Virus record (IMG/VR): IMGVR_UViG_3300015371_000014
Location: 16,354-80,353 of that record
Length of the DNA: 64,000 nt
Source of the DNA: a virus
Strand: one strand, 5' to 3'
This document shows, one piece after another, positions 1-64,000 of this stretch; the stretch's first letter is position 1, and every line of letters starts with the position of its first letter. A program made the translations under genes and the position numbers. The notes below the pieces were generated by a model, which was not told the origin of the DNA, ran no database searches, and was given only the letters and a program-made list of their open reading frames with translations.

Positions 1-1
1 A

Positions 2-163
2 GACGTAGAAATCGTCTGCTCCCCCGACAACACTGCCGATCTCGGGATGCGCTGCTACGCCACACAGAAGTTGGTGGGCGGGGAGAGGAAGAGCTACTCG
101 ATAGTCTTTATGGATATCGATCAACTGGCGCAATACCGGGAGTACCTGGAGAGGGAGACATAG
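2..163 (+). CDS. 5'-truncated hypothetical protein (C-terminal 53 residues)
   Basis: This reading frame is open from the left edge and stops with TAG at 161-163. The visible part ends in a charged segment (QYREYLERET). Its stop codon shares the G of the next GTG start (TAGTG), so it heads a chain of three coupled small genes. I recognise no family; the N-terminus lies outside the window. Confidence 0.6.
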   Translation, partial: DVEIVCSPDNTADLGMRCYATQKLVGGERKSYSIVFMDIDQLAQYREYLERET

Positions 164-312
164 TGACCCAGCACTGGCGTAAAGACAAAGAGGGGAACTA
201 TTGGGTGAAGACTATTGACGGCGAGCGACCAGCCACCCTGAACGAGATCGAGCAGATCAAGGAACAGCTTCGTCGCCCTGCCAATGATCCCCGTCAGCAG
301 AAAAAGATCTAG
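163..312 (+). CDS. Small hypothetical protein, 49 aa
   Basis: GTG start embedded in the preceding stop (TAGTG) and ending in a stop that again overlaps the next GTG start. The product is highly charged (starts VTQHWRKDKEGNYW, ends PRQQKKI). No domain is recognised. The double start/stop overlap is the main support that it is translated. Confidence 0.55.
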   Translation: MTQHWRKDKEGNYWVKTIDGERPATLNEIEQIKEQLRRPANDPRQQKKI

Positions 313-521
313 TGCTTGCTCAGCACAAAGTTCACAAGATCTCTCTGGAGGGATGGCAAATCACCAAAGAGGGCAAGATCCTGCTCGATATCCTTGTGGC
401 TTACAAAGATGCTCAGGATACCGGGTGTGGGATAAAGAAGCTGTTCCTTGTTCTTCTCCCTGATAAGCCAGATTCCCAGGACTGGATTGCGTTTGGCCTG
501 CCGGATCCCAACGAAAATTAG
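312..521 (+). CDS. Small hypothetical protein, 69 aa
   Basis: GTG start overlapping the previous stop. The soluble product carries a hydrophobic stretch (KILLDILVAY, LFLVLLPD) consistent with a small alpha/beta fold. It is the last gene before a strong promoter and the tRNA-like units. No family recognised. Confidence 0.6.
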   Translation: MLAQHKVHKISLEGWQITKEGKILLDILVAYKDAQDTGCGIKKLFLVLLPDKPDSQDWIAFGLPDPNEN

Positions 522-524
522 GGG

Positions 525-553
525 TTGACAAACTCCTGATCCTTTGATATAAA
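525..553 (+). promoter_or_regulatory. Sigma70-type promoter for the tRNA-like units
   Basis: TTGACA (525-530), a 17-bp spacer and TATAAA (548-553). The predicted transcript begins just before the first tRNA-like unit at 561. It is one of the closest matches to consensus in the window. Confidence 0.8.
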
Positions 554-560
554 TGTGCTA

Positions 561-650
561 GAGACGATAGCTCAACGGATGACTGTCAAAGACAGAGCGA
601 GAGCGACCGGGAAACCGGGAAGTGTGTGGGTTCAACTCCCTCCGTCTCAC
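561..650 (+). tRNA. tRNA-like unit 1 (aberrant cloverleaf)
   Basis: The 5' GAGACG and 3' CGTCTC can form an acceptor stem. TAGCTC follows as in positions 8-13 of tRNAs, and GGGTTCAACTCCC looks like a T arm. The middle is not a normal anticodon arm: it holds a CTGTC-AAA-GACAG triloop hairpin and a CCGG-GAAA-CCGG hairpin. No anticodon can be assigned by eye. It may be a degenerate tRNA, a tRNA mimic or a tRNA with insertions. Confidence 0.4.
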
Positions 651-733
651 GGGACGTAGCTCACAGGTAAGAGCGCCCTGGATTGATGCTCCTTTTCAGG
701 GAGGTATGTGGGTTCAATTCCCACCGTCCCACC
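651..733 (+). tRNA. tRNA-like unit 2 (enlarged anticodon loop)
   Basis: It abuts unit 1. GGGACG pairs with CGTCCC, a perfect D stem GCTC/GAGC encloses ACAGGTAA, and a perfect T arm has GTGGG/CCCAC around TTCAATT. The anticodon stem CCCTG/CAGGG closes a 16-nt loop instead of 7, as if about 9 nt were inserted. The anticodon is therefore uncertain. Clearly tRNA-derived, but possibly processed or non-canonical. Confidence 0.5.
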
Positions 734-822
734 GTTTACTGCGAACCCTGTCGTAAGTTTCGTGCTTGGGTGCGCGACAGGAGCAGTGAAAAGTGGGAGT
801 CACTGGCCCCGCGAAACGAAAA

Positions 823-852
823 GGGAGAGGGTTGGGCAACACGCCCTCTCCC
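823..852 (+). terminator. GC-rich hairpin downstream of the tRNA-like units
   Basis: GGGAGAGGG (823-831) and CCCTCTCCC (844-852) form a 9-bp stem. There is no U tract, so it may be a processing or weak termination signal. I see no credible gene in 734-1020. Confidence 0.5.
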
Positions 853-970
853 CCAGTACCCCATCGATAGATACCTTCATCCCAATCTCCTAGCCTGACT
901 GGTGAGTAGTTGAAAGACTGCTCATCAGTCGTTTATACTTCTTTTAGCTTCCCCTGCCGGGATAGCTTTA

Positions 971-1014
971 GAGGGGACGGGGAAGTGCTGGCGGGTAACT
1001 CACTCCGTCCCCTC
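971..1014 (+). terminator. GC-rich hairpin insulating the late promoter
   Basis: GAGGGGACGG (971-980) pairs with CCGTCCCCTC (1005-1014) as a 10-bp stem, ending 6 bp before the operator/promoter at 1021. It probably separates tRNA transcription from the virion operon. Confidence 0.5.
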
Positions 1015-1020
1015 CACTTC

Positions 1021-1049
1021 TTGACACCTGTCAATTTGGCACCTATGAT
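1021..1049 (+). promoter_or_regulatory. Late promoter with operator fused to its -35
   Basis: TTGACACCTGTCAA occupies 1021-1034, and its first six bases act as a consensus -35. A 17-bp spacer leads to TATGAT (1044-1049). A protein bound to the 14-bp site would cover the -35 directly. It lies 174 bp upstream of the first virion gene, and I see no other strong promoter before the capsid genes. Confidence 0.8.
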
Positions 1050-1222
1050 GCAATCTAAGTAGGTTGATAGGTGTCGCTGTGGTGACTCTTCACCAGTAAT
1101 CGCCACAACTCGCGACAGGTAAGCGGTCCCCCTCCGGATGCTGCCTTAGTCTCGAAACGATAGCCGCAACCATGATGCATACTGCATCGCGGAAGCATTG
1201 CTATAGAGAGACGAGGCAGAAC

Positions 1223-2650
1223 ATGACAGAACCCAACCAAAGGGAAGAAGGGGAATCTCACCCCTCTTTCCGTGTAGGGGTTCCGATGCAGGTGGCAAAG
1301 CTCAGTTCGGCTGAGCGAGCCAAGCTGGTTACGCTGGCCCACGAGCGTGCCCCTGATCCCACGGTGTTTGAGGATCAAGAGCCTTTTTTCTTCACGGCTC
1401 GTGCCTCAAACCAGACCGTGGACTCCTACTTCACCAGGATGAACGAAACCTCTCTCAACAACTACGCGCAGGACGCGACCGATCCTGGCGTCCAGTTCAT
1501 GGTCAGTCACGATGTGATGGAAGTCGGCTTTGGACGTTCCCTTGCTGGTCGGGTAACCGGACCCAAGGGCAATAAAGAATGCCTGATTGACTTCTATACG
1601 ATCCCTGGCCTCCGCGCTGGGAACGTCTCCTCAGATGAATTCATCAACGGCTCCAGGGCTGGCATCTATGCGGATGTCTCGATTGGGTTCAATCCCAAGG
1701 CGATGATCTGCAATATTTGCGGCAATGACTGGATGCGCCGTTGGATGGATATGTGGGACGACAGCGTTGACTCCTGCACTCACTGGCCGGGAATGGAATA
1801 CGAAATTGAGAAGGGACGTAAGAACACAAAAGTGACCTGCGTCCTTGACGTGCAAGACGCACGTCTCAATGAAGTGTCCCTGGTCTACGATGGCGCAACC
1901 CCTGGGGCTGGTATTGCCGCAGTGGACATGGCGCGAATGATGAGTGCTAGGGGACAATTGAATCCAGTGGAGCGCCAAGCTCTGGAAAACATCTATCGGG
2001 TCCGGATTGCCGCTCCTCCTGGTCTGTATGGGGGAGTCGAGCTAGGAGATGTGAGGTACAGCGTCGTGACGAAAACCACTAATAACACTGAGACTCAGCG
2101 CACCGTTGAGGCCGAAGAGAACGAGGTTGACCCACAGCCGGTTCCTGAGGCTCGCAAGGCGGTAGTCGAGTTTGTTGAGGATCGGGCAGAGGCTACGCCT
2201 GAGGAAAACGCTTCGCCACTGGAGATGGTGCGGCGGAAATTCGCAGACCGTGGGCTGAACCTCGATGGAGAGCCTCACGAGATCATTGATGCCCTGGCGG
2301 AAAAGGCTCTGGCCCAACGTCAGCAAATCAAGGATCTGGAAAAGGAAGCTGGTTATGGGCGCGAAGCTCGTACCGCTCTCTTGACCGCCCTGGACGAAGA
2401 GGTGGTCCGCGCTTTTGGTGGCGCTAACGCCGAAGAGAGCCAGAAGCGATACCGCCGCATGGTTGCCGATCTCGACATGAGTGAGATTCAGGCAGTCATC
2501 GATGAACTAGGAGAGCGAGCCGTCGCCAGAATTGGCAAGGGCGGTCAGAAGGCTCTTCTTGATCTCAAAGCAAACGGGAAAGAGCAACCCGAAGTCCCGG
2601 CTGATCGCAAGCCCCGACCTCGCGGCGAAACTCCTTCGCACCTGATCTAA
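1223..2650 (+). CDS. Prohead serine protease with C-terminal scaffold-like region
   Basis: 475 aa. The N-terminal half resembles XkdF/HK97-type prohead proteases that cleave scaffold during capsid maturation. The expected catalytic His is in MVSHDVMEVG (about residue 96) and the Ser in YADVSIGF (about 152). An unusual CNIC...SCTH insertion near residues 160-190 could bind zinc. The C-terminal half is acidic and coiled-coil-like, as expected for a fused scaffold. ATG 1223 is chosen because GAGG lies upstream; the in-frame ATG at 1172 has no ribosome site. It precedes the decoration and capsid genes, the usual order. Confidence 0.75.
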   Translation: MTEPNQREEGESHPSFRVGVPMQVAKLSSAERAKLVTLAHERAPDPTVFEDQEPFFFTARASNQTVDSYFTRMNETSLNNYAQDATDPGVQFMVSHDVMEVGFGRSLAGRVTGPKGNKECLIDFYTIPGLRAGNVSSDEFINGSRAGIYADVSIGFNPKAMICNICGNDWMRRWMDMWDDSVDSCTHWPGMEYEIEKGRKNTKVTCVLDVQDARLNEVSLVYDGATPGAGIAAVDMARMMSARGQLNPVERQALENIYRVRIAAPPGLYGGVELGDVRYSVVTKTTNNTETQRTVEAEENEVDPQPVPEARKAVVEFVEDRAEATPEENASPLEMVRRKFADRGLNLDGEPHEIIDALAEKALAQRQQIKDLEKEAGYGREARTALLTALDEEVVRAFGGANAEESQKRYRRMVADLDMSEIQAVIDELGERAVARIGKGGQKALLDLKANGKEQPEVPADRKPRPRGETPSHLI

Positions 2651-2662
2651 GGAGCTATTACT

Positions 2663-3103
2663 ATGGCGAACCCGCGTAAGGTAATCGTCCACGATGACAT
2701 CGGTTTTCGTGGCCTCACCTTCCTCATCGATGGTTCCACCATCGTCTGGAGCGCTACCGCAAAAAATGGATCGGCTTCGGCTGGTCTGGCTGTGGCTCTG
2801 GTCGCTGGCACCACGATGACGGTGGAACTCGTGACCACGAACCAATCGGTTCTGGGCCGTCTCGACAATGTGGCGCAGGACGGTTCCTGCACCGTGCAGA
2901 TTGAAGGCCAGTGCTACCTCCCACAGGCAACTGGTGGTGATGTGGTCCGTGGCGGCAAGTGTGTCGGCGGTCTGGGTCCATCTTCGGCGCGTGGATATAT
3001 CAAGGAACCGGATACGACAAGCGCAGCCTCCGCGCTGCCTGCACGTCACTTGGTTCTGGATGACACGACCGCTACGGCGATCAGCGTCTTCCTCAGCCCG
3101 TAA
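2663..3103 (+). CDS. Capsid decoration/cement-like protein
   Basis: 146 aa, good ribosome site (AAGGAG). Small beta-rich, Gly/Ala/Thr-rich protein between protease and major capsid gene. Composition and position match DUF2190-like capsid cement proteins. Assignment is by context and general resemblance, not by a diagnostic motif. Confidence 0.55.
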   Translation: MANPRKVIVHDDIGFRGLTFLIDGSTIVWSATAKNGSASAGLAVALVAGTTMTVELVTTNQSVLGRLDNVAQDGSCTVQIEGQCYLPQATGGDVVRGGKCVGGLGPSSARGYIKEPDTTSAASALPARHLVLDDTTATAISVFLSP

Positions 3104-3132
3104 GAGCCGCGTGGCAGCGGTGGAGGAATACT

Positions 3133-4365
3133 ATGGACAAGGTTAAGCAACCGGCTACTGAGACGATGCGGCTCCGTCCTGCGGAGTGTCTGGAGCGTCT
3201 GCCGGAACTGTATCGGGAGGCTGCGCGTGAGAACATTACGCTCAGTCACTTCCTCGAAAACGAAGACCCCAGCCATGAGTGGGAGAACACTGAGGATCGC
3301 AAGATTCGCGCCTTTGGCCGTGTGCTGCGAGCGTCAGGGTTCCGCTTCAAGAGCGATCCCGCTGAAGGTATCTGGGCCGACTCCTTGGAGAAGGTCTACG
3401 AGGATCCTGTTGGACGAGCGCTACTCCCTGAGTGGGCGCGTTCCGTGTGGCGGCGAACCCTCAACAACGGCTATCAGCCTCAGGTGCGGTCCATCTTCGG
3501 TTCCGGCGATGACCTCGTCGGTGGGTTGATGCGGCCCTACACCGATAAGCCAGGGATTGCTGAGCAACTCCTCACCCCGGCTGTGCGCCTCTCCGATCTG
3601 GTGGCGATGACGACTCCGGTCGATTCGGATACCTATCGCAGCGCCTACCTGGATGAGCCATCGGCACCCAACGTGCGCCTCAGCAGGGTGCAGGAAAAGT
3701 CGGACATCCCTCGCTCCTCGATCACCGTGTCTGAACACGTCATCCGACTGTTCAAGTACGGGCGCGGAATCGAGATCAGCTATGAGGCTGGTCGGCGGAT
3801 CCGGATTGACAAGATTGCGTTCTGGCTCGCTCGTGCAGCCCTCCAGGTGGAAGCTGACCGGGTGGCACAGGCGATTGACGTGGCAATCAACGGTGACGGC
3901 AATGCCAGCACCGCAGCCACCAACTACAACCAGTCCGCGCTTGACACGGGTGCCGTCCTGACGGTGAAGGGCTACTTGGCATTCAAGTCCAAGTGGAAGC
4001 AGCCGTATCGCATGACGCACATCTTCGCTCGCGAGACAGAACTGACGAACCTGCAGTTGCTGCAATTCCCGAACAACAACCCGTTTATGTTCCAGGGCGA
4101 TACCCTGGCCGGGTTCGGTGGCATCACCCCGATGCAGGATCTCCTGTCGGGGAACGTCATCTTCGGACAGACCGATCAGGTTCCCGCTGGTGTGTATCTG
4201 GGTATTGACGCTCGCGTCGGCCTGGAGCGCATTACGGAGATCGGTTCGGACATTCAGGAAACCACGCGGTTCATCGAGCGCCAGACGGAAGCTCTCTTCT
4301 TCACGGAGAACGATGGCTTCGGCGTCCTCGACAACCTCGCGGCCAAGACCCTGACGATGGCCTAA
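3133..4365 (+). CDS. Major capsid protein, HK97 fold
   Basis: 410 aa, preceded by GGTGGAGG. An N-terminal charged, helical segment (about residues 1-120) may be a delta-like domain. The remainder has features of HK97-fold shells: a membrane-free alpha/beta body, an E-loop-like region around residues 185-210 and a C-terminal FFTENDGFGVLDN segment. It lies after protease and decoration genes and before connectors. A UUCG-loop terminator follows, consistent with separate tuning of this abundant transcript. Confidence 0.8.
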   Translation: MDKVKQPATETMRLRPAECLERLPELYREAARENITLSHFLENEDPSHEWENTEDRKIRAFGRVLRASGFRFKSDPAEGIWADSLEKVYEDPVGRALLPEWARSVWRRTLNNGYQPQVRSIFGSGDDLVGGLMRPYTDKPGIAEQLLTPAVRLSDLVAMTTPVDSDTYRSAYLDEPSAPNVRLSRVQEKSDIPRSSITVSEHVIRLFKYGRGIEISYEAGRRIRIDKIAFWLARAALQVEADRVAQAIDVAINGDGNASTAATNYNQSALDTGAVLTVKGYLAFKSKWKQPYRMTHIFARETELTNLQLLQFPNNNPFMFQGDTLAGFGGITPMQDLLSGNVIFGQTDQVPAGVYLGIDARVGLERITEIGSDIQETTRFIERQTEALFFTENDGFGVLDNLAAKTLTMA

Positions 4366-4390
4366 GAGAGGGGGCTTCGGCTCCTTTTCC
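4366..4390 (+). terminator. Intrinsic terminator/attenuator after the capsid gene
   Basis: A stem rich in G-C and G-U pairs is capped by a TTCG tetraloop (GGGGGC-TTCG-GCTCCT) and runs into TTTTCC. It starts right after the capsid stop codon. Leakage through it would leave tail genes expressed at a lower level. Confidence 0.65.
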
Positions 4391-4416
4391 GCGAGCGCAA
4401 AACATAGGAGCGCATC

Positions 4417-4662
4417 ATGGCTAGGGAAATGACGATTGTCTGTTTGGAAAAGGGCGAATGGGAACCGGGTCTTACTGCCGATCAACATGGGTGTGATCGG
4501 GCGATGCATGCGGTTGGTGGTCTTGATCTGAATCGAGAGTCACCACTGACCTACGTCGATATCGAGCTTGGACCCGGTTCTAGTGGACCTGTCTTGACAA
4601 GAACCGAATCCCTAGCCATGAAGCTCCTAACAGGATTCTGTAAGATCAAGGAGACAGAGTAA
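4417..4662 (+). CDS. Hypothetical protein, 81 aa
   Basis: Ribosome site AGGAGCGCATC upstream, the same leader motif that precedes the gene at 10332. The stop TAA overlaps the next ATG. Hydrophilic product without recognised domain, in the head-completion part of the operon. Confidence 0.6.
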   Translation: MAREMTIVCLEKGEWEPGLTADQHGCDRAMHAVGGLDLNRESPLTYVDIELGPGSSGPVLTRTESLAMKLLTGFCKIKETE

Positions 4663-5177
4663 TGCCACAAGCAGATTACATCTACGTCCGCTCTGGACGT
4701 AGCGACAACCGGGTAGCCCTGTCGGAAGTTGATGAGGCTCACCCTGGCGGGACGGCGTTTGTTGCCCAGGGGATGACGCGTAAGGTTGGCTACACCCCGT
4801 TCGTGGCTGATCAGATCCGCCAGGGATTCCTGGTCGAGGTCAACGACGCCGCTGGCAAGAAGCAGGCCGACGAATTCGCCAAGACTGTCATGTCGGGCGA
4901 AGAGAGAGAAGCCATGGGCGAACCCCAAGCAGACACCTTTGATCCCCTGGTTGGCAAGTCCGATTCTGAGCTTGCCCAGATGGCGAAAGACCGCAACATC
5001 AAGATCGAGCAGGGCATGCGGAAGTCTGATCTCGTGTCAGCTATCGCGGCTCACGACAACGCCGAAGCGGCCAAGAACGAATCCCTGCGGAATCAACGGG
5101 ACGAGATCGCTGCTGAGCAAGAAGAGAAGCAGGACACGAAGACCACCAAGGTCACCGCTCCTGGCAAGGATCGATAA
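4662..5177 (+). CDS. Head-completion region protein with HeH/LEM-like segment
   Basis: 171 aa. Residues about 104-140 (KSDSELAQMAKDRNI...GMRKSDLVSAI) have the two-helix pattern of HeH/LEM or Rho-N-like domains seen in phage head proteins. The C-terminus is charged and low-complexity. Start and stop overlap both neighbours (TAATG), so it is coupled to the connector gene that follows. Confidence 0.6.
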   Translation: MPQADYIYVRSGRSDNRVALSEVDEAHPGGTAFVAQGMTRKVGYTPFVADQIRQGFLVEVNDAAGKKQADEFAKTVMSGEEREAMGEPQADTFDPLVGKSDSELAQMAKDRNIKIEQGMRKSDLVSAIAAHDNAEAAKNESLRNQRDEIAAEQEEKQDTKTTKVTAPGKDR

Positions 5178-5599
5178 TGCCGCTTCTCCCCTCCGACCGC
5201 TATGAGGATATTCGCCTCAAGCTCGATCCTACCCTGGATGGAGAAGAGGCAATTCCCAATGAAGTCCTGACATCAGACATGGTGTTAGGAGAAGCAGAGC
5301 GCTGGATTCTTAAAGTGGACCCAACGGCTGCTTCGCGAGTCGGAGGGGAGTTGCAGGCTGTCTATCGAGCCATCATTTGCTACGCCGCAGCTGTCTTGTC
5401 CCCTTCTGTTCCGCAAGCAAAGCAGGTCAATATGGCGGGGCACAGCGTCACCACTGACTATGCTGAAACCCCGTCAGAGCGTACGGCTCGTCTCTATGCA
5501 GAGGCCACGGCGGCAGTCGCCTATTACCTGCCAGCTATCCTCCAGACCACCGTTACTACCATGACGTACTTCACCACGGTGAGTGGTAGACGTGCCTAG
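5177..5599 (+). CDS. Head-tail connector-like protein
   Basis: 140 aa, mainly helical (GEAERWILKVDP, AVYRAIICYAAAVL). Position and size fit the gp6/gp15-like adaptor that joins portal to stopper. The family is inferred from context. Confidence 0.5.
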   Translation: MPLLPSDRYEDIRLKLDPTLDGEEAIPNEVLTSDMVLGEAERWILKVDPTAASRVGGELQAVYRAIICYAAAVLSPSVPQAKQVNMAGHSVTTDYAETPSERTARLYAEATAAVAYYLPAILQTTVTTMTYFTTVSGRRA

Positions 5600-6233
5600 T
5601 ATTTCCTTCTATCCGCGTCGCTATATGCGGGGATTGGCCTCTGGCGATCTCCGCGAAGATGGCGCGATCTGGCGTGATGACGGATATGGGTTCACGCTCT
5701 TAACTGTCACCAAAGCGTCAGTACGCCATCGCCTCAACCAACCCGCACCGGATGATCCCCAGGAAGCGACCGCAGCTAATGCAGAGTTTGTCGAGGTTCA
5801 CTTTCCCTGGGACTCTCCGGTACGGATTGGGGATAAATACGTGCAGGACGGTCGGTCCTGGGTGATCGGACTCACCAACATTACGGATTCCTACAGCACC
5901 TTTGCGCGGTGTTACGCGGCCCGTCCTATTGCCGCCACGCCGCGCCAGTGGGTGTCCTTCCGTCGCTACCTTCAGCCTGAGCAACAGTGGATCATTCTCG
6001 CGCCCCAACTGGTGCAGCTTGCCTGGAGTAAGAACCAACCAGACCGACTGGGTGGCGTAGCGATTCGCCAGTACGGATACATCTTTGCCCCAGAGGATAT
6101 GCCACCCCTTGATGTGCAACAGGGAGACACGTTCTACCTTGATGGAATGAGCGCCGTGGTGACCTGGGCCGCTCCCTCGACTGGCTCTCGCCGCGAAGCG
6201 CTGTTTGCCATCAACGTTGGGGAGGGTGTCTGA
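5583..6233 (+). CDS. Head-tail joining/stopper-like protein
   Basis: 216 aa, beta-rich. The GTG at 5583 overlaps the previous gene by 17 nt; GTG 5592 is an alternative. Its place between the adaptor-like gene and the gp10-like gene suggests a head-closure role. No motif proves it. Confidence 0.5.
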   Translation: MVDVPSISFYPRRYMRGLASGDLREDGAIWRDDGYGFTLLTVTKASVRHRLNQPAPDDPQEATAANAEFVEVHFPWDSPVRIGDKYVQDGRSWVIGLTNITDSYSTFARCYAARPIAATPRQWVSFRRYLQPEQQWIILAPQLVQLAWSKNQPDRLGGVAIRQYGYIFAPEDMPPLDVQQGDTFYLDGMSAVVTWAAPSTGSRREALFAINVGEGV

Positions 6234-6619
6234 TGCCCTGGCCGCTACGCGAGGTTCCGAATCCTTTCTATGGCCCTGACGCACGTCCCTGGAATGATCT
6301 TTCCCCAGGATCCTACTGGACGATCCCAGCCGACAAAGAAGGCTATTTTGTTCGGCCCCTCTCACCAGAGTTTCATGCTTCGGGTCGAGACTTCGCGATC
6401 TTCATTACCTTGCCAGGGGGAGCGGAGTGGTGTCCAGACATGATCTCTTCTGAGAGTGGTCATGGTTGGACGGTTACAGGAGAACTCCCAAAGATCACTG
6501 CTCATCCAAGCGTGCATCAGATCGGTCGTTATCACGGATTCGTTACAGATGGCGTGCTAACCGACGATCTGGAAGGGCGCACCTACGATGACAGGAGTTT
6601 GACAGATGTCAATCTTTGA
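6233..6619 (+). CDS. Hypothetical protein, 128 aa
   Basis: Starts in the preceding stop (TGATG). Compact beta-rich, Pro/Trp-containing product with an LPGGAEW motif. It overlaps the following peptidase gene by 14 nt across an operator-like site. Function unknown. Confidence 0.6.
   Translation: MPWPLREVPNPFYGPDARPWNDLSPGSYWTIPADKEGYFVRPLSPEFHASGRDFAIFITLPGGAEWCPDMISSESGHGWTVTGELPKITAHPSVHQIGRYHGFVTDGVLTDDLEGRTYDDRSLTDVNL
6599..6612. promoter_or_regulatory. Variant operator-like site containing a start codon
   Basis: TTGACAGATGTCAA: the 14-bp arms are intact and the centre is GA instead of GG. The ATG at positions 8-10 of the site is the start of the peptidase-like gene, the same geometry as the GTG-containing sites at 37771 and 53308. 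Confidence 0.6.
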
Positions 6620-7364
6620 AGCTGGTGGACTAGGGCGACTCCCTCCCACGGATGACAAGCACCTCCGGATGTTCAGTCTAACCCCTGAGACGATGCCCTC
6701 TGAACCAACGCCCGTCGTGATCGGTATCAACTGGTACGAGCGGTTCGATAACTACTTTCAAGACGACAAGGGCCACTACTGGATCTCTCGCTCAGGGATG
6801 GATCTGGGGCGTATTCGTGGCGGTCACTGTATCTGCGTGGCTTCGCCCCACATCATAGACCGCTGGTGGCCTTTCTATGACCAGGGTTCTGAGGGAGCCT
6901 GCGTTGGCTTTGGTTGGTCGCGCTACGCCTCACTAATGAACAGGGTGCGCTATGACGGCTTCAAGCTCTACCACGAAGCACAAAAGATCGATGAGTGGGC
7001 TGGCGAAAACTATAGCGGAACCTCTGTTCGCGCTGGTGGTGATGTCCTGCGTACTCTGGGCGCTTGGAAAGTGCTGCGAGGAAAGACGCAAGACTACCCC
7101 GACGCTGAAGCTGGCATCGTTCAGTACCGCTGGGCCACCACCATCGAGCAAGTTGCACAATGCCTCTCACCGCACGACGACGGTCACAGGATTCTGAGTG
7201 ACGGGTTTCTCGTTCTGCTCAACTCCTGGGGACCACGCTATCCTGCCAAGGTGAGGATGGATCTTGACACTGCATATCGCGTTCTCTTCAAAGAAGAGGG
7301 TGATGTGAGCATGGCGACTGATCGCCCTGCTTTGCCAAATACCGCGAGAGGATTTCTTGTATGA
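6606..7364 (+). CDS. Papain-like (C1 family) cysteine peptidase-like protein
   Basis: 252 aa. DQGSEGACVGFGWS (about residues 91-104) matches the Gln/Cys active-site block of C1 peptidases. LLNSWG (about 203-208) matches the Asn block. A His in SPHDDGH lies 16 residues before that Asn, the spacing seen in papain. An unusual GGHCICV block precedes the catalytic Cys. No signal peptide. It sits among head and tail genes, so it may process virion proteins or be packaged. The start is inside an operator-like site. Confidence 0.65.
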   Translation: MSIFEAGGLGRLPPTDDKHLRMFSLTPETMPSEPTPVVIGINWYERFDNYFQDDKGHYWISRSGMDLGRIRGGHCICVASPHIIDRWWPFYDQGSEGACVGFGWSRYASLMNRVRYDGFKLYHEAQKIDEWAGENYSGTSVRAGGDVLRTLGAWKVLRGKTQDYPDAEAGIVQYRWATTIEQVAQCLSPHDDGHRILSDGFLVLLNSWGPRYPAKVRMDLDTAYRVLFKEEGDVSMATDRPALPNTARGFLV

Positions 7365-7774
7365 ATCGTCGTGCCGTTCTTGCTGCCTCATTGGTAGCGC
7401 TGACAGAGATGGGATTCCTGAAGAAGGTTGCTGCCAGCCAAACCTGTACCACCGGCAACTGCTCTGGCAATCAGACCTGTTGCGATGGTTGGACGTGCCA
7501 GCCTACTGGCAATGGGAACTCCCACGTCTGCGTCTCTGAGGATATCAGCAACATTCCTTGTGAGGAACATGATCAGTGTCCCGATGATGGGGTCTGTCAT
7601 GAAGGGCAGTGCTGCATTGCCTACAACCAGTACATCGTGGTGGACGGTGCGCCGGAAATTACCATCATCTATGTGCCGATCACAATCACGGTACCAATCA
7701 CGACTCCCGCACCAGCACCAGCCCCGGTTCCCCATCACAAGCGGAAGCGCCGACACCGACGCAATAGGCACTAG
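7361..7774 (+). CDS. Secreted cysteine-rich protein with Tat-like signal
   Basis: 137 aa, coupled to the peptidase gene by ATGA. MNRRAVLAASLVAL looks like a twin-arginine or Sec signal with cleavage after AAS. The mature part has about a dozen cysteines including two CC pairs (CSGNQTCCDGWTC, CHEGQCC), typical of small disulfide-rich folds. It ends in a Pro/Ala linker and a very basic HHKRKRRHRRNRH tail. It may be exported and bind envelope or DNA; function unknown. The TAG stop is part of a dispersed stem-loop repeat. Confidence 0.65.
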   Translation: MNRRAVLAASLVALTEMGFLKKVAASQTCTTGNCSGNQTCCDGWTCQPTGNGNSHVCVSEDISNIPCEEHDQCPDDGVCHEGQCCIAYNQYIVVDGAPEITIIYVPITITVPITTPAPAPAPVPHHKRKRRHRRNRH

Positions 7775-7808
7775 AACGCAAATACAGCCCCGTAGAGGCG
7801 CGTTCTGG
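7771..7808 (+). repeat. Dispersed stem-loop element, copy A
   Basis: CTAGAACGCAAATACAGCCCC core closed by AGAACGC/GCGTTCT. It contains the stop codon of the upstream gene. Related copies lie near 33.28, 55.50, 57.40, 60.24 and 63.20 kb. Confidence 0.65.
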
Positions 7809-7833
7809 CTGAAAAGGTAGAAGGGACAAGGGT

Positions 7834-8223
7834 ATGGCTGGGAAAGCCAGTTTTGGCAACGTACGGTTCACCTGGATCCGACCTCCCTCCGGAATGGGGG
7901 ATGAGTGTCGGAGACGAGCCGATGCGCTCCAGCCTGCCCTTGCCGCACGCATGACCGCCATGGCGGCAGATCTCGTCAGTTATATGCAGGCGAACGCTCC
8001 CTGGAATGATCGTACTGGGGATGCACGAGCGGGACTGAGTTCCAATGTTCGCCAGTCTGGGAAGGGAGGTGTGACGGTTTCGGCCTTTCACACTGTTCCT
8101 TATGGTGGCTTTCTGGAAACAGGAACTTCCAAGATGTCTGCCTATCCGATCATCGGTCCTGCCCTGGAAGCCCACTATGCGGAAGCACGCAAGCTGATGG
8201 CTGATATTGCTGGGAGTGGGTAG
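7834..8223 (+). CDS. HK97 gp10-like tail-completion/head-tail protein
   Basis: 129 aa. The motif order (MAADLVSYMQANAPWNDRTG, then GGFLETGTSKM and a C-terminal helix) is that of HK97 gp10-like proteins, which connect head and tail. Good ribosome site (AGAAGGGAC). The stop overlaps the next GTG (TAGTG). Confidence 0.75.
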   Translation: MAGKASFGNVRFTWIRPPSGMGDECRRRADALQPALAARMTAMAADLVSYMQANAPWNDRTGDARAGLSSNVRQSGKGGVTVSAFHTVPYGGFLETGTSKMSAYPIIGPALEAHYAEARKLMADIAGSG

Positions 8224-8729
8224 TGGCCTATCTAGAAACTCCCTTACAACGCAAGATCATTGAACTCCTCAACACTGACGCATTACTGACCTCTGCGTTC
8301 TTCGGTGGGATTTATCCCAGACTTCCCCGTGCAGGCAAAGGGGCCACCGCAACGCCTAATGCGTTCTATACCGATGCAGAAAACCCACTTCAATCTGGTA
8401 AACTGAAGCCAACCATCGCTGTGTTAGACGGCGATGACGTACCGGCTCCCGCTGGGGAAGTGCTGGGTGGGTACCAGTCATTCCCCTGGGTATACGCATA
8501 CGTCATCCCAGATGTAACGGGCGAAACGGCACTCGGGCACTTAGAACGTGTCCTGCGTACCAAGTTTCGGCGGGATCTCTCCTATCCCGTCTATGACGTA
8601 ACTGGGACGCAGATCATTGTTCTGAATCGCTCAGGGCTATTGGATGGCGAAGACGTTGGCTATCCGGATCGTCTCTGGACGAGATGGAGACTGCAAGCCT
8701 TAAGTATTCGCGTCCTCTCGCAGTTATAG
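8223..8729 (+). CDS. Tail terminator-like protein
   Basis: 168 aa, GTG start overlapping the gp10-like stop. Size, the mixed alpha/beta pattern (LLTSAFFGGIYPRLPR, FPWVYAYVIPD) and position directly after gp10 fit the tail terminator that ends tube polymerisation. Inferred from gene order. Confidence 0.55.
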   Translation: MAYLETPLQRKIIELLNTDALLTSAFFGGIYPRLPRAGKGATATPNAFYTDAENPLQSGKLKPTIAVLDGDDVPAPAGEVLGGYQSFPWVYAYVIPDVTGETALGHLERVLRTKFRRDLSYPVYDVTGTQIIVLNRSGLLDGEDVGYPDRLWTRWRLQALSIRVLSQL

Positions 8730-8740
8730 GAGCTAACACG

Positions 8741-9097
8741 ATGCCCAATACCAAAAAGGCGGATGCCTACTCCGCAGCGGAGATGAAGGAACACCGCCGC
8801 CGCCTAACCGCCAATGAGCGGCTAGAGGCTGGGGTCTGCTACGACCCGGCTCGCTGGCCGAACGAGTTCTTCCGGTGCAGTGAAACCGAACAGGCGTCAG
8901 CCCGTGGTGAGGTTTCGGTGTCCTGGGACGGCACGGTCGTGCAGGATCTCGCTTCCGGCAAGATCGAACTTCAGGACAGCACAGTTACCATTCGCCCTGA
9001 CACCACCGTCGTTCCGGTGACGCACGTTGCTGGTACCTCTGGCGCAGTCGCGCCGGTTGGGAACGTCAACGTGACGACCGAAGGGGCGCACCCGTAA
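8741..9097 (+). CDS. Hypothetical protein, 118 aa
   Basis: ATG 8741 follows ATAGGAG; an upstream in-frame ATG at 8684 lies inside the previous gene and lacks a ribosome site. Charged N-terminus, Thr/Val-rich C-terminus. Unknown role in tail assembly. Confidence 0.6.
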   Translation: MPNTKKADAYSAAEMKEHRRRLTANERLEAGVCYDPARWPNEFFRCSETEQASARGEVSVSWDGTVVQDLASGKIELQDSTVTIRPDTTVVPVTHVAGTSGAVAPVGNVNVTTEGAHP

Positions 9098-9504
9098 TGA
9101 CCGCGATCCACATTGACGACACGGTGGATATCGAGTACGTGGGCGACCCTCCCGTCATCGATGAAATCATGCGGTATCGGATGGCGGTAGGGGAACTTCC
9201 CCTGGACGCTGCGGCAGTACTGCGCGGGGCTGAAATGGATCGCTGCACCGCATTTCCAGAAGTGGACGTGCGGGTGATTGATCCAGAGTATTTCGGGACC
9301 AGTCGTCAGTACACCTTTGGACCGCACACCTTCGTCACTGCTGTCGAGCGGCAGGATGTGGACAAGATCCTGGGAAGTTCCTCTGGTCATCAGTTCCGTA
9401 TCGTTGGTGATCCAATGAACGATGTCGTTCTTCCTCGCCAGCCATTCCGGTTCGTGAATGATCTGGAAGTCAACCCAGCGCAGCTTCGGGCTGCGATCAG
9501 GTAA
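9097..9504 (+). CDS. Hypothetical protein, 135 aa
   Basis: TAATG overlap with both neighbours. Acidic protein with alternating beta strands (VDIEYVGDPPVID, TFGPHTFVTAVE). Between terminator-like and tail-tube genes; no family recognised. Confidence 0.6.
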   Translation: MTAIHIDDTVDIEYVGDPPVIDEIMRYRMAVGELPLDAAAVLRGAEMDRCTAFPEVDVRVIDPEYFGTSRQYTFGPHTFVTAVERQDVDKILGSSSGHQFRIVGDPMNDVVLPRQPFRFVNDLEVNPAQLRAAIR

Positions 9505-9716
9505 TGACTGGTCGTGGCTGGAAGAGGTGTCGTACCTCTGACAAGCCGAACGCTCTGAGGTTCGATATTCTGGAGGGTCGTTTTATCAGGTTGCGTGATC
9601 GCAGCGCAGACTGTCCGGTGCGGGGCAGGGCGTACGTGGTCATCGACATTCTGACTGGCAGGACGGTTCCAGAGCAGACGGATTACCGGGCGAAGGAATC
9701 GAACGGCCAAACCTAG
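9504..9716 (+). CDS. Small basic hypothetical protein, 70 aa
   Basis: TAATG overlap. Arg/Lys-rich with two Cys about 30 residues apart. Unknown function; coupling to its neighbours is the main evidence. Confidence 0.5.
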   Translation: MTGRGWKRCRTSDKPNALRFDILEGRFIRLRDRSADCPVRGRAYVVIDILTGRTVPEQTDYRAKESNGQT

Positions 9717-9725
9717 GAGAGAACG

Positions 9726-10259
9726 ATGCCGAACTATGGTGAAATTCCACGAGGTCTAGATGACCTCAAGGTCTACGTTCTGACCGCTGACACACCGGGT
9801 AGCTCCGTGGATGTCCCTGGCGCACAGGCGCTGGAATGGTCAGTTGAATCGGACTCCGACGAGCTACGCGGTGACAACTCCGCTATCGCCCTTGTCCGTA
9901 ACCCGAAGACGGTTTCTGGCACCATCCGCATCGCCAAGATCAACCTTGCCGCCATCGCGGCCATGGTCGGTGGTACGGTCGCGACCTCTGGCACGACCCC
10001 CAACGAGATCAAGGCGTTGGATGAGACTTCCGCCGCCCCGGCCCGGTACTTCCAGGTCGTTGGTCAGGCGGGTTCTCAGGATGCCAACGGCTCAGCCTAC
10101 CGGGTCACCATCTACAAATGCTTGGTGACAGGAGGTCCAAACGAGACGCTGACCATCGATGAGTGGTCTACGCCGGAATTCGAATTCGAAGCGATTGCCA
10201 ACCTCTCCGGTAACCTGCTGAAGAGACAGAACTACGAGACTGGCGTCGCCGTCACATAA
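9726..10259 (+). CDS. Major tail (tube) protein
   Basis: 177 aa, preceded by AGGAGAG. Beta-rich, with the pattern of lambda-gpV-type tube proteins (VPGAQALEWSVESDSDELRGD, NETLTIDEWSTPEFEFEA). Lies just upstream of the frameshifted chaperones and tape measure, the conserved tail order. Confidence 0.7.
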   Translation: MPNYGEIPRGLDDLKVYVLTADTPGSSVDVPGAQALEWSVESDSDELRGDNSAIALVRNPKTVSGTIRIAKINLAAIAAMVGGTVATSGTTPNEIKALDETSAAPARYFQVVGQAGSQDANGSAYRVTIYKCLVTGGPNETLTIDEWSTPEFEFEAIANLSGNLLKRQNYETGVAVT

Positions 10260-10331
10260 CCCTGGCTCTGATCGGCGGGGTGGTCCCGTCGCGAGCGCAT
10301 ATCGCGGGAAACCGCAAGGAGCGCATCTCTC

Positions 10332-10931
10332 ATGTCCGACGTTATTCAGATCAACCCGTCTCTGGGTGCCAACGGCGCACAGCCTGAGGCCCCAGAGAAG
10401 GCCCCCTACATCGATGTCGTGGTGGAAACGGTGAATTCTGCCGATGACATCAGCTACCTGACGATGGGACCAAAGAAACTTTCGGGTTCCATCTTCGCGG
10501 GGAGAACGGCGGAAGAAGCCTATCCGGTTATCCCCTTCAAGCTCGTGCAAACCTCAATCCGCGAACAGCAGCAGTTGATGGCGGATGTCCGCATCATCAA
10601 CCTGACTGACCGCACCATCCTCGACATGCAGCCCCACAAGGTGCGCGAGCTTATCGACCGGCTCTTCTTCAACACCAACACCTCTCCGGTCAAAGTCACC
10701 GGCAAACAGCGCACCAACCAGAACCTCGATAGGCTGAAGGAGATCTGCTACGCCTATGGCTGCGCCGGTTTCGTCAGTCCGAAGCTGGTCTTGAGCCAGA
10801 CCGAAGAGGATCTGGAGAACGACATTCTCTGGGTAGGCCGTATTGCGCTCGCAGACCTGCACGAGTTCTGGCGCATTTGTGAAGGAGCAGACGACCTCGC
10901 AGCGCGACGGTTGGAAGGGTTTTCTGAGTAA
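10332..10931 (+). CDS. Tail assembly chaperone, short form (gpG-like)
   Basis: 199 aa, strong AAGGAGCGC site. Position between tail tube and tape measure, helical C-terminus and an overlapping downstream frame identify it as the short tail assembly chaperone. Its last codons GGG TTT TCT GAG TAA contain a TTT-T sequence where a +1 slip would enter the next frame. Confidence 0.7.
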   Translation: MSDVIQINPSLGANGAQPEAPEKAPYIDVVVETVNSADDISYLTMGPKKLSGSIFAGRTAEEAYPVIPFKLVQTSIREQQQLMADVRIINLTDRTILDMQPHKVRELIDRLFFNTNTSPVKVTGKQRTNQNLDRLKEICYAYGCAGFVSPKLVLSQTEEDLENDILWVGRIALADLHEFWRICEGADDLAARRLEGFSE

Positions 10932-11316
10932 TCGCTACGAGCTATTCCTGCTCTGCGAACGCTGCAAGATCTTTTCCAATATGTCGCCATCCACGGCTGC
11001 GGGACTGTATCTCCAGTTCCCGCCCTGGATATGCCTGGAGATCGACAAGGGACTCGCTCAATACGTGCGCTGGTATGAAGGGCGCATGGAGGCCACAGAG
11101 AAGTCTGGCAAGTACAAGACCAGACCGAAATTCAAGACCCTGGCTGATGTCCTGGGGATTAACGAGCAGAAGGCTCGCGGTGGAATGAGTGGAGCCGATC
11201 TGAAAGACGTTTCCGGCGATTACAAACAAGCCGTGATCGCCGCCGCGAGACAGGGTCTTCCGGCACCGGATATCAACGAATTCTTAGCAAAGCGCAATCA
11301 ACCGCTAGAGAGTTGA
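10921..11316 (+). CDS. Tail assembly chaperone, frameshift extension (gpGT-like)
   Basis: About 131 residues after LEGF of the short form. There is no start codon with a ribosome site near the beginning of this frame, and both ends match the gpG/gpT arrangement. Entry needs a +1 (or -2) shift at TTT-T, 10920-10923; the -1 frame stops at TGA 10925. The longer product would bind the tape measure during tail assembly. Confidence 0.65.
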   Translation, partial: FLSNRYELFLLCERCKIFSNMSPSTAAGLYLQFPPWICLEIDKGLAQYVRWYEGRMEATEKSGKYKTRPKFKTLADVLGINEQKARGGMSGADLKDVSGDYKQAVIAAARQGLPAPDINEFLAKRNQPLES

Positions 11317-11326
11317 CAGGTGTCAA
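11313..11326. promoter_or_regulatory. Operator-like site abutting the tape-measure start
   Basis: TTGACAGGTGTCAA, exact. It ends one base before ATG 11327, so bound protein would sit over the translation start region, and its AGGTG may act as the ribosome site. Confidence 0.75.
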
Positions 11327-14300
11327 ATGTGGCTCGACGGAGGCGGGGCTAGTCTAGGAACAGCCGAAGGCCGTATCACCATTGATGTGTCTCAGGCGCA
11401 GTCTGCCCTGGGATCTCTGGGGAGCGACCTGAGCGCGTTCGATTCGAAAGCCGCCTCTGTCGGGTCCACCACCAATCAATTCACCCAGTCCACCGTTGGC
11501 CTAGCCCAGGGCATGCAGAATGTCGGGCGTGCTACCGCTGCCCTGGGTGCTGGTATCTCTGCTCCCTTCATTCTGGCAACCAATTCCGCAATGGACATGG
11601 AACAGCAGATGGCGAACGTCAATGCTGTGATGGACATCAATGCGGAGCAATACCAACAACTCTCCGATCTGGCCCAACAACTTGGTAAAGACACGGCATT
11701 TACCGGCACGCAGGCTGCTCAAGGCATTGAGGAGCTAGGTAAGGCCGGTATCGACTTTGAAGACATCATGGCCGGGGCGGCAGCTGCCGCTGTGGACCTT
11801 GCTGCCGCTGGTGGGGTCGATGTGCCAAAAGCTGCCGATACGATGGCAGCGGCCATGCAAGCCTTTGATGTTTCGGGGTCGGATGCAGCACGCGTGGCTG
11901 ACGTGCTGGCCGGTGCTGCCAACGCTTCCCTCTCTGATGTCAACCAGTTAGGAATCGGCCTGGGTCAGGTCGGTGGTGTGGCCGATGCGGCAGGAATGTC
12001 GCTGGAAGAAACTGCCACCTTCATGGCCGTAATGGCGAACAACGGTATCCGTGGTTCTGACGCTGCCACCTCGATGAAGAACGCCATCCTGTCAATGTTG
12101 GCCCCCACCGACAAAGCTCAGGAAATCATGGACAACATGGGCGTTTCGGTTCTGGATGCTTCTCATAACTTCAAGGGTCTGGAGGGTGTCTCGCGAGACT
12201 TCTTTGAGGTCTGGAAAGACTCCGGTCAGACCATGGAGCAGTTCCTCGATCCCCTCACCAAGGTGCTAGGCCGGGATGCCGTCCGCTCCATTCTGTTCGG
12301 TATGAAGGCGATTCAGGACGAGCAAGATGGACTTGATTCTGGTTGGAGTCAGATGGAGGATCAGGTCACCAAGGTTGGCTCAGCGCATGAGATTGCTGCT
12401 GAGCGGATGGACTCCACCGCTGGCTCAATCGAGAAACTCAAAGGCTCCCTGGACGTGCTTGGCGCGGCCATGGGTCAGATGAACCTGGATATCATCCGTG
12501 GTCCCATTGACGCCCTGACAGAATTCGTCAACAAAGTGGCAGAGCTTCCCCCGCCCCTGCTGGGGCTGGTTGGCACCATTGGCACCATTACCGGAGCGGT
12601 CGTCACCCTGGGTGGCGCATTCCTGGTCGTTGGCGGCTACGTCTTGGAGGCTGTGGCTCGCTTCGGAGCCATGGGGATCTCGCTCGGAGAGATTGCTGGC
12701 ATCGTCGCCAGGATCGTGGTTGGTCTTGGCCTGTTCGGTGTGGCTGTCGCTGCCGTGGCTCTGGCAATCAATACGAACTTCCTGGGTGCCCGTGATGCTA
12801 TCGAGGCAGTCGGCAACGCCATCCAAGACCTGATCGATAAATTCAACCTCTTCTTCAACATCGGCAAGGCAGAGGCAGGGGACCAAGGTCCACAAGGGAA
12901 GGGGTTCTTCTCCGAACTCGCCAAGAACATCTCTGCGGTTGGTCGAGCTATCGATGCTACCACTGGACTCGATGTCTCTGGCTTCTTCGATCAAATCGCT
13001 GAAGGCGCGGATGTGCTTGATCGGTGGCGGGTGGGTCTGTCTCACGCTGCCGACATGATGAAGATCTACACCGATGACTCCAAGCGCATGACGGGAGCCG
13101 GGAAGACCATCGAGGCTCTGGGAAAGACCATCGATAAGATCTTCGGCACGGATGTCTCTGGTGCATTCCGCACTGCTGCTATTGGCGCGGATGCCTTTGG
13201 TCAGGCAATGCAGATCTTTGCTGCTGATGGTACCCTGGAGGGACTCCCCCGCCTCCTAGAATCCGTCTCTATCGCCCTTGAAGCGATGTTTGGCGACAAT
13301 GCGTTCTCTGATGCTCTGAGCGAGATGTCTGCCAATGTCAAGAGCGTCCAAGACGCGTACCAGAGCGCTTTGAGTAACGGACTGAATCCGTTTGAAGCCG
13401 CTATGCGAGGCTTGGGGGTTGCGGCCCAGATCGCGGGGTTTAATGGTCTTGCTGATGCTATCGATCATGGCACGAACACCCTGATCGATTTCGGTAATGC
13501 CTTTCAGACTGCCCAGCAAGCGATTGCTCAAAAGGGAATCACTGGTCTGCCGAATGCCATCCTGGCGCTCAATGACGCCATGGAGCAGACCATTGGAATT
13601 GGCCTACCTGACTTCCTAATCACTGCTGCTGATGCTATGGCGGCATTCCAGACCGCGATGAGTAATGGTCTGGAGCAGGGACTCAATCCGTTCCAAGCCG
13701 CGCTCAAGGGTGTGGGCGCGGCAATTGGTTCTGTCTTCGGTCCTGAAGCTCGCGCCAACTTCTTCGCCTTTGTGGACGTGATGGGCCAGCTTGGTGACGC
13801 TGTTCAAGGGCTTGTCTCACAGGGCGTGGATCGCGTTGGACAGATGTTCTCTGAGATCGGTACTGCGCTCTCTCAGGGAGATCTGTCAGGTGCGCTTGAT
13901 GCAGTCAAGAGTCTTCTCGCTGATATCGGCACAGAACTCCAGAAGGCTGGTCAAGCGGCCCTGGAATGGGCAATCAATATCGGCGTCCCTGAACTGACTG
14001 GATGGGCGAAAGATCAAGCTGGCAGGGTCGGGGAGTGGATCAAAGAGAAGTTAGGACTGGCGGCTGGATTTGCCGGTCAAGTTCTGGGTCAAGTTCAGGG
14101 TTGGATTATCGAGGTTGGTCTGCCGCAACTCGATGGTGCTGTACGAGATCTTGTTGGCACGATCAGACAAGAGCTTGATAAGTTCATCCCTAAGGCTGGC
14201 GAGGTTCTTGGGAACGTCGCTGGCTGGGTGATCGAAGTTGGTATTCCTGCAATCAAGGCCGCAGCTGGGGAAGCGGGATCGATTAAGGATCAGGTGATTG

Positions 14301-17300
14301 CCTGGGTCGGTGAGCAGATCGTCTTCCCTGATATCTCTGAACTTCCCGATATCCACACCAAGGTAGAAGCATTCGCCAACGATCTGGGTCAGAACCTTGC
14401 TCAGCTTCTCGCTGACGCCATGGCAACGATTCGAGCCGCACTCTTTGGGGGTGGCGCTGCCGGTGGCGGTACGGGTGGTGGACTGACGAATATTGCCAAG
14501 GGAGAAAACGCGGGACTCTTCAATGGGGTTGAGGCTGATGCTAGGCAACTCGCTGGCACCATTATCGATGGCTTCCTCCGTGGCTTGGCAGCTGGGTTTG
14601 CTGAAGGCGTTGGACAGGATAATGTTGCCACCTTTATTTCTTCCGGCGATTTCGAACCCCTGAAGGCACAGATCCTGAAGGCGCTGGGAGACTTCGCCAG
14701 GACTATCCCTGGCGATCTCGAAGAACTCGTAAACAACACCAAGACAGAGCTTGGCAACATCGTGGCCGGGTTGCTGGATATCGGTTCCTGGTTGGCTGAG
14801 TCAGATGCCCATGGTCCCGTGGGTCTTGGTGGCGCTCCCGGCCAGGGCCTTTCTCGGGGTGCGGTCGATATCCAGCAACCCTTAGAGGAAATGTTCGCAG
14901 GCATCGTGGACGCGGTGAAGACCGCCGCTGCTGGTCTGGGGGATAAGATCCTGGCGGTCTTGCCGGATCCCTTCGCCGGAATTGGCTCATTCCTACAAGA
15001 GAAGGCTGATGGCGCAGCAATCCTTATTCAGGGTGCTTCAGACACTGTCACCAAGGCCCTGAATGATCTCTTGTTGGGTATTCAGGAAGTCTTTGGAACA
15101 GCGAGTGGTGGTGGTGGTGGTGGGGCTGCTCCGAATGCTGTCCCCATTGGGAAGGGTGTCACTGAAAATGTTATGGGCCAGTATGCCGATGGGGCCGTCC
15201 AGGGTGTGGACGAAGGCGCAACCACCCTCCAAGACCGGGTCGGAGCGGCAGCAGCGGCAGCAATTGACCTTACTGGAAACTTCCTCCCGATTGGCCCACT
15301 CCTAGAGAGCGCTCTTCAATCCACTGGTGCGGAAGCGGCTCCAGCCGTTGAAGATGGGTTCTCGCCATTTATCGATGGGGCGACGGCTGCAACGGCCACC
15401 CAGATCGAAACAGCAGGATCTCAGATCACGCAGGCAGCGGCTGATGCCGCACCCGGTTCTGTGGAGGGCATTGGCGCAACGCTTGACTCTGCTCTGGCGA
15501 CGGCAGTTGATGGCATCACCCTTCAGGCCCTCGCAGAGGCGATTGGAGCCAAGATCGGTGATGCGGTAGTGGCTGGTCTAGCTTCTGCCTCTGGGGGAGA
15601 GGCACAGGCTGGTCTTTCTGCTGGGGCAGGAGCTTCCGCTAACATCGGTACTCAGATCGCCAGCGCCCTTGTTTCCTCGATTCAGGGAGCCGACTTCTCT
15701 GCGGTCGGCACCGCGATCTCTGGCAAGATCTCCGAAGCACTCTCCGCTGGATTTAGTCAGGCCGAAGCAACTGGCCCCTCCACGGCTGGTATCGATATCG
15801 GCTCTCAGATCGCCCTTGCTCTGGCCGGGGCAATCACGAACTCTGACTTCACGGTTGTCTCTCAGGCGATTCAACAGAAGATCGGCCAGAGCCTCTCTGG
15901 TGGCACGGGAGGTACTCAACAGACCACCGATACCTCTGCTGCCGCAGGAGAGGGTGCAACGATTGGAGCTTCGATTGCCGCCACGCTGGCGAACTCCATC
16001 CTGGGATCTGACTTCTCCGTGGTGGGACAGGCGATCAACCAGAAGATCTCCGAAGCGGTTACCGCCGCCACAACTGGAGGAGCGACCGCTGGTCTTGGTG
16101 GCGCTCCTGGTCAGGGTGGTGGTGGCGGGGGTGACGTTGCTGCTGGGATCGTTGCCAACATCATCAGTCAATTCCAATCCGCGAACTACACCCCCATCGG
16201 CGTGGCACTGGCAAACGGTATCAGTGCTGCGGTCCAGGGCACCCTAGGGAACGTCCAGGGATCTATCGGTACGGCCATTGGTCAGGTGATCGAGTCAGCC
16301 TCTGCTGCTGCCGAATCCGCCAACAGCGTTGGGGTGATCTTCGATGAGGCCCTGGCAGGAGGCATTACCTCAAGCTCTGGCGTGATCGACATGGCCGGAA
16401 CTGCCGCAATGACTACTGCGGTGACTTCCGCCACAGCCATTGCCTCTGCTTCTCAAACAGTCGGTACGGCATTCACGACGGCTGTAGGAGCCGGGATTGG
16501 TGCTGGGACTGGCACGCTGACCAGCGCGGCCAGTGCGGCCATGACTTCCACCACATCCGCCGCCACCGGCATCGCCAGTGCGGCGGGGACAGTCGGTGAG
16601 GCATTCGATACCGCTGTTGGAGCAGGGATCGGTGGTGGTGCTGGAACGGTGATTGCGGCTGCTGAAGCGGTGATCAATTCTGCTGTGGCGGCAGCAAGTG
16701 CCATCGCGACCTCCGCTGGGGGATCGATTGGTGCGGCCCTCGATCAAGGTATCGCTTCTGGTATCGGTCAGAACGCTGGTGTCGTTACCGCCGCAGCGGA
16801 AGCGGTTGTGAACGCAGCGGTGGCCGCAGCGGCTGGAGCCGCAGAAACCGGATCCCCATCGAAGGTGATGATTCGCGAGATCGGCATCCCGATGGGTGAA
16901 GGTATCGCGGTTGGTCTTAATAAGGCTGGACCCAAAGTCGAGAGTTCGATGAAAAAGCTCGTCAGGAGGGTCGTTGATAGCATTAAGGACATATCACCCG
17001 TTATCGACGAAATCAACGCGCTAGGGGCGCGTTTTGAGCCTCTGGCGGGCCTCTCCAGTATTGGTAGTGACCTGACAGGTATTGCCTCCTCGATCCAGGG
17101 CAAGATCGACTCCGTGAAAGACTCGATGAAGTCGATCATGGATGCGGCCAAGGATTCCCTGCGGGAGGGCAAGAAGAAGATCAAGGATGACTCCACGGCG
17201 TTTGGGGACTCCGCGACCTCTGGCTTCTCTGATGTCCTCAAAGCCAAGAAAGACATGCTCAAGGCGGCGAAGAAAGACACCCTGTCCGGTGTTCTCGATC

Positions 17301-19075
17301 TCCAGAGCATCTCTGAGGATATTGGTGGCTTGCGGGATGCCGCGAATCAGATTGGGACGTTCGGAGGGATCAACGATTTCGAAGAGCAGATCACCGGCAT
17401 GGCGGATACGCTGGAGACGGAGCAACAGAACGCCATCCAAGATGCCCTCCATCTCTTTGACAGCCTGGATCAGCAACTCGAGAAATCCAAGAAGCGACAT
17501 CGGAGCAAGGGTCGCGAATCCGGTAAGGAGATCGGGGATGGCCTTTCAGAAGGCATGGCTGACTCAACTTCTTCTATCGAGAGCGCCACTCAGGCCCTGG
17601 GAGACACAGCGGTTACCAGCCTGAATGCCAACCTCTCCCGCCTCCCAGAGATGGCGCAGGCTATTGGAGAAGCGACCGGACAAGGGTTGTCTACTGGGAT
17701 GGAAAGCGCCATGCCAGCTGTTGGCAACACGGCGCAGGATCTGGGTGATTCTGTTTCGAGCGGTATGGACGCCGCCTCCCCTGGGATGACAACCTCCGCG
17801 AGTGACGCCACTCAGCAATTCATCGATGCGGTGAACAAGAACCTCTCCAGTGCCGTGCCGGGAGCGGAGAAGATCGGCAGCGACCTGGGCACTGCAGTTT
17901 CGGATGGCACCACCAAAGAGATTGCCACGAGCGATATCTCTAGCTCGATCAATACGTTCGTGAATTCCCTGATCCAGTCAGCCCAGTCTCGCGTTGGTCA
18001 GGTGACGAACACCGGAACGCAAGTCGGGAATGCGTTTGCGGATGGCGTGTCAGCCGCTGACCCAACCAGCGAAGGCAAGAGCCTGATCGATGAGGCCACC
18101 CGTGGCATTACCAGTGGTATTCCGAATGCCACCAGTACGGCTGAGAACGCAGGCCAGGATATCGGTGGGGCAGTTACCAACGGGGTTGAGGATGCCTGTA
18201 AGCCCACCAATACCGCTGCGGCTGATCTCACTAACTCCTGTATCCCCCAGGGTATTGATAGCGGCGTTGGTACGGCTACCCAGTCTGCGAAGAAAGCTGG
18301 CGACTCGATTACGGATTCCCTGAAGCAAGGTCTTGATGGCAAGAAGGGTCAGGTCCAGAACGCCTTTGACTCTGCCGGTAAAGACTTCGGGGCCAAGCTG
18401 GCATCCTCGATCACCAGCAAGACAACAGAGAATAAGAATGCGGTGACTGGCCTCACTGGAGCGATTGGTGGGATCAACGCCAGTGGCGAAGGAAACAAGG
18501 TTGGTTCCAGCTTCGGTCAGGGTCTGGCGGATGGCATTCGGAGCAAGAAGGCCGACATCGAGAGCGCAGCCAGGGAAGTGGTGAAGAATGCTGAGGATGC
18601 TGCCAATGATGAATCGAAATCCAAATCCCCCTCGCTGGTCTGGATGGAGCTTGGCCTCAATCTGATGGCGGGTCTGGAGAATGGTATCAACGATGGAGCC
18701 AGGGGTGTTGAGGCAGCGATTGTTTCCTCGACGCGAAGCTTCGCTGATGCCATGAACAGCACCAGCCTGAACGCTGCCACAAACAACTTCAATAACCGCA
18801 TGGACGATGTGGTTCTCACGACCAAGAAGGCCCTGAAAGACATCGAGGCATCGACAGAGAACTCAAGCCTGCGAGACTTCTTCGATGCTGAATCGCGTAA
18901 GAAGCAAGCGTTGAGCAGTCCTGCGGCTCCTGTTGCTGCACCCAGCAAGAGCGAGAAGCCAAGTGTGGCAATTGGCACGATCTCGATTGATGCCAGCAGC
19001 CCGGTGGGACAAGCTATCCTGAATGCGACAGATCTCCTGCAGGCCACGACGGGCCAGTACACAAGGAAGTTCTAG
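11327..19075 (+). CDS. Tail tape measure protein
   Basis: 2582 aa. Sets tail length and is ejected with DNA. Residues about 60-380 match a TP901-type core (AQQLGKDTAFTGTQAAQG, AAVDLAAAGGVDVPKAAD). Residues about 398-485 are strongly hydrophobic. A long Ala/Ser/Gly helical region follows, with two SPS...MGEG/LMAGLENG blocks near 1840 and 2430. At about 1.5 angstrom per residue the tail would approach 0.39 micrometre. The start abuts an operator-like site. The stop TAG overlaps the next GTG. Confidence 0.9.
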   Translation: MWLDGGGASLGTAEGRITIDVSQAQSALGSLGSDLSAFDSKAASVGSTTNQFTQSTVGLAQGMQNVGRATAALGAGISAPFILATNSAMDMEQQMANVNAVMDINAEQYQQLSDLAQQLGKDTAFTGTQAAQGIEELGKAGIDFEDIMAGAAAAAVDLAAAGGVDVPKAADTMAAAMQAFDVSGSDAARVADVLAGAANASLSDVNQLGIGLGQVGGVADAAGMSLEETATFMAVMANNGIRGSDAATSMKNAILSMLAPTDKAQEIMDNMGVSVLDASHNFKGLEGVSRDFFEVWKDSGQTMEQFLDPLTKVLGRDAVRSILFGMKAIQDEQDGLDSGWSQMEDQVTKVGSAHEIAAERMDSTAGSIEKLKGSLDVLGAAMGQMNLDIIRGPIDALTEFVNKVAELPPPLLGLVGTIGTITGAVVTLGGAFLVVGGYVLEAVARFGAMGISLGEIAGIVARIVVGLGLFGVAVAAVALAINTNFLGARDAIEAVGNAIQDLIDKFNLFFNIGKAEAGDQGPQGKGFFSELAKNISAVGRAIDATTGLDVSGFFDQIAEGADVLDRWRVGLSHAADMMKIYTDDSKRMTGAGKTIEALGKTIDKIFGTDVSGAFRTAAIGADAFGQAMQIFAADGTLEGLPRLLESVSIALEAMFGDNAFSDALSEMSANVKSVQDAYQSALSNGLNPFEAAMRGLGVAAQIAGFNGLADAIDHGTNTLIDFGNAFQTAQQAIAQKGITGLPNAILALNDAMEQTIGIGLPDFLITAADAMAAFQTAMSNGLEQGLNPFQAALKGVGAAIGSVFGPEARANFFAFVDVMGQLGDAVQGLVSQGVDRVGQMFSEIGTALSQGDLSGALDAVKSLLADIGTELQKAGQAALEWAINIGVPELTGWAKDQAGRVGEWIKEKLGLAAGFAGQVLGQVQGWIIEVGLPQLDGAVRDLVGTIRQELDKFIPKAGEVLGNVAGWVIEVGIPAIKAAAGEAGSIKDQVIAWVGEQIVFPDISELPDIHTKVEAFANDLGQNLAQLLADAMATIRAALFGGGAAGGGTGGGLTNIAKGENAGLFNGVEADARQLAGTIIDGFLRGLAAGFAEGVGQDNVATFISSGDFEPLKAQILKALGDFARTIPGDLEELVNNTKTELGNIVAGLLDIGSWLAESDAHGPVGLGGAPGQGLSRGAVDIQQPLEEMFAGIVDAVKTAAAGLGDKILAVLPDPFAGIGSFLQEKADGAAILIQGASDTVTKALNDLLLGIQEVFGTASGGGGGGAAPNAVPIGKGVTENVMGQYADGAVQGVDEGATTLQDRVGAAAAAAIDLTGNFLPIGPLLESALQSTGAEAAPAVEDGFSPFIDGATAATATQIETAGSQITQAAADAAPGSVEGIGATLDSALATAVDGITLQALAEAIGAKIGDAVVAGLASASGGEAQAGLSAGAGASANIGTQIASALVSSIQGADFSAVGTAISGKISEALSAGFSQAEATGPSTAGIDIGSQIALALAGAITNSDFTVVSQAIQQKIGQSLSGGTGGTQQTTDTSAAAGEGATIGASIAATLANSILGSDFSVVGQAINQKISEAVTAATTGGATAGLGGAPGQGGGGGGDVAAGIVANIISQFQSANYTPIGVALANGISAAVQGTLGNVQGSIGTAIGQVIESASAAAESANSVGVIFDEALAGGITSSSGVIDMAGTAAMTTAVTSATAIASASQTVGTAFTTAVGAGIGAGTGTLTSAASAAMTSTTSAATGIASAAGTVGEAFDTAVGAGIGGGAGTVIAAAEAVINSAVAAASAIATSAGGSIGAALDQGIASGIGQNAGVVTAAAEAVVNAAVAAAAGAAETGSPSKVMIREIGIPMGEGIAVGLNKAGPKVESSMKKLVRRVVDSIKDISPVIDEINALGARFEPLAGLSSIGSDLTGIASSIQGKIDSVKDSMKSIMDAAKDSLREGKKKIKDDSTAFGDSATSGFSDVLKAKKDMLKAAKKDTLSGVLDLQSISEDIGGLRDAANQIGTFGGINDFEEQITGMADTLETEQQNAIQDALHLFDSLDQQLEKSKKRHRSKGRESGKEIGDGLSEGMADSTSSIESATQALGDTAVTSLNANLSRLPEMAQAIGEATGQGLSTGMESAMPAVGNTAQDLGDSVSSGMDAASPGMTTSASDATQQFIDAVNKNLSSAVPGAEKIGSDLGTAVSDGTTKEIATSDISSSINTFVNSLIQSAQSRVGQVTNTGTQVGNAFADGVSAADPTSEGKSLIDEATRGITSGIPNATSTAENAGQDIGGAVTNGVEDACKPTNTAAADLTNSCIPQGIDSGVGTATQSAKKAGDSITDSLKQGLDGKKGQVQNAFDSAGKDFGAKLASSITSKTTENKNAVTGLTGAIGGINASGEGNKVGSSFGQGLADGIRSKKADIESAAREVVKNAEDAANDESKSKSPSLVWMELGLNLMAGLENGINDGARGVEAAIVSSTRSFADAMNSTSLNAATNNFNNRMDDVVLTTKKALKDIEASTENSSLRDFFDAESRKKQALSSPAAPVAAPSKSEKPSVAIGTISIDASSPVGQAILNATDLLQATTGQYTRKF

Positions 19076-22000
19076 TGGCGCGGTACATCGTCGGCAAAAA
19101 GATCAACGACTTCTCTGGGGCCAGTGATGGTGCGTATGGGACGAATGCGTTCCATGCCCAGTATGCCGGGAAGGTTCGCACTCCTGGTCGTGTCGTTGGT
19201 GCGGGAGGATGGCTGGGTGGAGACGGCGTTGCCGTTAACCGGGCCAAGCTTGCTGTGTATTCGGGAGAGATGGCCTGGGATCCGCAGAATTCTTTGACCC
19301 CTCTGGCATGGTTCAAAGCTGATGCAATCACTGGGTTAGTGGATAACGATCCCGTGGCATCCTGGGCAAACCTTGGCTCATCGGGAGCCGCCGCCACGAA
19401 TGGAACCGGCGCACAGCGCCCTCTCTATAAAACCAACATCCTCGATGGGAAGCCGGTTGTCCGCTTTGATGGTTCGAATGACATCCTGACCGCGACCGGC
19501 GTCAACATCCCCGCCATCGCTTCGATCTTTGCGGTGTTCAAGACGCCCTCTAGTGGGGCGTCAGAGAAGGTTGTTTACGCAAGCACCGGAAACAATCACT
19601 CCCTCAGCCTCTTCCAGGTGAGTGCTTCTGACGCCACGATGGTTCAGCTTCCTTTTGCTCCTCAGTACTCCACTATCGAAGCACTCAGTACCTGGGAGAT
19701 TCATTCCAATATCTACAACACCACCGTCTCACGGGGCGCTCGTAATACTGTCAACTCTGCCAACTTTAGTTTGGGTACCTCTGGGGTTACAGCGGCGAAC
19801 CTGAGCATTGGCGCGGCGATTGGTGGTTCTCTTCCTGCCGGGATCGATCTGGCGGAACTGATCATCTTTAACACCGCTGTCGATCTCCCTACTCAGTACT
19901 CTATTGAAGGGTACCTTGCCTGGAAATGGGGCCTAGAGGGATTACTCCGCGCCGATCATTATTATAAAATCCTTCCGCCTATCACAGGTCAGGACGATCC
20001 TGTCAACGAGGATCCCTACAAACTCCTCCTAGAAACCAGCGAGTTCTCCATCCAGAACATCTGGAATGGCGAGCTTACGGGTGGAAAGAACTACGAAGCA
20101 GAAAGCAATCTTCCCTGGACCCCTGCAGAGATCTCCGCCACCCGTATGAAGTACTGGTTTGCGGCAGACAAATTGACAGGTGTCAGCAGCGGAGCGGGGA
20201 TTCCTCAACTCACAGACTTCTCAGGCAATGGAAACCACGCCACGCAGGCCACAGGAGCCAATCAGGCGACCTACCTCTCGAATGCTATCAACGGCCTCCC
20301 AGGGGCCAATTTTGATGGTGTGAATGACTATTACAACCTCCTTGGTCCGTCCTCGATCTCGATGAGTCAATCGATCTTCGTGGTCATCAAGGCTTCGGAT
20401 CAACCAATCGATCAAGCACTGATGACCTTTGCCGATAACAATGGTGGCCTTGGTTTTTATATCAATAGCACTGGGTTCCCTGCCCTCTACAAACAGGGAA
20501 CTGGGAATATCCTGGTGAGTGGGAACGCCGCTCCCGATAACGTGTTTTGTATTCTTGCCGCTAACTTTGTCCAAGGTGCTGCTGCAATCTATGTCAATGG
20601 TAACGGTTGGGGCGGAACGCACTCGATCACTCTTAGCGCTCCTGCGAATGGGTATCTGATTGGATGGTCTGACAACAACTCTCCTACAGGGCCGATTGCC
20701 GAAATCATCATTTTGCAAGAACCCTATCTCAAAGACACCGCTGAGCATTACCGGATTGAGGGCTATCTCTCTGCCAAGTACGGCATTGCCCTTCGTACTA
20801 ATCATCCCTATTACAACAACCCTCCCAAGCTGCGTGGTCCGGTGGTGCTTGAGGGGCAAGATCTCTTCGTCTCTGTCGCGGCAGCGGATGGTTTCTTTCG
20901 CGCTCCTGCCCGGTATGAAGCTGGCCGGAAGATGTGGATCCAGCCCACGTCGGATATCGATGCTCCTGATCCATGGGATTCTCCCTTTGAACACACCACT
21001 GAGAGTCTGTATGAAGTAGAGAACTTCATGTATGCCGTGGTGGAAGAGAATCGCCCTCCCGTTGTGACTTCAATGTCTCCTGGTAATGGGTCAGTGGTCA
21101 ACACGAACAAGCCAACGTTTTCTTTCTCGACCACTGACCCTGATCGCACTGATGGGTTTTTGGATTACATCAAGCGCAGCGTGATTCGTGTCTTTGAGAA
21201 GTTCAAAGACGGACTCAGTTATGCGGGTCAGATCTCCTATACCCCATCAATCATTCCTTCTGCTGGGTATACGCCAGAAGCGACGAGTTCAACTACATGG
21301 CCCATGTTCGTGCCATCGCGAGATCTCGCTAACCGGATGACCTCGCAACTTCAGAGCCTCTCGATCAATCAAGCCGATCTGACGGCGGTTGCTCTCTGGG
21401 GAGATCAGTCAGGGAATGGGAATACCGCGATCCAGAATACCGCTGGCAACAAGCCCACGTATCGCACAGGTCAGATCGCTGGCTTAGGAGCAGTTGACTT
21501 CGATCACCTCACCGCTGATTACATGAACATGGCGACGGTATCTGCCTCTTCAAGAGATGAGGCAATCTTCGCTGTGGTGAGAGTAGATAGTCTTAGCGGT
21601 ACGCTCTTCCGCATCATTCTTGGCCCCAGTGCAGTTGGTGGTCGTTTTCTGGGTATTGACACCACCGGGCATTTGCAGTGGGGGAAGTGGGGGACAACCG
21701 GGGTTATCTCAACCCCAACAATCACGACGGGTCAATGGGTCATTGTTCATGCGGTTGTCACACCTAACACGATCAGGTTAGGTATCAATGGGACAGTTGA
21801 TAACTTTATCGAATCCACCGCACTCACATCCTCACTAACGACAATTCTTGGGGCAGGAGTCATCGGCAGCGGGGTTGAGCAGTATTTCGATGGCATGATG
21901 GCTGACGTGATCCGCATGCCAGCCTCTGATCTTCGCCCTGGTGACGAGGAGAGAATCGTTGCCTACCTTGCTCATGGGTACGGACTGACCGCAAACCTTC

Positions 22001-25000
22001 CTGCTGCCCATCCTTACAAAACGATCTCTCCCGGCCTCCGCATGACCTTCATGCCCCCTGTTGCTGGAGCCAATACCACGCGCTATGAAGAGTGGAGAAC
22101 GAGTGAAGGATCTCCTGTAAACGGCGCGGTGGGAACCTGGACGGACAAAGGTACTCCTGCGGTTAACGCCTCTCAATCTACGACGGCAAACAAGCCTACC
22201 CTTGGCTCGAACAAGGTCAATGGGTATACCTCTGTTTCTTTTGATGGCGTCAATGACTATATGACCTCCGCGCTCTCCTCCTCTGTGCTTGACAGGGCGG
22301 TCTTTGCGGTGGTCAGGATGAAGGATCTTAGCTCCGTTCCCGCGCTTATGGGTACGAGTGGTGCTGGTGGATTGATTTATTACCTGGGAACCACTGGCAC
22401 GGTGAGGATCAACAAAAACACTGTTGGCGATATCGGAGCAGGATCGGTCAACCTTGTTCCTCTCTCAGAGTGGACGATTGTCCATTGGATCGTGAGAGCG
22501 ACCTCATGGGAAGTAGGAGTCAATGGGCGCAGGGAATTTGGCACCCATGCCCAAACACTTACCGCAGGACTCACTTCAACCATTGGTTCTGGCACCACGG
22601 GTGCTGGCAACTTCTTCAATGGCGACATTGCCACCATTATCTCCCTGCCTGCGTCTGACCTGGGAGTGAATGGCGTAGATCGAATGAATGGCTTCCTGGC
22701 CCATAAGTACGGGCTTGAAGCGAAACTGCCAGATGATCACCCATTCCGTTACGACGCCCCTGGGGATCCCGTAGAGCATCACTGGACCGTTGAAGTGATG
22801 GATGAGGTTGGGGGAGCTACGGGCACAGGGTATGGCGCTCGTACTGCTGATAGTGACCTTCCTGATGGTACGACAGAGTTCTATCCCTATCTTGGCCCGT
22901 GGGGACAAACGTCATTTCCGGTGCAGGACTCAAAGCTCTATTTACGGACACCCTATAACTTCAACATGACGATGCGGAATGATCTTGGCTCTGGCGCGGC
23001 GAATGCCCTGAGGGATCTTCGTATCCGCACCCTGAAAAAGAACACTTCCGGAGAGTACGAGGTCGAGCAGGATCCAGGGTGGTTCGATTACGAATTCTGG
23101 TCTGGTAGCACCGTCTCTCCTGGGGGCGCGGTCAACTTCTATTGGTGGATGGCGAATCTTCAACCTCTAGCAATGGGGGCTGATTACCGGGTGGAATTTA
23201 TGCTACGAGACAAATCCCTCAGGGAAAGTCCGTGGCAGAGTGCGATTAACTTCCACACGAACTACATCCCTGACCAGGGAACGATCTCTTCGCCGGTTTC
23301 ACCCACAGCGGTCACCGGATTCCCTCTTGTCCTGGGAACAGTGGATGATGCCGACGATACGGCAATTGCATGGTTTAGCGAGCTTTCCAGTCAACTTCTT
23401 GTCTACTCAACTGTGGGCAGCCTTGGCTCTGGGAACGGTCAATTCAATGCCCCGATGCAGATTGCCAGCGACGGCTCAGGAAATATCTATGTGGCTGATA
23501 GCGCGAATGGTCGCTATCAGAAGGTGGATTACGTCTCAGGGTATATCAGCCAGAACACCCTCCCTCTTGTTGGGGTTTCGGGTATTGATATTGACACAGC
23601 AACAGGGGATGTCTTTATCGCCCAGCCTAACGGGACCGTGAGCGAGATCATTCGCTACAACTCAGCCGGAACTCAACTCGCTGTTCACGGCAATATCGCC
23701 TACAGACCGTTGATGATTGAAATTGGCTCGATTTCTGGCAGTGGGAACAAGGGTTTGTTCTACGCCAAGGATCGGCAAAGAACGTTGTGGGTCAGTGACA
23801 TCAATACCGCAGGAACTGTGGGCGGGGGAACGACGATCACCTCTGGGATCGGTGACTCCATGCTTACAAGTGGATGGGGTGTCTATGCTGGGGCCTGGGT
23901 CTGGGTGGCGGATAATGCCCAAGCCTCCCTGAAGGGGTTCTGGAACTACGGTACGTTGGCCTATGAGATTTCGGACTACCTTCGTATTCTGTCGCCCATT
24001 GGTATTGCGGAGGAGCCGTTGACACGCAATGTCTGGGTTACTGACAACCTCTCTCATACCATCATGGAGTACTCAAAAGAGGGAGAGTTCCTGCGCCAGT
24101 GGGGAGGGTATGGCAGCGCTTCAGGCAAGCTCAATGATCCCATGAGCTTGGACTGGCTTCTGTACAACTACGGCATGGTTATCGTGTCTGATTCAAGCAA
24201 TAACCGGGTTCAGACGCTTTCTATTCTGGGCGGGAGCTTCGATGCTGTGTCCAAGGGGTACTGTGCAGAGGTTGCTATCCAGGGGCCAATGACGGTCACA
24301 AACCAAGATTTCAACACCAGTGCCAGTGGGTGGGTAAATGAGGTTTCAGGCACTATTACTGCCTCTTCTCCAGCTATCAACACCCTTTCCCCTTACGATG
24401 GGACTGGTCACCTGAGATCCACGATCACCGCTGCTACCGTGACTGCTGTGGATAAGAGCGTTTATGCCGCTGTCAGGATGAACTCTGGTATTGGCTTCCC
24501 GGTGGTGCCAGGAAATGTCTATGGTGTCAAGGCGAAATTCCGCCGCAGCAACACGTCCTGGTACGGCAGATTGGCGATTCGCTGGATACGCGCAGATGGC
24601 ACGTACGAACAGCAGAGCTTCGGAGAGATCGTTCGTCCTACAGCGAATGTGTGGACTGAGGCATCCGTTTCTGATGTCTGCCCTCTGAATGCCACGGTCG
24701 GAGTCATTGTCCTGCTTGGCGCTCCTGACAAGGTAAGTCCTACAGTACCAGTAGATCTCGACTGGGATATGGTGAAGATCGATGACGGGGTGCGCTTCCT
24801 TCGCCCCATGACCTATATCGCTGGCGACAGCTTTAGTTACCAAATGGTCAGTGGAGATATGACTGCTAAAGGCGCATACACCCTCCAGATGCGTGGCAGG
24901 GATAACAATAGTGCCGGTCCCTGGTCTGATCCGATTTCAATCAATTACGTTGACGGTCCTGCGGCAACGCTTTTGACACCTGTCAGCGGTCAGGTCTTCA

Positions 25001-25224
25001 ACACAGCCACTCCGTACTTCAACTGGATCCTCACCGCAGGAGAGCAGTGGGAGTTCAGAGTCGAGGTTTTGGATGCGGTGACCGGGGCTACGGTCTATGA
25101 CTCTGGCTGGATCCAAAGTGTCTCTGCGAGAACCTTCCAGGTACCAGTGGGGTATTTAGTTGATGGTGGGTCATACTTCGGTCGGTTGTCGATAGGCAAC
25201 GGCCAGATTCAGGTTCTGGTGTAG
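19075..25224 (+). CDS. Giant tail protein with LamG-like and NHL-propeller domains
   Basis: 2049 aa, GTG in TAGTG. Four related LamG/concanavalin-like units lie at roughly residues 70-300, 355-580, 742-980 and 985-1225; each contains a DGVNDY-type turn and ends near EGYLA.KYGL. Fn3/Ig-like linkers follow. An NHL propeller-like region spans about 1405-1722 (GSGNGQFNAPMQIASDGSGN), then a jelly-roll CBM-like segment and a C-terminal Fn3-like domain. Likely a distal tail or host-surface glycan binding protein. Two operator-like sites lie inside the gene. Confidence 0.7.
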   Translation: MARYIVGKKINDFSGASDGAYGTNAFHAQYAGKVRTPGRVVGAGGWLGGDGVAVNRAKLAVYSGEMAWDPQNSLTPLAWFKADAITGLVDNDPVASWANLGSSGAAATNGTGAQRPLYKTNILDGKPVVRFDGSNDILTATGVNIPAIASIFAVFKTPSSGASEKVVYASTGNNHSLSLFQVSASDATMVQLPFAPQYSTIEALSTWEIHSNIYNTTVSRGARNTVNSANFSLGTSGVTAANLSIGAAIGGSLPAGIDLAELIIFNTAVDLPTQYSIEGYLAWKWGLEGLLRADHYYKILPPITGQDDPVNEDPYKLLLETSEFSIQNIWNGELTGGKNYEAESNLPWTPAEISATRMKYWFAADKLTGVSSGAGIPQLTDFSGNGNHATQATGANQATYLSNAINGLPGANFDGVNDYYNLLGPSSISMSQSIFVVIKASDQPIDQALMTFADNNGGLGFYINSTGFPALYKQGTGNILVSGNAAPDNVFCILAANFVQGAAAIYVNGNGWGGTHSITLSAPANGYLIGWSDNNSPTGPIAEIIILQEPYLKDTAEHYRIEGYLSAKYGIALRTNHPYYNNPPKLRGPVVLEGQDLFVSVAAADGFFRAPARYEAGRKMWIQPTSDIDAPDPWDSPFEHTTESLYEVENFMYAVVEENRPPVVTSMSPGNGSVVNTNKPTFSFSTTDPDRTDGFLDYIKRSVIRVFEKFKDGLSYAGQISYTPSIIPSAGYTPEATSSTTWPMFVPSRDLANRMTSQLQSLSINQADLTAVALWGDQSGNGNTAIQNTAGNKPTYRTGQIAGLGAVDFDHLTADYMNMATVSASSRDEAIFAVVRVDSLSGTLFRIILGPSAVGGRFLGIDTTGHLQWGKWGTTGVISTPTITTGQWVIVHAVVTPNTIRLGINGTVDNFIESTALTSSLTTILGAGVIGSGVEQYFDGMMADVIRMPASDLRPGDEERIVAYLAHGYGLTANLPAAHPYKTISPGLRMTFMPPVAGANTTRYEEWRTSEGSPVNGAVGTWTDKGTPAVNASQSTTANKPTLGSNKVNGYTSVSFDGVNDYMTSALSSSVLDRAVFAVVRMKDLSSVPALMGTSGAGGLIYYLGTTGTVRINKNTVGDIGAGSVNLVPLSEWTIVHWIVRATSWEVGVNGRREFGTHAQTLTAGLTSTIGSGTTGAGNFFNGDIATIISLPASDLGVNGVDRMNGFLAHKYGLEAKLPDDHPFRYDAPGDPVEHHWTVEVMDEVGGATGTGYGARTADSDLPDGTTEFYPYLGPWGQTSFPVQDSKLYLRTPYNFNMTMRNDLGSGAANALRDLRIRTLKKNTSGEYEVEQDPGWFDYEFWSGSTVSPGGAVNFYWWMANLQPLAMGADYRVEFMLRDKSLRESPWQSAINFHTNYIPDQGTISSPVSPTAVTGFPLVLGTVDDADDTAIAWFSELSSQLLVYSTVGSLGSGNGQFNAPMQIASDGSGNIYVADSANGRYQKVDYVSGYISQNTLPLVGVSGIDIDTATGDVFIAQPNGTVSEIIRYNSAGTQLAVHGNIAYRPLMIEIGSISGSGNKGLFYAKDRQRTLWVSDINTAGTVGGGTTITSGIGDSMLTSGWGVYAGAWVWVADNAQASLKGFWNYGTLAYEISDYLRILSPIGIAEEPLTRNVWVTDNLSHTIMEYSKEGEFLRQWGGYGSASGKLNDPMSLDWLLYNYGMVIVSDSSNNRVQTLSILGGSFDAVSKGYCAEVAIQGPMTVTNQDFNTSASGWVNEVSGTITASSPAINTLSPYDGTGHLRSTITAATVTAVDKSVYAAVRMNSGIGFPVVPGNVYGVKAKFRRSNTSWYGRLAIRWIRADGTYEQQSFGEIVRPTANVWTEASVSDVCPLNATVGVIVLLGAPDKVSPTVPVDLDWDMVKIDDGVRFLRPMTYIAGDSFSYQMVSGDMTAKGAYTLQMRGRDNNSAGPWSDPISINYVDGPAATLLTPVSGQVFNTATPYFNWILTAGEQWEFRVEVLDAVTGATVYDSGWIQSVSARTFQVPVGYLVDGGSYFGRLSIGNGQIQVLV
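20173..20186. promoter_or_regulatory. Intragenic operator-like site
   Basis: TTGACAGGTGTCAG (one outer mismatch), inside the LamG/NHL gene far from any start codon. A roadblock or partition role would fit better than promoter repression. Confidence 0.55.
24973..24986. promoter_or_regulatory. Intragenic operator-like site
   Basis: TTGACACCTGTCAG (one outer mismatch), about 250 bp before the end of the LamG/NHL gene, in opposite polarity to the copy at 20173. Confidence 0.55.
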
Positions 25225-25233
25225 GAGACAGGC

Positions 25234-25995
25234 ATGGCAACAGTTCCCTTTACGGTTGACTTCACTGCCCCAGGTGCTTTGTCGTCCTTGACAGCCACCA
25301 ATACCTCGCTGGCGTTTGATCCCCCAGGAACAGGATCAACGCATAGCCTGATCTGGACTCCAGTCACAACTGCGCCAGAGAACCTGATCCGGATCGAAGT
25401 CTGGAGTGAAGATGCGTTTGAGGCCAGGAAGGTCGCGCAGTTTACCGATCCTGCTGTTACGTCGCTCCTGTATTACTTTCCACGGGTTGGTATCCCGATT
25501 ACCTATAAAGTATTCCAGATCATTCGGTCGGGAGCCGCTACCTTAATTGGCCTCTCTGCTCAGGCCACGATTACCGCGACCAGTAAGTGCCTCAGCCTTG
25601 TTTCTGTGGTCAACCCTGTAGCCCACCGGATTGCCCTGCAAGCCTGGAGTGATTTCGGAGAGACACTGCAACAAAACCAGGAATGGGGAATCCCAGCTGG
25701 AGGTCAGGACTACTTTGAGGTTGGAGGATCGCTGCGAGGTACGGACATCAACATCGCAGCAGAACTCTTCAATCGTACGGATGGGTCAGGGATCACTGCC
25801 CTGGATGAGAAGCTGGCCCTAGAGGCACTCTTCAAGGCTATTCCGCCAGAGACGGTCTGCTTACGTCATCCCCGTGGCGGGAAGTGGTTTGGCCGGTTCA
25901 ACGGCAGCTGGAGCTTCCCGTATATCTATGGCGGGGAGCGATATCGCGCCAGTGGTGGGTTCAGGAAAACCTCCTTTGTGGAGGGGAATCTATGA
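25234..25995 (+). CDS. Distal tail-like minor tail protein
   Basis: 253 aa, AGGAGACAGGC upstream. An N-terminal Fn3-like beta domain is followed by a region ending GERYRASGGF. Position before the hub-like protein fits a distal tail (Dit-like) component. Ends ATGA into the next gene. Confidence 0.5.
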   Translation: MATVPFTVDFTAPGALSSLTATNTSLAFDPPGTGSTHSLIWTPVTTAPENLIRIEVWSEDAFEARKVAQFTDPAVTSLLYYFPRVGIPITYKVFQIIRSGAATLIGLSAQATITATSKCLSLVSVVNPVAHRIALQAWSDFGETLQQNQEWGIPAGGQDYFEVGGSLRGTDINIAAELFNRTDGSGITALDEKLALEALFKAIPPETVCLRHPRGGKWFGRFNGSWSFPYIYGGERYRASGGFRKTSFVEGNL

Positions 25996-27956
25996 CCCTC
26001 ATCCCGTCCGCGACAAACCTCGTTCACAACCCTCGCCCCACGTCTGCCACCTATATTTCGGTGACTGGCGGATCGGTTCCGTTTGTCACTGATCGCTCGT
26101 ATTCAGGCACTGGATCAATCTTTGCCACCATCAACAATGGCGCAACACTCCAGTGGCAAATCGCTACTGCTGGTGACTCCGATATCACATCACTCCCAAG
26201 TGGCGGGACGTATTACGGAGCTTTCCATGTTTCTGGCCCCTTCTCAGGAGCGAACATCCTCGCCTGGATTCGGCTGACCTACACGGATGCCACCACGACT
26301 GACGGCGCAACCGTTGCGGTGACGAGTACCTCGACGCGGTTTGAACGCGTGACCTTACCATCCGTTGCCGCCACTCCTGGCAAGACCGTCAATTTCATCG
26401 AGATTCGCGTCTTCAATAACAGTGGCGCATCCTTCTCGGGATATATTGGTGGGGCGGATGTTCGTAGAAATCAGGCTATCGATGGGTTTGTCCATGGTAG
26501 TGGTGGGGCAAATTACTCCTGGGTAGGGACCGTAAACAACTCTCCCTCCCTGCGTGCTGCGTTCAACACGACGCCGATCATCGGCTCTGGGGGATCGATC
26601 TACCCTAGTATCAAAATCTATGTGGTAGATCGTCAGAATAACATCATCAGGGATATCACCTCTCATTATGTGGATGGTGATATCGGGTATGACATGGATG
26701 CAGAAACCTGGAAAGGGACGTGCCGCATCATTCTGGATGACCCCAGCCTGATCACTCCTCTGGGGGTGGAGTTCCTGCGTGTGGTGATGAGGCTTGACTA
26801 TCCTGATGGAACCTCTCAAGAGGGATCGTTAGGGCAGTTTATGGTGGATCTTCCCTCAGAGCGGTGGAGTTCAGGACGCGATCAGTGGACCTATCAAGGG
26901 AAGGATCTCCTGGCCTTCCTGGCGCAGCACCAGGGGGCAATCTCTACCTCTGGGGGTGGCCTTACCGCACGCGGTGGCATGGCCTTTGCGGCTGGGGTTT
27001 CATACCAAGCGGCCCTGGATTATATCTTCTTCACCGTGGTGGGTTTGGCACGATGGCAAGTATCGCTTCCCGCTATTCCGCAGACGTTTCCCTCTGATTT
27101 TGCCTGGGAACGCGGCACCTCGATGCTGAGGATTGTGACGGATATTCTCCTGGCGGTAGGGATGCAAGCCCCATGGGTTAATCCTCTAGGGGTGATCACC
27201 TCTGCCCCAGCCGGAACAAATCCCGCCATCATCGCCCCGTCGATCACGCTGGCAACCGGACCAAACTCTCCGATTCGCTGGCCGTTCCAGGTGGACCCTG
27301 ATGTCGGTGGTATTGCCAACCGGGTCCAGGTCATCTCTTCGATACACGTTATCAATCACACCTGGGTGCCGGGATATATCGTTGGTGTTCCTGATGGCAC
27401 GCTTCCAATGGCGGGGAGTGTGTTCGGGACGGCCTACGAAGAGTCGGTGATTGAGGCAGAGAAGAGAAAGAAAAAGAAGCACGGCAAAGGAAGGAAGCCA
27501 CCCCCGCCACCCCCTGGGGTACCAGAGGAGTCGCCAACAGATTCCGGTCCAGACATCCCTGGGTACTGGCTAGAGGGTGATGATCCGGTCTTCGGTATCG
27601 CGGTGAATAACGACCCATCCCACCCAATCTCCACCGTACGCCTGGGGAGGGTGATTGACCTTCCGGATATCAACGTGCCTCAGGTGGCAAGTCAGGCAGA
27701 GGCTGATGCTCTCGCGAATCAAGCGCTGATCAAGGCATCGTCTCTCCCAATGCGAGCCAGGGTTACCACAATCCCGATGCTGCGGGGCCTGAATGAAGTG
27801 TATGAACTCGACATGACCGATGCGGATGGCACGCCGATTGACTCTGGGCAGGGAAGATATTTCTGCCGGGGCTGGACGATCCAGTTAGGTCTACCATGGG
27901 ATATGGTTCACACCCTCTCCAGAGTGATTGACTTCGCCAGTACCCCGTACTTCTAG
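25992..27956 (+). CDS. Tail hub/baseplate-like minor tail protein
   Basis: 654 aa; the start is ATG 25992 in the ATGA overlap, since the longer frame begins inside the previous gene. N-terminal jelly-roll region (about 1-165) like carbohydrate-binding modules. A central hub-like part (VDGDIGYDMDAETWKGT, DQWTYQGKDLLAFL) follows. A Lys-run then poly-Pro hinge (about 495-515) precedes a C-terminal beta domain. Resembles gp27/Gp37-type tail tip proteins that open the tail onto the cell. Confidence 0.55.
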   Translation: MTLIPSATNLVHNPRPTSATYISVTGGSVPFVTDRSYSGTGSIFATINNGATLQWQIATAGDSDITSLPSGGTYYGAFHVSGPFSGANILAWIRLTYTDATTTDGATVAVTSTSTRFERVTLPSVAATPGKTVNFIEIRVFNNSGASFSGYIGGADVRRNQAIDGFVHGSGGANYSWVGTVNNSPSLRAAFNTTPIIGSGGSIYPSIKIYVVDRQNNIIRDITSHYVDGDIGYDMDAETWKGTCRIILDDPSLITPLGVEFLRVVMRLDYPDGTSQEGSLGQFMVDLPSERWSSGRDQWTYQGKDLLAFLAQHQGAISTSGGGLTARGGMAFAAGVSYQAALDYIFFTVVGLARWQVSLPAIPQTFPSDFAWERGTSMLRIVTDILLAVGMQAPWVNPLGVITSAPAGTNPAIIAPSITLATGPNSPIRWPFQVDPDVGGIANRVQVISSIHVINHTWVPGYIVGVPDGTLPMAGSVFGTAYEESVIEAEKRKKKKHGKGRKPPPPPPGVPEESPTDSGPDIPGYWLEGDDPVFGIAVNNDPSHPISTVRLGRVIDLPDINVPQVASQAEADALANQALIKASSLPMRARVTTIPMLRGLNEVYELDMTDADGTPIDSGQGRYFCRGWTIQLGLPWDMVHTLSRVIDFASTPYF

Positions 27957-27966
27957 GGAGTTATCA

Positions 27967-28971
27967 GTGGTTGCAAGGGACATCAAATCCGGTCACCCTC
28001 GTACCTTGAATACGCATCAGGAGATGCAGTCCAGGGATGTGCAGAGGGCGCAAGCAAATCAGGTTCCTCCAGTCGAGAGATCTGGATTGCATCTGGATAC
28101 CGTGGTTGGGGTCAACGCTGATGGCGATGTGATGCTGGATCGCTTCACGAACGATCAGGGCGTAGGTCAGTTCTTTTCCTGCCTCAATCATACCGCCCCG
28201 ATCATTGGCGACAACGTCATCTATGGCTATGTGGATGATGCGCCCTTTGTCCTGGGGAAGATGCCCGATTTCAACCAGCACTGGAGAGTACCGGCGCGAG
28301 GGCTGAGAGACACCTTCGATTACGACGATTTCGAGGGATACATTATCAGCGGAGCAAGTCTCTTTTCGAAGTTCTACTGGGTACTCTCCTCGACCGCAAA
28401 CTCTGTCTTCGTGACCCCTACCGCAGCGTTTCCAGAACACCCCGGCGAGATCGATATGAACATCAACACAGCCGGGGTGGTGGGGAACTATTCTGTGATG
28501 TACGCCGGAGCCTTGACGTGGGCCATGGCGAACTATCATCAGTTTGAGTGGATGGTATGGGCGAGTAACGTAACGAATGGTGTCTGTCAGTGCCTTGCCG
28601 GTTTGACTGACCATTCAGTGAACTTTACCAACTGCTTTCTCTTCACGAATCAATACAACGCCACTACGGGAGCGAATAGATGGGTTGCCCTGTGCAACAT
28701 TGGTGGCGTTGGTCAGTACACCCTTGACCTTGGCATTGACTTCATCAGTACCCACTATTACATCTTGAACGTTCGAAACCTGGATGGAGTTCGCTGGGTG
28801 GCGACGATTGTAAACACGACGAATGGAGATATGTCCGTTCAACCAATCAAGTTTGTCCCAACCGTCTACATGGTTCCTGTTATGAGGAACTACCAGCTTG
28901 CTGCCAGTGCGCTCACCAAAGACTACATCGTTGACTACTTCGCGTGGTCAAAGAGGGATCTTGCTCGATGA
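27967..28971 (+). CDS. Minor tail protein / tail-tip beta protein
   Basis: 334 aa. GTG 27967 has AGGGAGTT upstream; an earlier in-frame ATG lies inside the hub gene. The N-terminal 115 residues resemble a tail-hub attachment segment, and the rest is a beta-sandwich (GEIDMNINTAGVVGNYSVMY). ATGA overlap with the next gene. Confidence 0.5.
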   Translation: MVARDIKSGHPRTLNTHQEMQSRDVQRAQANQVPPVERSGLHLDTVVGVNADGDVMLDRFTNDQGVGQFFSCLNHTAPIIGDNVIYGYVDDAPFVLGKMPDFNQHWRVPARGLRDTFDYDDFEGYIISGASLFSKFYWVLSSTANSVFVTPTAAFPEHPGEIDMNINTAGVVGNYSVMYAGALTWAMANYHQFEWMVWASNVTNGVCQCLAGLTDHSVNFTNCFLFTNQYNATTGANRWVALCNIGGVGQYTLDLGIDFISTHYYILNVRNLDGVRWVATIVNTTNGDMSVQPIKFVPTVYMVPVMRNYQLAASALTKDYIVDYFAWSKRDLAR

Positions 28972-29339
28972 TCTACACAATGCCTAAGAACACCTCGATT
29001 CAGGATCTCTTTGCTCGTGACAGCAGTAACGCCGAAACGATTCTCACGCGTCTGGCAGAAGGACTGACGAGTCGAGGGTATGTCCTGGGTAGTCTGGGGG
29101 TGTACCTCTGTGGCATCGGAGATATCTGTGTCGATGCTGATCGAGATCCCAGCCAGGATTGGATAACGTACGTCCCTCCAGCGCAATCAAGTAAGGAAAT
29201 CACTGAATCCACCAAGGTTTCGCGAGCCTTAGCAGGGCTAGAACGAGCAAGGGCAGGTACTCTTACCCCGGCAGGGATGCAGGAAGCGGTCGCCTTCTTG
29301 CTAGAAGCAGAACTCAGACGCAGGGGAATTGCGACATGA
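28968..29339 (+). CDS. Hypothetical protein at tail-lysis boundary, 123 aa
   Basis: ATG 28968 in ATGA overlap. Helical C-terminus (AFLLEAELRRRGI) and an acidic middle part. No recognised family. Confidence 0.55.
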   Translation: MIYTMPKNTSIQDLFARDSSNAETILTRLAEGLTSRGYVLGSLGVYLCGIGDICVDADRDPSQDWITYVPPAQSSKEITESTKVSRALAGLERARAGTLTPAGMQEAVAFLLEAELRRRGIAT

Positions 29340-29363
29340 GACAAGACTGCCAGAGAGGGAGCC

Positions 29364-29846
29364 ATGTACGTACTCAATCCCCTGCTGCTCAAAACAGTGG
29401 CAGCGGTGATCATTACGATGACAGCCCTGCAAGACGTAGGAATTACGTCTGGCCCATCCGACAATATCTGGTATCTCATCTTTGTTACACTTGCCGGGGC
29501 GGCGACAGGCTTAAGCAGTGTGACCTACCGGGAGATGCGCCACGGTCGGGATCGATCAGAGAAGCAAGTTGACGAACTCTCGCCAGCACTCAACAAAGCG
29601 ACGGGGTCACTGAATGAACTCACAGCTGGTACCCGTGAATACCGAACGCTTTTGGCGGATATTGTCAGCGGTCTACAACGTCTCGATAACTCCGTTCGAG
29701 AGATCGCGGCAGCGCTTCGCACAAATCGTGAGCTTGTGGAGGATGCCCGACGAGACATTGAGACACTCTCCCGCCGCATGGACGACATTATCCGCCTTCA
29801 AGGAGGAAATCCCGACGAGCGACCCTCCCCCCGAAGACGCCCATGA
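29364..29846 (+). CDS. Membrane-anchored coiled-coil protein
   Basis: 160 aa, AGAGAGGGAGCC upstream. Two hydrophobic segments (about residues 8-25 and 35-55) are followed by a long coiled coil (about 60-145). Topology and location before the endolysin suggest a role in lysis (holin partner or spanin-like). Confidence 0.5.
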   Translation: MYVLNPLLLKTVAAVIITMTALQDVGITSGPSDNIWYLIFVTLAGAATGLSSVTYREMRHGRDRSEKQVDELSPALNKATGSLNELTAGTREYRTLLADIVSGLQRLDNSVREIAAALRTNRELVEDARRDIETLSRRMDDIIRLQGGNPDERPSPRRRP

Positions 29847-30033
29847 GATCGAGAGCGCCATCGTGTCTCTAGAGGAGAGGGCGAAGAAAATCGCAGAGGC
29901 GATTCACGACGCAAACGAGGCAGAGAAGAAAGCTCACGAGGAGTTAGACAAGCTCCCCACAGATCTGGCACGGTTACGGGAAAAGCTTCGCAGTGTGGGA
30001 TCTTTCCCTATCGCAGACCAGCTGGAGAGGTAA
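29743..30033 (+). CDS. Small coiled-coil protein, start uncertain
   Basis: Overlaps the end of the previous gene in another frame. Residues from DAHEIESAIVSLEERAKK onward form a clear charged coiled coil. ATG 29743 has no spaced ribosome site; GTG 29863 is an alternative. Translation might also arise by slippage from the gene above. Confidence 0.5.
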   Translation: MPDETLRHSPAAWTTLSAFKEEIPTSDPPPEDAHEIESAIVSLEERAKKIAEAIHDANEAEKKAHEELDKLPTDLARLREKLRSVGSFPIADQLER

Positions 30034-30034
30034 C

Positions 30035-30517
30035 GTGTTTCTCTTTCCCTCTCTAAGCGAACCCGACTGGGTTGCCAGTCTTACCAATTACCTCGCTTCC
30101 CTGGCAGGATGGGGAGTCGTGGTGATCTGTGCGATGACCCTGATCGTGATGCTCAGTCGCCCTTTCGTCTTAGGTCAGCCTATGACACGGGTGCAGAGGG
30201 TGACTATCGAACTCTTTATTGCCTTCAACATGCTGATCTGGAGAACGATCATCCTTGCCAGGGTGTTGCATCGTACGGATATGCCCCAGCCCTGGAGGTT
30301 GATCTTCTGGACTATCGTGCTGCTCTTCTGTTGGAAATTCTTCTTCTTCGCCCTCTGGCGTACCTGGATCGAACCAGCCAGTAGGGGTATGTGGGTGATC
30401 TTCGTGGCGAATGATCGCACGGGAAGAGCGCGTTCGATCCTTGCTGTCTCCGCGATCATGTTCGTGGCGGTTTTCTGTATCTCCCTGATCCTTCGTATCA
30501 TAGGAGTGTGGCGATGA
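30035..30517 (+). CDS. Polytopic membrane protein, holin candidate
   Basis: 160 aa, GTG 30035 after GGAGAGG. About four hydrophobic helices (VVVICAMTLIVML, TIELFIAFNMLIW, LIFWTIVLLFCW, SAIMFVAVFCISLIL). Near the endolysin it may form membrane lesions or act as antiholin. ATGA overlap with the next gene. Confidence 0.55.
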   Translation: MFLFPSLSEPDWVASLTNYLASLAGWGVVVICAMTLIVMLSRPFVLGQPMTRVQRVTIELFIAFNMLIWRTIILARVLHRTDMPQPWRLIFWTIVLLFCWKFFFFALWRTWIEPASRGMWVIFVANDRTGRARSILAVSAIMFVAVFCISLILRIIGVWR

Positions 30518-30849
30518 GAATTGTCGGTATCCTGATCGGTCTGTGTCTCTTGATGGCTGTCCCGGTCATGGCGCAAGAGCAACCAGGATCCAGCGGAAAT
30601 CCCATCGTGACCTATGATGGGCATCAGATCGAGATTGAGCCAGAGAAGGGTCCGGTGCAGACCTGTGTAGTGGAAGTCACCACGGTGGAGAATCTGGATA
30701 CCAAGAATATCCTCACCAAGATCCTGGTGATTGGTCACACCGATAACGGCTGGGAGGTGATGGGACTCGCCACAGACAATGTCACTGGCAAGACGCAAGG
30801 CACAGACATCAACGATTGCGGCCACAATGTGTGGGATGAGGATCAGTAA
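30514..30849 (+). CDS. Secreted small protein, 111 aa
   Basis: ATG 30514 in ATGA overlap. Clear Sec signal (MRIVGILIGLCLLMAVPVMA, cleavage after MAQ or nearby). The mature part contains two Cys. Immediately precedes the endolysin (TAATG). Could be a periplasmic or cell-wall lysis accessory or superinfection factor. Confidence 0.55.
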   Translation: MRIVGILIGLCLLMAVPVMAQEQPGSSGNPIVTYDGHQIEIEPEKGPVQTCVVEVTTVENLDTKNILTKILVIGHTDNGWEVMGLATDNVTGKTQGTDINDCGHNVWDEDQ

Positions 30850-32870
30850 TGGCAAAGATTCTTCCCAAGGATCCGTTGACACCTGTCAATCCGGTTATCC
30901 AGCCAGACCCTCCCCCTCCCTCTGATACCACCTTCCCCAAGGGCAATATCACCACCAAGAACCCTATCAACAACACCGCGTACGGGATTCCCTGGACTCA
31001 GGTATCGCGCTGGTTCGAGTTCTTTAAATCCGCAGCGGCAGAGTTTGGCATCTCCCCACTTGATCTTGCGGCTATGTCTGTGATTGAGAGTAACTCCCAG
31101 CACTACACCACTGGCAAGACCACTGGCACCAAGGCCCAAGTCTTGATCAGGGGTAATGATGGCTCTGGGGTACCCTCTGTTGGAATGATGCAAGTCAAGC
31201 CTCTGTACCATCAGAGTCGTGTCCCCGATGCGGACGCCTATACCCCGCAGGGAAACCTCCGTATGGCGGCAGCGATTCTGGGTCAGGAAGCGCAGCGGCT
31301 GGGGTCGGTGGATCAGGCCATCCTGAAAGCGTATTTCCCAAAGGATGATCCCAATGGCACCACGCAAGCTGAATACCTTGAGACGAAAAGGAACCTTGTC
31401 AAAGAAATACAGGCTGCTAGCACTCCGACGCCTCCTCCACAACCGCAGCCTACAGACCCTTACCGGGTTCTGTTCGGCGGCGACTACCCGAAGGTTACAT
31501 ATGGGTTCCTCAGTGACGAGGGATACCCCTACTACGAGTTTGGAGTAGGCCATGGAACTACGAAGGCAACGCAACATACGGGTGACGATGTCCCCGTCCC
31601 GTTTGGAACAACGCTCTACGCCCCAGCAAGCGGTGTTGTCGAGTGTGTCGGAGAGCGCGGAACTCCCCATTGGGGCCAAGCTTGCGGAGCCTACACAGAC
31701 ACCGGAGATGCCGGTCCCGATGGCAAGATCATCGGCGTCGGGAATATCACCATTTATCTTGACTCCGGACATAAACTCACTCTTGGACATTGCCGAACCT
31801 GTGACTGGAGCGTGGGTAGCCGGATCGAGAAAGGAGCCAAAATTGGCTCGTCTGGTGGTCAGAACGGCGCTCACACGCACGTTGAAATATCGGTCGAGCG
31901 AGATGGAACGTACTGGCTCATAGATCCTTTCAAGGGTCTGCAAGCCGCCATGAGCGGCGGGGTGATCGACACCCGGCCCATGGTCTTGTTCGCTGGCGCA
32001 ACCCGCTCCGTGCCTCTCAGCGTGCCGTACCGGCAGGTACTCCTCCCACCCTCCCAGAAGAACCAGCGCCCTGGCATCAGGATGACGCCGAAGAAGTTCA
32101 TCCAGCACGAGACAGACAACACCAATCCTGGTATGGGCGCTGCCGCTCATCTGCGCTTTCTCCAGAATGGCGCTCGTGACGATAACGGAAACCCGCAGCA
32201 GCTTGGGTTCCACTTTGCCGTGGATGATGTCGAGGTCATCCAGATGATCCCTCTCAATGAGGCCACATGGCATGGGGGAGATGGGGGCCAGGGACTTTGT
32301 AATCTGCAGACCGTGGCCTGTGAGCTTTGCGTAGAAGACAACAACGTCAATAAAGTTCAGGCACGCAAGAATGCCGAAGAAGTCGCCGCTGCGGTGATGA
32401 CGGCGATGGGGATACATGAGATCGAGCAGCACTCCTGGTGCTGTGCGAACGCGGGATTAGGAGCCGGAAGTGGGTGCCACACCAATTGCCCCAGATTTAT
32501 CAGAGCCGATAACTACTGGCCGACCTTCCTCGTCAATACCCAGAAGTGGCTTAACTCAGGCGGAACAGGAACTACTCCAACCTACGCTAACCCTGCTCTT
32601 CCTCCTGAATTTACAGGCGATGATGTCACCGTCAACAATGTCCGCTTCCTCGCCCTGCAGCGAAACTTCGTCGCCAAACAAGATGGCGTCCCGGCTCTCC
32701 AGTACGCTGATCTAAAATCCAATCCTGTTCGCGCTCCTCTGATGAAGGGCGAGAAGTTCACCGCACTGTATCTGATCGTGGTCAACAAAGAGCAGTGGCT
32801 GGTGAGTCAGTTTGGTTCGCGCATCCCTGCTAACCTATGCGAGCCTGCCGTGACGGTCGTAGGGAGCTAA
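30849..32870 (+). CDS. Three-enzyme endolysin: transglycosylase, M23 peptidase, amidase
   Basis: 673 aa, no signal peptide. After a Pro-rich N-terminus, a lytic transglycosylase domain (about 47-165) shows the catalytic Glu in VIESNS and SVGMMQVKP. A LytM/M23 endopeptidase (about 205-365) has QHTGDD and GAHTHVE zinc motifs. An Amidase_2 (about 400-560) has QHETDN, GFHFAVDD and ATWHGGDGG. A C-terminal SH3-like wall-binding part ends the protein. All three catalytic motif sets look intact. An operator-like site lies at codons 10-14. Confidence 0.85.
   Translation: MAKILPKDPLTPVNPVIQPDPPPPSDTTFPKGNITTKNPINNTAYGIPWTQVSRWFEFFKSAAAEFGISPLDLAAMSVIESNSQHYTTGKTTGTKAQVLIRGNDGSGVPSVGMMQVKPLYHQSRVPDADAYTPQGNLRMAAAILGQEAQRLGSVDQAILKAYFPKDDPNGTTQAEYLETKRNLVKEIQAASTPTPPPQPQPTDPYRVLFGGDYPKVTYGFLSDEGYPYYEFGVGHGTTKATQHTGDDVPVPFGTTLYAPASGVVECVGERGTPHWGQACGAYTDTGDAGPDGKIIGVGNITIYLDSGHKLTLGHCRTCDWSVGSRIEKGAKIGSSGGQNGAHTHVEISVERDGTYWLIDPFKGLQAAMSGGVIDTRPMVLFAGATRSVPLSVPYRQVLLPPSQKNQRPGIRMTPKKFIQHETDNTNPGMGAAAHLRFLQNGARDDNGNPQQLGFHFAVDDVEVIQMIPLNEATWHGGDGGQGLCNLQTVACELCVEDNNVNKVQARKNAEEVAAAVMTAMGIHEIEQHSWCCANAGLGAGSGCHTNCPRFIRADNYWPTFLVNTQKWLNSGGTGTTPTYANPALPPEFTGDDVTVNNVRFLALQRNFVAKQDGVPALQYADLKSNPVRAPLMKGEKFTALYLIVVNKEQWLVSQFGSRIPANLCEPAVTVVGS
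30876..30889. promoter_or_regulatory. Operator-like site at the start of the endolysin gene
   Basis: TTGACACCTGTCAA, exact, 27 bp inside the endolysin reading frame. Protein bound here could block transcript elongation into the lysis enzyme. Confidence 0.7.
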
Positions 32871-32880
32871 GGAGGTTACG

Positions 32881-33213
32881 ATGGATTCGATTCTTAACCC
32901 AGGGTCCACGCCGATTCAGGCGGGATTCCTGCGTGGCATCTTCGCCGGTCTGTTGCTGGGAGCCGCTGAAGGACTCCGCGAGTACGTCTTCGAGGGATTC
33001 ACGGTCGATCAGTCAGTAGCAAGGGGCGTCATGGTGGCAATCCCGGTCTGGCTTGGCCTGCTGGGATATGGCGCGAGTGACCAAGCTCGTGCGAATTCTG
33101 GGAAGTCTGCCCCTGCGGACGTGCCGGTCCAGATCGTGTCGCAAGAGAAGAACATCACCCCAGCGGTGGTGGCACAGGGTCTTTCTACGCCGAATGCCAC
33201 GACGCAAATCTAG
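32881..33213 (+). CDS. Small membrane protein, holin-like
   Basis: 110 aa, perfect AAGGAGG site. Two hydrophobic segments (GFLRGIFAGLLLGAAEG and ARGVMVAIPVWLGLLGYGA) separated by a charged turn, then a soluble tail. Next to the endolysin: the best holin candidate by topology. Confidence 0.6.
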   Translation: MDSILNPGSTPIQAGFLRGIFAGLLLGAAEGLREYVFEGFTVDQSVARGVMVAIPVWLGLLGYGASDQARANSGKSAPADVPVQIVSQEKNITPAVVAQGLSTPNATTQI

Positions 33214-33221
33214 GCACGCAG

Positions 33222-33260
33222 AGAGGGGCCGGATGCCGATATGGACCTAGCCCCTCTTTT
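33222..33260 (+). terminator. Intrinsic terminator of the virion operon
   Basis: AGAGGGGC (33222-33229) and GCCCCTCT (33250-33257) form an 8-bp GC stem followed by TTT. It separates the rightward late operon from the convergent leftward operon. Confidence 0.75.
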
Positions 33261-33265
33261 GCCCT

Positions 33266-33304
33266 CTCGCCCCAGGAAGGGGCTGTATTTCGCTTCTAGG
33301 GGTA
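33266..33304 (-). repeat. Dispersed stem-loop element, copy E
   Basis: Read on the minus strand it shows CCCCTAGAAGCG then AAATACAGCCCC, closed by CCCC/GGGG. On the plus strand its AGGGG is the ribosome site of the gene at 33308. Confidence 0.55.
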
Positions 33305-33307
33305 TGT

Positions 33308-33523
33308 ATGAGTTACCCGGTGAGTTACCAGACTGAGCTTACGCGTCCGTATATCGAGATTGCCACCGGGAAGCTGGTGTATCTGGCAGAGGGAGACGCT
33401 AGCGCGGGGATTCTGTCGGGCCGGGTTCGTCAGCTTGAGCCGGGAGAATCCCCTCCTGCATGGCAAGCTTCTGATCTATCTGGCGAAGATGCCCCGTCCG
33501 TTCCTGAAGGCCCCGTAGTTTGA
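33308..33523 (+). CDS. Hypothetical protein, 71 aa
   Basis: ATG with AGGGG five bases upstream, ending PEGPVV. The last 125 nt overlap the end of the convergent gene 33399-33842, so one of the two tails may be dispensable. Proline-rich acidic C-terminus; function unknown. Confidence 0.5.
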   Translation: MSYPVSYQTELTRPYIEIATGKLVYLAEGDASAGILSGRVRQLEPGESPPAWQASDLSGEDAPSVPEGPVV

Positions 33524-33842
33524 GGAGATAGGCCGTGCCGAACTTCTGGTCATCGCCATTATCTTCTCTGATGTAACAACGGCCTAGATCTTCCTTGACC
33601 TCAACGAATTTCTCTATGCTGCCCAGGGTGATGCCCTGGTTGAGGAGCGTAGTAAAGAAGTCAAGCTCCATCATCGTGGCCCACTGCAAGATGCGGTGCC
33701 ATGCGTAGATCGTGCGCTCCTCATCCCCCTGATCCCGCTCTCCAACATTCTTGATCGCGGTCAGGATCTCGTTGATCTTTTCGGAGATCTCTAGCGAGAG
33801 CGCGGTGATGTCTTGGAGAGTGATGATCTTCTCTGGCTCCAC
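33399..33842 (-). CDS. Helical hypothetical protein, 147 aa
   Basis: GTG start after AAAGAGAGAG. Almost entirely helical, charged (LEISEKINEILTAIKNVGERDQ). Last gene of the leftward operon, overlapping the plus-strand gene at its C-terminus. Confidence 0.6.
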   Translation of the reverse strand: MEPEKIITLQDITALSLEISEKINEILTAIKNVGERDQGDEERTIYAWHRILQWATMMELDFFTTLLNQGITLGSIEKFVEVKEDLGRCYIREDNGDDQKFGTAYLLKLRGLQERTGHLRQIDQKLAMQEGILPAQADEPGPTESPR

Positions 33843-33952
33843 GAGTCTCTCTCTTTCACAATGGCGCGGGACAACGCCTGACGATCTCCCCCTGCCAGCG
33901 CTACGGCTTCCTCGCGGTCGATGATGCCACAGAGAAAGAAGTCTGCCGCGAT
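33791..33952 (-). CDS. Possible small gene with unresolved start
   Basis: The frame reads FFLCGIIDREEAVALAGGDR and ends inside the next gene. AGGAG lies 8 nt before an ATC codon at 33952; no ATG, GTG or TTG is near. Coding-like composition, but the start is unusual or the ORF is chance. Confidence 0.3.
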   Translation of the reverse strand: MAADFFLCGIIDREEAVALAGGDRQALSRAIVKERDSWSQRRSSLSKTSPRSR

Positions 33953-33957
33953 CTCGA

Positions 33958-34362
33958 CTACTCCTGCGCTTCTGACAACTGACGGAAATAGCTCCGCAAG
34001 TCGCCGGGTACGAGATCGGGGAAGTTCAGGCTCTTCTCTGGGTGTTCGTGCCACCGTTCTCCCCGTAGTCTGACCTGATCTTGCCATAGCTTCAGCTTGT
34101 AGATCTCCATGATCGCGTAGTTGATGTCGTCCTCAACCTCCTCGATCCGCTGGGCGATCATCTCAGGGAGAGAGAAGACTTCAAAACGCTGTGTCTGCGG
34201 CCCCTCAGTGTACTGCTGTGCGCCGACACCCAGGATACGGGAGCGGCATTCGTGAACGACCTGTTCGAGCGTTTCTTTGAACTGGAGTTCTGGGAGGGAT
34301 CCGGTATAGGAGCTTTCCCGCAGGGTTATCTCAACTAAGTTTGCCAGTCGCTGTGAGTTCAA
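33958..34362 (-). CDS. Helical hypothetical protein, 134 aa
   Basis: ATG directly after the small membrane gene's stop. Long amphipathic helices (EEVEDDINYAIMEIYKLKLWQDQVRLR). No family recognised; likely a structural or regulatory coiled coil. Confidence 0.65.
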   Translation of the reverse strand: MNSQRLANLVEITLRESSYTGSLPELQFKETLEQVVHECRSRILGVGAQQYTEGPQTQRFEVFSLPEMIAQRIEEVEDDINYAIMEIYKLKLWQDQVRLRGERWHEHPEKSLNFPDLVPGDLRSYFRQLSEAQE

Positions 34363-34364
34363 GG

Positions 34365-34496
34365 TTACTCCTCGTCGTCTTTCTTAGGTTTCTCAAACAG
34401 CCCCGCGATCAGCACAATGATGCATACCAGGAACACCATGGCGAGGGCATCTTGCTGCGAGAATGGCTGATCGAGGAAGATAAACAGTTCGGTCAT
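34365..34496 (-). CDS. 43-aa single-span membrane protein
   Basis: Starts in an ATGA overlap with the SWIM-like gene and stops 3 bp before the next ATG. One hydrophobic helix (MVFLVCIIVLIAGLF) and a charged KPKKDDEE tail. The tight overlaps at both ends support real translation. Confidence 0.65.
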   Translation of the reverse strand: MTELFIFLDQPFSQQDALAMVFLVCIIVLIAGLFEKPKKDDEE

Positions 34497-34831
34497 CGCT
34501 CATGGAGGACGCCCTGAATGACATCCATCATTTTCTCTGGCACTGCCCAGACATCGAGGTCGAGGTAGTTGTGATCGAAGTACCAGCGAGCGCGATGCTT
34601 ACAGACCGGATCTTCATGCTCTGCCGCTGGGCAGTCGCAGGTAATGACGGGTTTCGATCTCCTGCTAGGGTACACCTCCAGATGATAGAACCGACCGATC
34701 AAGGAACCCGATGTCGCTACCCACTCTCCGGTGTAGGGAGATTGATAGACCCTTACTCCATCGTACAGGGCGCGAGTGAGCGCTTCCTGCCATCTCTCCG
34801 GAGTGTCTGGCTTGGTCGGCTTCTCGGTCAT
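34493..34831 (-). CDS. SWIM-type zinc-finger-like protein, 112 aa
   Basis: ATG 34831 in ATGA overlap. The C-terminal ITCDCPAAEHEDPVCKH pattern fits a SWIM zinc-binding motif (CxC...CxH), which usually binds nucleic acid or protein. The N-terminal part contains a YTGEWVATSGS beta hairpin. Probably a small DNA-metabolism accessory. Confidence 0.6.
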   Translation of the reverse strand: MTEKPTKPDTPERWQEALTRALYDGVRVYQSPYTGEWVATSGSLIGRFYHLEVYPSRRSKPVITCDCPAAEHEDPVCKHRARWYFDHNYLDLDVWAVPEKMMDVIQGVLHER

Positions 34832-35307
34832 TCTTGACCCCATGCCATCACGGCACCACGGAACGGATAGTTGTCGGAAAAGTCTTGCAGTCTAGATTCG
34901 TCCCCATCCCACAGGTTGACCCTGCCAGTGACGACATCGATATAGCCAACGTACCAGGAGTTCCCGTGATCGTAACCGTCCACCCACTTCTCTTGATAGA
35001 TGCAGATGCCAAGGTTGCCAAGCATGTTCGGCCAGATCCACCATTCGGGATTGAGCCGGGGATCGTAGAGAGCTTGGCGCATCCAGCCGATGGTTGGTGT
35101 AACCCATTCATCTTGATCGCGACGGTAGATCAGGGTGGGCGGGAAAGTCTCATCCTTCGCTGTCCAACGATGACCCTGATCGAACTCCATATTGGGATCG
35201 TACGTCGGGGCTGGGAGTTCGGCCATCTGGCCTGTGTTCTCGATCTCTTCGTCGGCCAGTTGAAATGCTTGCTTGGCAGCTTCGGGACGAACGATGTGTC
35301 GTGTCAT
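34828..35307 (-). CDS. Hypothetical protein, 159 aa
   Basis: ATGA-coupled to thyX upstream. Trp/Tyr-rich soluble protein (WWIWPNMLGNLGICIYQEKW). No family recognised. Confidence 0.6.
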   Translation of the reverse strand: MTRHIVRPEAAKQAFQLADEEIENTGQMAELPAPTYDPNMEFDQGHRWTAKDETFPPTLIYRRDQDEWVTPTIGWMRQALYDPRLNPEWWIWPNMLGNLGICIYQEKWVDGYDHGNSWYVGYIDVVTGRVNLWDGDESRLQDFSDNYPFRGAVMAWGQE

Positions 35308-36014
35308 GGTGATCCCCTGCCGTTCTTGACGAATGCCTCTGCTACGAGGGGCCAGTGCCGAAAGAAAGCATCTTCCATCTGTAGGGCGAGTTCCTCGATT
35401 TCTGCCATAGGATAGGTAGCGAAGGTGTTCCTGGTGTCATTGACTCGCAAGGAGAGGAAGTGCATCAGAGAGCGAGGATTGAAGGTGACGTGCATCCTGG
35501 TATAGATAGCCACCGGCAGGACGGTACGTGCAACCTCGTTGGCAATTCCCTCGCCAATCATGGTCTTGTAGCTGTCCCACGCATGGCGATAGGAAACACC
35601 CTGGCACACGCCCACGAGATGGTGGTGATACTCAGGCGTTTCTCCCTGCTCCATTGCGGGACGGGCGGATGTGCCGGTGTTGACGAGTCCTCGTTCAGGA
35701 CGTGGCACCCAGAAGATTGGTTCGAGTTCGGTGTAGCGGCCAGACATCTCATTGATGCTAACGCCGATGCGGTGCCGCACAAGCTCCCGTGCCACGAATA
35801 TGGGGATGTGTAACCGAAACTGAAGCCAGCCCTGCTCAAAGGGAGAGCCGTGGCGATGCTTCATTAGGTAGTTGAGGAGTCCAGCTACCCGATTCTCGTC
35901 TCGCTGCTCGACATTACCCAATGACACCCATGCTGCTTGAGCAATCGTTAGGTCACTCCCAGCATGATTGAGCAGGGTAGCGGTGATGTCGGAGGTCAGA
36001 ATGACACCTGTCAA
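35304..36014 (-). CDS. thyX: Flavin-dependent thymidylate synthase ThyX
   Basis: 236 aa from TTG 36014. Converts dUMP to dTMP using FAD and methylene-tetrahydrofolate, supplying dTTP for phage DNA. The signature RHRIGVSINEMSGRY (about residues 75-90) is complete, with flanking helices of the usual fold. TTG is chosen because GAGGGGG lies about 9 nt upstream and it overlaps the previous stop (TTGA). The start codon is the first three bases of an operator-like site, so binding could control dTMP supply. Confidence 0.85.
   Translation of the reverse strand: MTGVILTSDITATLLNHAGSDLTIAQAAWVSLGNVEQRDENRVAGLLNYLMKHRHGSPFEQGWLQFRLHIPIFVARELVRHRIGVSINEMSGRYTELEPIFWVPRPERGLVNTGTSARPAMEQGETPEYHHHLVGVCQGVSYRHAWDSYKTMIGEGIANEVARTVLPVAIYTRMHVTFNPRSLMHFLSLRVNDTRNTFATYPMAEIEELALQMEDAFFRHWPLVAEAFVKNGRGSP
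36001..36014. promoter_or_regulatory. Operator-like site overlapping the thyX start
   Basis: On the minus strand TTGACAGGTGTCAT (one outer mismatch). The TTG is the probable thyX initiation codon and TGA the stop of the upstream gene. Confidence 0.65.
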
Positions 36015-36418
36015 CGCGTTATCCCCCTCAGAAGCGCAGCCTTGACTTGTGGATTCGCAGCCTTGAGATCGATCATCTCTCCACCGGCTGGGACTAACCA
36101 CACGTCACCGACGTAGCGGGTGAAACTCGTATCTTCTTCCACCTTGGTTTTGAGTTGGCGGGTAATAACACGGAGGTTCCACTCTGACTGGGGTGGTGGA
36201 AGGAAATTCTGGAGTGCGAGCATCAACGCGTTAGCCCTGGCCTTTCCATCCTCTGTCCAGATTTCTGGCTCCCACAGATCTGCGATGCGGATGTTCGTCT
36301 TGTGCCGACCATCCATACCGTTGTCGGTTAGCACCACAATCGTGTCAGCGTCGTGGACACGAATCAGACTGGCGCGAAAATGCCACAGATACTCGCGGTC
36401 CCACTCTTTCGCATTCAC
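36011..36418 (-). CDS. Staphylococcal-nuclease-like (thermonuclease fold) protein
   Basis: 135 aa. LIRVHDADTIVVLTD and NIRIADLWEPEIWTEDGKAR match the SNase core (V.DGDT...VRL.GIDTPE), including the Arg and Glu of the first active-site block. The second Arg block is less clear (FTRYVGDVWL). No signal peptide, so it would act in the cytoplasm on DNA or RNA. ATGA/TTGA-coupled to its neighbours. Confidence 0.65.
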   Translation of the reverse strand: MNAKEWDREYLWHFRASLIRVHDADTIVVLTDNGMDGRHKTNIRIADLWEPEIWTEDGKARANALMLALQNFLPPPQSEWNLRVITRQLKTKVEEDTSFTRYVGDVWLVPAGGEMIDLKAANPQVKAALLRGITR

Positions 36419-36780
36419 GTCACTTCCTCCACATGCTTGTTGTAGCCAAGACCAGAGTCAGCCCACTTTCGTTGCAGGTTGATCTGGTGCTTGTCATACA
36501 GGCATTGCGCTACGTCAATCCCTGTAGCATCAGCGATGGCGTAGAGGAGCATCAGGTTATCCGCGATCTCCATGGCGAGCTTCGTTGTATGGACATCGCT
36601 TTCCCAGGGAATACGGTTCCAGGCTGCAAAGGCTTGGTCGAGTTCCTGGCGTTCCTCTTGCATATGGTTGATGATGCGCTGTGGTTCAGCCATCTGTTGT
36701 GGGAATGTTTCCCGGCACCATGCCTGAATCTCTTGGATCAGAGCTTTGTTGAACCAGTCTATTTTTATCAGGTCATTCAT
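36415..36780 (-). CDS. MazG-like nucleotide pyrophosphohydrolase
   Basis: 121 aa, ATG 36780. HMQEERQELDQAF followed by KLAMEIADNLMLLYAIAD has the EExxE...ExxD metal-binding pattern of all-alpha MazG/dUTPase-like NTP pyrophosphatases. It may hydrolyse non-canonical dNTPs or lower (p)ppGpp; it lies near thyX, so nucleotide metabolism is plausible. Confidence 0.65.
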   Translation of the reverse strand: MNDLIKIDWFNKALIQEIQAWCRETFPQQMAEPQRIINHMQEERQELDQAFAAWNRIPWESDVHTTKLAMEIADNLMLLYAIADATGIDVAQCLYDKHQINLQRKWADSGLGYNKHVEEVT

Positions 36781-36985
36781 CGTCCCACTCCATACCCTCA
36801 ACGACGTGCCAGACATCTCCCTCCGAAACAGAGTATCCGTGGATCACGCAGTCGTTAATCTGATTGCAAAGAAAGGCTTCGATAGTACCCCTTGCCTCTC
36901 CCCTCATCAGGCCGTGCAAGACATCCATCTCATCAGTCTCATCGGTGACCTTGACCTTGATCATAAGGACGTGTTCCCTGGACAT
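36773..36985 (-). CDS. Hypothetical protein, 70 aa
   Basis: ATG 36985 overlaps the previous stop (TGATG) with GGGAAGGG upstream. One ferredoxin-like beta-alpha pattern (HVLMIKVKVTDET...HGLMRGEARGTIEAFL). Function unknown. Confidence 0.6.
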   Translation of the reverse strand: MSREHVLMIKVKVTDETDEMDVLHGLMRGEARGTIEAFLCNQINDCVIHGYSVSEGDVWHVVEGMEWDDE

Positions 36986-37194
36986 CACCCTTCCCCTCTC
37001 CATATGCGCTCATACACCTCAATGGTGATCGGAAGAAGATTGGTGACAGAGAGGAACTCATTCACCATAGTGATAAAGTCGTCCCGGCTTTCGTAGTCCT
37101 GAACAGACACTCCCTTCCCACCTGGGCATATCGCAATCCACTTTGGGGATGGACACATCTTGATAGCATCGGGGAGCTTCTCTGGTGGAGTCAT
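36985..37194 (-). CDS. Hypothetical protein, 69 aa
   Basis: ATG 37194 with GAAAGGG upstream; TTG 37206 is an alternative. Small alpha/beta product, no family recognised. Confidence 0.55.
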   Translation of the reverse strand: MTPPEKLPDAIKMCPSPKWIAICPGGKGVSVQDYESRDDFITMVNEFLSVTNLLPITIEVYERIWRGEG

Positions 37195-37208
37195 AATCCC
37201 TTTCAACG

Positions 37209-37469
37209 CTACCCCTCTCCGATCTGTTCGAGGAATCTCTGCACCGCTTTGAAGCGTGTCTCAGCCTTACCCTCCACGGTAGGATCTTTAGGGTTGTAGG
37301 CTCGCCAGCGCTTATCGGCTTGACATTCCGCCGCGCAGAGGATGTTGGTCTTGGAGCGTGCTTTGTCTTCTTTGCTACGGTAGACCAGATAGGTGTTGGT
37401 GACGTACGCCGCTGGAACGTAATAGAAGTTGTCCTCGACCTTTCTCCCGCGCAGACCAACGTTCGCCAT
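37209..37469 (-). CDS. Basic hypothetical protein, 86 aa
   Basis: ATG overlaps the previous stop. Lys/Arg-rich with a single CAAEC pair; may bind nucleic acid. Function unknown. Confidence 0.55.
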   Translation of the reverse strand: MANVGLRGRKVEDNFYYVPAAYVTNTYLVYRSKEDKARSKTNILCAAECQADKRWRAYNPKDPTVEGKAETRFKAVQRFLEQIGEG

Positions 37470-37777
37470 TAAAACCTCCTCCCTCTCTTTCGTCCTGGCC
37501 GGTTGTGCTTCTTTCCGCTTTTTTTCCTGGCAACACTACGCAAGGCATACATGGTTCGCTGATCGACAAAGACGGAGGTGATCTCGCGTGGGGATCGATG
37601 CTTGCGCTTGATGTCCAGGTAGTCGGCAATGGAGATTGGCGCGTTGTTCTCGATACCCTCTGCGATGCCGCGACCGAACGCCTCTCCTGCCGGGACATGC
37701 TCAGAGTTGGATGATTGTTCTCCTCGCGCTAAAACGCGCTTCTTCGCTTTCTCCATCAGTTCATCGAGTTCTGACAC
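37469..37777 (-). CDS. Basic-tailed hypothetical protein, 102 aa
   Basis: GTG 37777 lies inside an operator-like site, with GGAGG and AAGGAA upstream. Helical N-terminus (DELMEKAKKRVLARG), central IADYLDIKRKHRS and an extremely basic end (KKSGKKHNRPGRKRGRRF) suitable for nucleic-acid binding. Confidence 0.65.
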   Translation of the reverse strand: MSELDELMEKAKKRVLARGEQSSNSEHVPAGEAFGRGIAEGIENNAPISIADYLDIKRKHRSPREITSVFVDQRTMYALRSVARKKSGKKHNRPGRKRGRRF

Positions 37778-37784
37778 CTGTCAA
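37771..37784. promoter_or_regulatory. Operator-like site containing a GTG start
   Basis: On the minus strand TTGACAGGTGTCAG; bases 8-10 are the GTG start of the downstream gene. One outer mismatch to the core. Confidence 0.65.
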
Positions 37785-37799
37785 TTCCTTCCGTGCCTC

Positions 37800-38225
37800 C
37801 TAGGGGCCTTTTTGCGCGTTTGGGGGGCATATGGCGGCAACGTAGTGTTGCGCTCCTGCCATCGTGACTTCCTTGGATATTCCCTCAGGGCCAGGAAGGG
37901 CTGGCTTGTACACCCCACAGGTCGAGAGATACCCATACACATAGCCAGTGACGTAGTACGGTTTGGTTGGCTCTGGGATCGGTTCAAAGCTGAGTGGGGT
38001 AGGGGTGACCAGGAACTCTATCGATACCGGCGTGGCGTGAGTCCGTATCGGAATCGGCACCACCGGCTCTGCGGTGACACGAAAGATCATGATCGCCCCT
38101 ACCGCTAGCATTACCGCGATCATCAGGAACGCCAGAATGATCAGCAGTCTGTCTTGTATCTCAGAACGGGGGGTAGGGGAGAAACTCTTCGGGTTCGTTC
38201 TGTTTTTGGGTGTCTCCAGTGACAT
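37800..38225 (-). CDS. Single-span membrane protein, 141 aa
   Basis: Cytoplasmic basic N-terminus, one hydrophobic helix (LLIILAFLMIAVMLAVGAIMIF, about residues 27-48), a Pro-rich stalk and an exported C-terminal part with two Cys. Possibly a superinfection or cell-envelope modifier; unknown. Confidence 0.6.
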   Translation of the reverse strand: MSLETPKNRTNPKSFSPTPRSEIQDRLLIILAFLMIAVMLAVGAIMIFRVTAEPVVPIPIRTHATPVSIEFLVTPTPLSFEPIPEPTKPYYVTGYVYGYLSTCGVYKPALPGPEGISKEVTMAGAQHYVAAICPPNAQKGP

Positions 38226-38637
38226 CGTACTCCCCTAGCTGCAAGGCGAGATAACGGAAGTTGGCTGGCGAGAACCCCGTTGAGCTAGGGGTGATGAACA
38301 TCACCAGGGCCAGGGCGCCGATAGGACAGTGATCGTATCCCAGGATGGTGCCAACGTCTCCAGCGGTGATCCCGAACCGGCTAACGTGTGAAACAACCTG
38401 AGTGCCTACCGGCAGATCCTTCAGGCATCCCTTGCCCTGCGTCTCGTCATAGGACATGTCAAAGACGATGACGGCACGATTCCCCATGTCGGGATTGAAG
38501 TGGAACTGCACCTCCGCGTTGTCAAGCGTGGAGAGTGCCTCGTTGACTGCCAGGAAGAACTTATCTTCGCTGTCTACCGCATTCTCTGGGTAGTTGTAGC
38601 TCTGCCGCACGACCATGGTTTGCTTGACGGTTTTCAC
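38161..38637 (-). CDS. Hypothetical protein, 158 aa
   Basis: First gene after a TAAGGT promoter. Beta-rich; GTQVVSHVSRFGITAGDVGTILGY resembles an SH3-like beta barrel. Its 3' end overlaps the membrane protein gene by 65 nt in another frame. Confidence 0.6.
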   Translation of the reverse strand: MKTVKQTMVVRQSYNYPENAVDSEDKFFLAVNEALSTLDNAEVQFHFNPDMGNRAVIVFDMSYDETQGKGCLKDLPVGTQVVSHVSRFGITAGDVGTILGYDHCPIGALALVMFITPSSTGFSPANFRYLALQLGEYDVTGDTQKQNEPEEFLPYPPF

Positions 38638-38675
38638 TGATTCCTCCTTGAGACTCCCTCGCTGCTAATGGAACA

Positions 38676-38704
38676 ACCTTACCACAACGTCTACTCTTTG
38701 TCAA
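38676..38704 (-). promoter_or_regulatory. TAAGGT-class promoter (leftward)
   Basis: Minus strand TTGACA (38704-38699), 17-bp spacer ending GTTGTGG, TAAGGT (38681-38676). The same GTTGTGG-TAAGGT block occurs at 41.41 and 51.42 kb. Confidence 0.75.
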
Positions 38705-38933
38705 GCACCTCCTCGTCATCCTGTAACCAGACCAGGAACTCCCATTCTTCCTGCTTGATCTTGCCTTGCTCGATCCAGTCGGCCAGATAACCGATGGCTG
38801 GTCCCGCATTCACGATACTGAGTCTGGCGATGCTGGGCATCTTGGGGGAGTGTTTATCCATCAGTCGCTGCATCTGCCTGACACAGGACGCGGCCAGCTT
38901 GCGGCGTACCTCCTGCCGTTCGGCCCGACTCAG
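38691..38933 (-). CDS. Hypothetical protein, about 80 aa, possible CTG start
   Basis: The convincing coding part begins LSRAERQEVRRKLAASC. CTG 38933 overlaps the previous stop as CTGA with GGGGAAGG upstream, the same geometry as ATGA/GTGA/TTGA junctions here. ATG 39029 is an alternative inside the upstream gene. Its end carries the -35 of the promoter for the next genes. Confidence 0.5.
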   Translation of the reverse strand: MSRAERQEVRRKLAASCVRQMQRLMDKHSPKMPSIARLSIVNAGPAIGYLADWIEQGKIKQEEWEFLVWLQDDEEVLDKE

Positions 38934-39364
38934 TACACCTTCCCCAGCGCCTCCTGTTTCAGGCTCTCCTGGGGCCGCACGGTCTTGACGATCTTGATCC
39001 ACTCCGGACTTCCCTTGTGAACGAGCCATGTCTTTCGATGCTCCACCTTCTGCAAGTCAACCGCGATGGCGTACTGCTCCTTGGTAATCTTCGCGGTCAT
39101 GCGTGTGCTGAGGTTTGCCCCGAAATCCAGTGCGGCAGAACCAAATCCTCGCCCTGGCATGACCTTGACCGTAACGGCGATATCAGGGAACCGGCGTTGC
39201 AGGCGCTGTCGCCATATATCCGCAAACTTGATCGCACTGACCAGGGGGTCACACCCCTCAGGACATGGTTCCATATCCCACAGAAGTTCCTGGGGCAGGG
39301 TGATCGTGGCCGTTCGCTGTTCCAGTGGCTTGAGATGCTCTGAGAGATCGATGACCTTTCCCAC
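38930..39364 (-). CDS. Hypothetical protein, 144 aa
   Basis: GTG 39364 after AGAAGGAG. Mixed alpha/beta fold with a double-Cys PCPEGCDPL segment. Function unknown; the upstream extension of the frame is a shadow. Confidence 0.6.
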   Translation of the reverse strand: MGKVIDLSEHLKPLEQRTATITLPQELLWDMEPCPEGCDPLVSAIKFADIWRQRLQRRFPDIAVTVKVMPGRGFGSAALDFGANLSTRMTAKITKEQYAIAVDLQKVEHRKTWLVHKGSPEWIKIVKTVRPQESLKQEALGKVY

Positions 39365-39671
39365 GTTTTCGCTCCTTCTTGCTTCCACGCTGCTTGTACG
39401 GTGGGTCGCAGAGTTCGTCCAGGGTGAAGTGGGCGACGAAAGTCTTGTTCTCCTTCGTTGGCTTCCACGCCTCAACGTCATAGTAGAGGGCGACCGAATT
39501 ACCAATATGAACACTGTAACCAATCACCCTGAGATTGATTTCTTCTGCCCAGGCGAAGATTCCTTCTCCCCTCCTCCGTGTTGTACGAACCTTATCGCCA
39601 ATGATGTAGTGAAACTCCAGGGTGAGCGTTTCCTTAGGTGCTGTTAATTCTTTCCTCTGGGCGGCTAACAA
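39258..39671 (-). CDS. Hypothetical protein, about 137 aa
   Basis: TTG 39671 has AAGGAAA five bases upstream; CTG 39620 is an alternative. Beta-rich core (TLTLEFHYIIGDKVRTT, VIGYSVHIGNSVALYYDVE) then a basic tail that overlaps the next gene by about 107 nt. Confidence 0.5.
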   Translation of the reverse strand: MLAAQRKELTAPKETLTLEFHYIIGDKVRTTRRRGEGIFAWAEEINLRVIGYSVHIGNSVALYYDVEAWKPTKENKTFVAHFTLDELCDPPYKQRGSKKERKRGKGHRSLRASQATGTANGHDHPAPGTSVGYGTMS

Positions 39672-39981
39672 TGAGCTTTCCTTCCGCAATATGGTCAATC
39701 AGCTGACCAACTGATCCCTGACCCGCTGTGTCTCCTGACTTCAGGAAGAGCTTATGAGCGGCAGCGATCTCCATCGCTTTTTCCCAGAGTCCTGGGGTGA
39801 CGTAGATCACTCGCTGTTCCTTGTTGCCGACTGACTTCGGTACGTAGCCGATGATCTGCGAGACACGCTGCCGACTCACTCCGTACTTACGGGCAATGGC
39901 GGAACGAGTCCACCCCTGATCAATCAGCCCTAGCCATGTCCGTTCAACGTTAGGATCCTCGATCTTTCTCTCGATTGGCAT
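39634..39981 (-). CDS. Helix-turn-helix DNA-binding protein
   Basis: 115 aa. WTRSAIARKYGVSRQRVSQIIG (about residues 24-45) is a textbook HTH of the resolvase/sigma-region-4 type. The remainder is a second small alpha/beta domain. One of two visible HTH proteins that could bind the dispersed 14-bp sites. No evidence links it specifically. Confidence 0.7.
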   Translation of the reverse strand: MPIERKIEDPNVERTWLGLIDQGWTRSAIARKYGVSRQRVSQIIGYVPKSVGNKEQRVIYVTPGLWEKAMEIAAAHKLFLKSGDTAGQGSVGQLIDHIAEGKLIVSRPEERINST

Positions 39982-39990
39982 AGTCCCTCC

Positions 39991-40320
39991 TCATGCCAGT
40001 AGTTCCAACATTCTGGCCCAGTCATCAGGGTTGGGACGCAAGACGTAGACGAAAACGCCGAACCAGTGTGCGTTCTGGTGCCACCTCAATTGGGCGGCAC
40101 TAAGCTCAGATCCCTTCTTCATGGTCTTGAGTTCGATCAGGCGATACTGATCACCACGGAACATCAGTAGATCGGGGATGCCCTTCTTGTTGCCGATCAT
40201 GTTCCGGATATGCTCCACCATCCATCCGTAGTGACCAGCCGACTGAATCACGGCTTGTTGCCACTGTCCCTCTGTGTACTTCTCCAGGTTGACGGGGCAC
40301 TCTAGGGTGACTGGTGGCAT
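39991..40320 (-). CDS. VRR-NUC family nuclease
   Basis: 109 aa. GIPDLLMF...RLIELKTMKKGSELSAAQLRWHQ shows the PD-(D/E)XK core of VRR-NUC proteins: catalytic Asp, Glu-x-Lys, then the downstream Gln helix. Stand-alone phage versions process replication or recombination intermediates. Lies between HTH and small genes upstream in the replication cluster. Confidence 0.8.
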   Translation of the reverse strand: MPPVTLECPVNLEKYTEGQWQQAVIQSAGHYGWMVEHIRNMIGNKKGIPDLLMFRGDQYRLIELKTMKKGSELSAAQLRWHQNAHWFGVFVYVLRPNPDDWARMLELLA

Positions 40321-40541
40321 GGTTCCCTCAGAAGACTTTCTTGCCGCCAGAGATCGTGTCTGGAATAGGAGATCTTATTTGGGGGAGGGCACCCCTGGCG
40401 AGGAGGGAACTTGACCACGACGATCATGTACTGCCCTTCTCCACGCACCTCAACCACCGTGCCGATATGGCCGCGCCGGTATTCAGGGTAGGTATGGTCA
40501 AGGGGAGCGACTTCATCCCCGACGCTATACGTCTTCTCCAC
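40302..40541 (-). CDS. SH3-like small protein, 79 aa
   Basis: Beta-barrel pattern (VGDEVAPLDHTYPEYRRGHIGTVV split by short loops; QYMIVVVKFP). Overlaps both neighbours by 17-19 nt. Unknown function. Confidence 0.55.
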   Translation of the reverse strand: MEKTYSVGDEVAPLDHTYPEYRRGHIGTVVEVRGEGQYMIVVVKFPPRQGCPPPNKISYSRHDLWRQESLLREPCHQSP

Positions 40542-40830
40542 GAGCCATCTTCTCCCGCTTCTCTTTGATCTTCTCTCCGATCTCCCTCACACTGACCTCG
40601 ACCGCATTGAGTTGCTTCTTGATTTTGACGGCCCGTTTGTGCTTGTTCGGGGTGAGATCGTAATGCTCAGTCGCTTTGCCCAGATCCTGCACCCATTCGG
40701 GTTTGAGGGCGAGGTACCAGCGAGCATTCCAAAGCTCGTCATGCGTGTCGCACATCAGGTACGACGACTGATCGTACGGCCACTCCTTCGTGTGTTCGCA
40801 TGCCGTCAAGTTCGAGATATAACAGGGCAT
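40525..40830 (-). CDS. Hypothetical protein, 101 aa
   Basis: N-terminal Cys/His set (CYIS..ACEH...MCDTH) that may bind zinc, then a long basic helix (KHKRAVKIKKQLNAVEVSVREIGEKIKEKREK is approximate extent). Unknown function. Confidence 0.55.
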   Translation of the reverse strand: MPCYISNLTACEHTKEWPYDQSSYLMCDTHDELWNARWYLALKPEWVQDLGKATEHYDLTPNKHKRAVKIKKQLNAVEVSVREIGEKIKEKREKMARGEDV

Positions 40831-40839
40831 TGTTTCTCC

Positions 40840-41091
40840 TTAGCGCGGATCGAGGTTGAGTGCGGCCATGATTGCCGCATCGATCACCGTAGCCAGGAAG
40901 TCAGCTTCGCGAAGCCTCTTCCTGGCTTGCTCCGCATTCGTTTCATTTCGGACTGCTACCCAGCGCAGGACGTTGGCAGCAGCGGTGTCTGCTTCGTCTC
41001 GTGCCTGCCGGTAATCTTGCTGGAGTCGATAGACCACATCCTCCACGATCAGGTGCTTTCTCTCTACGTCCAGGGTGTTGACAGTATCCAT
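40840..41091 (-). CDS. Helical hypothetical protein, 83 aa
   Basis: Fully helical, Ala/Arg/Glu-rich (VVYRLQQDYRQARDEADTAA), with GGGAGTC upstream of ATG. No family recognised. Confidence 0.55.
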   Translation of the reverse strand: MDTVNTLDVERKHLIVEDVVYRLQQDYRQARDEADTAAANVLRWVAVRNETNAEQARKRLREADFLATVIDAAIMAALNLDPR

Positions 41092-41104
41092 GAGACTCCC
41101 TTTC

Positions 41105-41362
41105 TTAGGCCCTTATGCCAAGAGCGGTAGCTTGCTCTGTGGTGAGTTCAATCTCGTCCATGACGGCGATTGACCACCCTTCAATCACTTTCTTGATTGA
41201 CAAGGCTCCATACGCTCGTCTGATGTAGATCGCTGTCCTGCCGGTTTTTGTCCTTTCCTTACTCCAGACGCATTCATACCCGTTATCGATCAGGGATCTA
41301 ACCATTGCCTCATAGGATGCAATCGCCTCCCTGGAACGAGTTTCTCTACTTGCTGCCAACAC
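41105..41362 (-). CDS. Hypothetical protein, 85 aa
   Basis: GTG 41362 with AGAGGGAG upstream, about 40 nt after the TAAGGT promoter. The longer frame is non-coding shadow. Small alpha/beta protein; unknown role. Confidence 0.55.
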   Translation of the reverse strand: MLAASRETRSREAIASYEAMVRSLIDNGYECVWSKERTKTGRTAIYIRRAYGALSIKKVIEGWSIAVMDEIELTTEQATALGIRA

Positions 41363-41405
41363 GACTCCCTCTACGACATGGGATTCCGACTTCCCATCTG
41401 GTCGT

Positions 41406-41434
41406 ACCTTACCACAACTATGGTGCTTTGTCAA
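41406..41434 (-). promoter_or_regulatory. TAAGGT-class promoter (leftward)
   Basis: TTGACA (41434-41429), 17-bp spacer ending GTTGTGG, TAAGGT (41411-41406). Located at the end of the HNH gene and serving the cluster 41362 to 38691. Confidence 0.75.
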
Positions 41435-41682
41435 GAGTATCTGTTGCGTCTCTGGAGGAATTGTCGCTTCTCCTCCAGAGAGGAAAACACCCTGTTTCCG
41501 GCTCGCTGGTTGCAGTGGAAGCAAGACGCGACGAGATTGCTGCGAGCATTGCCGCCACCACGAGAGCCAGGGATAACGTGGTCTACCGTGGTGGCGAATC
41601 TCCCGCAATAGATACAGGTGTAATTGTGTTCCTTGAGGACGGATCGATGAACGGTCTTACCAGGACGGATCCTCCGACCCAC
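41431..41682 (-). CDS. HNH endonuclease 1
   Basis: 83 aa from GTG 41682 (GAGGAGAA upstream). CIYCGRFATTVDHVIPGSRGG and CFHCNQRAG give the full HNH/McrA-like pattern: CxxC, DHVIP, HxCN. Similar in size and motif to the plus-strand HNH at 53315. May nick DNA for packaging, homing or recombination. Overlaps the end of the primase gene. Confidence 0.8.
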   Translation of the reverse strand: MGRRIRPGKTVHRSVLKEHNYTCIYCGRFATTVDHVIPGSRGGGNARSNLVASCFHCNQRAGNRVFSSLEEKRQFLQRRNRYS

Positions 41683-43633
41683 TGTCGTTCTCCTCATCAA
41701 AGAGCGTCCCAGCCGGAACCATCGTTCGGGGTGTGATGAGGAGGTGTTCTGGCAAGGGGATATACGGGTCAGAACCGATAGGTGATGACTCACGGTGACC
41801 GGCATAGCGGAAGCGGCCAGTAGCTCGATCAAAGAGGAACTCACAGATCCCGACTTCGCCTGTGATGCCCTCTTTGCGGTGCTTGGCGATTTCCACCAGG
41901 GTCTTCCCCTTGTCTTCACCGAACATGACGCGGTTGATGGTAACAAAGACATCCGCCTTGTTGTACCAGTGCATCGCGCCAGCTGCCTCCATCGGAGAGG
42001 GGTTGCGATCCATGGTTTTGGCGGTGTCTGGCTTACGGGGGTGGATCACGATGATGGCGGAACAGTTCCGTCGCTTGCACCACTGGCGAATCGTGGAGAG
42101 GGACTGAGAGATATATTCCTCCACCGTCGCCCCTTTATTACGGGCAGACTCGCACTCATTCCAGGGATCGATGACCAGCACATTCATGCCTGACTTGATC
42201 ACCGCTGGCTCTGCCTGCGCGAGGATCTTCGGTATCGTCAGCGCGGCGAATCCCTGCGCGTTGTTCTCCTCCGCGTAGATCTCGAAGAACTTATCCCCAA
42301 CCCAGTCGGCTGCGATCTCCACCGCTTCCCAGGAGGGACGCTTCTCTGCGCTGGGGAGGAAGGGCGCATCGAGAATGATCTGCACGAACTTGCCCAGCAT
42401 CTCCCCTTCCTCGCCCATCTCTGGTGAGTACAACCCGACCCGCCAGTCGTTGATGCGAGCGAGGTTAGTGAGGAAATGGTTCAACCAGGAGGTCTTACCT
42501 CTGCCAGGGTATCCAGAGACGATGTAGAGCTTGCCAAGCTCAGGCCGGAAATAGTGATCAAATTCCTCCCAGCCAGAGCTAACCCCAGGAGCATATCCGT
42601 GGTCGTAGATCCGTCGTAGAGCTTCCTTCTGTTCACTGAGGGGCCTGAGGCCAGGGGTTGGGGCCGGGATGGCGTGACTGAGGATGTGATCGAGCTTCTT
42701 CGCTCCGTCTCGTACCAGTACCTCATTCGCATCCTTCGCACCCCATTTGTTCCAGTGGACTTGCCAACACTTCATTGGTCCTAGCGTTTCGATCAGATAG
42801 CTAGCGAGCGCCTTACCCTCGATGTCAGCGTCTGTGGCAATGATGACTCGATCAGCATCTTCGAAGAGCTTCCTGGCCTCAGGGGTTTCGAACGCCGCAC
42901 CCTTCTTGCCGATCTCTGCCACCTTGCCGGTAGCTTTCTTGCCCTCATAGATCTGACCCGGTGCGCCATCAGGAGAAGAGACGGCTTTCCAGCCTGCGAT
43001 GTGACAGGCGATGACATCGAACTCCCCCTCCGTGATCACGATCACCTTACTGCCTTGACACCTGTCAATATTGAACAGGGTGCGGGCAGCGCCCCTGGTC
43101 TGGCGGAACTCCTTCGGCAAAGTACGGGACTTGACATTGACCAGCTTGCCATCGAGGTAGTACGGGATGTGAACCGTCCTGGCAATCTCTCCGTTCTCCA
43201 TCTTCTTGGCAGTGGAAGTAATCCCGAACTCAACCGCGACCTTAGTCGGGATTGCTCGCTCCTCCTCCAGCCACGTTTCGGCCCAATCCTCTAACGTGTT
43301 CGAAGGGAGGACTGCGGCGGGATAGGCTTGTGGCGCAAATTCAGCCCCTCTGGCGCGTGTTTGCACGCGAATAGGGTTAGGATCCATCTTGGCCTCCCGG
43401 CCTAGCTTGTGAGCCTCAGATTTAAGGGAACCGGAATAGCCGCAGCGATGGCAGTTCCAGACGCCATCCTCGATGTTGACGCTCAGATCCCGGTGATTCC
43501 GATTGCTCCAGCTGTGGCTCTCAGAACACTCCGGACAACGCGTCTTGATATCCCTTCCGGAATAGGAAGAGGCGGGGAACTCAATCCCCACCTCCGCGAA
43601 CGTGACACCAATCTCCGCTTCGATTGATGACAT
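41657..43633 (-). CDS. Bifunctional primase-helicase (T7 gp4-like)
   Basis: 658 aa. N-terminal zinc ribbon with Cys 33, 36, 61 and 64; TOPRIM primase with VITEGEFDVIA (about 195) and IIATDADIEG. The C-terminal DnaB/RecA-type helicase has Walker A GYPGRGKTS (about 375) and Walker B VLVIDPWNE. It unwinds DNA and lays RNA primers at the phage fork. Next to the putative initiator and ParB-like genes. An operator-like site lies inside the TOPRIM part. Confidence 0.9.
   Translation of the reverse strand: MSSIEAEIGVTFAEVGIEFPASSYSGRDIKTRCPECSESHSWSNRNHRDLSVNIEDGVWNCHRCGYSGSLKSEAHKLGREAKMDPNPIRVQTRARGAEFAPQAYPAAVLPSNTLEDWAETWLEEERAIPTKVAVEFGITSTAKKMENGEIARTVHIPYYLDGKLVNVKSRTLPKEFRQTRGAARTLFNIDRCQGSKVIVITEGEFDVIACHIAGWKAVSSPDGAPGQIYEGKKATGKVAEIGKKGAAFETPEARKLFEDADRVIIATDADIEGKALASYLIETLGPMKCWQVHWNKWGAKDANEVLVRDGAKKLDHILSHAIPAPTPGLRPLSEQKEALRRIYDHGYAPGVSSGWEEFDHYFRPELGKLYIVSGYPGRGKTSWLNHFLTNLARINDWRVGLYSPEMGEEGEMLGKFVQIILDAPFLPSAEKRPSWEAVEIAADWVGDKFFEIYAEENNAQGFAALTIPKILAQAEPAVIKSGMNVLVIDPWNECESARNKGATVEEYISQSLSTIRQWCKRRNCSAIIVIHPRKPDTAKTMDRNPSPMEAAGAMHWYNKADVFVTINRVMFGEDKGKTLVEIAKHRKEGITGEVGICEFLFDRATGRFRYAGHRESSPIGSDPYIPLPEHLLITPRTMVPAGTLFDEENDSGSEDPSW
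43055..43068. promoter_or_regulatory. Intragenic operator-like site in the primase gene
   Basis: TTGACACCTGTCAA on the plus strand, exact, about 570 bp inside the primase-helicase gene. No start codon or promoter is near. Confidence 0.65.
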
Positions 43634-43644
43634 CGTATTCCTCT

Positions 43645-44508
43645 CTAGTTTCCGTTGACCTTCGGGTGCGCCCAGCGCTCTTTCTTGATCCAGCTAGACA
43701 ACTGGGGGATGAACTTATCTTCTGTTCTCTCCTCCAACCACACCTCCAACCAGCGTTGATGACCCTGCCAGATCGCGTGCTGCTCCTGTTGAGTCAGTTC
43801 GGGTCCGTTACTAAAGAGTTCCTCCCACGCTTCCATCGCCCACTGGCGAGCTTGTGGCGTCTGGCCTCGATCCTTGGGGTGGTTCTTGATCAGGGCATCG
43901 AGGAACTTCAGGTGGTCTTGATGGTCTTTCCACCAGGGGGAGAGATAGGGCGTGCTGGGGAGGAGATCGCCGTTACCGCGCCGTGTCGGTTCGGGCTGGG
44001 GCTGTGGTGTCTCCCAAGGGTCGGGGACGGGTTCCGCATCGAAGATCTGCTGTGCGGCTCTGTAGACGTTTTCATCCCGTTGGCTCTGGATGATCGGCAC
44101 GTCTGGCCGGGGCTTCTCGACAGGCTTCTCTGGTGCTTCCGGCAGGAACGGCATGATGTAGTACTCATCAGGCTTCCCGGCACGCGGCACCACTTTGAGA
44201 AAGCCAAGCTCGCGCAGCTTCTGGATGGCTGCGACACAGGCGTCTTCTTTGAAGTTGAACTCCTCTCCTCCAGCCGCCCGATGAGCGACTGTTGCTACAA
44301 GGTTCTTGGTGACCTTCCCGCCATTGCCCAGAGAGCAGAGGGCGAGGTAGGTGCGGAGAACGGTGCTTGGTTGTTTGAGGAGAAGATCGAGAACGGGGTG
44401 ATAGAGAACAGTAAAGCCAACTGAGGGGGGATTCTTGACGACCGCGTCGTCTGTGGGTTGATTTTTAGGGGTGGATGTGTTAGGGTCCACTTGCGTATGC
44501 CTCCTCAC
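43645..44508 (-). CDS. Replication initiation-like protein with winged-helix N-terminus
   Basis: 287 aa. VGFTVLYHPVLDLLLKQPSTV then KVTKNLVATVAHRA and a helix-wing pattern resemble phage O/DnaD-type replication proteins. A Pro-rich linker (about 125-190) joins a C-terminal helical domain that may load the helicase. It immediately precedes the primase-helicase gene on the same strand. Confidence 0.6.
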   Translation of the reverse strand: MRRHTQVDPNTSTPKNQPTDDAVVKNPPSVGFTVLYHPVLDLLLKQPSTVLRTYLALCSLGNGGKVTKNLVATVAHRAAGGEEFNFKEDACVAAIQKLRELGFLKVVPRAGKPDEYYIMPFLPEAPEKPVEKPRPDVPIIQSQRDENVYRAAQQIFDAEPVPDPWETPQPQPEPTRRGNGDLLPSTPYLSPWWKDHQDHLKFLDALIKNHPKDRGQTPQARQWAMEAWEELFSNGPELTQQEQHAIWQGHQRWLEVWLEERTEDKFIPQLSSWIKKERWAHPKVNGN

Positions 44509-44533
44509 AGGCTATCGCGTCTGCGGACGGAAG

Positions 44534-44557
44534 GGGAGCGGGATAGGCACCGCTCCC
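44534..44557. terminator. GC-rich hairpin between parB-like and replication genes
   Basis: GGGAGCGG/CCGCTCCC with an 8-nt loop, followed by TATTCTTTT on the plus strand. On the minus strand, the direction of transcription, there is no U tract, so it may only attenuate. Confidence 0.5.
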
Positions 44558-44602
44558 TATTCTTTTGCCCGTCCTGCAAGTATATCCTATCGTGTCAATG
44601 CT

Positions 44603-45901
44603 TTAGAACGGTGCTTCCTCCTCGTCTTCATTGGCGAAGAAGGTTTCGGTCAGGGAATCCGTTGCGCCCTCGACGTATGCCTTGACATCGTCTGGCATCT
44701 CGTCGTCTTCCTCTTCCTCCTCGACCACGGTGAAATCCTTGAAGGACACATCGGCGGCATCATGAACCGTTGTCTCATCGGGCATGCCAGCCTCTTCCCA
44801 TTCCTCTGTTGCGGCGTCGTAGGCAGCGATCTCTTCCACGACCGGGCTGGTGCCCAACAGATCGAGGATGTACTTCAGGGTGTCCTTGGCTTCCTTCTGG
44901 TCGTCGGTCAGCTTCTTGACGTGGCTGAACTCAACGCTTGCCATGGTGAGCAGCTGAACGATGTTGTTGAGCCGGTCTTCCTTGGTGACCTTGCTCTGGC
45001 GCGTTTTCTTCTCAGGCGTGGCAAGCTCGCGTGGCTCATCTCCACCCGTAAGTTCGAATCCCTGCTCCTCATTGATCAGGTCCGCGCTGCTCTCAAGCTC
45101 CGCATCATCGTAAGGAAGCTCGCCCTTGTCATCGAAGAGGGATGAGGGAAGGTCGTTTTCCAGGGACTGCACAACGTTGAACTTGCGAGCCTCGATAACC
45201 TCGTCGGAGGTAATGCGGCCATTCTGATCGAGGATTGCCAGCAGGCGAGCCGTCCCAGCAGGCCCAAGACGAGAGGCATGCTTGGCGCTCCATGGCTTCA
45301 TCTTGTCCTGCTCAACCGCCTTGAACAGGCGCGGGTGCAGCTTCTGGCCGATGTCGCGCAGCGCACGCACTGTCTCCAGAGGGGTACCGGAAGCCGCCGC
45401 AATGGTCTGCTCCGTGTAACCCTGCTCCATTAGATCCTTGACCGTCCGCGCATCACCCGTGACGTTCTCACCGCGCTTGTAGTTCATGCTCAGAGAGCGG
45501 AGCTTCAGGTCGCGCTGGGTCTTGCGAGGGTTGATCACTGCCGGGATAGAGGAGAACCCATTCGCTCCCTCTGCGTGCAGCATATTGAAGGTCTTGAGCC
45601 GTCGTCGCCCCTCGACCACCACGTAGCGATCTCCGACCGCCTCAACCACGATGGGAACTTCTAGTCCGTTGGCGCGAACGTCATCCACGAAGCTCTCCGT
45701 GGGGTAGTCGCCAATATCCTCCCAGCCATCGATGTCACCCAGAGCGATCAGGCGGGACTGGAATGCCTTTGGGGTAACCTGTGCGGTGGTCAGAACCGGA
45801 AACGATGGCCCATCGGCCTCGCCGCCATTCCCATTCGCCGCGACCTTTGGCTGCGCGACTTCCGCCTCTGCCTCTACCGTTTGCTTCTTCACTCGTGGCA
45901 C
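44603..45901 (-). CDS. ParB/Spo0J-like DNA-binding protein
   Basis: 432 aa. Residues about 30-125 form a ParB N-terminal domain with PIVVEAVGDRYVVVEGRRRL (box II-like GRRR). About 140-215 form a helical HTH region (TEQTIAAASGTPLETVRALR). The C-terminal half is acidic and ends EDEEEAPF. No ParA gene is visible. Such proteins act in plasmid-prophage partition or as transcription regulators. An operator-like site lies upstream of its own promoter, so it is a candidate binder of the dispersed sites. Confidence 0.8.
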   Translation of the reverse strand: MPRVKKQTVEAEAEVAQPKVAANGNGGEADGPSFPVLTTAQVTPKAFQSRLIALGDIDGWEDIGDYPTESFVDDVRANGLEVPIVVEAVGDRYVVVEGRRRLKTFNMLHAEGANGFSSIPAVINPRKTQRDLKLRSLSMNYKRGENVTGDARTVKDLMEQGYTEQTIAAASGTPLETVRALRDIGQKLHPRLFKAVEQDKMKPWSAKHASRLGPAGTARLLAILDQNGRITSDEVIEARKFNVVQSLENDLPSSLFDDKGELPYDDAELESSADLINEEQGFELTGGDEPRELATPEKKTRQSKVTKEDRLNNIVQLLTMASVEFSHVKKLTDDQKEAKDTLKYILDLLGTSPVVEEIAAYDAATEEWEEAGMPDETTVHDAADVSFKDFTVVEEEEEDDEMPDDVKAYVEGATDSLTETFFANEDEEEAPF

Positions 45902-45951
45902 TGGATCCTCCTGGTTTCTCTCTGCCGGGGAACTCCCCCGACCACACTTAC

Positions 45952-45980
45952 AAGATAGCAGACCTTACACCCTCTGTCAA
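45952..45980 (-). promoter_or_regulatory. Promoter of the parB-like gene
   Basis: TTGACA (45980-45975), 17-bp spacer, TATCTT (45957-45952) on the minus strand, about 50 bp before the start codon. Confidence 0.75.
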
Positions 45981-45999
45981 GGGTTTTTCTGTACCAATT

Positions 46000-46013
46000 T
46001 TGACAGGTGTCAA
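46000..46013. promoter_or_regulatory. Operator-like site upstream of the parB promoter
   Basis: Exact core; reads TTGACACCTGTCAA along the minus (sense) strand, 19 bp upstream of the -35. Same layout and polarity as the sites at 49738 and 54906. Confidence 0.75.
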
Positions 46014-46017
46014 CTCC

Positions 46018-46359
46018 CTATCCTCCGCACGCCCACCACACGCTGCCAAGGTGAGCGGCGGTCCAATAGATCTGGGTCACGCCATCGGCATACGCCACGC
46101 TGCCCCATGTTGCATCGTTGATTTGTAGTAATCCCACATCGGTCCCGCCATACGGATTCGGGTGAACAGCTGTCGGATCTCCTCTACTCTCACAGAAGAT
46201 CAACCACATGATGGTGTCCACACACCCCTGGTCACCACAGGCGTCTTCTACGTAAGGTCGCCACTGTTCCACGGCGGATGAGTACTGTGCGTTTGCTGCC
46301 GCCCCACTGAGTGTCAAGCCCATCAGGGCGATGCTTGCTGCGAGTACAAACCGCTTCAT
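46018..46359 (-). CDS. Secreted lysozyme/transglycosylase-like protein
   Basis: 113 aa with a Sec signal (MKRFVLAASIALMGLTLSGA, cleavage near ANA-QYS). The mature part has MWLIFCESRGDPTAVHPN with the catalytic Glu (about 57) of the transglycosylase/Rpf-like lysozyme fold, then GGTDVGLLQIND. A second wall hydrolase, exported and expressed with replication genes rather than lysis genes. Confidence 0.7.
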   Translation of the reverse strand: MKRFVLAASIALMGLTLSGAAANAQYSSAVEQWRPYVEDACGDQGCVDTIMWLIFCESRGDPTAVHPNPYGGTDVGLLQINDATWGSVAYADGVTQIYWTAAHLGSVWWACGG

Positions 46360-46379
46360 ACCACGTCCCTTCTCTCTTG

Positions 46380-46700
46380 TTACGGTCTTCGTCCTGGCCT
46401 ATCTGTGTTGGTGATCTTCTCTACCTCATAGAAGTGGAGCTTTCCATCCATCGTTTCTTCACAGATAGCACTCGCCACTACGCCCAAATAGACGTTGGTG
46501 TCTTCGTCGTTGTAGGTGGCGATCTCCCGCAGTAGGTCTTGTCGATCCTCACGGGAGAGACGAAAAAACAGTCCCACGATGACATCCCGAATTTCGTGGT
46601 TCACAAGGTTCTGGATCTTGACCCGAATGAGGTTCCCCTGTCGGGCGTAGCGAAGCTCAGCGTTATCCTTGTAGCCGATAACCGCCATGGGATTGGTCAT
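46380..46700 (-). CDS. Hypothetical protein, 106 aa
   Basis: ATG 46700 in TGATG overlap; the longer frame is shadow. Soluble alpha/beta protein (NLIRVKIQNLVNHEIRDVI). Unknown function. Confidence 0.6.
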   Translation of the reverse strand: MTNPMAVIGYKDNAELRYARQGNLIRVKIQNLVNHEIRDVIVGLFFRLSREDRQDLLREIATYNDEDTNVYLGVVASAICEETMDGKLHFYEVEKITNTDRPGRRP

Positions 46701-47305
46701 CAGTAGCTCTCCAGCATCCTCTCCACGACCTCTGGGGCTAGCAACGTGGCCCACTTCCCATGCGCGATCATCATGACAGGATTGGCCGCGTTCAGGTTCA
46801 CGATCCAAGTCTTCTTGTTGGTCTTGTCGTAGACAATCTCCCTGGCAAGCCCGTGGTCAACTCGCCACAGGAATCGCTCGTAGCTGATCACGAAGACCGC
46901 ATCGGTAAAGACCTGGGCGATCAGGATCGGGAGTCCATTCTCCCTGCGCCACAAATGGAGTGGTCCTAACTCCTCGTCTTTGAGAATCACCCCCATCCTG
47001 GGAGTCTTCGCTGACTGGTTGGAAAACTTCACTTCAACCACAAACACCGGCACATGGAGGTAGGCATCGATCACCAGGATATCGGGACACTTCCCCTCGC
47101 CCTCTCGCTCTCGATGCGCCTGAAAGTGACTGGCGAACTCTTCTCCTTCCTCGTACGCCGTGCCATCTGAGGTACCCAGAGGTTCAGCCCTGTGCGTGCC
47201 GGTTGAGGACACCCACCAGGACACGAGTTGCTCTGCCTGTGACCCCATCCCGTGCCGGTAGGTGAAGTCCTGCCCACGGGGAGCGGGGATTCTAGAACGG
47301 CTCAT
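46700..47305 (-). CDS. PD-(D/E)XK nuclease-like protein
   Basis: 201 aa, ATG 47305. KCPDILVIDAYLHVPVFVVEVKFSNQ supplies PD-x(n)-E-x-K, with a conserved-looking C-terminal domain (ISYERFLW, WIVNL). Resembles the C-terminal catalytic part of AccI-type restriction enzymes. No methylase neighbour is seen, so it may degrade host DNA or act in recombination. Confidence 0.55.
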   Translation of the reverse strand: MSRSRIPAPRGQDFTYRHGMGSQAEQLVSWWVSSTGTHRAEPLGTSDGTAYEEGEEFASHFQAHREREGEGKCPDILVIDAYLHVPVFVVEVKFSNQSAKTPRMGVILKDEELGPLHLWRRENGLPILIAQVFTDAVFVISYERFLWRVDHGLAREIVYDKTNKKTWIVNLNAANPVMMIAHGKWATLLAPEVVERMLESY

Positions 47306-47642
47306 CGTACGTGCCAACCGCATATTCGGTGACTACAGCACCAGAGCCGGGAGGGCCGAAGTCAGGAACGTACGGTTCACAATCATCATCCCTGTTGTCG
47401 TAATCAAACATCGCCCTGGAGAGAGCTTTGGTGTATGCCAGTAAGCGATCAAGTGTCTGACTCATCTCCTCTCGATCATCGGTATTCAGTTCTTGGATGG
47501 CCTTCCCATCCACCATCAACACCAGACAGTCAGCCTCTTCCACAAGCTCTAGAGGTATCCCGGCCTCTACCTCCAAGAGTTGAACCTTCTTGTCCAGGGC
47601 GACAAGCCAATCGGGAGTCTGATCCGTGTCGAGATTATTCAA
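47292..47642 (-). CDS. Acidic hypothetical protein, 116 aa
   Basis: Helical acidic N-terminus and flexible C-terminus. Overlaps both neighbours by 8-14 nt. No family recognised. Confidence 0.6.
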   Translation of the reverse strand: MNNLDTDQTPDWLVALDKKVQLLEVEAGIPLELVEEADCLVLMVDGKAIQELNTDDREEMSQTLDRLLAYTKALSRAMFDYDNRDDDCEPYVPDFGPPGSGAVVTEYAVGTYDEPF

Positions 47643-47898
47643 GTCCGACCTCCTCCGGAGCGTTTGTCTTATCGAAAATGCGGCCCACCGAAACGATAAC
47701 CTCGCCTACTCTGGCGTACAGGGTGCCGCACCCTTCACAGCGCACTGCCCTGCCATTCCCCAGCCGATACCCATGACCTCCTGGGCACGGACACTGCACG
47801 ACCACAGACTTAGGGCGATTTTTCCCATCGATGCGGACGTTGTGAAGCTCTGGCTGGAGTCCATTGGACACCATGTTTATGTAGAACGCTTCGGACAA
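47635..47898 (-). CDS. Zinc-ribbon-like small protein, 87 aa
   Basis: CPCPGGHGY...VRCEGCGTLY forms a Cys4 or Cys3His zinc-ribbon pattern in the middle. Probably nucleic-acid or protein binding. Function unknown. Confidence 0.6.
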   Translation of the reverse strand: MSEAFYINMVSNGLQPELHNVRIDGKNRPKSVVVQCPCPGGHGYRLGNGRAVRCEGCGTLYARVGEVIVSVGRIFDKTNAPEEVGLE

Positions 47899-48095
47899 TG
47901 GGGTGCCTTTCGTTTCTTCTTCGGGTAATCAAGCTCCTGGTCGGCTTCTCTCATGAGGCTCCAGAGGTCTTGCAGATCGTTGAGCCTATCCTCTTCCTCC
48001 TTCGCTTGATCGAGCAGACGTTCCGCTGCCCTCCGAAATCCTTCCACATTCTGCTTGGCGTTGTGGATATCGACCGCGAGTTCGAGGAGGTTCAT
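47877..48095 (-). CDS. Coiled-coil protein, 72 aa
   Basis: Helical throughout (EGFRRAAERLLDQAKEEEDR) with a basic KKKRKAPHCPKR end. GGAACCTC region precedes ATG. Unknown function. Confidence 0.55.
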   Translation of the reverse strand: MNLLELAVDIHNAKQNVEGFRRAAERLLDQAKEEEDRLNDLQDLWSLMREADQELDYPKKKRKAPHCPKRST

Positions 48096-48352
48096 AGTCC
48101 TTTGTCGCTATAGAGCGCCCACCCAGAAAGCTTTCCAGCTTCAGCGATGTCGCCACGCTCATATGCTTCAAGGGCTTCTTTCTGAAGCTCCGCGCCTGCG
48201 AAGAGCTTGTAATCCCCTGTCTTGTAGACACCGAACGCATCGCGCACTTTCCACCAGCCGGTTGACAACATCACTATTGTGAAGCGATTGAAGCGCGTTT
48301 TTGTTGTTAGTGGAATTTGCCGTGCTTCCGGCGTCTCAATAAATACCGCCAT
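48092..48352 (-). CDS. Hypothetical protein, 86 aa
   Basis: ATG after GGAGG. A small N-terminal beta part and a C-terminal helical repeat (KEALEAYERGDIAEAGKLSGWA). ATGA-type coupling to the next gene. Confidence 0.6.
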   Translation of the reverse strand: MAVFIETPEARQIPLTTKTRFNRFTIVMLSTGWWKVRDAFGVYKTGDYKLFAGAELQKEALEAYERGDIAEAGKLSGWALYSDKGL

Positions 48353-48362
48353 CGATACCTCC

Positions 48363-48770
48363 TCACTCCTTCTCCAGATTCACCACGGGGAGGTCGTACT
48401 CAAAACACATGTAGTCCACGGCTTCGTCGAGTCTCTTGAAGGGTTTCGGTACCAGGATCTTGACTGGTCGCTCGATGTACACCCGCCACTCGATATGATT
48501 CGGCTGGTCGTTGGTGCGAATGATCCTGGCTGTGAGTCCGTCTTTGAAGCTATACCTCCAGTCACCGTTACCTAGCTTCTTCCGATAGTCCGGTGGCATC
48601 CGCTTGAATTCCCGCTTAGCCGCACTCATCTCCCGAATCCTCTCCGGTACCTCTCCGTGCAGAGACGGAATGATCACCGTCTCGTCCTCCCTGTCCCTCA
48701 GGCCCAGCTTGTTGTGACCCAGGACGCGACTTCCCATGCGATTCAGCCCATCTTCCCAGAAATCCGACAC
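48363..48770 (-). CDS. Hypothetical protein, 135 aa
   Basis: GTG 48770 with a perfect AAAGGAGG site; the upstream extension is shadow. Charged alpha/beta protein with a WRVYIERPVKILVPKPF strand block. Function unknown. Confidence 0.6.
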   Translation of the reverse strand: MSDFWEDGLNRMGSRVLGHNKLGLRDREDETVIIPSLHGEVPERIREMSAAKREFKRMPPDYRKKLGNGDWRYSFKDGLTARIIRTNDQPNHIEWRVYIERPVKILVPKPFKRLDEAVDYMCFEYDLPVVNLEKE

Positions 48771-48873
48771 TGTATCCTCCTTTGCCCGTTCCCTTGCAGT
48801 AAGGGCATTCCGATTGTCCCTCTGGTAGGGACGGCAACCAACCGTCCCCACCACACGCATGGCAGTAGCTCAC
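48616..48873 (-). CDS. DnaJ-type zinc-finger-like protein
   Basis: 85 aa. CHACGGDGW and CPYCKGTGKGG are two CxxCxGxG-type motifs at residues 4-32. The remaining tail overlaps the gene 48363-48770 in another frame and looks like shadow, so the functional protein may be the first half only. Confidence 0.5.
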   Translation of the reverse strand: MSYCHACGGDGWLPSLPEGQSECPYCKGTGKGGYSVGFLGRWAESHGKSRPGSQQAGPEGQGGRDGDHSVSARRGTGEDSGDECG

Positions 48874-49652
48874 TTCTTCTCCAACTTCACTGGTAGTCCG
48901 GAACGACGAGCTTGCTCCAGGGCAGGTTCGTGGCGACCATCTTCCGTGTCTTCGATCACATCGAGTCGGTGGATAGGCAGCACCATGAAGATGCCCTCTG
49001 TGTAGAGAGGATCAATCCCCTTGGGCTTCTTTCGTCCGACATAGGTGGTATCACCAAGCTCCCGCTCCACCGTACGGGGAGGATCAGAGGGGTCCAGGGA
49101 GTTCGTGCCTGACTTGATGTCATCCCACCACAGCGAGACACACATCTCCCGCGTGTTATTACGGAACTTGTGGTCGCTCTCCCACGGGTATCCGTCGTGC
49201 TTCTCCGTCTCGCAGAGGCAGCGGAAGGGATGCACCTCTGGGTACTCGTTCGCCTCTTCGATGAGGGCGTCGTAGTACTCAGCGCAGTTGTCAATGATCG
49301 CTCGCTCATGCACCAGGATGATCTTGCTGGCGGGAGAGAGAAGTTCCAGGCGAGCATCCCGCTTGATGCGACGGCTCAGTCCTGACCGCCTCACTTCCTC
49401 GAAGAAGTCGGCCACGTTTGGGTAGTACTTCTTTCCCACCCGGTCATAGACATCGAACACGCCGGGGAACCCTGGTCGCTCTAGGATCGAGACACCGCGC
49501 TCTGGAATGAGCATGTCTGGGGGGCAGGGGATCGGAGGATCCACCAGGAATTTCTCCAGGGGATCTCCCCGCGTCCCCATCAGGGTCCGCATATACACGC
49601 CACCAGGCTCTCGCTCGCCGCATCCGCGCTCGCCAACCTCTGTTGCATCCAT
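48870..49652 (-). CDS. Hypothetical protein, 260 aa
   Basis: ATG after AGAAGGAG. First sizeable gene behind the operator-associated promoter at 49.7 kb. Mixed fold with a His/Cys set (HPFRCLCETEKH) and a beta-rich end (GIFMVLPIHRLDVIED). No family recognised. Confidence 0.65.
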   Translation of the reverse strand: MDATEVGERGCGEREPGGVYMRTLMGTRGDPLEKFLVDPPIPCPPDMLIPERGVSILERPGFPGVFDVYDRVGKKYYPNVADFFEEVRRSGLSRRIKRDARLELLSPASKIILVHERAIIDNCAEYYDALIEEANEYPEVHPFRCLCETEKHDGYPWESDHKFRNNTREMCVSLWWDDIKSGTNSLDPSDPPRTVERELGDTTYVGRKKPKGIDPLYTEGIFMVLPIHRLDVIEDTEDGRHEPALEQARRSGLPVKLEKK

Positions 49653-49703
49653 GTCCTGACTCCTTCTCGTGAGGTGGAGTTCCGATTCCCCACCAACACG
49701 ATC

Positions 49704-49732
49704 ATCCTAGCAGAACCATTACTCTTTGTCAA
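49704..49732 (-). promoter_or_regulatory. Leftward promoter next to an operator-like site
   Basis: TTGACA (49732-49727), 17-bp spacer, TAGGAT (49709-49704) on the minus strand, driving the 49652 gene and downstream. Confidence 0.75.
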
Positions 49733-49737
49733 TAGTC

Positions 49738-49751
49738 TTGACAGGTGTCAA
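49738..49751. promoter_or_regulatory. Operator-like site 5 bp upstream of a -35
   Basis: Exact core; sense strand reads TTGACACCTGTCAA. Also contains the stop codon of the micro-membrane gene 49748-49834. Confidence 0.75.
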
Positions 49752-49834
49752 TTCATCGAGAGGATCAGCATGGCAGCGAGGGCCAGGAAGACGACCACGA
49801 ACCCCCAACACATCCCCGCTACCCAGGGGTTCAT
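49748..49834 (-). CDS. 28-aa single-span membrane microprotein
   Basis: ATG overlaps the previous stop (ATGA) and its stop lies in the operator-like site. Nearly all hydrophobic (WGFVVVFLALAAMLILSMN). Too short to name; coupling is the main support. Confidence 0.5.
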   Translation of the reverse strand: MNPWVAGMCWGFVVVFLALAAMLILSMN

Positions 49835-50166
49835 CTCTTTACCACCTTTGCCCTGATGATGACTTGCTGACTGTACTCAGCTGACTTCGCGATGGCATCT
49901 GGGGTTTCTACGGTGCCACGGAACACCACCGTGGCATGGATCTCATCGCCCTGAATGGTGGCTGAGTAGACGAAAGAGTCGAGATCGAAGCCTGTCAATG
50001 TCTCTGGAGGAACGTAATCCTTCATCGCCTGAGCCATCCGACTCCGGTAGACCCCGATTGGTGTCTGGCGAATCCTGGCAATCTCCTCCCTCTCCTCTTG
50101 CTTGAGACTGTCGCGAGGGGCGCTCTTCTTGGTGGCTTTCTCCTCTGATGCCTTGCGTGGCGTCAT
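49831..50166 (-). CDS. Hypothetical protein, 111 aa
   Basis: ATG 50166 in ATGA overlap. A very basic/charged N-terminus is followed by a small beta domain (YSATIQGDEIHATVVFRGTVE). Unknown function. Confidence 0.6.
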   Translation of the reverse strand: MTPRKASEEKATKKSAPRDSLKQEEREEIARIRQTPIGVYRSRMAQAMKDYVPPETLTGFDLDSFVYSATIQGDEIHATVVFRGTVETPDAIAKSAEYSQQVIIRAKVVKR

Positions 50167-50672
50167 GAGCAAGACACGTCGAGACTGGCGATCTCGCTGA
50201 TGGTATCGGTGAGAGCATCTTGAAACTCTTCGTCGCCATCTTCACCCTCATCGAAGTCATCACGATCCGGGATGTCCACGTTCTCGATATCGTCAGCCCA
50301 TGCTTCCATGGCCTCAATCCGTTCTTGCATCAGAGTGCCAACATCGCCGTCTCGCAGGGAGTCTGGCATGTTGTCCAACTTGTCCTGGGTTTCCTGAGCG
50401 ACATCTCTGGCACGCTGTGCCCAGTCATCCCGCTCAACCGTAAGATCCTCAGCGGTTTCCACGGAGCATCGCCCCATGTCGTCTTGGATCCCGTACACAT
50501 CCTGCCAGAATTCCGACATGGTCAGCTGGGAGCGGGTTGGGTAGGTCTTGGAGCAACGACGGACACCTCGCCCTGACACCATATTGCTCCACCAGTAATA
50601 GGTGTCGCCAACCTTGACATCGCACTCTGGTTTGGGCTTCTGCGCTCGCTGAACCTTGTGAACCTTGGGCAT
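50163..50672 (-). CDS. Conserved phage protein, 169 aa, single zinc-like site
   Basis: ATG 50672 with GGAGACAG upstream. PECDVKVGDTYYWW...RRCSKTYPTRSQLTMSEF follows a pattern I associate with small phage proteins of unknown function (Cys-x(n)-Cys near a YYWW turn). Acidic helical C-terminus. Confidence 0.6.
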   Translation of the reverse strand: MPKVHKVQRAQKPKPECDVKVGDTYYWWSNMVSGRGVRRCSKTYPTRSQLTMSEFWQDVYGIQDDMGRCSVETAEDLTVERDDWAQRARDVAQETQDKLDNMPDSLRDGDVGTLMQERIEAMEAWADDIENVDIPDRDDFDEGEDGDEEFQDALTDTISEIASLDVSCS

Positions 50673-51106
50673 TATGCTGTCTCCTTCTTCCGGTAGATTC
50701 CGTACACGCATCTCGTCCCGCCCTGTGACGGGTCATAGGTGTCGTGGACCACGCCATCGATCACCGCTACGCAGTGCTTACTCACTCTGGCAACGATACG
50801 TCCCTTCGGTAGCTCCTCCTCTCTCAGGTGAACCTTGCACCCGACACCAACTTTCACCAGGGGAATCCACTCCCAACCCAGGTGTTCCATGACGTAATCG
50901 CGAGTTTTGCGACTCACCCCCTTTCTCGCATTGCCATGACTCCTGCCATCAACCTGATTCAGTACCTTCGTGGCTGCGTTGAGCAGGTTGTACATCACCG
51001 TGTAAGGTGTTTCAGTGGCGATGGCGAATGATCTCGCGACGCAGTCTCTGACTTCCCCCTCAAATCCTGCCTCTGCCCGACCTCCGTCGTCATACACGAA
51101 ATTCAC
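50672..51106 (-). CDS. Conserved phage protein of unknown function, 144 aa
   Basis: GTG 51106 in GTGA overlap. DDGGRAEAGFEGEVRDC with SFAIATETPY and a late KHCVAVIDGVVHDTYDPS block is the layout of a widespread phage family. The Cys...His...Asp order hints at a papain/C39-like fold, but catalysis is not shown. Confidence 0.65.
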   Translation of the reverse strand: MNFVYDDGGRAEAGFEGEVRDCVARSFAIATETPYTVMYNLLNAATKVLNQVDGRSHGNARKGVSRKTRDYVMEHLGWEWIPLVKVGVGCKVHLREEELPKGRIVARVSKHCVAVIDGVVHDTYDPSQGGTRCVYGIYRKKETA

Positions 51107-51369
51107 GCTGGTACCCCATCTTTCACTGCGCCTACGACACACCAACGAGACACATTGACGATGACGATCTCAAAGCTCTCGACCTCGCGATTCATCGTGT
51201 GGACCCTGCCACCCCATCCCTTGACGAGGATCCTGGGCAGCTTGGACAGAGCCATCGCTTGAAGCTCCGCTGCATCGAAGTCAGGGAACTCATCCTTCCA
51301 TTCGTCATAGATGGGAAAGGGGTATCCGTTTTCTCCCTGCACCTGGAGAATGAAATTCTTCTGGCTCAC
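51103..51369 (-). CDS. Hypothetical protein, 88 aa
   Basis: GTG start; first gene after the TAAGGT promoter at 51.42 kb. Small alpha/beta protein. Unknown function. Confidence 0.6.
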   Translation of the reverse strand: MSQKNFILQVQGENGYPFPIYDEWKDEFPDFDAAELQAMALSKLPRILVKGWGGRVHTMNREVESFEIVIVNVSRWCVVGAVKDGVPA

Positions 51370-51417
51370 GAACTGACTCCCCTCTGCGAGTGAGGCTTCC
51401 GAAACCTCATTGGTGCA

Positions 51418-51446
51418 ACCTTACCACAACCTCCATCCTGTGTCAA
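51418..51446 (-). promoter_or_regulatory. TAAGGT-class promoter (leftward)
   Basis: TTGACA (51446-51441), 17-bp spacer ending GTTGTGG, TAAGGT (51423-51418). Third copy of this promoter class. Confidence 0.75.
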
Positions 51447-51454
51447 GTATGAGA

Positions 51455-51628
51455 AACGAGGCTGATTGCTCAGCCCCGCCTCCCAGAACATAGGTTATCG
51501 TTCACGAGTTGCCCTAGGTGTTCGAGAAGACCCCGGTTACATGGTGCCCACCTTTCGTTTCAAAAACCCGAATCTCGCTCTGAAAAAATATTTGGATTTG
51601 GCCGGTTTTCATGGACCGGGAATCCAGT
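51455..51628 (-). ncRNA. Candidate small RNA 2 (leftward)
   Basis: About 170 nt without a plausible ORF. Nested stems TGGATT/AATCCA and CCGGT/ACCGG lie near the 5' end. The 3' end has GGCTGA-GCAA-TCAGCC (51460-51475) followed by CGTTTC. Preceded by a TTGACA-N17-TACATT promoter. Could also be a long leader of the following genes. Confidence 0.5.
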
Positions 51629-51634
51629 GGAACG

Positions 51635-51663
51635 AATGTATCATAGGTGACAGGCTGTGTCAA
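51635..51663 (-). promoter_or_regulatory. TACATT-class promoter of small RNA 2
   Basis: TTGACA (51663-51658), 17-bp spacer, TACATT (51640-51635) on the minus strand. Its spacer includes CCTGTCA, so it resembles an operator interrupted by 3 bp. Confidence 0.65.
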
Positions 51664-51669
51664 GGGGGT

Positions 51670-51825
51670 AAAAACGCTACTGGCCCAACCGAAGTCAGGC
51701 CAGTAAACGCTCGGAAACCTTGGAGAGGGGGAATCAGCGCCTTGCGGGGTTGCTCACGGGGCGAGCATGCTTGGCTTTGGAAACCTCTCCTCAGCGTTTT
51801 TGACAGGGAGTCTCACTTCTCTGCC
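51670..51825 (-). ncRNA. Candidate small structured RNA 1 (leftward)
   Basis: Own promoter at 51832-51860. Long-range stems AAACGCT/AGCGTTT (51705-51711 with 51793-51799) and GGAGAGG/CCTCTCC (51722-51728 with 51784-51790) enclose a TGCTC/GAGCA hairpin (51751-51767). A TACTGGCC/GGCCAGTA stem followed by GCGTTTTT (51670-51705) is an intrinsic terminator. No convincing ORF. About 155 nt. Confidence 0.65.
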
Positions 51826-51831
51826 AACCGA

Positions 51832-51860
51832 AATGTAGCACGGATGTGCTGATCTGTCAA
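51832..51860 (-). promoter_or_regulatory. TACATT-class promoter of small RNA 1
   Basis: TTGACA (51860-51855), 17-bp spacer, TACATT (51837-51832) on the minus strand; same -10 as the promoter at 51635. Confidence 0.7.
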
Positions 51861-51913
51861 GAGGGGGCGGGGCGGCTAGTGGAAGGATCCAGCCGCCCCA
51901 GCAGGAGTCGGGA

Positions 51914-51949
51914 TGATCAGGGTCCGATGGTGTAATAAACCCCTGATCA
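51914..51949 (-). terminator. Hairpin at the end of gene 51947-52315
   Basis: TGATCAGGG (51914-51922) pairs with CCCTGATCA (51941-51949), 9 bp. It overlaps the stop codon. No U tract, so termination may be partial. Confidence 0.5.
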
Positions 51950-52315
51950 CTGTGTGATTTTACCACAATCCTGGTCTTCGATCACGATCTTCCGTCTGGC
52001 CTGAGCTTCATCCCAGGTCATGCCTGTTTTGGGCGCAACATAGCAGTCCCAGAATCCCTTTCCATTCGAGTGTTCCTGCCGAAAGATATAGCGGCCATCG
52101 GGATCGTTTTGGCGATACAGGATCCAGTCTCCGAACTCGATGGGAATCTGCTTCTTGGCATCGACATCTCCCACCACCCTGGTTTCGATTTGGAACCCCT
52201 GCCCATCATAGGTGATTTTGTGAACGATCATATCGGCAACGCTCCAGGTTTCCTTGAACTCCACCGCACAGAGGGCGAGGTTGCGTTGCCAGACAAGGGT
52301 TTCGATTGCGGACAT
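51947..52315 (-). CDS. Hypothetical protein, 122 aa
   Basis: ATG overlaps the upstream stop. Beta-rich middle (YDGQGFQIETRVVGDVDAK, FGDWILYRQNDP) resembling small phage proteins that act as modifiers. Function unknown. Confidence 0.6.
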   Translation of the reverse strand: MSAIETLVWQRNLALCAVEFKETWSVADMIVHKITYDGQGFQIETRVVGDVDAKKQIPIEFGDWILYRQNDPDGRYIFRQEHSNGKGFWDCYVAPKTGMTWDEAQARRKIVIEDQDCGKITQ

Positions 52316-52902
52316 CAGGCGAGTACCTCCGCACGACGTTTGACAGTGTCGTGAGCTTGCTGCCGGGGAGATCGATATTCTGTTTCTTCCTCCTCGATCC
52401 CATCTTGGATCTTCTTGCTTGCAGGCGATCTCAGGTCGCGATCTGTCAGGGGGATCGAGAAATACTCAACCGGAGCATGACAGTATCCCCTGGAAGGCTC
52501 AAAAACGGCCCCTGGAGGCACGAGATCTTCGAAGCGGTATCTTGGGTCATGATCGGGGGAGAAATCGCGTCTACGGGCCTCTATTTCTTTCCTAGGGCCT
52601 TTCCGGGTGATTTCAATGGCAGCGGTGACGTATCCCCAGAGGATCATGGCGATATTTGGCTCGATGGGCTGTCGCCGCATCAGGTTTTGCATCATCACCA
52701 GCGTGTCGAGATCTTCGGCGTCGTAGCACTCATTCACCAGCCGCAGCCAGTCTTCGATCAGGTCCGCATCGTGCCATCTCGCCACGTATCGATTGATTTC
52801 GGCAGACCCTCGTTTGCGTCCGTGGCTCCCCTGGGTCTGGTTCGATTCCTGGGAAATCCTTCTGGGGGCTTCTGCTGGGTTCGCCATGCTGTTGAGAGCC
52901 AC
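52315..52902 (-). CDS. Hypothetical protein, 195 aa
   Basis: GTG 52902 after GAGGAA; ATG 52887 is an alternative. First gene of the leftward operon behind the promoter at 52.96 kb. N-terminal Ser/Arg-rich flexible part, central helices (HDADLIEDWLRLVNECYDAE), basic-acidic tail. Unknown function. Confidence 0.6.
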   Translation of the reverse strand: MALNSMANPAEAPRRISQESNQTQGSHGRKRGSAEINRYVARWHDADLIEDWLRLVNECYDAEDLDTLVMMQNLMRRQPIEPNIAMILWGYVTAAIEITRKGPRKEIEARRRDFSPDHDPRYRFEDLVPPGAVFEPSRGYCHAPVEYFSIPLTDRDLRSPASKKIQDGIEEEETEYRSPRQQAHDTVKRRAEVLA

Positions 52903-52955
52903 TGATTCCTCCCGCTGCGCTTGGCCCGGTTCCGATCCCTGGCCTTGAGGCAACC

Positions 52956-52984
52956 AAACTACCACATCCTAGACAAAACGTCAA
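52956..52984 (-). promoter_or_regulatory. Leftward promoter at the head of the minus-strand operon
   Basis: TTGACG (52984-52979), 17-bp spacer ending GATGTGG, TAGTTT (52961-52956). Variant of the GTTGTGG-TAAGGT class. Confidence 0.65.
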
Positions 52985-53307
52985 CCCTCTGCTCGCGTGC
53001 GCGAAGGTGTTTATTCGCCATTATGCTCATTTCAAAAAACCTTCCTTTTCCCAGATACCCACCAGATACGTTAAAGCTACGATGCTGAGAGGAGTACGGT
53101 ATTCTTCTTTCTCCATCGTTACTCCATCTCCTATCCCGTACTTGCTAGTAAGATAAACAAACTAACGTGAGTTAGTTATTCCAGCGCACGTATGCGCCCA
53201 CGCCTGATACCTTACTGTTAATCGCGTGCGAATTCAGATAGCGCGTACGCGTACGCATATGAACATGTTGCTCACTGAGCAGAACCATGCTTACCACTGA
53301 GCAGGAG
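52985..53307. other. AT-richer divergent intergenic region with palindromes
   Basis: No credible gene. Contains AACTAAC-GTGA-GTTAGTT, alternating CGCGTACGCGTACGC and two CACTGAGCAG repeats (one within GCTCACTGAGC). Lies between divergent operons; could hold promoters for the HNH gene or origin-like DNA. Confidence 0.4.
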
Positions 53308-53321
53308 TTGACAGGTGTCAA
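53308..53321. promoter_or_regulatory. Operator-like site containing the HNH start codon
   Basis: TTGACAGGTGTCAA, exact; bases 8-10 (53315-53317) are the GTG start of HNH 2. AGGAG lies immediately upstream. Confidence 0.75.
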
Positions 53322-53626
53322 ATTTCATCCCCTCCTATTACCGCACGAAATCCTGGTACACCATACGAGCCAAAACCCTCAAGCGAGATGGCTACAAGTG
53401 CGTGTACTGTGGAGATAAAGCGGCCACTGCGGACCATGTTTTACCCCGTTCTAAGGGCGGGAAAAACACCCTGGACAACTTAGTGGCAGCTTGTCTGCGG
53501 TGCAATGAAATAGCAGGAGGCCGGGAATTCCCCAACCTCGCTGCCAAAAAAGCCTTTATTCTTAGAGTGGCGAAAAGAACCCCCGTCTATGGGCGGGGAA
53601 AATCTACTCCCCGTAAGAGATCGTGA
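53315..53626 (+). CDS. HNH endonuclease 2
   Basis: 103 aa, GTG in the operator-like site. CVYCGDKAATADHVLPRSKGG and CLRCNEIAGG carry the CxxC, DHVLP and HxCN-type motif of HNH nucleases; a basic tail (GRGKSTPRKRS) may hold DNA. Paralogue-like to HNH 1. A lone plus-strand gene facing the operator-flanked gene; could nick near the putative origin. Confidence 0.8.
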   Translation: MSNFIPSYYRTKSWYTIRAKTLKRDGYKCVYCGDKAATADHVLPRSKGGKNTLDNLVAACLRCNEIAGGREFPNLAAKKAFILRVAKRTPVYGRGKSTPRKRS

Positions 53627-54809
53627 TGGATTTGACCCCCGGCACCTTGACCGGATTTTCCAGCCCCGGCACGGTTAGCTCGATTTCCAGACCCTCTTCC
53701 ATATGTCGCCATTCCGATTTGGACCCCCCGGCATCTTCGCGGATTTTGACCCCCGGCATAGTGGCCGGATTTTCTACCCCTGCCAGTGTCGGTGGATTTT
53801 GACTCCCATCCATCTCTGTGGAATTTCCACCCCCGCCTAGATCGGTGGATTTTTGACCCCCACTGACCTCCGTGGATTTTTCCCACTCCCCTGAGATTTC
53901 GTGGATTTTTTCTTGAGTGGGGGTCGTTTCCTCCGATTTTTCCTTGCGAAATACCGAAATATCCCGATTTTTGGCAATAAAATTAGGCGGAAATTCCCCT
54001 GAGAACTCTGCCAGAGCTTGCCCAACCCTGTTGCGGTAGATCGGCTTCTCATACAGATCGACCAGGAGATGGTCTATGGCACGCTTGTTCGCCCTCTCTG
54101 GTAAGCGGGAGTCCACTAATGTCTTTTCGCACCACTCCAGGGTGTGTTCCCTGTTCCATAGCGTTTCCTGCCAATCCGCTTTCTGCATGGCGATGCGTTC
54201 CCGTACGTCATTGAGCCTCCTGAGGGTGTCTTTGGGGTTGTGATTGGTTGATTCTTGCTCAAGAATATGGCGTGCCAGGAAGAGAGGATAGAGAGAGGAG
54301 ATCACCTGGAGGAAGTTATCGCCCTTGGCATAGTTCTCTTGCTGTTTTGGTTCTGGTCCCAGGGCGATAAACCACTTATCACGATGCGTCCCAATTAATC
54401 TTCTCGCCATGGATTTGGTGAGGAAAAGAATGCGATTATCGATGACTCTTTGCCAGACAGGGCCGATGGTGATGTCGTTTCTTAGTTCGGGAAGGAGGCA
54501 GCCCAAGAATTGGGTTTTGGGGTGAGCGAGAGAGCGCATGATCATTGAAAGCTCGACCAGGAGGATCCGATTCCCCTGCTCTGCGATGACTTCCTGTGAC
54601 CATCCATGAATGTTGTCCAGGCCGAACAGCGTTCGCCCACTGGGAGCTACGATACTTACTACTACTATGCTGTCATAGGGGTCTGGAGTTCCCGCTACGG
54701 CCAGTCTGCCTGAGAAAAAGATGGAGTCAAGGTCATCCGTCCTTACTTTCTCAGGTAGGGACGCTACGACCTCGTCTCTGTATAGCTGCTTGGTTGTCTC
54801 GTGGGTCAC
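53604..54809 (-). CDS. Possible RlaP-like nucleotidyltransferase with repeat tail, next to iterons
   Basis: 401 aa from GTG 54809 (AGGAGG upstream; GTG 54836 inside an operator is an alternative). SIFFSGRLAVAGTPDPYDSIVVV looks like a degenerate DNA-polymerase-beta/RlaP nucleotidyltransferase motif; helices about 60-300 follow that family's style. Residues about 305-395 are nine-residue repeats (NPATMPGVK-like). Lying beside iteron-like repeats and flanked by two operator-like sites, it might instead be a replication initiator. Function unresolved. Confidence 0.45.
   Translation of the reverse strand: MTHETTKQLYRDEVVASLPEKVRTDDLDSIFFSGRLAVAGTPDPYDSIVVVSIVAPSGRTLFGLDNIHGWSQEVIAEQGNRILLVELSMIMRSLAHPKTQFLGCLLPELRNDITIGPVWQRVIDNRILFLTKSMARRLIGTHRDKWFIALGPEPKQQENYAKGDNFLQVISSLYPLFLARHILEQESTNHNPKDTLRRLNDVRERIAMQKADWQETLWNREHTLEWCEKTLVDSRLPERANKRAIDHLLVDLYEKPIYRNRVGQALAEFSGEFPPNFIAKNRDISVFRKEKSEETTPTQEKIHEISGEWEKSTEVSGGQKSTDLGGGGNSTEMDGSQNPPTLAGVENPATMPGVKIREDAGGSKSEWRHMEEGLEIELTVPGLENPVKVPGVKSITISYGE
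53640..53900 (-). repeat. In-gene 27-bp-period repeats
   Basis: Repeated GTGGATTTTTGACCCCC-like blocks encode nine-residue units (K/N-S/P-T...G-G/V-Q/E/K). About eight degenerate units. They could be a protein repeat, DNA binding sites, or both. Confidence 0.6.
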
Positions 54810-54829
54810 GAATCCTCCTGCTAGCACAA

Positions 54830-54843
54830 TTGACACCTGTCAA
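54830..54843. promoter_or_regulatory. Operator-like site just downstream of a promoter
   Basis: Exact core, about 9-22 nt downstream of the predicted transcription start for the leftward gene. On the sense strand it reads GG and contains a GTG codon. Confidence 0.75.
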
Positions 54844-54858
54844 TTTTTGTGCCTCTCA

Positions 54859-54887
54859 AGACTAGCAGAAGGACTGTGCTTTGTCAA
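54859..54887 (-). promoter_or_regulatory. Leftward promoter flanked by two operator-like sites
   Basis: TTGACA (54887-54882), 17-bp spacer, TAGTCT (54864-54859). Sites at 54830 and 54906 sit on either side, allowing looping or double occlusion. Confidence 0.75.
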
Positions 54888-54905
54888 TTGGATAGCCAGC
54901 ACGTT

Positions 54906-54919
54906 TTGACAGGTGTCAA
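54906..54919. promoter_or_regulatory. Operator-like site upstream of the 54.87 kb promoter
   Basis: Exact core, 18 bp upstream of the -35; sense strand reads TTGACACCTGTCAA. It directly abuts the first iteron. Confidence 0.75.
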
Positions 54920-54920
54920 T

Positions 54921-55030
54921 AATTTTCCACGGTTTTTTGGTTCCGTTCGAAGCCGCCCAAAAATTTCCACGGTTTTGGCCTCGCGTTCGAATGACTATAA
55001 ATTCCCACGGTTTTGAAGTCCCGTTCGAAG
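54921..55030 (+). repeat. Three tandem iteron-like repeats
   Basis: Units start at about 54921, 54961 and 54999 (38-40 bp apart). Shared core: AA(A/T)TT(T/C)CCACGGTTTT, a short variable part, then CGTTCGAA. Placed next to an operator-controlled gene, this is the arrangement of iteron replication origins. Confidence 0.7.
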
Positions 55031-55172
55031 GGTAGCGCTATCTAAGTTCCCGGCACTTTCCGCCCCGCGCCCGCTCGCCCGCGCCCGCGCACCGAATCCC
55101 AACCGTTCCGATATTGTCCATAGACTTGGTGGGGTTGTGCCATTGTCCATAAAGTCGGTCGGGAATGCAGGG

Positions 55173-55251
55173 CTACATATCCCGCGAAACCGTGTCTCTT
55201 TAGAACACACGTTCTAAGCGACATATCCCAGTGTACCAGACTACATATCCC
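55173..55251 (+). repeat. Left cluster of ACATATCCC repeats
   Basis: CTACATATCCC at 55173-55183 and 55241-55251 and GACATATCCC near 55220-55229. The same word recurs three times at 61703-61894, on the other side of the 56-61 kb module. Confidence 0.65.
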
Positions 55252-55361
55252 AGTTTTTTTCGGTTTCAGAACATCCGTTCTGATTTCCCAAAACCCGAAC
55301 ATGCGTTCTTTCTGAGCGGGAGTGACACTGTATCCAAAATCGTCGCCAGAACACGCGTTCC
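55202..55361 (+). repeat. Four AGAAC-N4-GTTCT palindromes
   Basis: 55202-55215, 55268-55281, 55297-55309 (first base differs) and 55348-55361 (last base differs). Central bases ACAC, ATCC, ATGC, ACGC. A fifth copy is at 61929-61942. Probably protein binding sites near an origin. Confidence 0.65.
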
Positions 55362-55486
55362 AAAAACCATGCCGGCCTAGGCTTGACAATAAAATGTGTT
55401 CAATTGAGTTATTACGGCAAAACCCTGATAACCATGCGGAAAACGACGAAAATCTGAAATAGGTAGTAGAGGCCATGAAACGGGAT

Positions 55487-55521
55487 AGAAACGCGCTATG
55501 GTGCCTTATTTTGCGTTCTAG
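55487..55521 (-). repeat. Dispersed stem-loop element, copy D
   Basis: On the minus strand CTAGAACGCAAAATAAGGCA...CATAGCGCG, closed by AGAACGC with GCGTTTCT. It faces the opposite way to copies B and C. Confidence 0.6.
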
Positions 55522-55780
55522 GGGCATCCTGGTATGTGTCGGGATACGCGGTTTTGACGTTTCCCGACAATGGCATGCGGAAATCTCCGCGTTGCCGGGA
55601 AACCCTGTCAAAATCAGACCGCCAAAACTGGTTTCGTGCTGCACACGTTGCCATACCATGCTGACAGTGTGTGGAATGACTCCCCATGCTGCAGAGAATC
55701 CCTGCAGCGCATTGTGAGAGGGTTTCCGCGTACGCGATACCTATAAGAGTGGAGAAAACGAAATCCGTCTCTATTCGGGG

Positions 55781-55809
55781 TTGACACATCCGTACCATTG
55801 CTGTAAGGT
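55781..55809 (+). promoter_or_regulatory. Promoter of the structured RNA/56-61 kb module
   Basis: TTGACA (55781-55786), 17-bp spacer, TAAGGT (55804-55809): the TAAGGT class used on the minus strand, here on the plus strand. Confidence 0.8.
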
Positions 55810-55810
55810 A

Positions 55811-56153
55811 CTTCCCAGCGGAGCCAACATTCCCAGAGGCTCCCAAAACCGGGAAGCGACAATGAAATCTAGCGCGGGAAGAAACCGGAGAAGTGATCTC
55901 CCGCATATGTCAGCTAGACACTTCAAACGTCAATGAATCCCGGTCTAGCGGAAGTGATCTCTGCTAGCCAGTCAGACTGAGGTAGTACCGCCATTCATAT
56001 GGGGAATGCCGAACGTGCTAACTGAACGTTGCGACAACGTACAGGACGCTAAGTCGGGAGGAACCACGGTACAGGACGTAGGGAAAACTACCTCAGCGTA
56101 ACGGTTCTGGAGATTCCAGACGGTAGCGGGACAACGCGCTACCGTCTGGAGTT
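55811..56153 (+). ncRNA. Large structured RNA with its own promoter and terminator
   Basis: About 335 nt without a plausible ORF. Nested stems: CTTCCC/GGGAAG (55811-55856) around GGAGCC/GGCTCC; TCTAGC/GCTAGA (55868-55918) around GCGGGA/TCCCGC; CTAGC/GCTAG (55945-55967); a 10-bp CTGAGGTAGT/ACTACCTCAG (55977-56096) enclosing CATTC/GAATG and ACGTT/AACGT hairpins and a GTACAGGACG direct repeat. Ends in a 13-bp terminator stem (56116-56149) then GTTTT. GAAGTGATCTC occurs twice and can compete for CACTTC. Either a trans-acting RNA or an attenuated leader of the next gene. Confidence 0.7.
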
Positions 56154-56177
56154 TTGGAACACACGAAAGGGAAAACA

Positions 56178-57395
56178 ATGGAACCAACCTGCACGCGTTG
56201 CGGTTCAACGGATGACGTTCGCGTTTCCGGTTATTGCTTTGACTGCATACGGCAGGGTCGCAAGAATCGGGAAGTCAACGAAACGACAACGGAAGCACTA
56301 GAGAGAATGGGACGAAAGGAAGAAACCATGTCTGACACGTTCAAAATCGAAAATGGCGGACCTGGTTTTTACCGTTGCTACCTAAATGGAGACTACGTAG
56401 GTTCCATCGTGCAGGATTCGGAAGCTATCCGATACGACGATGGCAAGATGCACAAATCATGGTATCTCCGCTCCAGGTTGCTGGGATACAACGTGCATTG
56501 TGACCGCTATTTCGCTGACATCCGGAAAATGGCGAAAGGCTATTTCGTTCGCGAACGTGCGGAGTCAACGGTAGTTGGGAAGGAAGAAACCATGTCTGAG
56601 GATTTTCCGGCAATCAACTACACACTAACCGTGAATTTTGTTGACGGTTCGCACGTTGACCAATATTTCGAAATCATGCAATCGGCAGAGGCTGCAGGTA
56701 GGCGTTGGTTGGATTTCGGTAGTAATTACTATCCCGACGCGGTGTCTTTCACGGTATCAAATCGTGAGGGTTTCCCGGTTTTCGGACTAGCGAAAGACAC
56801 CCCGTACGTGTGTAACCAGTGTCAAGGTCCGGTTGACGCTGGGTACGCGGAGTCAACCTATATCGTTGACGGGAACGTTTCGATTTGTCGCGATTGTGCG
56901 GCAAAGGAAGAAACGGAAACCGTGTCTGGTTTTGAGGTAGACATCTACGAAAATGCCGACTGGCACACGCGAACCTTTCCGGAATGGTCCGAGTGCCGCG
57001 CCTATGCGACCCATTTTGTCAAGCGTGGTGCCCATGTTGTGATATGGGATGGAAACGACGAAATCTACAATTCGTCTGTTTCGCAGTGTGTGCCGAAAGA
57101 ATCCCCAGCGGTACAAAAACTCGCTGATCTCCGTACCACACTCGACAAAATAAAATGGGAAGTTTTCGGCACGCTGGTTACCGCGTGTGACGTGGGGTGT
57201 CATCCTAATTCAAAATCTCCGCTTGCAACCTACGTCAATGATGCGTTGCAAGCCTACGGAACCGCTGAAGCATGGCTACGTAGGATGGAGTCTGGCGATA
57301 GTGACCCTGGAGTCACCGCTAAGGACGTTGAAACGGAGTTAGAGCGTTACGATGATGCACTAGAGAGGATCCGCCTAGCGCATACATACCGCTAG
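56178..57395 (+). CDS. Modular protein with fused small domains and zinc fingers
   Basis: 405 aa, ATG 56178 after GAAAGGGAAAA. N-terminal zinc finger CTRCG...CFDC. Three internal junctions read KEETMSDTF, KEETMSEDF and KEETETVSG; at DNA level each is GGAAGAAAC followed by ATG or GTG, i.e. a retained ribosome site and start. A second zinc ribbon CNQCQG...CRDC lies about 213-244. It looks like four once-separate genes fused by loss of stop codons; internal starts may still work. No family recognised. Confidence 0.65.
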   Translation: MEPTCTRCGSTDDVRVSGYCFDCIRQGRKNREVNETTTEALERMGRKEETMSDTFKIENGGPGFYRCYLNGDYVGSIVQDSEAIRYDDGKMHKSWYLRSRLLGYNVHCDRYFADIRKMAKGYFVRERAESTVVGKEETMSEDFPAINYTLTVNFVDGSHVDQYFEIMQSAEAAGRRWLDFGSNYYPDAVSFTVSNREGFPVFGLAKDTPYVCNQCQGPVDAGYAESTYIVDGNVSICRDCAAKEETETVSGFEVDIYENADWHTRTFPEWSECRAYATHFVKRGAHVVIWDGNDEIYNSSVSQCVPKESPAVQKLADLRTTLDKIKWEVFGTLVTACDVGCHPNSKSPLATYVNDALQAYGTAEAWLRRMESGDSDPGVTAKDVETELERYDDALERIRLAHTYR

Positions 57396-57427
57396 AACGC
57401 AAAAACAGGCACCGTAGACGCACGTTC
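57392..57427 (+). repeat. Dispersed stem-loop element, copy B
   Basis: CTAGAACGCAAAAACAGGCA core with GAACG/CGTTC closing stem; includes the stop codon of the preceding gene, as in copy A. Confidence 0.65.
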
Positions 57428-57452
57428 GGAAACGAAACGGAGTCTCACCGCT

Positions 57453-57647
57453 ATGCAGCCTTACACGTTCCTGCAGACGCTGAAATCGTGCGAACGTTCC
57501 GGCATTCTACTCCCGCGAACCGCGCTAAGCCATGAAACGCGGCTAGCGTGCTATGCGGCGGAAATCATCGTTTCTAGGCCACCAGTACAAGAAACCAAAA
57601 CCGATACCCTTATCGGATTTGAATATCCAACCCTGAAAGGAAAATAA
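57453..57647 (+). CDS. Hypothetical protein, 64 aa
   Basis: ATG with CGGAGTCTCACC leader, similar to the leader of the Gp88-like gene. Soluble, two Cys. Unknown function. Confidence 0.55.
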   Translation: MQPYTFLQTLKSCERSGILLPRTALSHETRLACYAAEIIVSRPPVQETKTDTLIGFEYPTLKGK

Positions 57648-57648
57648 C

Positions 57649-57951
57649 ATGGCACGGTATGCATGGGTGATAACCCGAGATCATTACGCGGAGAAATACA
57701 ACCCTGAAGACAACGAAACCGGGGTTATGGGACCGCGAAGTATCACCCCAGCCCAAATCGAACGATTAGAACGCGGGGAAGGTATTACGTTCAAAATGAG
57801 GGATGACGATAAGGAATTAGTTTACACCGGAAAAATCATCGGAGATTTTGACGGTTTTGAACCGCTAGACGATTTCGGCATGCCGAATTTTGGCTGTACC
57901 GAAATCTGCTACCCAGGTTCAAAACTCTATGGGAATGGAAAGGCACTCTAA
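57649..57951 (+). CDS. Hypothetical protein, 100 aa
   Basis: ATG after GAAAGGAAAATAAC. Acidic alpha/beta protein with an RGEGITFKMRDDD turn. Coupled by TAATG to the next gene. Confidence 0.6.
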   Translation: MARYAWVITRDHYAEKYNPEDNETGVMGPRSITPAQIERLERGEGITFKMRDDDKELVYTGKIIGDFDGFEPLDDFGMPNFGCTEICYPGSKLYGNGKAL

Positions 57952-58340
57952 TGAAAACCGCGCCAGACGGCTATTCACGGAAACGACGCTGCAGAGTGCC
58001 GGGAGCGTTTCGGCACAACCCTGCCGACTGTTATTCCCGCCGCTTCCGCTATCGCAGTATGACGATAGCGGAAGCACGCGCTATCACCTGGAACACTCCC
58101 CTCTGGGTACTGTTTCAGGACGGAGAAATCATGTCGGTTCGCCTAAACGGATCCGTCAAAACATGGGTCCGAGATCAGAACCGCGTAGAGGTACCGCTGA
58201 AGTTTGGTGCCCATGCCAGAGGACAATTCCGGAGCGTTAGTCAATCAGACGGAACCATGTCTGATTTGATTGTCCTGTTAGACGCAAGCGGAAACCGAAC
58301 CGATAACGAAACCTACGCTGTCACACAAGAGATTTATTAG
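57951..58340 (+). CDS. Hypothetical protein, 129 aa
   Basis: TAATG overlap. Basic Cys-containing N-terminus (KRRCRVPGAFRHNPADCYSRR) may be a nucleic-acid binding part or an out-of-frame addition; ATG 58059 (MTIAEARA) is an alternative start. The remainder is beta-rich. Confidence 0.55.
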   Translation: MKTAPDGYSRKRRCRVPGAFRHNPADCYSRRFRYRSMTIAEARAITWNTPLWVLFQDGEIMSVRLNGSVKTWVRDQNRVEVPLKFGAHARGQFRSVSQSDGTMSDLIVLLDASGNRTDNETYAVTQEIY

Positions 58341-58353
58341 AAAGGAAAATCCC

Positions 58354-58833
58354 ATGGCATACATTGACGCTGGAAAATCCGCATTCTCCCGCACGGGGTT
58401 GACGCCACTCCGAGAACGCGTCAACACAATGATTGAACGGTTTCTGATGCGCGACATTCCAAAGGATAAACACTGCGGTACCGTTGTTGTCAACCTTTCC
58501 GGCAGAATCCCGCATGCTAGCCGCTGTTTCAATCATCGTAACCGGCATGGCATGCTAGAACCGATTTACTGCTATCAGCAACATACCGCACGGCTGAAAG
58601 TCGCCCATATCTCAGCGGCGGGATATGTTGACTTTTTTGATGGTGAGGTAGACAGCGACCCAACGCAAGATTTTTGGGCGCATAGCATGCTCTATCCCAG
58701 TGAGGTAGAAAGGTTGATTTCCGCCTATGCGGAATGGCAAGAAAACGAAAGGAAGCAAAACCAGGAAAGACTGCAGAGAGAATGGCTGTCGCGTGGTAAG
58801 GAAAACCGCGCTAACGCGTTAGGAAGGAAGTAA
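58354..58833 (+). CDS. Hypothetical protein, 159 aa
   Basis: ATG after AGAAAGGAAAATCCC. A central block with CYQQHTARLKVAHIS and FFDGEVD is followed by a long charged helix. Unknown function. Confidence 0.6.
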   Translation: MAYIDAGKSAFSRTGLTPLRERVNTMIERFLMRDIPKDKHCGTVVVNLSGRIPHASRCFNHRNRHGMLEPIYCYQQHTARLKVAHISAAGYVDFFDGEVDSDPTQDFWAHSMLYPSEVERLISAYAEWQENERKQNQERLQREWLSRGKENRANALGRK

Positions 58834-58834
58834 C

Positions 58835-59017
58835 GTGCATCTTATCGGATGGTGGATTGACGAATTGCGCGGGGTTTCGATCTACGTACACGGCGTAGAT
58901 CTCACAGAGGAAAGGGTTTTCTTTCAGGACGAAAATGGGGAGTATGGGGAAGTACCGCTGTCCGTTTTCGAGCATGTCGTTGATACCGAACGTCTCACGT
59001 ACGTAGGAAGGAAATAA
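58835..59017 (+). CDS. Small acidic hypothetical protein, 60 aa
   Basis: GTG after GGAAGGAAGTAAC. Compact beta-rich sequence (VSIYVHGVDLTEERVFFQDE). Unknown function. Confidence 0.55.
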   Translation: MHLIGWWIDELRGVSIYVHGVDLTEERVFFQDENGEYGEVPLSVFEHVVDTERLTYVGRK

Positions 59018-59019
59018 CC

Positions 59020-59226
59020 ATGGCCTACACCACAACAAACTTCAAAACCAAAAAGGCATTCAAGGACGCTGTAGCCAGTGGAAAGGAAATCAGGCTGTTT
59101 TCTCCCGGCATGTTTCCACCTAACCAGAATGGTAGAGAAACGGTAGAGGGACCGCATTTTCCGGAACCGCATCGATGGTATGCCAGTGTGACCGTGGAAA
59201 ACGGGGTTGTCAAAACCGTCAAATAA
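59020..59226 (+). CDS. Small hypothetical protein, 68 aa
   Basis: ATG after GGAAGGAAATAACC. Basic N-terminus and a PGMFPPNQNG loop. Unknown function. Confidence 0.55.
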   Translation: MAYTTTNFKTKKAFKDAVASGKEIRLFSPGMFPPNQNGRETVEGPHFPEPHRWYASVTVENGVVKTVK

Positions 59227-59245
59227 CCAGAGGGGAGTCTCACCC

Positions 59246-60037
59246 ATGAAAATTCTTACCCTCGCTGCCGCCAATACCAAAATGGCGAAAGGCGACTATT
59301 TAGATATCGTCGCTGCCATCCTGCATTTAGCTCCGTCTAACGCGTCGGGATACAACGTGTGCATTCATGCCTCTCCAGGTTGTGAGCATGCATGCTTGAA
59401 TCTTTCAGGACGTGGCATTTTTGCGATGGTGCAGGAAGCACGAATCCGCAAAACGCGGTTACTTTTCGAGAATCCGGAAGTCTTCACGTACATGCTGCTA
59501 GCGGATATCGATGCGCTGCAGCGAAAGGCTGCCACCCAGCGCAAGCGGTGCGCTATCCGCCTAAACGGTACCTCTGATTTCCCTTTCCATACCTTCCCGG
59601 TTCACCACAACGGGGTTGACTTTCCCAGTGTCATGCATGCATTCCCAGAGGTACAGTTTTATGACTACACCAAAGTACCGCATACGATCAGACACGAAAT
59701 CCCAAACAACTATCACCTCACGTTTTCCCTGTCAGAATCCAACGACAAACACGCGCTAGAGGCCTTACAGCGCGGTTTCAATGTCGCGGTAGTCCTCGAC
59801 GTTGCCGAAACGGAATCCCTGCCGGAAACATGGGGGGGATATCCCGTCTTAGACGGTACCAAACATGATTTCCGGTTTTTGGATCCGGCAGGATATATCG
59901 TCGGTCTGAAACCGAAAGGAAAACGCGCAAAGTGTGATAGCTCCGGTTTCGTTCGCAGCCCTGCCGATACCTTTCACCCCGAACGCAAGCTAACTCTCGC
60001 CATTCAACAACGAAAGGAACTCCCCAGCCATGTCTAA
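59246..60037 (+). CDS. Gp88-family protein (mycobacteriophage D29 Gp88-like)
   Basis: 263 aa, ATG 59246 after GAGGGGAG. NVCIHASPGCEHACLNLSG, then RLNGTSDFPF, YDYTKVP, LTFSLSESN, GGYPVLDGTKHDFRFLDP and YIVGLKPKGKRAK follow block by block the Gp88 family of phage proteins. The cysteine cluster (CxxxxxxGCxxxC) may bind a metal or cluster. The biochemical role is not known to me. The only clearly recognisable gene in the 56-61 kb module. Confidence 0.75.
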   Translation: MKILTLAAANTKMAKGDYLDIVAAILHLAPSNASGYNVCIHASPGCEHACLNLSGRGIFAMVQEARIRKTRLLFENPEVFTYMLLADIDALQRKAATQRKRCAIRLNGTSDFPFHTFPVHHNGVDFPSVMHAFPEVQFYDYTKVPHTIRHEIPNNYHLTFSLSESNDKHALEALQRGFNVAVVLDVAETESLPETWGGYPVLDGTKHDFRFLDPAGYIVGLKPKGKRAKCDSSGFVRSPADTFHPERKLTLAIQQRKELPSHV

Positions 60038-60254
60038 GAATGAAATCTTTCCCTATGGGACATACCGATTCAAAAACAGTAACGATATCGTGCGGCTATG
60101 CGCGAATCCCGATTCCAGAGAATTCGTCAATATCCGGACAGCCTCTGGTTACGTCTACACCATGCGGGCTGAAACGATTCGGTACCATATCGAAATCGGT
60201 ACCCTGGAGCGCTGGAACGTAGATGCCTCTAGAACGCAAAATAAGGCACCGTAG
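60030..60254 (+). CDS. Small hypothetical protein, 74 aa
   Basis: Overlaps the Gp88-like gene by 8 nt; AAAGGAAC upstream. Its last eight codons are supplied by stem-loop element copy C. Beta-rich; unknown function. Confidence 0.55.
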   Translation: MSKNEIFPYGTYRFKNSNDIVRLCANPDSREFVNIRTASGYVYTMRAETIRYHIEIGTLERWNVDASRTQNKAP

Positions 60255-60263
60255 AGGCACGAA
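60224..60263 (+). repeat. Dispersed stem-loop element, copy C
   Basis: AGAACGCAAAATAAGGCACC core closed by a different stem, TGCCTCT/AGAGGCA. The loop is conserved while the closing stem changes, which suggests an RNA structure. Confidence 0.65.
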
Positions 60264-60333
60264 ACCCCGCTAGAGGACTAACTACCCTCTAGCGGTTCAA
60301 CCCCGCCTTAGAGCGCCTAAAATCGCGTCGGAC

Positions 60334-60347
60334 CTGTCACCTGTCAA
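60334..60347. promoter_or_regulatory. Degenerate operator-like site
   Basis: CTGTCACCTGTCAA: the right arm and centre match, the left arm has two mismatches. 16 bp before the start of the next gene. Confidence 0.3.
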
Positions 60348-60362
60348 AACGAAAGGAAGGGT

Positions 60363-60602
60363 ATGCGATTCGTCAATAAACGTTTCAAGAGCAATTGCCA
60401 CTACGAAACGTCAACCCTCAGCACAGTACGAGTACTGGCACACTGGCGAGATTTCTACCTCCGGAATGGGTGGCGCTTTGACGGTATGTACCGCTGGAGT
60501 CAAACATTCTGGGGACACTCACTGCTATGTCGAGTGTTGATTTTTACCCATCCCGAAACCGGGAAGCACGATACCGTCTATGTAGCGGTACAGCCCTGGT
60601 AA
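60363..60602 (+). CDS. Hypothetical protein, 79 aa
   Basis: ATG after GAAAGGAAGGGT. Basic, aromatic-rich (WRDFYLRNGWRFDGMYRWSQ). Unknown function. Confidence 0.55.
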   Translation: MRFVNKRFKSNCHYETSTLSTVRVLAHWRDFYLRNGWRFDGMYRWSQTFWGHSLLCRVLIFTHPETGKHDTVYVAVQPW

Positions 60603-60617
60603 CGAAAGGAAACCCCC

Positions 60618-61055
60618 ATGTTTGGCTATGGAATCTCGAAACGCGGTACCGTGCGGAGAAAGGGTAAAGCCAAAACCGGCCGATTTATGCGGAAGTGTAT
60701 CGGTATCGGTTTCGGGGTTGGTATCGGGATAGCCGTTATCAATGCGTCGGCAGCGGACAGGATAGGACCGCGTTTCCCCTTACCAGAACCATTCACGGTA
60801 GGCACAGAACACACGGTAACGCTGAAATCCAAAACCCTAGAATGCGTCAATCTGTACACATGGGAAGATGGAACCGTGGTCGCAGCCTGCCGAAATCCGC
60901 ACGGAAAAACCAAAACCCTCGACTACGATGCAGCCTCAGATACCTGGAAACCCTGGAAAGGCTGCTACCCAAAACTCCCCATAGACACCCAAAAACGTGT
61001 CAAGAACCTGCAGCGCTGCTACGGACAGAGCATCGTCTCTCAGCACGATTTCTAA
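60618..61055 (+). CDS. Exported or membrane-anchored protein, paralogue 1
   Basis: 145 aa. Basic N-terminus (KRGTVRRKGKAKTGRFMRKC) then hydrophobic IGIGFGVGIGIAVINASA, a signal or anchor. The exported part contains ECVNLYTWEDGTVVAACRNPHG, a pattern shared with the next gene. Two or more disulfides possible. Confidence 0.55.
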   Translation: MFGYGISKRGTVRRKGKAKTGRFMRKCIGIGFGVGIGIAVINASAADRIGPRFPLPEPFTVGTEHTVTLKSKTLECVNLYTWEDGTVVAACRNPHGKTKTLDYDAASDTWKPWKGCYPKLPIDTQKRVKNLQRCYGQSIVSQHDF

Positions 61056-61080
61056 CCAGAGGAAGAAAGGAACCAAAACC

Positions 61081-61434
61081 ATGAATAACCCCGTCCTCTC
61101 CCGTCTGATTCGTGCCTCCCGTATCGCCATAACCCTTACAGCCCTCACGATCAGTACAGCCAGTGGCGAAACGGGAAGCAACGCAAGCGCACACATTGTA
61201 GGTCCGCACAACACACGGTTCCCCATTATCGGTACTGCAGCGTACAGCGCATCCTGCATCCTCAGTCACTACGTCTACGATGATGGCAGTATTGATGCAC
61301 TCTGTACTGAGGATGGGCAACGGTACCGCTATGATCCGGACGGACAGCCTTACCAGAACACCAGCGGTATCCCGATTAGACAGCCAGGATGGTATGCCAT
61401 AGGGGATAGCGGGAAGGGTATGAGAATGGGATAG
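61081..61434 (+). CDS. Secreted protein, paralogue 2
   Basis: 117 aa, ATG 61081 after GAAAGGAACC. Sec signal (RIAITLTALTISTASG). SCILSHYVYDDGSIDALCTEDGQRY aligns with the Cys-aromatic-DG-A-C block of the preceding gene, so the two are paralogues. Possibly envelope-located superinfection or host-interaction proteins. Confidence 0.55.
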   Translation: MNNPVLSRLIRASRIAITLTALTISTASGETGSNASAHIVGPHNTRFPIIGTAAYSASCILSHYVYDDGSIDALCTEDGQRYRYDPDGQPYQNTSGIPIRQPGWYAIGDSGKGMRMG

Positions 61435-61461
61435 AGAGGTAAGGAAGGTAGAGGTATGAGG

Positions 61462-61490
61462 GTACAGGATGGTGCTACACCATCCTGTAC
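61462..61490 (+). terminator. 13-bp hairpin after the 56-61 kb module
   Basis: GTACAGGATGGTG and CACCATCCTGTAC with a 3-nt loop; a short GTATCTTGT follows. It ends the rightward module. Confidence 0.65.
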
Positions 61491-61499
61491 GTATCTTGT

Positions 61500-62060
61500 A
61501 TGCCATACTGTGAGACAGAGAGACATAATGTATTGGTTATCACATTCAGACTGCACCATCGTATATCTCACGCGTTCGAACGATAAACCAAAATAAGTCA
61601 CAAGCCTAATATACCTAAAGTACGTACATGCCAAAAAGAACGAAAGGCTCAAATCCTCACGGGAGCGCGATGAAGATAATAAGGTACAGTATGGGACACG
61701 CGACATATCCCATGCGCCATAGTGCAGCGATGTCGCATACAACAACATAGACACCAGGGGACTAATAGTGTCTATGCATGTATCCTATCGTGCCGTTGTT
61801 GTTGCATACGACAACAACAACCCCATACCCCGTACGCCAGGATTTCCGTAGGCTACATATCCCTTTCGCGCTACGCGTGCAGACTACATATCCCAGCGAG
61901 CGGAAACGGAGAGGTCGCGGAGAACACTAGAACATCTGTTCGGTGCGGCACCTTAGTGTATTTCCCCCACGATCAAAAAAATTTTGGGGTACACCCCCTA
62001 GAAAATCCCTGGACAGAGGTGGTATAACACTTGTACCAACCCTATCTTTAGGGGAAGGGA
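61500..62060. other. Repeat-rich intergenic region with cruciform potential
   Basis: No credible gene. Contains three ACATATCCC repeats (61703-61711, 61853-61863, 61884-61894), an AGAACATCTGTTCG palindrome (61929-61942), ATGGGA/TCCCAT, ATAGACAC/GTGTCTAT and outer CAACAAC/GTTGTTG arms at about 61735-61815. Mirrors the left flank at 55.2-55.4 kb. Confidence 0.55.
62023..62028 (+). promoter_or_regulatory. Possible extended -10 before the 62 kb operon
   Basis: GGTGGTATAACAC with TTGTACCAA just downstream, as at the 63.31 kb promoter. No good -35 at 17 bp, so this is tentative. Confidence 0.35.
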
Positions 62061-62065
62061 GTCTT

Positions 62066-62170
62066 ATGGAAGAGAGAGTTGGGATGGATATGGTTGCCAC
62101 AGTGGTGGTTGGGGTGAGTGTCGGACTCATTCTGTTTGTGTTGACGCAGTGGTTTCTGGATCAGCCGTGA
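62066..62170 (+). CDS. 34-aa single-span membrane protein
   Basis: ATG after GGGGAAGGGAG. Hydrophobic helix MVATVVVGVSVGLILFVLTQWF. The upstream extension of the frame is non-coding. Confidence 0.55.
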   Translation: MEERVGMDMVATVVVGVSVGLILFVLTQWFLDQP

Positions 62171-62184
62171 GGGAGAGGGAGGCG

Positions 62185-62451
62185 ATGACCGATAGTCTGG
62201 TTGGCGATCATTCCGTTATTGCGGAGGTGCCGCAGTCTTTACGAGAGAAGGTCGAGGTGCTTTGTGCGGAGATCGAGGCGTACTGTGATTACGCGGTGGC
62301 AGCGGCCTCTGATGATGGCAGCATGCAGGACGTGGCCCATGAGCTTGAGGCCATGCACGGGATCGCCAGGATGCTGACGGACCTACTCAAGGACCACGGG
62401 ATCACAGTAGTGGTGGATGATGATTGCCGGGGGTTTGAGGTTTATGGATGA
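62185..62451 (+). CDS. Acidic hypothetical protein, 88 aa
   Basis: ATG 62185 after AGGGAGAGGGAGG; GTG 62167 (GTGA overlap) is an alternative. Helical (LREKVEVLCAEIEAYCDYAV). Unknown function. Confidence 0.55.
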   Translation: MTDSLVGDHSVIAEVPQSLREKVEVLCAEIEAYCDYAVAAASDDGSMQDVAHELEAMHGIARMLTDLLKDHGITVVVDDDCRGFEVYG

Positions 62452-62641
62452 GAAGGAAGAGATCCAGGTCTTTGAGGATGCGCTCAATCTGAAGGAGCCG
62501 TGGGTGGCGACGGATGGCGAGTACTTCGCCCGTGGGGCAACGGAGGAGAATGCAAGGCGGGCGCTGAAACTCCTGAGAGAGATGCACCAGCTTCGCCAGA
62601 CTGGAACAACGTACACCTGGAGAAACGATGAACAAGGATAG
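62444..62641 (+). CDS. Small acidic hypothetical protein, 65 aa
   Basis: ATG 62444 overlaps the previous gene by 8 nt. Helical, ends TYTWRNDEQG. Unknown function. Confidence 0.55.
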   Translation: MDEKEEIQVFEDALNLKEPWVATDGEYFARGATEENARRALKLLREMHQLRQTGTTYTWRNDEQG

Positions 62642-63170
62642 CTTCATCAAGGCGCTCGCGAACGGCCACCACTCGTGGATGACGGATGGCGAACACCGCA
62701 ACGCGTATGAGGAGGGTGATCGGTGTGAGGAGTGTATTGCCTGGGCGGAAGAGGTCGCGCCGTTTATCTCACCCATGATCGAGGACTTCGTGGCGGAATG
62801 GATCACTGAGAGGTATAGGCACACGTTCGGTCATGACATCGTTGATGCGTGGCGGGAGGAGCGTCTTGGCAAAGTTCACAACCTGGATATTCACGGGGAA
62901 GGAGTATCGGGTCTTGACCAAAAAGGGTTGGCGGGCCGCGACCAAGAAAGAGGTCAAGAAGATCCTGCAGAAAATGGCGAGGGCGTGGGAATGATCATCG
63001 GTCCAGAGACAACACAGCGGATGGTGTCCCTGTTGCGGGAGGCGATCCGGATCGGCTGGGATGCCGGGTACGATCCAAAAGATATCGAAGCGTTCCTCCA
63101 AACAGCCCTTTCCACGTACGCGAAATTTAGCCCCCAAAACTACCCTCCAGACGACATCGAGAGGTCTTAG
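62628..63170 (+). CDS. Hypothetical protein, 180 aa, possibly a two-gene fusion
   Basis: ATG 62628. Residues 1-80 look coding; about 82-120 are Gly/Glu/Gln-rich and coincide with an overlapping small gene in another frame. From ATG 62991 (MIIGPETTQRM) a helical domain begins with its own start. May be read as one protein or as two. Confidence 0.5.
   Translation: MNKDSFIKALANGHHSWMTDGEHRNAYEEGDRCEECIAWAEEVAPFISPMIEDFVAEWITERYRHTFGHDIVDAWREERLGKVHNLDIHGEGVSGLDQKGLAGRDQERGQEDPAENGEGVGMIIGPETTQRMVSLLREAIRIGWDAGYDPKDIEAFLQTALSTYAKFSPQNYPPDDIERS
62866..62994 (+). CDS. 42-aa basic protein in an overlapping frame
   Basis: TTG start with GGAGGAGCG upstream. Reads LAKFTTWIFTGKEYRVLTKK and ends LQKMARAWE, with TGA overlapping ATG 62991 (ATGA). 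Composition is more protein-like than the frame it overlaps. Confidence 0.5.
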   Translation: MAKFTTWIFTGKEYRVLTKKGWRAATKKEVKKILQKMARAWE

Positions 63171-63183
63171 TACCTTCACACCC

Positions 63184-63226
63184 CCAAACGCCTCACCACG
63201 GGGCTGTATTTGATCCACAGGGGCAT
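63184..63226 (-). repeat. Dispersed stem-loop element, copy F
   Basis: On the minus strand CTGTGGATCAAATACAGCCCC then GTGGTGAGGCG, aligning with copy A. Followed on the plus strand by the CACAGGGGC/GCCCCTGTG hairpin (63216-63245). Confidence 0.5.
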
Positions 63227-63245
63227 TCCTCACCACGCCCCTGTG
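63216..63245 (+). terminator. Hairpin after the 62-63 kb genes
   Basis: CACAGGGGC (63216-63224) pairs with GCCCCTGTG (63237-63245), 9 bp; no U tract. Overlaps repeat copy F. Confidence 0.5.
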
Positions 63246-63309
63246 CAAACATCTCGGGGCTTATGAACTATTCCGGAGTAAAGAAAGTGATTACTGTTTT
63301 TACTCAAGC

Positions 63310-63338
63310 TTGACATTTCTGGGATCTACTGATACGGT
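63310..63338 (+). promoter_or_regulatory. Promoter of the right-end operon
   Basis: TTGACA (63310-63315), 17-bp spacer, TACGGT (63333-63338), with TTGTACCAA overlapping its end. Drives the small genes from 63407. Confidence 0.75.
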
Positions 63339-63406
63339 TGTACCAATGGAGACAGGGAGTCTCTGCGGAAATTACGAGAGCGTAGCGGAGTTGGAAAGGA
63401 ACGGAT

Positions 63407-63535
63407 ATGGCACGGCGGTATGAACAGCGGACGTATATCGAACCAGCGCGGCGAGGGTTCTTTGGCACGATCTTCAACGTGCTGAAGTGGCTGATCATCA
63501 TCGGGATCATCCTGATCGTGATCGCGGCTCTATGA
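63407..63535 (+). CDS. 42-aa membrane protein
   Basis: ATG after GGAAAGGAACG. Basic N-terminal 20 residues, then LKWLIIIGIILIVIAAL membrane helix. TGA overlaps the next ATG (ATGA). Confidence 0.6.
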   Translation: MARRYEQRTYIEPARRGFFGTIFNVLKWLIIIGIILIVIAAL

Positions 63536-63678
63536 GCGACAACACGAAGGGATTTCTCTTCGCGGTCGGGATCATCGTTTTCTCAACGGGGTTGGAACAC
63601 TTTGGCCTGATCACGCTGGGGGAACACCTCATCCTGATCGTGAACGCCTGGATACTACAGCTGCTGATAAAGGGGTGA
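63532..63678 (+). CDS. 48-aa membrane protein
   Basis: ATG in ATGA overlap. Two short hydrophobic stretches (FLFAVGIIVFSTGL and HLILIVNAWILQLLI). Unknown function; coupled to the previous membrane gene. Confidence 0.6.
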   Translation: MSDNTKGFLFAVGIIVFSTGLEHFGLITLGEHLILIVNAWILQLLIKG

Positions 63679-63679
63679 T

Positions 63680-63901
63680 ATGGGAACTGATCTGAGTTTG
63701 AAGCTCGCTCCGCATAGGATTGGCGCGGTCAAGCTCTGGTTGGAGAACCTTCGTAGGCTCGATGTCCAGATCGAAACCATGATGCTGTCGGAAACGGCTC
63801 GTCGTGATCGGCCAGGGGACAAGGCGCTGATCAGTGAGCTACGGAAAGTAAGAAAGGATCTCGCCCGTGTCAGAGAGCGTATCGAACCGCTCACTCGCTG
63901 A
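63680..63901 (+). CDS. Helical hypothetical protein, 73 aa
   Basis: ATG 1 bp after the previous stop, with AAAGGGGTG upstream. Charged helices (ALISELRKVRKDLARVRERI). Unknown function. Confidence 0.55.
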   Translation: MGTDLSLKLAPHRIGAVKLWLENLRRLDVQIETMMLSETARRDRPGDKALISELRKVRKDLARVRERIEPLTR

Positions 63902-64000
63902 CCTTCTTGCGGAGGCAATCCGGCTGGATGAGGAGGTCGAGAAGCTCTGTGACCGAATCACCATATTAGAGGAAGAGCGAAAACCCCTGGCCCTGAAATC
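63867..64000 (+). CDS. 3'-truncated coiled-coil protein
   Basis: GTG 63867 after AAAGGATC, overlapping the previous gene by 35 nt and open to the window end. Coiled-coil (LLAEAIRLDEEVEKLCDRI). The product continues outside. Confidence 0.5.
   Translation, partial: MSESVSNRSLADLLAEAIRLDEEVEKLCDRITILEEERKPLALK

Follow-up and report, generated by a model that had tools for sequence, protein, structure and literature searches.

Layout of the leader locus and its promoter

The window analyzed here is a 64,000-nt stretch of DNA comprising bases 16354-80353 of an IMG/VR virus record with 80,353 bases in total; coordinates below are window positions. The phage appears to have no close relatives in the collections searched; its terminase shares at most 32% identity with any match found, and a loose link to phages of actinobacteria, among other groups, comes from its GP88 and phrog_12268 proteins. 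A non-coding region of ~890 bp, flanked by divergent promoters of one family (54859-54887 on the minus strand, facing leftward genes, and 55781-55809 on the plus strand), precedes a rightward module that starts with the leader studied here. The first gene past the leader (56178-57395, +) encodes a 405-aa product without a family match and has a GAAAGG ribosome site 7 nt before its ATG. Small genes follow on the same strand (57453-61434), one of which (59207-60037) is a member of GP88/phrog_1617. The 405-aa frame contains internal GGAAGAAACCATGTCTGA motifs (ribosome-site-like sequence plus ATG) near 56318 and 56583, and because these are repeated, it may encode several small proteins or contain nested starts. 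An element of ~22 bp, GGTGCCTTATTTTGCGTTCTAG, occurs in three copies, one upstream of the leader promoter (55500, +) and two on the minus strand (57392 and 60229) at gene ends of the rightward module.

The ORFs tested within 54.9-56.17 kb scored like shadow-frame ORFs and carried no coding signal, and a protein-coding reading of the leader region was rejected on these scores. The initial annotation had described the leader as free of ORFs, which is nearly right. A weak 24-codon ORF, MKSSAGRNRRSDLPHMSARHFKRQ (55862-55936, +), possibly specifying a 24-aa leader peptide, starts at +46 behind a weak GGGAAG ribosome site and lacks a codon signal (codon score -0.31, the shadow-ORF level).

The leader promoter consists of TTGACA (55781-55786), a 17-nt spacer and TAAGGT (55804-55809) on the plus strand. 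The window contains 11 matches to TTGACA-N17-TANNNT, this one included, distributed over both strands, against 0.22 expected from shuffles, none of which reached 11; a twelfth member is located in the first part of the record, outside the window. Because of this excess, the member at 55781 is very likely a real promoter, as originally claimed, and transcription of the leader would be expected to start near 55816-55818. No family promoter was found on the plus strand between 55809 and 63310, so the operon would most simply be supplied by read-through, and transcription of the rightward genes (56178 to ~61434) probably relies on polymerases passing 56155.

Downstream of most family promoters, a short hairpin at the 5' end precedes a ribosome site and a start codon, with the start codon ~33-46 nt downstream. 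Taken singly, these hairpins are weakly stronger than shuffled sequences (mean z = -0.95, combined -3.3). Together with the ribosome site, they recall the SAS/ESAS elements (PMC3203893) of cluster K mycobacteriophages, in which an inverted repeat likewise precedes the translation start; however, the sequences are unlike, the hairpins of this phage are tied to promoters and 5' ends, and the comparison bears only on the first hairpin of the leader (P1, below). The promoter at 55781 is atypical of the family in that 360 nt without a coding signal lie downstream. Long leaders occur among the other members in the units at 1021, 51860 and 51663, and most of the remainder have none.

Predicted structure of the leader RNA

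The predicted transcript (55816-56156) folds at -135 kcal/mol (z = -7.1). Without the terminal hairpin, the z score of the leader was -3.2 on the plus strand and -3.8 on the minus strand, a level also reached by 6% of 290-nt windows drawn at random from this phage. When 340-nt windows were ranked by energy for their G+C content, the leader region was unremarkable. Because the terminal hairpin supplies much of the overall score, the modeled leader structure is credible but not extraordinary; the ornateness described in the initial annotation is modest.

Five helical domains (P1-P5) were predicted confidently (p = 0.8-0.99). P1 is a 5' hairpin (GGAGCC/GGCTCC; 55820-55843, +; pair probability 0.95), and a comparison of 12 promoters showed that several other family members likewise have a hairpin at the transcript 5' end. 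P2 is a long arm (55848-55944, +) composed of ACCGGGA/TCCCGGT, TCTAGC/GCTAGA and GCGGGA/TCCCGC (pair probabilities 0.91-0.99), with the first copy of GAAGTGATCTC near its tip. P3, an 8-bp hairpin formed by CTAGCGGA/TCTGCTAG (55945-55967, +; p = 0.92), displays the second GAAGTGATCTC and looks like a shortened repeat of distal P2; together, P2 and P3 have a z score of -3.85. P4 is a branched domain (55977-56096, +) with three inner arms (z = -4.2; none of 200 shuffles was as stable), and contains copies of GTACAGGACG at 56039 and 56069. Its closing 10-bp helix, CTGAGGTAGT/ACTACCTCAG (55977-55986/56087-56096), has a probability of 0.99, and a perfect 10-bp stem arose in 1.9% of shuffles (P = 0.019).

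The nested stems first noted were thus recovered, several helices besides the 10-bp stem having p above 0.9, and so were the direct repeats; GAAGTGATCTC and GTACAGGACG occur twice each, and an 11-mer repeat was seen in 0.7% of dinucleotide shuffles (P = 0.0074). Because neither has a further exact copy elsewhere in the genome, GAAGTGATCTC and GTACAGGACG are best read as local duplications or paired binding elements and not as genome-wide operators.

The terminator-like hairpin P5 (56110-56155, +; -34 kcal/mol) comprises 19 bp, including G-U pairs, around a loop of 8, and the first gene begins 23 nt after it. No other simple hairpin in the 80,353-base record is as strong, and random sequence gave 0-2 hairpins of at least 12 bp. 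The 13-bp terminator stem of the initial annotation corresponds to 14 perfect Watson-Crick pairs (56115-56128/56137-56150); this strong hairpin is followed only by GTTTTGG, that is, four U's and then GG, and a separate scan did not list it. The short U-tract would fit partial termination. Since four U's plus GG make a poor intrinsic-terminator tail, P5 may alternatively serve as a site for RNase III or stabilize the RNA.

A conformational switch had also been proposed, in which two sequence copies compete for one CACTTC. CACTTC (55919-55924) is complementary to both GAAGTG copies, but neither pairing exceeds a probability of 1e-4 in the ensemble because P2 holds the CACTTC region, and the bistable switch was rejected on this folding ensemble. 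A loop-bulge pseudoknot may still form. The best alternative partner for the terminator arms within the leader reached -17 kcal/mol versus -34 kcal/mol for the terminator, which leaves no strong competitor, and secondary-structure folding gave no alternative fold that disrupts the terminator in the manner of a riboswitch or attenuator.

Database searches and further RNA-like units

An Rfam search covering 4227 families returned no leader match at the gathering score and none meaningful at E values up to 10, so that the RNA is not GOLLD, ROOL or another Rfam family, as suspected in the initial annotation. GOLLD and ROOL, both larger than the ~340-nt leader, are likewise large, structured, phage-borne non-coding RNAs; however, the leader did not match them even at E 10 and is not located beside tRNAs. 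GOLLD and ROOL are reported to form oligomers (PMC12286853).

Searches by blastn with the leader against phages and plasmids, and with 54.9-62 kb against phages, found nothing. Queries of IMG/VR with the gene after the leader and with the GP88, terminase, major capsid and primase proteins yielded either nothing or relatives with at most 45% identity. The exact 23-nt P4 pattern had zero matches in IMG/VR. A repeat-pattern search matched four contigs with similarity confined to the searched repeats, and these look like repeats within genes. Covariance models built for P4 and for P2-P3 recovered no sequence but their own, except for chance matches at E above 1. No leader homologue was found across Rfam, phages, plasmids and IMG/VR, in searches from which records very close to the window's own genome were possibly absent. 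Our verdict is based on promoter statistics, position, composition and predicted structure, by which the feature is real and does not belong to a known ornate RNA class.

Other parts of the window contain RNA-like units. At 51668-51860 on the minus strand, the family promoter at 51860 is followed by a structured RNA of ~155 nt (51826-51668) that ends in a hairpin with a TTTTT tail; this unit is likely a small RNA, and Rfam contains no match to it. A further family promoter at 51663 (51440-51663, -) is followed by ~200 nt without a gene and by a predicted 16-bp hairpin just before the promoter at 51446. At 1021-1223 on the plus strand, the family promoter TTGACA-17-TATGAT precedes a ~160-nt leader with an ATG at 1224; relative to G+C content, no 200-nt window is more stable than 901-1100. 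A tRNA-like element (561-649, +) adjoining tRNA-Ser(gga) (650-733) has acceptor and T arms and irregular D and anticodon arms, and was not called by ARAGORN.

A proposed leader RNA between promoter and operon

The sequence features make a non-coding, promoter-driven, hairpin-terminated RNA before an operon well supported. This part of the initial interpretation stands, together with the promoter, hairpin, stems, repeats and lack of coding signal on which it was built; the ornateness is modest, and the bistable switch through CACTTC is probably absent. On balance, we lean toward a structured non-coding 5' leader RNA that would mostly be terminated at a leaky terminator gating the operon, releasing a small RNA. 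Transcription would start near 55817 from the phage-family promoter and produce the ~340-nt leader of a rightward, probably early, operon, a timing that we assume from its position. RNA polymerase would traverse four compact helical domains and then a very strong hairpin with a short U-tract (56110-56155). The majority of polymerases would stop there and free a stable RNA, and a minority, or a fraction set by a leader-bound factor, would continue into the genes from 56178. The promoter family, non-coding status, predicted structure, hairpin, position and lack of another family promoter for the operon can be read from the DNA itself; from these, we infer that the leader is transcribed, early, partly terminated and stable.

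In phage L5, Pleft gives rise to a ~500-nt non-coding RNA that is very abundant and stable, and ~90% of the transcripts end before the early genes (PMC5712189). Deletion was attempted without success for the entire region and for its left part, whereas the right part was dispensable, and the cloned Pleft RNA region of L5/D29 was toxic to the host (PMC5712189). The present locus resembles the Pleft RNA of L5, D29 and StarStuff (PMC5712189) in that a promoter heads a small-gene operon, a few hundred nucleotides lack a convincing ORF and a strong stop, here a predicted one, lies before the first gene; promoter, non-coding stretch, putative terminator and operon follow in the same order, with a short U-tract. 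However, Pleft RNA is ~500 nt long and is processed to 100-400 nt, whereas the predicted leader is ~340 nt long. The P4 and P2-P3 models had no match in the D29 right-end region, one of them had none in the whole D29 genome, and the sequence or structural similarity to D29 expected of a Pleft homologue was not detected. We see a somewhat better than even chance that the leader follows the same working principle as L5/D29 Pleft, without detectable homology.

There is a minor but real likelihood that the RNA is an independent small RNA that works in trans, either on mRNAs of the host or phage or by inhibiting the host, with the hairpin merely its terminator and read-through incidental. Its own promoter and terminal hairpin fit this reading, as do the repeated GAAGTGATCTC elements displayed in hairpin tips, the clearly sRNA-like unit at 51826-51668 with its TTTTT-ended terminator and the toxicity of the L5/D29 Pleft RNA region (PMC5712189); however, the operon from 56178 would be left without a visible promoter.

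A regulated attenuator or antiterminator is unlikely; in this reading, read-through at 56155 would be set by a ligand, by a phage protein, by RNA polymerase contact of the put type or by ribosomes on the 24-codon ORF. The order of promoter, structured leader, terminator and gene is compatible with one, as is the weak upstream ORF, and the put RNAs of HK022, which sit behind early promoters and suppress termination (PMC9378689), are likewise structured RNAs downstream of an early promoter. However, put RNAs have ~70 nt and two stems and act on RNA polymerase (PMC9378689), against ~340 nt and another architecture here; in addition, the terminator is unrivalled by an alternative structure, CACTTC pairing is at ~1e-4, the 24-codon ORF has no codon bias and no Rfam riboswitch matched. 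A similarly small likelihood attaches to a new class of phage early RNA acting both in cis, by gating read-through, and in trans, via the repeated GAAGTGATCTC at the tips of hairpins, in a phage lineage that has several RNAs of this kind.

It is decidedly improbable that no functional RNA is made and that an ordinary promoter is followed by a long untranslated region with a hairpin protecting or processing the mRNA. The moderate structure, the short U-tract and the failure to find homologues in the searched collections would suit that reading, but the repeats (P = 0.007) and the long stems (P = 0.019) go beyond what shuffles produce, and such leaders are missing from most of the promoter family, apart from 1021, 51860 and 51663. 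Highly improbable is a part in a replication origin at which the RNA would serve as primer, on the model of RNA-based origins in prophages of cluster A mycobacteriophages: the leader adjoins the ~890-bp divergent region near leftward replication genes, and RNA-based prophage origins exist in actinobacteriophages (PMC7157519), but the terminal hairpin with a gene 23 nt on better fits a leader, and the opposite strand of 55700-56400 has no promoter with at least 8/12 matches and thus no RNA I-like antisense RNA, so that a ColE1-like origin (RNA primer with antisense control RNA) is unsupported.

The preferred reading is the structured leader with a leaky terminator. If expressed, the leader would be a further structured non-coding RNA between promoter and operon, in a phage without close relatives in the collections searched, and would suggest that the L5/D29 arrangement recurs among phages as a strategy and is not peculiar to cluster A. 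The promoter family is well defined and would make the transcription units of this orphan phage mappable from sequence.
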